A DNA stretch of 16,555 bases from an uncultured bacterium (lineage in GTDB: Bacteria; CALINM01). Position numbers and translations under genes: made by a program. The stretch spans positions 1-16,555 of the forward strand of contig CALINM010000215.1 of the NCBI GenBank assembly GCA_938045315.1. The letters are read 5' to 3'. The stretch's first letter is position 1. Each line of letters starts with the position of its first letter. Below the pieces are notes generated by a model. It was not told the origin of the DNA and searched no databases. It saw only the letters and a list, made by a program, of their open reading frames with translations. Shown here piece by piece: positions 1-16,555 of this stretch.

Positions 1-24
1 GTCCGCTACCTGAAAAATCGGGGC
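1..24 (-). other. etfA: In-frame continuation of etfA beyond its TAA stop
   Basis: Read on the minus strand from position 24 to 1, in the same frame as the etfA codons that end at the TAA (27-25), these bases encode APIFQVAD. In the EtfA family the residues after NKDP are E-A-P-I-F-Q-V-A-D, so this is normal EtfA coding sequence with the Glu codon replaced by TAA. The frame is still open at the window edge, where the last roughly 20 residues of the FAD domain would follow. The family match is from memory; the in-frame reading is seen directly. Confidence 0.88.
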
Positions 25-915
25 TTAAGGATCTTTATTTATGGCAACAATGACTTTGGAGTCTTTCATTCCGGCCAAATGCTGAATGGCACCAGAAATA
101 CCGCAAGCAATATAAATCTTTGGTTTTACAGTTTTTCCAGTCTGGCCTACCTGATGGTCATATGATATCCAGCCAGAATCAACCACAGCTCTACTTGCAC
201 CGACAGCACCCCCTAAAGTATCAGCCAACTCTTGTATAATTTTTAAGTTATCTGGTCCACCAATCCCTCTGCCTGCACTTACAATAAAATCAGCATCCTG
301 AAGATTTATCTTACCCGTTTCTTTCATTACTTCCAGTACTCTTACTGGTATTTCTTCTTCTTTAATATCAACTGATAATTCTACGTACTCACCTGTATTA
401 TCAGCTTTCTCAGGCATGGGAAACGCTTTTGGCCTTACAGAAAGAATTTTAACACCACTGTCATTAAATTTACCCCAGTAAAGAAGGTTACCCGCAAAGC
501 AGGGCCTTATAAAATTTAGTCCTCCTTCAGCTTTTTCCACATCAATTACATCAGCAATTACGCCAGCTTTTAGTTTTGCCCCTAAGTAAGGTGCAAAATC
601 TCTTCCATTACCTGTACCGGGAACAAGCACATAATCAATATCTCCACTGGAATTAATTAAATTTGCTATAGTTTTCACAAAAGGCTGAGTCCTGTAGTAT
701 TTAAAAGAGGGAGATTTACCACCGTAAACCTTTTTTGCCCCATAATTAAACAGTTCTTTCGCAAACTCCTGGGGTTCTTCCGCCAAGACAACGGCAGATA
801 TTGTCCCATTTCCTTCCAGTTCTTTAATTTTGTTTGCCAGGCTCAAAACTTCAATGGAACTTTTTTTAATTTTATTTTCATCTATTTCAACTACACAAAG
901 AATTTCTTTAGCCAT
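25..915 (-). CDS. etfA: Electron transfer flavoprotein alpha subunit, apparently truncated by an in-frame stop
   Basis: EtfA is the FAD-carrying subunit of the ETF heterodimer and takes electrons from acyl-CoA dehydrogenases in the cytoplasm. The 296-residue frame has the N-terminal alpha/beta domain and most of the C-terminal FAD domain: SAGRGIGG (about 213-220, with Arg216), GASRAVVDSGW (from 239), GQTGKT (257-262) and GISGAIQHLAGM (272-283). It ends at INKDP. Full-length family members run about 25-30 residues further, and the missing tail includes the Asp-Leu pair that contacts FAD in human ETF (D318/L319). The start is ATG at 915 behind GGAGG, 12 bp after etfB, as expected for co-translated partners. 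The product as written would lack a helix and FAD contacts, so it may be non-functional unless the stop is a sequencing error or is bypassed. Family identity is certain; functional state is not. Confidence 0.95.
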   Translation of the reverse strand: MAKEILCVVEIDENKIKKSSIEVLSLANKIKELEGNGTISAVVLAEEPQEFAKELFNYGAKKVYGGKSPSFKYYRTQPFVKTIANLINSSGDIDYVLVPGTGNGRDFAPYLGAKLKAGVIADVIDVEKAEGGLNFIRPCFAGNLLYWGKFNDSGVKILSVRPKAFPMPEKADNTGEYVELSVDIKEEEIPVRVLEVMKETGKINLQDADFIVSAGRGIGGPDNLKIIQELADTLGGAVGASRAVVDSGWISYDHQVGQTGKTVKPKIYIACGISGAIQHLAGMKDSKVIVAINKDP

Positions 916-927
916 ATTATGCCTCCA

Positions 928-1707
928 TTAGAAGATTTTTTGTGAAAAAAGACGCTCTAAAAGCTGATTTACCGCTTCTTCTGTTGTACCCTGGAGTATT
1001 TCTCCGCCCGATCTTGGTGGAGGTGGTGATACTTTAACCATCGACTCCTTAGCAAAAATGCTATCATCAAGTGCTAAATCAGCTTTAGTTAAAACGGGAA
1101 TGGGCACCTTTGCAGCTTTTCTAAGACCCATCAAAGAGGGATATCGAGGTTTATTTATATCTTTTACAACAGTTATTAATGCTGGCAAGGTTGAAGAAGC
1201 AACTTCTTTTCCACCTTCTAAAAGCCTCTCCACGACAATTTTTTTGTCTCCCGCTGATAATTCTCTAACTTTTGAAACATATGTTAATACAGGAATATCT
1301 AAAAATGCAGCAACTTGTGGCCCCACGTGAGCAGTATCCCCACCAAGTGCTAATTTACCTGCAATTATAAGATCAGCACCACCAATTTTTTCTATTGCTT
1401 TTGCTAATATATGACTTGTTAATAGTGTGTCTGCTCCTTTGAAAGCAGGGTCCATAACATGGTATACCTGATCAACTCCCATAGCAAGTGCAGTCCTCAA
1501 AACTTCTGTTGCCTGATCATCCCCCATTGTTATTATAACAACCTCACCACCTAACTTTTCTTTCCACTGCAAGCACTCTTCGATAACGAACTCATCAAAG
1601 GGATTTAAAATTCTTGGCACTCCATCCAGTTTAAGTTCAGGTCCCTGATTTTGAGGTTTGATCTCAGCAGGATCATAAACCTGTTTAATTAATCCAACAA
1701 ATCGCAT
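928..1707 (-). CDS. etfB: Electron transfer flavoprotein beta subunit
   Basis: EtfB pairs with EtfA and binds AMP in ordinary ETFs, or a second FAD in electron-bifurcating ETFs. The 259-residue length is normal. Visible family marks are NPFDEFVIEE (35-44), the RTALAMGVD segment (71-79) and GKLALGGDTAHVGP (117-130), the nucleotide-binding loop. This loop is of the GDTAxVGP type seen in anaerobic and Bcd-associated ETFs, not the DDDxNQTGQ type of mitochondrial and proteobacterial ETFs. The C-terminal arm begins with a proline run (about residues 228-231) and ends in an amphipathic tail. The ATG at 1707 follows AGGAGG. The gene lies 12 bp after the acyl-CoA dehydrogenase and 12 bp before etfA, so the three are probably expressed as a set. 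Confidence 0.96.
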   Translation of the reverse strand: MRFVGLIKQVYDPAEIKPQNQGPELKLDGVPRILNPFDEFVIEECLQWKEKLGGEVVIITMGDDQATEVLRTALAMGVDQVYHVMDPAFKGADTLLTSHILAKAIEKIGGADLIIAGKLALGGDTAHVGPQVAAFLDIPVLTYVSKVRELSAGDKKIVVERLLEGGKEVASSTLPALITVVKDINKPRYPSLMGLRKAAKVPIPVLTKADLALDDSIFAKESMVKVSPPPPRSGGEILQGTTEEAVNQLLERLFSQKIF

Positions 1708-1719
1708 ATAATTTTCCTC

Positions 1720-2859
1720 CTATCTTAAAATTTGATTTGCTATTACTAATCTTTGGATCTCAGAAGTGCCCTCATAAATCTCCGTTATTTTTGCATCCCT
1801 AAAAAATCTTTCCACAGGATACTCTTTACTATAACCATACCCACCATGTATTTGAATAGCCTTAGTGGTAGCTCTCATGGCAACTTCTGAAGAATAAACT
1901 TTTGCCATTGATGCTTCTTTTGTAAACGATTGCTTAGAATCTTTTAGAAATGCTGCCCTTCTGGTTAAAAGCCTTGCTGCATCAATCTCTGTAGCCATAT
2001 CAGCAAGCATCCATTGTATCGCTTGAAATTCAGCTATGGGTCTGCCAAATTGAATTCTCTCCTTGGCAAATTTAACCGCTTCTTCAAAGGCCCCCCTTGC
2101 AATACCCACAGCCTGTGCTGCAATCCCTATTCTTCCACAATCAAGGGTGTACATGGCTATCTTAAATCCTTCTCCCTCTTTTCCCAGTAGCTGACTTGCA
2201 GGAATTCTTACATCTTGAAGAACAAGTTCAGCAGTACCAGAGGCATTAATACCAAGTTTGTGCTCAATTTTACCCACTGAAAAACCTGGTGTCCCTTTCT
2301 CAACTATAAAACAAGAAATTCCTTTATGTTTAAGACTTTTATCTGTGGAAGCAAAAATAAGAGCTATATCTGCATGTGTAGCATTTGTTATAAAAATTTT
2401 ACTGCCATTCAAAATGTAATAATCACCATCTTTTACTGCGGTGGTTTGAATACTACCGGCATCGGAGCCCGCATTAGGTTCTGTCAATCCAAAGCAACCT
2501 AATTTTTTACCCGATGCAAGGGGTGTTAGAAATTTTTGTTTCTGCTCTTCATTGCCAAATTTTAAAAGTGGTGCACAAACAAGTGAATTGTTTACAGACA
2601 TAATGACTGATGTACTACCACAAAACCTTGCTATTTCCTCAATGGCTATTGTATAACAAACGTAACTTAAATTTGCACCGCCATATTCCTCTGGTATATC
2701 AACTCCCATAAGTCCCAATTCACCCATTTTCTTCACTAACTCAACAGGAAAATCGCCTGTTTCATCTAATTTTGATGCTAAAGGTTTAACCTCTTTTTCT
2801 GCAAAATTCCTTGCCATTTCTTGCATCATTCTTTCTTCTTCGTTCAACAAAAAATCCAT
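1720..2859 (-). CDS. Acyl-CoA dehydrogenase, short-chain/butyryl-CoA type
   Basis: This FAD enzyme oxidises acyl-CoA to trans-2-enoyl-CoA and passes electrons to ETF. It is 379 residues, the usual length for short-chain acyl-CoA dehydrogenases. The flavin signature GCFGLTEPNAGSD (121-133) and the C-terminal signature QIHGGYGYSKEYPVERFFRD are present. The expected catalytic base is Glu363 in YEGTSEIQ (362-369), the position used by butyryl- and short/medium-chain enzymes rather than the alternative Glu of isovaleryl/long-chain enzymes. The ATG at 2859 follows AGGAGGAA. It directly precedes etfB and etfA, its probable electron acceptor. Chain-length preference, and whether it runs towards oxidation or (with a bifurcating ETF) reduction, cannot be read from the sequence. 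Confidence 0.95.
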   Translation of the reverse strand: MDFLLNEEERMMQEMARNFAEKEVKPLASKLDETGDFPVELVKKMGELGLMGVDIPEEYGGANLSYVCYTIAIEEIARFCGSTSVIMSVNNSLVCAPLLKFGNEEQKQKFLTPLASGKKLGCFGLTEPNAGSDAGSIQTTAVKDGDYYILNGSKIFITNATHADIALIFASTDKSLKHKGISCFIVEKGTPGFSVGKIEHKLGINASGTAELVLQDVRIPASQLLGKEGEGFKIAMYTLDCGRIGIAAQAVGIARGAFEEAVKFAKERIQFGRPIAEFQAIQWMLADMATEIDAARLLTRRAAFLKDSKQSFTKEASMAKVYSSEVAMRATTKAIQIHGGYGYSKEYPVERFFRDAKITEIYEGTSEIQRLVIANQILR

Positions 2860-2986
2860 AAATTCCTCCTCATGTGTTATGGGCTAATTAAAAAGCCTTC
2901 CACTTAATTGCTTAATCACTCTATTTTACATCTAATAATTTTTATCCTCACTTCTGCAAAGAAACCAGAATTTTTAGCTTAAATAT
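2860..2986 (-). other. 127-bp intercistronic spacer, hydratase to acyl-CoA dehydrogenase
   Basis: This A+T-rich spacer lies inside the beta-oxidation operon and holds no credible ORF or strong terminator. The best fold is a weak stem GGCT/AGCC (2884-2899) not followed by a T-run. Its minus strand carries ATGTAAAATA, which recurs in the spacer at 3767-3867. The unusual length may indicate an internal promoter or mRNA processing site, but no convincing -35/-10 pair is visible. Confidence 0.4.
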
Positions 2987-3766
2987 TTAGTTTCCCTTAA
3001 ACTCTGCTTTCCTCTTTTCTAAAAATGCTTTCATCCCCTCTTTCTGATCTTCGGTAGCAAAACAAAGAGAAAAATAATCAGCTTCTACCTTTAGCCCTCT
3101 TTTTAAATCCACATTTGTGGCAAGTTCAATCAGTTCTTTGGCTAGCTTAACAGCATATGGCGCTTTACTTGCAATTTTTTTAGCAATATTTAATGTTTCA
3201 TCCATTAACTTATCGAGTTCCACTACTTTATTTACAATACCTAGATCAAGAGCGGTACAGGCATCAATCATTTCACCACTTAAAATAAGTTCCTTAGCCT
3301 TTGCAGGACCCACCCTTTTTGTTAACCTTTGAGTACCACCAAAACCTGGGAAAACACCTAATCCAACCTCAGGTAATCCAAATTTTGCATTATTAGAAGC
3401 ATATATAAAATCACAGGCAAGGGCGATTTCAGAACCACCACCAAGTGCATAACCATTTACTGCTGCAATAACAGGAAAAGGAGCATTTTCAATTATATTC
3501 ATAAGTCTATGACCTCTATTAGCAAACTCTTTTGCCTCTATTACATTCATATTTGCCATTTCAGAAATATCTGCTCCAGCAACAAAAGCCTTATTCCCCG
3601 CACCCGTCAGGATGCAACACCTAATATCCTTAGAATACAAACTATCAAATAAACATGTTAGTTCAAGAATTGTTTCAGTATTAAGTGCATTTAATTTAGA
3701 TTCTCTGTTAATTGTAACTATAGCTATATTTCCTTCTTCTTTAAGCAATATATTTTTAAAATCCAT
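2987..3766 (-). CDS. Enoyl-CoA hydratase/crotonase
   Basis: Hydrates trans-2-enoyl-CoA to 3-hydroxyacyl-CoA in the cytoplasm, the second step of beta-oxidation. The length of 259 residues is normal for single-domain crotonases. The oxyanion-hole segments FVAGADISEM (61-70) and YALGGGSEIALACD (106-119) are present. Both catalytic glutamates of classic hydratases are there: Glu113 in GGGSE and Glu133 in FGLPEVGLGVFPGFGGTQRL, matching rat Glu144 and Glu164. This supports true hydratase activity rather than an isomerase or hydrolase variant. The ATG at 3766 follows TAGGAGGA. The gene sits between the 3-hydroxyacyl-CoA dehydrogenase and the acyl-CoA dehydrogenase, the enzymes on either side of it in the pathway. 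Confidence 0.95.
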   Translation of the reverse strand: MDFKNILLKEEGNIAIVTINRESKLNALNTETILELTCLFDSLYSKDIRCCILTGAGNKAFVAGADISEMANMNVIEAKEFANRGHRLMNIIENAPFPVIAAVNGYALGGGSEIALACDFIYASNNAKFGLPEVGLGVFPGFGGTQRLTKRVGPAKAKELILSGEMIDACTALDLGIVNKVVELDKLMDETLNIAKKIASKAPYAVKLAKELIELATNVDLKRGLKVEADYFSLCFATEDQKEGMKAFLEKRKAEFKGN

Positions 3767-3788
3767 ATGTCCTCCTATTATAAGTTTC

Positions 3789-3819
3789 GCTTAATTTCAT
3801 GCATGGCTCAATATTAAGC
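3789..3819 (-). repeat. Intercistronic inverted repeat (7-bp arms) between hbd and the hydratase gene
   Basis: Perfect arms GCTTAAT (3789-3795) and ATTAAGC (3813-3819) flank a 17-base loop containing the palindrome ATGCAT. The element lies in the 101-bp spacer upstream of the hydratase ribosome-binding site. It has no T-run after it and is A+T-rich, so it is not a convincing terminator. It could be an RNA processing or stabilising hairpin, a protein site, or chance. Confidence 0.35.
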
Positions 3820-3867
3820 ACGCACTAGTTTATTTTACATTTCATAAAATTATTTTGTAGTCCAAAA

Positions 3868-4722
3868 CTATTTATTATACTCATAAAATCCCCTCCCTAC
3901 TTTTCGTCCCAGAAGACCTGCGTCTACATACTTCTTAAGTAAGGGACAGGGTCTATACTTTGGATCACCAAGCCCTTCATATAAAACATTTAATATGGCA
4001 AGGCATGTATCTAAACCAATTAAATCAGCTAATTCCAGTGGCCCCATAGGATGATTCATACCTAATTTCATTACCGTATCAATGCTTTCTTTGGTCCCCA
4101 CACCTTCATAAAGGGCATATATAGCTTCATTAATCATGGGTAATAATATTCTATTTGATATAAACCCGGGAAAATCGCTTGCCTCAGCAGGAGTTTTTCC
4201 CATTTTCAATGATAAATCCCAAACAGTTTTAAAAGTTTCTTCTGAGGTTAAAAGCCCTCTTATGACTTCAACAAGTTTCATTACAGGCACAGGATTCATA
4301 AAATGCATCCCTATTACTTTGTCTGCTCTTTTTGTAGCAGCAGCTATCTTTGTAATAGAGATAGAAGAAGTATTTGATGCAAGTATAACCCCTTCTTTAG
4401 TTATTTCGTCTAATTTTTTGAACAAGTCTAACTTTAATTGAACATTTTCTGTAGCCGCTTCTACTACTATATCAGCTTGTTTAAAATCATCTAACTTATC
4501 AGTTCCCTTTATTCTATCTATGATCGTTTTTTTTTCTTCTTCAGTCATTTTCCCCTTTTCAACTGCTCTTGTAAGGTTTTTTTCAATATTACCAATACCT
4601 CTTTTAACAAAATCCATATTGATGTCATTCAAAACCACCTCAAAACCTGTCTGTGCAGCAACCTGGGCTATACCAGAGCCCATTTGCCCTGCACCAACCA
4701 CACCAAAAACTTTAATTTCCAT
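3868..4722 (-). CDS. hbd: 3-hydroxyacyl-CoA (3-hydroxybutyryl-CoA) dehydrogenase
   Basis: NAD(P)-dependent oxidation of (S)-3-hydroxyacyl-CoA to 3-ketoacyl-CoA. From the chosen start the protein is 284 residues, typical of Hbd/PaaH monofunctional enzymes. The Rossmann motif [14 protein letters not shown] (7-20) has the acidic end of beta-2 at Asp33. SNTSS (116-120) and the catalytic dyad His140 (GMHFMNPVP) and Glu152 are present, followed by the helical C-terminal domain with [16 protein letters not shown]. An in-frame TTG exists five codons upstream (4737), but it lies beside the Shine-Dalgarno GGAGG, which is correctly spaced for the ATG at 4722, so that ATG is the start. The gene is 39 bp after the second thiolase. 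It could serve oxidation or, in reverse, butyrate-type synthesis. Confidence 0.95.
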
Positions 4723-4761
4723 AAACTCCTCCCTCAAAGTATTTTTGTACTAACCTTGTAA

Positions 4762-5937
4762 CTATTTTTCAACAATCATTGCTATCCCCATTCCCCCACC
4801 AATACACAGTGTGGCAAGACCATATTTTGATCCCCTTTTTTCCATCTCATAAAGAAGGGTCGTTAAAATCCTTGCTCCTGAAGCACCAATAGGATGCCCT
4901 AATGCAATAGCACCACCATTTACATTGGTTATATCCCTGTTAAGCCCTAACTCCTTTATAACTGTAAGTGCTTGAACAGCAAATGCTTCATTTGCTTCTA
5001 TTAAATTTATATCTGAAAGGTTTAACCCTGCTTTTGAGAGAGCTTTTTTTACAGCCCCAACAGGTCCACAGCCCATAACCTTAGGATCCACTCCTGCTTC
5101 TGCGTATGATCTTACATATGCAAGGGGTTTTTTACCCAATTTTTTTGCAAAGCTCTCACTTACTAATACCAGAGCAGAAGCTGCATCATTGATGCCCGAT
5201 GAATTACCCGCTGTTACTGTTCCATCTTTTTTGAAAGCTGGCTTTAATGAAGATAAGGCTTCTAATGTGGTTCCAAAACGGGGGTGCTCATCTGTATCAA
5301 ACAGCTTTTCTTCTTTTTTGACCTTTATTTTTACCGGGATTATTTCATCTTTGAATTTGCCTTCTTTTATTGCCCTCTCCGCTCTTTTTTGGCTTTCTAA
5401 GGCATATTCATCCTGTTCAAGTCTTGAAATATTGTATTTTTCTGCAAGATTTTCTGCTGTGATACCCATGTGGTATTGATTAAAGGCATCTAACAACCCA
5501 TCATAAATCATTGAATCAAGAGCTTCCACATTACCCATTCTGGCTCCAAATCTTGCTTGTTGAAGAAGGTATGGTGCTCTACTCATATTTTCCATCCCAC
5601 CACACACAACAACCTGTCTATCTCCAGTCATAATTGCCTGAGCTCCCAGAGCAACACTTTTAAGACCTGAACCACATACCTTATTTACTGTAAAAGCAGG
5701 TATCTCTTCACTAAGTCCAGCAAAAATACTCGCCTGTCTCGCTGGATTCTGGCCTAACCCAGCTTGCAGGACACACCCCATAATAACTTCATCTACATCT
5801 TTTTTATCAATACCGGCCCTTATAATCGCCTCTTTTATTACAATGCTACCCAGCTCCTGTGCTGAAATATCTTTTAAGGCACACCCAAATGTACCTATCG
5901 GTGTTCTAACTGCACTCAATATTGCTACTCTTTCCAT
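4762..5937 (-). CDS. Acetyl-CoA acetyltransferase / 3-ketoacyl-CoA thiolase (second of the tandem pair)
   Basis: Thiolase II family: cleaves 3-ketoacyl-CoA with CoA to acetyl-CoA and a shortened acyl-CoA, or condenses two acetyl-CoA. The 391 residues align well with the biosynthetic thiolase of Zoogloea. Nucleophile Cys88 lies in NKVCGSG, His348 in [16 protein letters not shown], and Cys378 in LCIGGGMG. The MG-x-GP substrate loop ([12 protein letters not shown]) and NEAFA are canonical. The ATG at 5937 follows AGGAG. It resembles its upstream neighbour throughout, as a tandem duplication would, but keeps the standard active-site loops, so it is the better candidate for ordinary acetoacetyl-CoA thiolysis. 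Chain length is not predictable. Confidence 0.95.
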
Positions 5938-6071
5938 ATTAATCTCCTGATTTTTTATTTTCTAATGCTAATACATCTGTCTTTTTTAATAACCTGTACC
6001 AGTGATTTAGAGCCCCCTATTTCCTCCAAATTCACAACCTTAATTTACAAGCCAAACTACCCTTTACTCTT
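5938..6071 (-). other. 134-bp spacer between the two thiolase genes
   Basis: This is the longest gap in the window. I see no terminator, no clear promoter and no stable hairpin. A 26-codon frame starting at a GTG on the minus strand has only a weak upstream ribosome site and no recognisable content, so I do not call it a gene. It may simply be the remnant junction of a thiolase duplication. Confidence 0.35.
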
Positions 6072-7256
6072 CTATGACATCAAATTTTCTACAATCATTG
6101 ATACGGCTTCGCCACCACCCAGGCAAAGAGATGCCATTCCATATTTTCCACCCCTATCTCTAAGAATATAAAGAAGTGTTGTAAGCAACCTCGCACCTGA
6201 TGCACCAATAGGATGCCCCAGAGAAATCGCACTTCCCCTTATATTTACCTTTTCTGGATTAATTCCAAGCTCTCTTATCACCGCAATAGAAGATGCTGCA
6301 AACGCATCATTTATCTCATGAAAAGCTATATCTTTTTCTTCTAAGCCAGCTTTTTTAAGGCATTTTGGTATGCTTTTTATAGGCGCCACAAGAACCCACA
6401 TGGGCTCCCATGCTCCTGCACATTGAGCTATAACTTTAGCCATGGGTTTTAGTCCCAGCTCCTCTGCTTTCTCTTTAGCCATTAAAACTACCGCAGCAGC
6501 TCCATCACTTATTTTTGAAGCATTGCCTGCTGTAACTGTCCCATCCTTACTAAAAGCCGGTTTTAATGCATTTAACGATTCTAAAGAAGTATCCCTATAA
6601 ATCTCATCCACAACAAACTTTTTGGGCTCTCCTTTTTTTTGAGGAACAATTATTTCACATATTTCATCTTTAAAGTAACCCTTTTCAATGCTCTCTTTTG
6701 CCCTTTGATAGCTCATAAAGGCATAATTATCCTGATCTTCCCTTGTAACTTTGTATTTTTTAGCAACCTCATCTGCAGTATTTCCCATATGCATATTATG
6801 ATAAGCTTCCCATAATCCATCTAATATCATGGCATCATAAACCTGTACATTCCCCATTCTCGCACCACCACGCATTTTATCCATGAGATAGGGAGCCCTT
6901 GTCATATTTTCCATTCCACCAGCAACAATTATGTCTGCATCACCACACTGAATCGCCTGTGCAGCAAGCATAACTGCTTTAAGACCCGACCCACAAACTT
7001 TATTCACAGTAAAACATTCAACTGTATTTGGAAGACCAGCCTTTAACGCAGCCTGTCTTGCTGGATTTTGACCAAGACCAGCCTGAATTACACAGCCCAT
7101 TATAACCTCATTAACTTCATCGTTTTTTATATTTGCTCGTTCAACAGCATTTTTAATAGCTATAGCACCAAGTTCAGGCGCTGAAAAGGATGACAAACTC
7201 CCTTCAAATGCCCCTATAGCTGTTCTAACCGCGCTTACTATAACTGCTTCTCTCAT
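6072..7256 (-). CDS. Acetyl-CoA acetyltransferase-family thiolase with a divergent substrate loop (first of the tandem pair)
   Basis: A 394-residue thiolase with all three catalytic residues in place: Cys88 (NKVCGSG), His348 ([12 protein letters not shown]) and Cys378 (LCLGGGEA). It departs from the family in two places. The loop normally reading VDPxxMGxGP is [11 protein letters not shown] (282-292), and the usual NEAFA is NDAFA (316-320). The first loop lines the acyl pocket in thiolase structures, so a different 3-ketoacyl substrate from its neighbour is likely (inference). It starts with ATG at 7256, three bases after merR, and its Shine-Dalgarno AAGGAG is formed by the last codons of merR, so translation is probably coupled. 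It is the first enzyme gene of the unit. Confidence 0.93.
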
Positions 7257-7259
7257 AAA

Positions 7260-7667
7260 TTACTCCTTAATTTCAGAAAGTCTTTTCTGAATGTGCTGTT
7301 TATAGTTATTAATTTCCAAACTTAATTTTTTCAGTGAATTAATCCTAATTTCTATTTCATTTAGATGTTTATCGAGAATATCAAGGAGCTTCAAAAGGGC
7401 TGCTTTATTGCTTTTACTCACCTGATAAACATTCTCGAGCTCTTTCATATCATTCAGAGATAAACCTAACACTTTTAATCTATTTATAAACTTTAGCCTT
7501 CTTATATCGTCATCTGTGTATATCCTTTTTCCCCCCTCCAGTCTTTTGATTGAATTAAGCAGGCCTATTTCTTCATAGTATCTAATTGTTCTTGTAGTCA
7601 TACCCACTATCTGAGCAATTTCCCCGATGCTATATATTTTTTTATTTTCAATTTTCTTCTCTTTCAC
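7260..7667 (-). CDS. MerR-family transcriptional regulator, probable local regulator of both operons
   Basis: A 135-residue protein with an N-terminal MerR winged helix-turn-helix: YSIGEIAQIVGMTTRTIRYY (about 12-31), EEIGLL, and a wing with GGKRIYTDDD. A dimerising coiled-coil helix with heptad-like Leu/Ile spacing makes up the rest (about 75-133). There are no cysteines, so it is not a metal or redox sensor, and there is no large effector domain. This matches the size and layout of LiuR/FadP-type MerR regulators of acyl-CoA catabolism (inference). The start is GTG at 7667 behind GGAG; an ATG two bases upstream runs straight into TGA. It heads the beta-oxidation operon, and a candidate operator lies directly in front of it and another upstream of livG. 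The ligand could be an acyl-CoA, but nothing in the sequence shows that. Confidence 0.9.
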   Translation of the reverse strand: MKEKKIENKKIYSIGEIAQIVGMTTRTIRYYEEIGLLNSIKRLEGGKRIYTDDDIRRLKFINRLKVLGLSLNDMKELENVYQVSKSNKAALLKLLDILDKHLNEIEIRINSLKKLSLEINNYKQHIQKRLSEIKE

Positions 7668-7676
7668 ATTTTCTCC

Positions 7677-7696
7677 GTTAACGTAAACTGTTAAAA
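7677..7696 (-). promoter_or_regulatory. Candidate MerR operator upstream of merR (site A)
   Basis: The plus strand reads GTTAACGTAAACTGTTAAAA. It contains ACGTAAACTGTTAAA, identical at 14 of 15 positions to site B upstream of livG. The minus-strand core GTTTACGTTAAC is an imperfect palindrome (10 of 12 positions). The element abuts the merR Shine-Dalgarno, in the 60-bp gap after the terminator, which is where the promoter of this unit must lie. Autoregulation is the likely meaning. No convincing -35/-10 pair can be picked out. Confidence 0.7.
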
Positions 7697-7706
7697 GGCT
7701 TTTTTT

Positions 7707-7730
7707 AAAAAAAAGGGGATACCCCCTTTA
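7707..7730 (-). terminator. Intrinsic terminator ending the liv/ligase operon
   Basis: In the minus-strand transcript the stop codon of the CBS-ACT gene runs directly into a hairpin. The arms are AAAGGGG (7729-7723) and CCCCTTT (7718-7712), with a four-base loop GTAT, and an eight-base T-run (7714-7707) completes the structure. It separates the two units, so merR needs its own promoter. The T-run is followed by a run of A, giving an A+T tract just upstream of that promoter region. Confidence 0.85.
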
Positions 7731-8393
7731 AATTTTTACTTCCTTTTTGCCCGTTAAATAAGATATTATCTTATATCCATTCTTAATTGCATCATCAACG
7801 AATCCATTAATTTCTGCAGCTTCCACACGAACAACAATGTGTGTTATTGTATCGTTCTGATCGAACCTTGCCAGGCTTCTGATGCATAAGTTATGTTTAT
7901 CAAGAAGTGCAACAAGACCATCTAATTTTGAACACACTTCAGATTTTAAGAATTCTACTGTTATTCTTGATACTGGCCTATCAAGACCTAACATTATTAC
8001 TACTATCTTGAATAAATCATTGCTACTTACGTAACCAACCAACTCGCCATTATCATCCAGTACGGGCATACCACCAATCTGTCTTGTATGCATGATCATA
8101 GCAACTTCCTCTACAGGATCATCGGGGTGGCATGTTATTACATCTTTATGCATAATATCCTTCACAGTCATCTTGGAAATAAGATAATGCAACTCATGTA
8201 CAGAGAGTGTTGTAGCACCAGAAGGCGATGCTTCTCTAATCTTGTTCAAGGATGTAATTCCTACTAATTTGCCATTATCTACTATTGGTAACCTTTTTAT
8301 TTTATTTTCTACCATTATTTTTCTTGCATCATAAAGAGATGTATTACTGGGTACTGATATAACTTTTGTTCTCATAAAATCTTTAACTCTCAT
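7728..8393 (-). CDS. CBS-CBS-ACT domain protein (AcuB-like)
   Basis: A 221-residue cytoplasmic protein with two CBS domains (about 1-58, with RVKDFMRTKVISV, and about 76-133, with TVKDIMHKDVITC) and a C-terminal ACT-like domain (about 140-213). This is the architecture and length of Bacillus AcuB. CBS pairs commonly bind AMP, ATP or related adenosine ligands, and ACT domains bind small effectors. Both adjoining ligase genes encode AMP-producing chemistry, so an adenylate sensor that tunes activation or uptake is a reasonable inference; the target is unknown. The ATG at 8393 follows TAGGAGGT, 10 bp after the PaaK-like gene. It is the last gene of unit 1. Confidence 0.88.
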   Translation of the reverse strand: MRVKDFMRTKVISVPSNTSLYDARKIMVENKIKRLPIVDNGKLVGITSLNKIREASPSGATTLSVHELHYLISKMTVKDIMHKDVITCHPDDPVEEVAMIMHTRQIGGMPVLDDNGELVGYVSSNDLFKIVVIMLGLDRPVSRITVEFLKSEVCSKLDGLVALLDKHNLCIRSLARFDQNDTITHIVVRVEAAEINGFVDDAIKNGYKIISYLTGKKEVKI

Positions 8394-8403
8394 TTTAGAC
8401 CTC

Positions 8404-9693
8404 CTAATCCCATTTTCTTTTATCTTCTATTTTTTTACTACCCTCAGGAATTGCTGTTACAAACACAATATTGCCTTTTAATTTTGTAACATCTCTGACT
8501 TTTTCTTCAATTTTTGCTTTCAATGCATCTGTCCCTTGAACACCAACTTTTAAAACCACTTCTACTGTCATTATATCAGTAACCCCTTCTCTGGTCACTA
8601 CAACCCTTATTTTGTCAATTTCACTGCTAAACCTGCTCGCCACCTCATCAATTTGACGTGGATGAACAAACATCCCCTTGATTTTTGTAACCTCGTCGGC
8701 TCTCCCCATAATTCCTTTGATTTTATATGATGTTCTTCCACAGGGGCATTCATCTTCAACAACCACTGATAAATCACCAGTACCATATCTAACGAGAGGA
8801 TAGACATCATTTTCAAACGTTGTAACCACTACCTCACCTACTTCACCCACAGGCAAAGGTTCTCCTGTTTGAGGATCGCATATTTCTAAATAAATACTAT
8901 CATCAATATGCATTCCATTTTCCACAGCACATTCGTAGGCAATACTGCCAATATCAGCTGTTATGTAAGCCTGTCTGACAGTTATTCCATATTCATTTAA
9001 CGATTTTCTCAAGGATGGTGTCAAAATTTCACCTGCTACAAGTGCAATATCCATAAAAAGATCTTTTCCAGGATCATAACCCAATTCGTGCATCTTATTA
9101 ATTAATGCCATTAGAAACGATGGGACACCAATATAACCATTTATTTGTAATTCTACCATTGTCTTAAGCTGTATCTCCGTGTTCCCAACTCCCGTTGGAA
9201 CAGTAACACATCCAATTCCATTACAGGCTTCATCAAGAAAAATTCCTGCTGGAGTTAAATGGTATGAAAAGGTATTCATTACTATATCACCTTTTCTAAA
9301 ACCCACATTATAAAGGCATTTTTTTAAACCCCAGTAATCATCCTTTCTCCCCTCAGGATCATATATGGGTCCTGGCGATACATATATTCTTTTAAGTGAT
9401 TCTACCGGAACCGCTAAAAATCCCCCAAAAGGTAGATCATTGTGATGCAATTCTGGCATCCTATTTTTTTTGAGAACAGGTATTTTAGCAAAATCGTCTA
9501 TAGTTTTCACAGTATCTGGATCGAAGCCAGCACTATCGATAAACCTTTTATAGCCCTTTGCATTTTCATAAGCATACTTAAAAATCTTAAGAGCACCTTC
9601 TTCCTTTCTTCTTTTTCTTTCCTCTTTTCCCATCAATTCTAATTCTTTTTGGTAGTACCCAGAATCTCTATCAATATTTAATCTTTTTGGCAT
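8404..9693 (-). CDS. Phenylacetate-CoA ligase-like (PaaK family) protein lacking the canonical SSGTTG loop
   Basis: A 429-residue member of the PaaK branch of adenylate-forming enzymes, which activate aryl or acyl acids to CoA thioesters through an acyl-AMP. The nucleotide-contact segment RYGTGDL (303-309), a CPCGRT knuckle (316-321), GRADEVTKIKG (330-340) with HPRQIDE, and the C-terminal lysine region EGSKKIEDKRK (418-428) are clear. However, the position of the Ser/Gly/Thr-rich phosphate loop holds SPGPIYDPEG (106-115), and the usual YGLSE is YITAD (243-247). The enzyme may use a modified ATP site or have lost the first half-reaction. The ATG at 9693 has a modest AGGA site. It is 30 bp after livF. 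The substrate is unknown; phenylacetate should not be assumed. Confidence 0.85.
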   Translation of the reverse strand: MPKRLNIDRDSGYYQKELELMGKEERKRRKEEGALKIFKYAYENAKGYKRFIDSAGFDPDTVKTIDDFAKIPVLKKNRMPELHHNDLPFGGFLAVPVESLKRIYVSPGPIYDPEGRKDDYWGLKKCLYNVGFRKGDIVMNTFSYHLTPAGIFLDEACNGIGCVTVPTGVGNTEIQLKTMVELQINGYIGVPSFLMALINKMHELGYDPGKDLFMDIALVAGEILTPSLRKSLNEYGITVRQAYITADIGSIAYECAVENGMHIDDSIYLEICDPQTGEPLPVGEVGEVVVTTFENDVYPLVRYGTGDLSVVVEDECPCGRTSYKIKGIMGRADEVTKIKGMFVHPRQIDEVASRFSSEIDKIRVVVTREGVTDIMTVEVVLKVGVQGTDALKAKIEEKVRDVTKLKGNIVFVTAIPEGSKKIEDKRKWD

Positions 9694-9723
9694 ATATCAA
9701 TCCTTTCTTTTATATTAAGCCCT

Positions 9724-10518
9724 TTAAGAGAGCCATCTTTTTCTTCTTTTATAATGTTTTGCATCTTTGAAGCTCTTCTTTTTACCCACTTCTGAAAGCC
9801 CTAAATAGAACTCTTTTACATCTTCATTTTCCTTCAACTTCGAGCATTCTCCATCTAAAACTACCTTTCCCATTTCCATAACATACCCATAATTTCCAAT
9901 AGATAAAGCCATATTAGCATTTTGTTCAACTAATAGTATTGTTGTTTTCTCCTCCCTGTTTATGGACATAACTATGTCAAAAATTTCTTTTACAAGAAGT
10001 GGTGCAAGCCCAAGTGATGGCTCATCAAGGAGCATAAGCTTTGGTCTTGCCATCAATGCCCTACCTATGGCAAGCATCTGCTGTTCTCCTCCACTCATGT
10101 AGCCTGCAACTTGATTTCTTCTATCTCTAAGTTTTGGAAAATAATCAAAAACAAGGTCCATGTCTCTTTTTATATTTTGCCTATCTTTTCTTGTATATGC
10201 CCCTGCGATTAAATTCTCTGTAACAGTTAAATCCTTAAATATTCTCCTTCCTTCCATTACCTGAAAAATGCCCATTTTTACTATCTCTTCTGCATCTTTA
10301 TTATTAATCTTTTCACCCATAAACTCAATAGTTCCATCAGTAACCTCACCTTCTTCTGCTTTTAAAAGCCCAGATATAGCTTTTAAAGTTGTTGTCTTTC
10401 CAGCACCATTTGCGCCTAAAAGAACTGTTATCTCTCCCTCTTTAACTTCCATTGACATACCTTTTAAAACTAAAATTACATCATCATATATTACTTCCAC
10501 ATTGTTTAGCTTAAGCAT
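9724..10518 (-). CDS. livF: Branched-chain amino acid-type ABC transporter ATPase LivF
   Basis: One of the two cytoplasmic ATPases of a Liv/HAAT-type importer. From ATG 10518 the protein has 264 residues: Walker A GANGAGKT (35-42), Q-loop Gln86, signature MSGGEQQ (141-147), Walker B LMLLDEP (161-167) and the H-loop segment LLVEQN. It is longer than E. coli LivF by a basic tail ending KHYKRRKRWLS, a tail I associate with LivF homologues in acid- and aromatic-catabolic clusters (from memory). A GTG at 10524 is in frame, but it sits in the Shine-Dalgarno GAGGTG, so the ATG is preferred. Its partner ATPase LivG is the first gene of the operon. Confidence 0.94.
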   Translation of the reverse strand: MLKLNNVEVIYDDVILVLKGMSMEVKEGEITVLLGANGAGKTTTLKAISGLLKAEEGEVTDGTIEFMGEKINNKDAEEIVKMGIFQVMEGRRIFKDLTVTENLIAGAYTRKDRQNIKRDMDLVFDYFPKLRDRRNQVAGYMSGGEQQMLAIGRALMARPKLMLLDEPSLGLAPLLVKEIFDIVMSINREEKTTILLVEQNANMALSIGNYGYVMEMGKVVLDGECSKLKENEDVKEFYLGLSEVGKKKSFKDAKHYKRRKRWLS

Positions 10519-10545
10519 ATACACCTCGTCTAAATCTAATTTAAT

Positions 10546-10566
10546 GGGAGGGGTATGCCCCCTCCC
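10546..10566 (-). repeat. Perfect GC-rich stem-loop after the binding-protein gene
   Basis: GGGAGGGG (10546-10553) and CCCCTCCC (10559-10566) form an uninterrupted 8-bp stem with a five-base loop. It begins 9 bases after the stop codon of the substrate-binding-protein gene and is followed by ATTAAATT, not a T-run. It is therefore better read as a 3'-end stabiliser or partial attenuator that would raise binding-protein mRNA over livF, as is common in ABC importer operons. Confidence 0.8.
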
Positions 10567-10575
10567 TCAATAAAC

Positions 10576-11721
10576 TTAGTACTTTAAGAAACCTGTAATT
10601 GGTTTAATTTTACCATTTTCAACAGTATACATTTTTGCTGAAATATTTGGTTTTCTCAAGTCTGGTTTAAATGAAATTGGAGCGCAGAGATCCATCATAT
10701 CAAAAGTATTGGACTCAAGAACGTGTTTGATGTTTTCACCTGTTAAATTATTTCCAGCTTTCTTCAATGCTTCAACTAATAGATATGCTGCAATAAAGCC
10801 CTGAGTATAATTTACTGGCTGTGGATCATCTTTGCCTTTAATTTCCTTTCTTACTTTATGCATAAACTGAACCCCTTTAACATTTGTTTCATGCCAGAAT
10901 GCAAAGGGCATAACAGCATAAAAACCTTCTACTGCTGCACCTGCCTGTTCAAGAAGCTTTTCGGAGAATGTCCAGTTTAAACCTATAAACTTTGTTTTTA
11001 AACCTAATTTTTTAGCATCCTTAAGAATTGTACTCGTTGCCATCGTTGTCTGTTGAATAATAGCAAAATCAGGCTCTTTCTTTTGCATATTAAGAAGTTG
11101 TGTAGTGGCATCTAAATCTCTTAGCCCCACAATCTGCTTATCCACAATATCGACACCTATTTTTTTAGCGTAATCTTCGGCATCTTGAATTGGAGAACGA
11201 CCAAATCCTGTATCATTATAAATTAAAGCAACTTTTGGGTTTCTTGATTTATCTTTCCAATTATCTTTAATCCATTTTAACGCTAATCTTGCCTGATCTG
11301 AATAAGTTGTAGCTCCAACAAAGTTGTAAGGGGTTTTATCAAAGACGAGATGCTCTGAGTAAGAAGCAGAAATATAAGGAATTTTGTCATTTGCTATCAT
11401 TGGAGCCATTGCTTCCGTATCACCTGTACCCCATCCAAGAATTGCTATAACACCCTTCGAAACCATTTCTTTGTAAGCTGAAACTGCCTGTGGTATTTTG
11501 TACTGATAATCCACATCAATTAACTCAATCTTTTTGCCATTTACACCACCATGTTTGTTCACATAAGCAATGTAATCTCTTACTGCTTCAGCATATGGTG
11601 CACCCACATCACCTGTTGCACCAGTTACATCAAAAATACCACCAATTTTGATGGTCTGCTGGGCATAACTTAGACCTACCAGCATAAGGAACATTGTCAC
11701 TACTGCTAAAATTCTTTTCAT
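10576..11721 (-). CDS. livK: Periplasmic substrate-binding protein of a Liv-type ABC importer
   Basis: A 381-residue type I periplasmic binding protein (Peripla_BP_6/LivK-like). Residues 1-20 form a classic signal peptide: Lys-Arg, a hydrophobic core, and a cleavage site after SYA, with the mature protein starting QQTIKIGGIFDVTGATGDVG. The KIGGIFDVTG strand and the following GAP(Y)AE helix are the usual opening of this fold. It should present the substrate to LivH/LivM in the periplasm. A perfect AAGGAGGT precedes ATG 11721. The 65-bp gap upstream, a possible promoter in it and the strong hairpin downstream suggest expression above the rest of the operon. The surrounding ligase and beta-oxidation genes make an organic acid a more likely substrate than leucine; specificity cannot be read from sequence. 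Confidence 0.94.
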   Translation of the reverse strand: MKRILAVVTMFLMLVGLSYAQQTIKIGGIFDVTGATGDVGAPYAEAVRDYIAYVNKHGGVNGKKIELIDVDYQYKIPQAVSAYKEMVSKGVIAILGWGTGDTEAMAPMIANDKIPYISASYSEHLVFDKTPYNFVGATTYSDQARLALKWIKDNWKDKSRNPKVALIYNDTGFGRSPIQDAEDYAKKIGVDIVDKQIVGLRDLDATTQLLNMQKKEPDFAIIQQTTMATSTILKDAKKLGLKTKFIGLNWTFSEKLLEQAGAAVEGFYAVMPFAFWHETNVKGVQFMHKVRKEIKGKDDPQPVNYTQGFIAAYLLVEALKKAGNNLTGENIKHVLESNTFDMMDLCAPISFKPDLRKPNISAKMYTVENGKIKPITGFLKY

Positions 11722-11750
11722 AACTACCTCCTTCGTTTTTTTACTTTACT

Positions 11751-11779
11751 AAAATAAAACAGTTTTTTAAAAAAATCAA
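11751..11779 (-). promoter_or_regulatory. Possible internal promoter for the binding-protein gene
   Basis: On the minus strand TTGATT (11779-11774) and TATTTT (11756-11751) are separated by exactly 17 bases, and the -10 box ends 29 bases before the ATG. Each hexamer matches its sigma-70 consensus at four of six positions. The sequence is very A+T-rich, where such matches occur by chance. Confidence 0.3.
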
Positions 11780-11786
11780 TTCATTT

Positions 11787-12842
11787 TTAATAACTAAAGG
11801 GCCATAGCTTCCAGTAATTCTTAATCGTTCTCCATCTTGCAGCAAGTCCATCTGGTTCAAAAATTAAGAACAAAACAATTACAAGACCAAAAATGCCTTC
11901 CCTTATTGCACCGAATAAATCAACGATCATGGGGAACTTATTAGCAAAAAGGTTACTAATTGCTCTCAATACCTCTGGTAAAAGGGTCATGAATGTAGCA
12001 CCCATTATACTTCCATAAATACTTCCAAGACCACCAATAATAATCATTGAAAGATACTGAACAGATACCATAATATTAAAATGCTCTGGCGTTATGATTC
12101 CAATATAGTGAGCCCATAAACTCCCAGCAACACCAGCGAAGAAAGAACTTATGCCAAAGGAAAGTAATTTATACCTGAACAGGGGAACACCTATAATCTC
12201 AGCAGAAATGTATCTGTCTCTGATTGCCATAAAGGCCCTTCCTGGCTTTGTCCTTACAATATTTTTTGCAATTAGTACAGCTAATATTGTAAAAGCTAAC
12301 GCAAGAAAATAAAATTTAAAATCTGAATTAAACGCATATCCTAAAATTTTCGCAGGTTCTACTAACAAACCCTGATTTCCACCTGTTACTGCTCTCCATC
12401 TAATAAAAACAAACTCAAGTATAACCTGCGCAGCAAGTGTTGCTATCGCTAAATATAAACCCTTCAATCTAAGTGATGGTATACCAAATATCATTCCTAC
12501 AAATGCTGTTACAAATCCCCCTGCGAGCACACAAAGTAAAAAGGGTAAGTGAAAAGTATTCATCAGGTAACCAGATGTATAGGCTCCAACACCAATGAAT
12601 GCACCATGTCCCAGGGATATTTGCCCTGTAAAACCAGTCAAAATATTAAGTCCCAGTGTAGCTATAACTGCAATCAATACAGTATTTGCTATGTAAAGCA
12701 AATACTTTGAATTTTGAAATACGAAGGGAAATATGAAAAGGCTTATAATGAACAACCAGAGCCAGAATTTTGAAGCTTTGGTTTGCCATATAGCCATATC
12801 ATCTTCATAAGTTGTTTTAAATACCCCACATTTTATTGCCAT
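11787..12842 (-). CDS. livM: Liv-type ABC transporter permease LivM
   Basis: The second membrane permease of the importer, 351 residues with many hydrophobic helices. The family core is visible: the GLNILTGFTGQISLGHGAFIGVGAY segment (about 65-90) and the cytoplasmic EAA-like loop with GRAFMAIRDRYISAEIIGV, followed by GGLGSIYGSIMGA. The first 28 or so residues are a charged, non-membrane leader (ending about TKASKF), longer than in many homologues. The Shine-Dalgarno GGGAGG points to ATG 12842 rather than the ATG at codon 16. It is 15 bp after livH and would form the LivHM channel with it. Confidence 0.95.
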   Translation of the reverse strand: MAIKCGVFKTTYEDDMAIWQTKASKFWLWLFIISLFIFPFVFQNSKYLLYIANTVLIAVIATLGLNILTGFTGQISLGHGAFIGVGAYTSGYLMNTFHLPFLLCVLAGGFVTAFVGMIFGIPSLRLKGLYLAIATLAAQVILEFVFIRWRAVTGGNQGLLVEPAKILGYAFNSDFKFYFLALAFTILAVLIAKNIVRTKPGRAFMAIRDRYISAEIIGVPLFRYKLLSFGISSFFAGVAGSLWAHYIGIITPEHFNIMVSVQYLSMIIIGGLGSIYGSIMGATFMTLLPEVLRAISNLFANKFPMIVDLFGAIREGIFGLVIVLFLIFEPDGLAARWRTIKNYWKLWPFSY

Positions 12843-12857
12843 TTTTAAACCTCCCTT

Positions 12858-13742
12858 TTATACCTTTTCTATTTCTTCAGTACCAAAAAGACCATAAGGT
12901 TTTATCATCAGAACAATTACTAACACAATAAAAGGAACAACTTCTTTTGTTCCCCCTTCAAATAGGGGATCTAAATAAATACCACTTAAAGCTTCAAGAA
13001 CTCCTATGATTAGACCTCCTAAAATTGCACCAGGTATACTATCCAGCCCCCCTAAAATTACAGCTGGAAAAACTTTTAACCCAAAGGCACTTAAAGATGA
13101 ATTGACACCATTTATGTTTCCTATAAGGATTCCACCAATGCTTGCTACAACGGCAGCTATTGCCCAGGCTACACCAAAAATTCTTTTAATACTTATACCC
13201 ATTGACTGAGCAGCTTGCTGATCATTTGCAACTGCTCTCATTGCAATTCCAGCTGTTGAAAACTTAAAGAAGAGATTGAATAGTATCAAACAGATAACTG
13301 CGAAGGCTACACTATAAATATAGACCTGTGAAACTAAAATTTTTCCAATAGTAACAGGTTCTGAGGGGAATACTTCCGGATAAACCTTTGTTTCAGAACC
13401 CCAAATTATGTGTATTATTCCTTTCAAAACACTTGCAAGCCCAATTGTTAGCATAATGATAGATATAATAGGTTCACCTATCATAGGCCTTAAAAACAGC
13501 CTTTCAAGTAGTAAACCTAAAAGAGCTGCTGCAATCAGTGTAGCAAAAAAAGCGAGCCAGAAGGGTATTTTAAGTACTGTGACAAGGGTTAAACACAAAA
13601 AAGCACCAAATAATAACAGTTCCCCCTGAGCAAAATTGATTACTGCGGTAGATTTATAAATTAATACAAACCCTAAAGCTACAAGAGCATATATGCTACC
13701 TACAACTATACCACTAACTAAGGATTGAATTATTATCTCCAT
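12858..13742 (-). CDS. livH: Liv-type ABC transporter permease LivH
   Basis: The first membrane permease of the importer, 294 residues from ATG 13742, with about eight hydrophobic helices. Family segments are GSIYALVALGFVLIYKSTAVINFAQGE near the N-terminus, the cytoplasmic coupling loop GIAMRAVANDQQAAQSMGI, and KVFPAVILGGLDSIPGAILGG. An in-frame GTG two codons upstream (13748) lies only a base or two from the GGAAGGGG ribosome site, while the ATG is five bases away, so the ATG is chosen. It follows the acyl-CoA synthetase gene by 15 bp, so the importer genes are interleaved with a ligase. Confidence 0.95.
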   Translation of the reverse strand: MEIIIQSLVSGIVVGSIYALVALGFVLIYKSTAVINFAQGELLLFGAFLCLTLVTVLKIPFWLAFFATLIAAALLGLLLERLFLRPMIGEPIISIIMLTIGLASVLKGIIHIIWGSETKVYPEVFPSEPVTIGKILVSQVYIYSVAFAVICLILFNLFFKFSTAGIAMRAVANDQQAAQSMGISIKRIFGVAWAIAAVVASIGGILIGNINGVNSSLSAFGLKVFPAVILGGLDSIPGAILGGLIIGVLEALSGIYLDPLFEGGTKEVVPFIVLVIVLMIKPYGLFGTEEIEKV

Positions 13743-13757
13743 ACACACCCCTTCCTT

Positions 13758-15653
13758 TTAGTTTACATCCGTAATTTTCATTAATGTTTTAATGGTCGAT
13801 GTCTTCCCATCCTGAAATTTTATAACAGCTTCAAGCTTAATTTCAGGCTTACCTGCATACATTGCTTCGATTATTTCTTTATATTTTTCTTCAACAAAAT
13901 GTCTCCTTACTTTTCTTGTCCTCGTAAGTTCATCATCATCTGGATCTAATTCTTTATAAAGGAGAACGTATCTTTTGATTCTCGCGTTTTCTGGTAACCC
14001 TTTATTTACTTTTTCCACTTCACCCTTTATCAGATTAATAACCTCTGGCTTGGATGATAAATCTGTATAAGTTGTATAGTTAATCTTATTTCTCTCCGCC
14101 CAGTTACCTACAATACCATAATCTATGCAAATCATAGCAACAATAAAATCCCTATTATGACCCACAGTTACTGCTTCTTTAATATAGGGACTAAACTTTA
14201 ATTTATTTTCAATAAACTGAGGTGAGAATTTTGTTCCATCTCTTAGGCTCATAACATCTTTTAACCTGTCTATAACAACAATATGTCCATCTTCTGTGAG
14301 ATACCCAGCATCACCGGAATGCAACCATCCATCAATAACGGTCTTAGCTGTCTCTTCAGGTTGCTTATAATATCCAACGAATACAGCAGGGCTTTTAGAA
14401 AGTATCTCACCATCGGGAGAAATTTTAACTTCCGTCTCTGGAATTGGTTTACCCATTGTGTCTGGATTAATATCATCATCGGGATGAATACACGAAATAC
14501 CGCTAATTTCAGTCTGTCCATATATCTGCTTAAGCGATATACCCAGGGCATGGAAAAACTTGAATGTATCAGGACCGAGAGCAGCACCACCAGTCATTGC
14601 CGACCTTATGTTTGAAAAACCAAGCCTGTCCTTCAATGGTTTAAACATAACAAGATAAGCGATCAAATAAAGTAATTTGAAGTACAATGGTGGTTTTTTC
14701 TTGGCAAATTTGTACTCAGACCATTTATAACCAATGGGCAGACATAAATTAAACATAAATCTTTTAAACCATGTGGCGTCCATTACTTTAACCTGAACGG
14801 AAGCACAGAGATTTTCCCAAACCCTTGGGGGAGAAAACATAATGTGTGGGCCAATTTCTCTTAAGTCGGCCTGTGCAGATTCAGTACTTTCAGGAAAATT
14901 CACGGTGAAACCAAAAAGTAGCGATGAAGCTATTGCCATCATTTGCTCACCGACCCAGGGAAGGGGAAGAAATGACACAAACTCATCTTTATCATACTTT
15001 GGATCCACCTTACCTAAGTTAACTGCCATGGAGATTAAGTTTTTGTGAGATAACATAGCCAGTTTTGGAAATCCAGTAGTACCTGAAGTAGTACATATCC
15101 ATGCTATGTGCTCTGGTTTTGTATTTTCCACGTTCTTTTCAAAAGTACCTGGATGCTTTTTTTCATACTCTTTTCCAAGTTCAATAACATCAGGGAAATA
15201 AATAAGCTTATCATGTTTATATTTACTCATTCCCTTTGGGTCATAGTAAATTATCTTCCTAATATTGGGTAACTCATCTTCCATATCAAGAATTTTATCC
15301 ACCTGTTCCTGATCTTCAGCTACAACAAACTTCGAATCCGAATGGTTAATAACATAAGCAACTTCTTTAAGGATTGAATCCTGATAAATACCAACTCCAT
15401 ATCCACCGGCCGATTGAGCAGCAAGTTCAGCTATTACCCACTCAGGCTTATTATCACCAATTATTGAAATCTTATCCTCTGGTTCAAAACCCATGCTAAT
15501 AAGACCTAAAGAGAAGTATTTTACTTTTTCTAAATATTCTTCCCATGTTATAGACTGCCATATACCATAATCCTTCTCTCTTAAAGCGGTCTTTTTAGAA
15601 CCAAATTTTTTTGCCTGTTCTACAAGTAACTTTGGAAATGTATCTGCAGCCAT
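13758..15653 (-). CDS. Long-chain acyl-CoA synthetase, bubblegum/FadD15-like (AMP-forming)
   Basis: Activates a carboxylic acid to acyl-CoA with ATP, releasing AMP and PPi. At 631 residues it has the full ANL layout: phosphate loop TTSGTTGFPK (188-197), SPPRVWE (274-280), GGAALGP (355-361), YGQTE (378-382), the ribose-binding Asp in WLHSGDAG (443-450) and hinge region DRLKDVMSL (462-470). The long C-terminal domain typical of ACSBG/FadD15 enzymes ends with the LTRTRKVRR lysine segment. A hydrophobic stretch around 324-339 may help membrane association. The ATG at 15653 follows AGGAGG, 16 bp after livG. Its place between livG and livH suggests uptake coupled to thioester trapping. The canonical loops suggest it is fully active; the actual acid is unknown. 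Confidence 0.94.
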   Translation of the reverse strand: MAADTFPKLLVEQAKKFGSKKTALREKDYGIWQSITWEEYLEKVKYFSLGLISMGFEPEDKISIIGDNKPEWVIAELAAQSAGGYGVGIYQDSILKEVAYVINHSDSKFVVAEDQEQVDKILDMEDELPNIRKIIYYDPKGMSKYKHDKLIYFPDVIELGKEYEKKHPGTFEKNVENTKPEHIAWICTTSGTTGFPKLAMLSHKNLISMAVNLGKVDPKYDKDEFVSFLPLPWVGEQMMAIASSLLFGFTVNFPESTESAQADLREIGPHIMFSPPRVWENLCASVQVKVMDATWFKRFMFNLCLPIGYKWSEYKFAKKKPPLYFKLLYLIAYLVMFKPLKDRLGFSNIRSAMTGGAALGPDTFKFFHALGISLKQIYGQTEISGISCIHPDDDINPDTMGKPIPETEVKISPDGEILSKSPAVFVGYYKQPEETAKTVIDGWLHSGDAGYLTEDGHIVVIDRLKDVMSLRDGTKFSPQFIENKLKFSPYIKEAVTVGHNRDFIVAMICIDYGIVGNWAERNKINYTTYTDLSSKPEVINLIKGEVEKVNKGLPENARIKRYVLLYKELDPDDDELTRTRKVRRHFVEEKYKEIIEAMYAGKPEIKLEAVIKFQDGKTSTIKTLMKITDVN

Positions 15654-15669
15654 TTATCCTCCTCCCTTC

Positions 15670-16476
15670 CTATCTTCCTAAAAATGCACCTTCAGTATCA
15701 CCCAGGTATGCCTTGATAACCGCAGGATGTTTCTGAATCTCTTCAGGTGTTCCTTCTGCAATTTTCTCACCAAAATCAAGAACCATTACCCTATCTGATA
15801 GATCCATAACAACACCCATGTCATGCTCAATTAAAAGCACCGTTATACCCCATTCCCTGTTCACATCTATGATAAACCTTGCCATATCTTCCGTCTCTTC
15901 TAAGTTCATACCAGCCATTGGCTCATCTAAAAGAAGAATTTCTGGATCTAAACAAAGCGCTCTTGCCATTTCAACCCTCTTTTGTAGACCATAAGGGAGT
16001 GTTCCAACTGGTTTTTTTCTAATATGTTCAATCTCGAGAAAATCTATGATCTCTTCCACTCTTTTTCTATGTTTAACCTCTTCCTTTCTTGCAGGTCCAA
16101 AATAAAAAATGGATGCAAGCAAACCATATTTGATATGGTTATGTCTTCCCAGCATAAGATTTTCTAAAACTGTCATATGTTTGAAAAGCTCAATATTTTG
16201 GAAACTTCTTGCAATGCCTAATTTAGCTATCTCATAGGGTTTTAAATGTGTTATTTCTTTGTCTTTTAAAAAAATTTTTCCCTTTTGAGGCTTATAAAAA
16301 CCATTAATGACATTATAAAGACTGCTTTTCCCTGCTCCATTAGGACCAATTATTGAAAAAATTTCGCCCCTTTGTACGTGGAAACTCACACCCAAAAGTG
16401 CTGTTATACCACCAAAACTTAGAGTAATATCTTCTCCTCTTAAGATAATTTCATCTTTAATTCTCTCGTTACTCAC
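15670..16476 (-). CDS. livG: Branched-chain amino acid-type ABC transporter ATPase LivG
   Basis: The first gene of unit 1, a 268-residue cytoplasmic ATPase of a Liv-type importer. Walker A GPNGAGKS (44-51), Q-loop Gln93 (SFQNIELF), the LivG-type signature LPYGLQKR (160-167, in place of LSGGQ and normal for this branch), Walker B LLLDEP (181-186) and the H-loop His218 (LLIEHD) are all intact. The start is GTG at 16476, four bases after GGAGG. An ATG two bases before it is out of frame and meets TGA at once, and no other in-frame start exists before Met101. It works with LivF, which lies downstream. A candidate MerR operator lies 45 bp ahead of it. Confidence 0.95.
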   Translation of the reverse strand: MSNERIKDEIILRGEDITLSFGGITALLGVSFHVQRGEIFSIIGPNGAGKSSLYNVINGFYKPQKGKIFLKDKEITHLKPYEIAKLGIARSFQNIELFKHMTVLENLMLGRHNHIKYGLLASIFYFGPARKEEVKHRKRVEEIIDFLEIEHIRKKPVGTLPYGLQKRVEMARALCLDPEILLLDEPMAGMNLEETEDMARFIIDVNREWGITVLLIEHDMGVVMDLSDRVMVLDFGEKIAEGTPEEIQKHPAVIKAYLGDTEGAFLGR

Positions 16477-16511
16477 ATATCCTCCCTCAATAACACTGTT
16501 TTAAAAATGAC

Positions 16512-16540
16512 TTTAAAATCATTTTACGTAAACTGGTAAA
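16512..16540 (-). promoter_or_regulatory. Possible promoter of the liv/ligase operon
   Basis: On the minus strand TTTACC (16540-16535) and TTTAAA (16517-16512) are 17 bases apart, each matching consensus at four of six positions. Site B would then cover the -35 box and much of the spacer, which suits control by a DNA-binding regulator. The A+T content makes the exact boxes uncertain. Confidence 0.35.
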
Positions 16541-16541
16541 C
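16522..16541 (-). promoter_or_regulatory. Candidate MerR operator upstream of livG (site B)
   Basis: The plus strand from 16522 contains TTTACGTAAACTGGTAAAC. This includes a perfect 10-bp palindrome TTTACGTAAA (16523-16532) and the 15-base element ACGTAAACTGGTAAA (16526-16540), which differs from site A at one position. An outer GTAAA gives a second TTTAC-type arm. It lies 45 bp before the livG start, in the only sizeable upstream region of unit 1. It is likely bound by the MerR protein encoded at 7260-7667. Confidence 0.7.
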
Positions 16542-16555
16542 TAGTGTTTTAATAT

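Follow-up and report, generated by a model that had tools for sequence, protein, structure and literature searches.

The window, that is, the whole stretch of DNA that was analysed (16,555 nucleotides), corresponds to one entire contig, C215 (16,555 of 16,555 bases), of a fragmented metagenome draft. The draft genome comprises 1.86 Mb in 244 contigs and is ~92% complete. At the left end of the window lies etfA (positions 25 to 915, minus strand), which encodes the alpha subunit of electron transfer flavoprotein (ETF) and reads as 296 amino acids up to its stop; the contig lacks the 3' end of the gene. Upstream of etfA are the intact genes of the ETF beta subunit, etfB (928 to 1707, minus strand), and of an acyl-CoA dehydrogenase (1720 to 2859, minus strand). 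The intact cluster also includes genes for an enoyl-CoA hydratase and acyl-CoA ligases, together with a putative 3-hydroxyacyl-CoA dehydrogenase, two putative thiolases, and the putative permeases and ATPases of a branched-chain amino-acid type ABC transporter, all named by sequence. The thiolase genes form a tandem pair (window 4762-7256) in this beta-oxidation cluster. A previous interpretation of the letters alone (hereafter, the sequence-only reading) had described etfB, the dehydrogenase, and the rest of the operon as intact, a description borne out by the open reading frames and the domain scan.

The product of etfA carries both domains of the EtfA family (PF00766 and PF01012; human ETFA, PDB 1EFV/1T9G). 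In a Pfam profile scan, PF00766 scored 131.5 bits and PF01012 109.9 bits, well above the respective cut-offs of 27 and 26.7. The FAD-domain motif GQTGKTV..YIACGISGAIQH..AINKDP is present, and, as expected of the family, etfB and an acyl-CoA dehydrogenase gene adjoin. By these criteria of homology, the gene is EtfA. Unlike in other members of the family, translation of the stored sequence ends at the residue equivalent to human E304, and ~30 C-terminal residues are either missing or unassembled.

Translation of the minus strand from window position 600 to 1 ends in VIVAINKDP, followed by a TAA codon (window 27-25, minus strand) and, in frame, by APIFQVAD, exactly as the sequence-only reading had it. 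The eight codons beyond the stop (positions 1 to 24, minus strand: GCC CCG ATT TTT CAG GTA GCG GAC) constitute the whole remainder, as only 24 bases separate the TAA from the raw contig end. Their resemblance to the family peptide is far beyond chance, which marks the continuation as homologous on sequence grounds. Numbered along 1t9g chain R (333 residues), the stop maps to E304 of human ETF-alpha, and D318 and L319 lie beyond it. The claim that truncation would remove the counterparts of these two residues thus holds. D318 and L319 are taken here to contact FAD.

Relatives, paralogs, and the missing continuation

The residue at the stop site was compared in 52 relatives, all of which have a sense codon there and none a stop. 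Glu (21) and Asp (17) together account for 38 of the 52, and the remaining relatives have one of eight further residues (K 3, N 2, S 2, Q 2, H 2, C 1, A 1, and R 1). Judged from this alignment, Glu is common at the site but not strictly conserved. The sequence-only reading had proposed that a conserved Glu codon was converted from GAA to TAA. An ancestral GAA is plausible, given that both paralogs in the genome carry GAA at the site, but with Glu in 21 of 52 relatives the word "conserved" is too strong. In 15 of the 52, the codon at the site is one step from TAA. The distance from the site to the stop is 28-37 residues in 52 of 52 relatives, and this tail includes the counterparts of D318 and L319. 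As the tail is universal, a functional truncation would be unprecedented in the 52-relative sample.

The genome contains two further etfA genes, which answers the question of whether another copy exists. One, on contig C55, is full-length and encodes 395 amino acids, including an N-terminal part that appears ferredoxin-like by its cysteine motifs. The other, on contig C170 (L004; 2817-3009), consists of the 3' end only, as its contig ends within the conserved FAD-domain motif. Downstream of it are genes for an acyl-CoA dehydrogenase, a cobalamin adenosyltransferase-like protein, and a methylmalonyl-CoA mutase-like protein. The C170 fragment was considered as the missing continuation of the window's etfA and rejected: it is only 80% identical at the DNA level over 114 bases at the window end, and it belongs to a different etfA that is followed by another acyl-CoA dehydrogenase.

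The continuation of the gene is absent from the assembly. A 21-base probe from the tip, allowed up to 3 mismatches, matched only itself in the genome, and no EtfA tails were found in the genome besides those of the two paralogs. In a collection of contigs from other genomes, the best match to etfA was 47% identical, and an etfA search of viral contigs gave no match. A search of 386 genomes for a donor of the tip was uninformative: it gave no exact match, one hit with two mismatches, and a further hit in the order of that genome.

Codon usage at the contig ends

The eight codons that follow the stop are atypical both for the contig and for the genome. Their score is z = -3.9 when the contig's own codon usage is the reference, and only 2 of 5128 eight-codon windows from the 16 genes of C215 are equally extreme. 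With 102 readable contigs of the genome as the reference, z is about -3.5, and equally extreme values occur in 0.24% of windows. (The later statistics omit about one fifth of the contigs, which read as N.) The eight codons that precede the stop are ordinary (z = +0.5), as are the matching codons of the two paralogs (z = +0.7 and -0.4). The break in codon usage therefore coincides with the stop. This test was devised after the tip had been seen.

The same measure was applied to other contig ends of the assembly. Tips at z <= -2.9 number 3 among 78 coding contig ends, against 0.14 expected from inner windows; removal of the C215 tip, which prompted the test, leaves an excess of 2 among 77. This independent excess of odd tips is suggestive only. 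At one of them (L069, on contig C4; 3679-3706), the codons of a gltD-like frame (VVVIGGGDTGADCVGTAI) become GC-rich and atypical over the final ~28 bases, at a conserved GGDTGADCVGTA motif. The contig of the third odd tip, L169, is atypical at either end. Stops in outward frames are not generally enriched towards the contig ends: the last 30 bases hold 4, against ~2.5 per 30-base bin further in. As a separate observation, the shift at the gltD-like tip resembles that at the C215 tip.

One contig pair shares an exact end overlap of 141 bases, and nearly all other ends share none. The value 141 is the largest k in a commonly used MEGAHIT list. Contigs that end without overlap have been found to have lower coverage and are probably broken for lack of reads (PMC10914622).

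Explanations for the TAA codon

The TAA is most likely an artefact of the contig tip and otherwise an ordinary nonsense mutation. The sequence-only reading had listed a fresh inactivating mutation, a tolerated truncation, read-through, and a base-call error without choosing among them. The location of the stop right at the tip of the contig, the foreign-looking codons, and the absent continuation favour error, and we consider it probable that an erroneous or chimeric tip explains the stop. Where a tip rests on few reads, an uncorrected error or a chimeric extension is to be expected. We infer both the fault in the tip and its origin. It might contain a simple base error in sequence supported by few reads. 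Alternatively, ~24-28 bases from the etfA of another organism might have been attached within a conserved part of the gene, leaving a mismatch at the seam. In either case, the organism's true etfA would probably run on with a sense codon at the site.

The tip shares several features with the contig-end errors and chimeric joins described for short-read metagenomes, including a change in the last tens of bases, a conserved stretch, a shift in composition, and a fragmented draft whose ends mostly lack overlap (PMC10914622). Unlike those cases, the C215 tip keeps the correct peptide. This speaks against an artefact, as a tip that still encodes the exact family peptide can have at most one "wrong" base. 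Additionally, a clean k-mer join alone would not create a mismatch at the seam, and the lack of an outward-frame stop excess makes a high error rate at the tips somewhat less likely.

The main rival to a faulty tip is a genuine nonsense allele of recent origin in etfA, present in the whole population or in one strain, which we regard as rather unlikely. Such an allele needs no exotic step: apart from the single stop, frame and operon are intact, 15 of the 52 relatives are one step from TAA at the site, and the genome holds another full-length EtfA on C55 as well as the end of a third on C170. However, the mutation would have had to strike the last 27 bases of the contig by chance, codon usage breaks exactly at the stop, and the decay would have to be very fresh, with no second disabling change. 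Two further explanations accept the stop but retain function, and each is very improbable. A truncated EtfA that ends at NKDP and still works would be consistent with the retention of N300 (human numbering) and with the undamaged remainder of the gene, but the family peptide is still encoded past the stop, the D318/L319 counterparts would be lost, and every relative keeps the 28-37 residues that follow the site. Read-through or reassignment of TAA to give full-length EtfA fares no better. The frame is open over the 24 available bases past the stop, with no other support, whereas the homologous genes in the genome carry GAA and TAA is the commonest terminator, closing 304 of 534 long open reading frames in a genome sample and, within the window, 9 of the 15 genes that terminate normally. 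Reassignment is excluded by this ordinary use of TAA as a stop. Where amino acids are known to be inserted at stops, the codon involved is TGA or TAG. There is very little chance that the stop is real within an intact fatty-acid oxidation operon, with either efficient TAA read-through to full-length EtfA or a tail-less EtfA. Of the options previously listed, error is thus favoured, tolerated truncation is opposed by the universal tail, and read-through is unlikely.

The case is mainly a caution against reading biology into a change within the final tens of bases of a draft contig when no reads support it. A real stop would amount to an ordinary nonsense allele affecting one of the three ETF gene sets, of local interest for the metabolism of a little-sampled phylum. 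Such an allele would cost the FAD domain ~30 C-terminal residues and probably render this ETF inactive, and the genome's other ETFs may partly compensate.

Placement of the contig in the genome

C215 has a GC content of 36.4%, compared with a contig mean of 32.9% (sd 1.9), which places it at the 96th percentile among readable contigs. Its tetranucleotide profile is near the edge of the genome's contigs and still within their spread (rank 51 of 60). The two other genomes of the phylum that were compared gave no close ortholog of its etfA or of its periplasmic binding protein, and for etfA none was found in the genus or family. C215 might represent an accessory operon or have been misbinned. Either way, the verdict on the stop stands, since the codon break is no weaker when measured by the contig's own usage.
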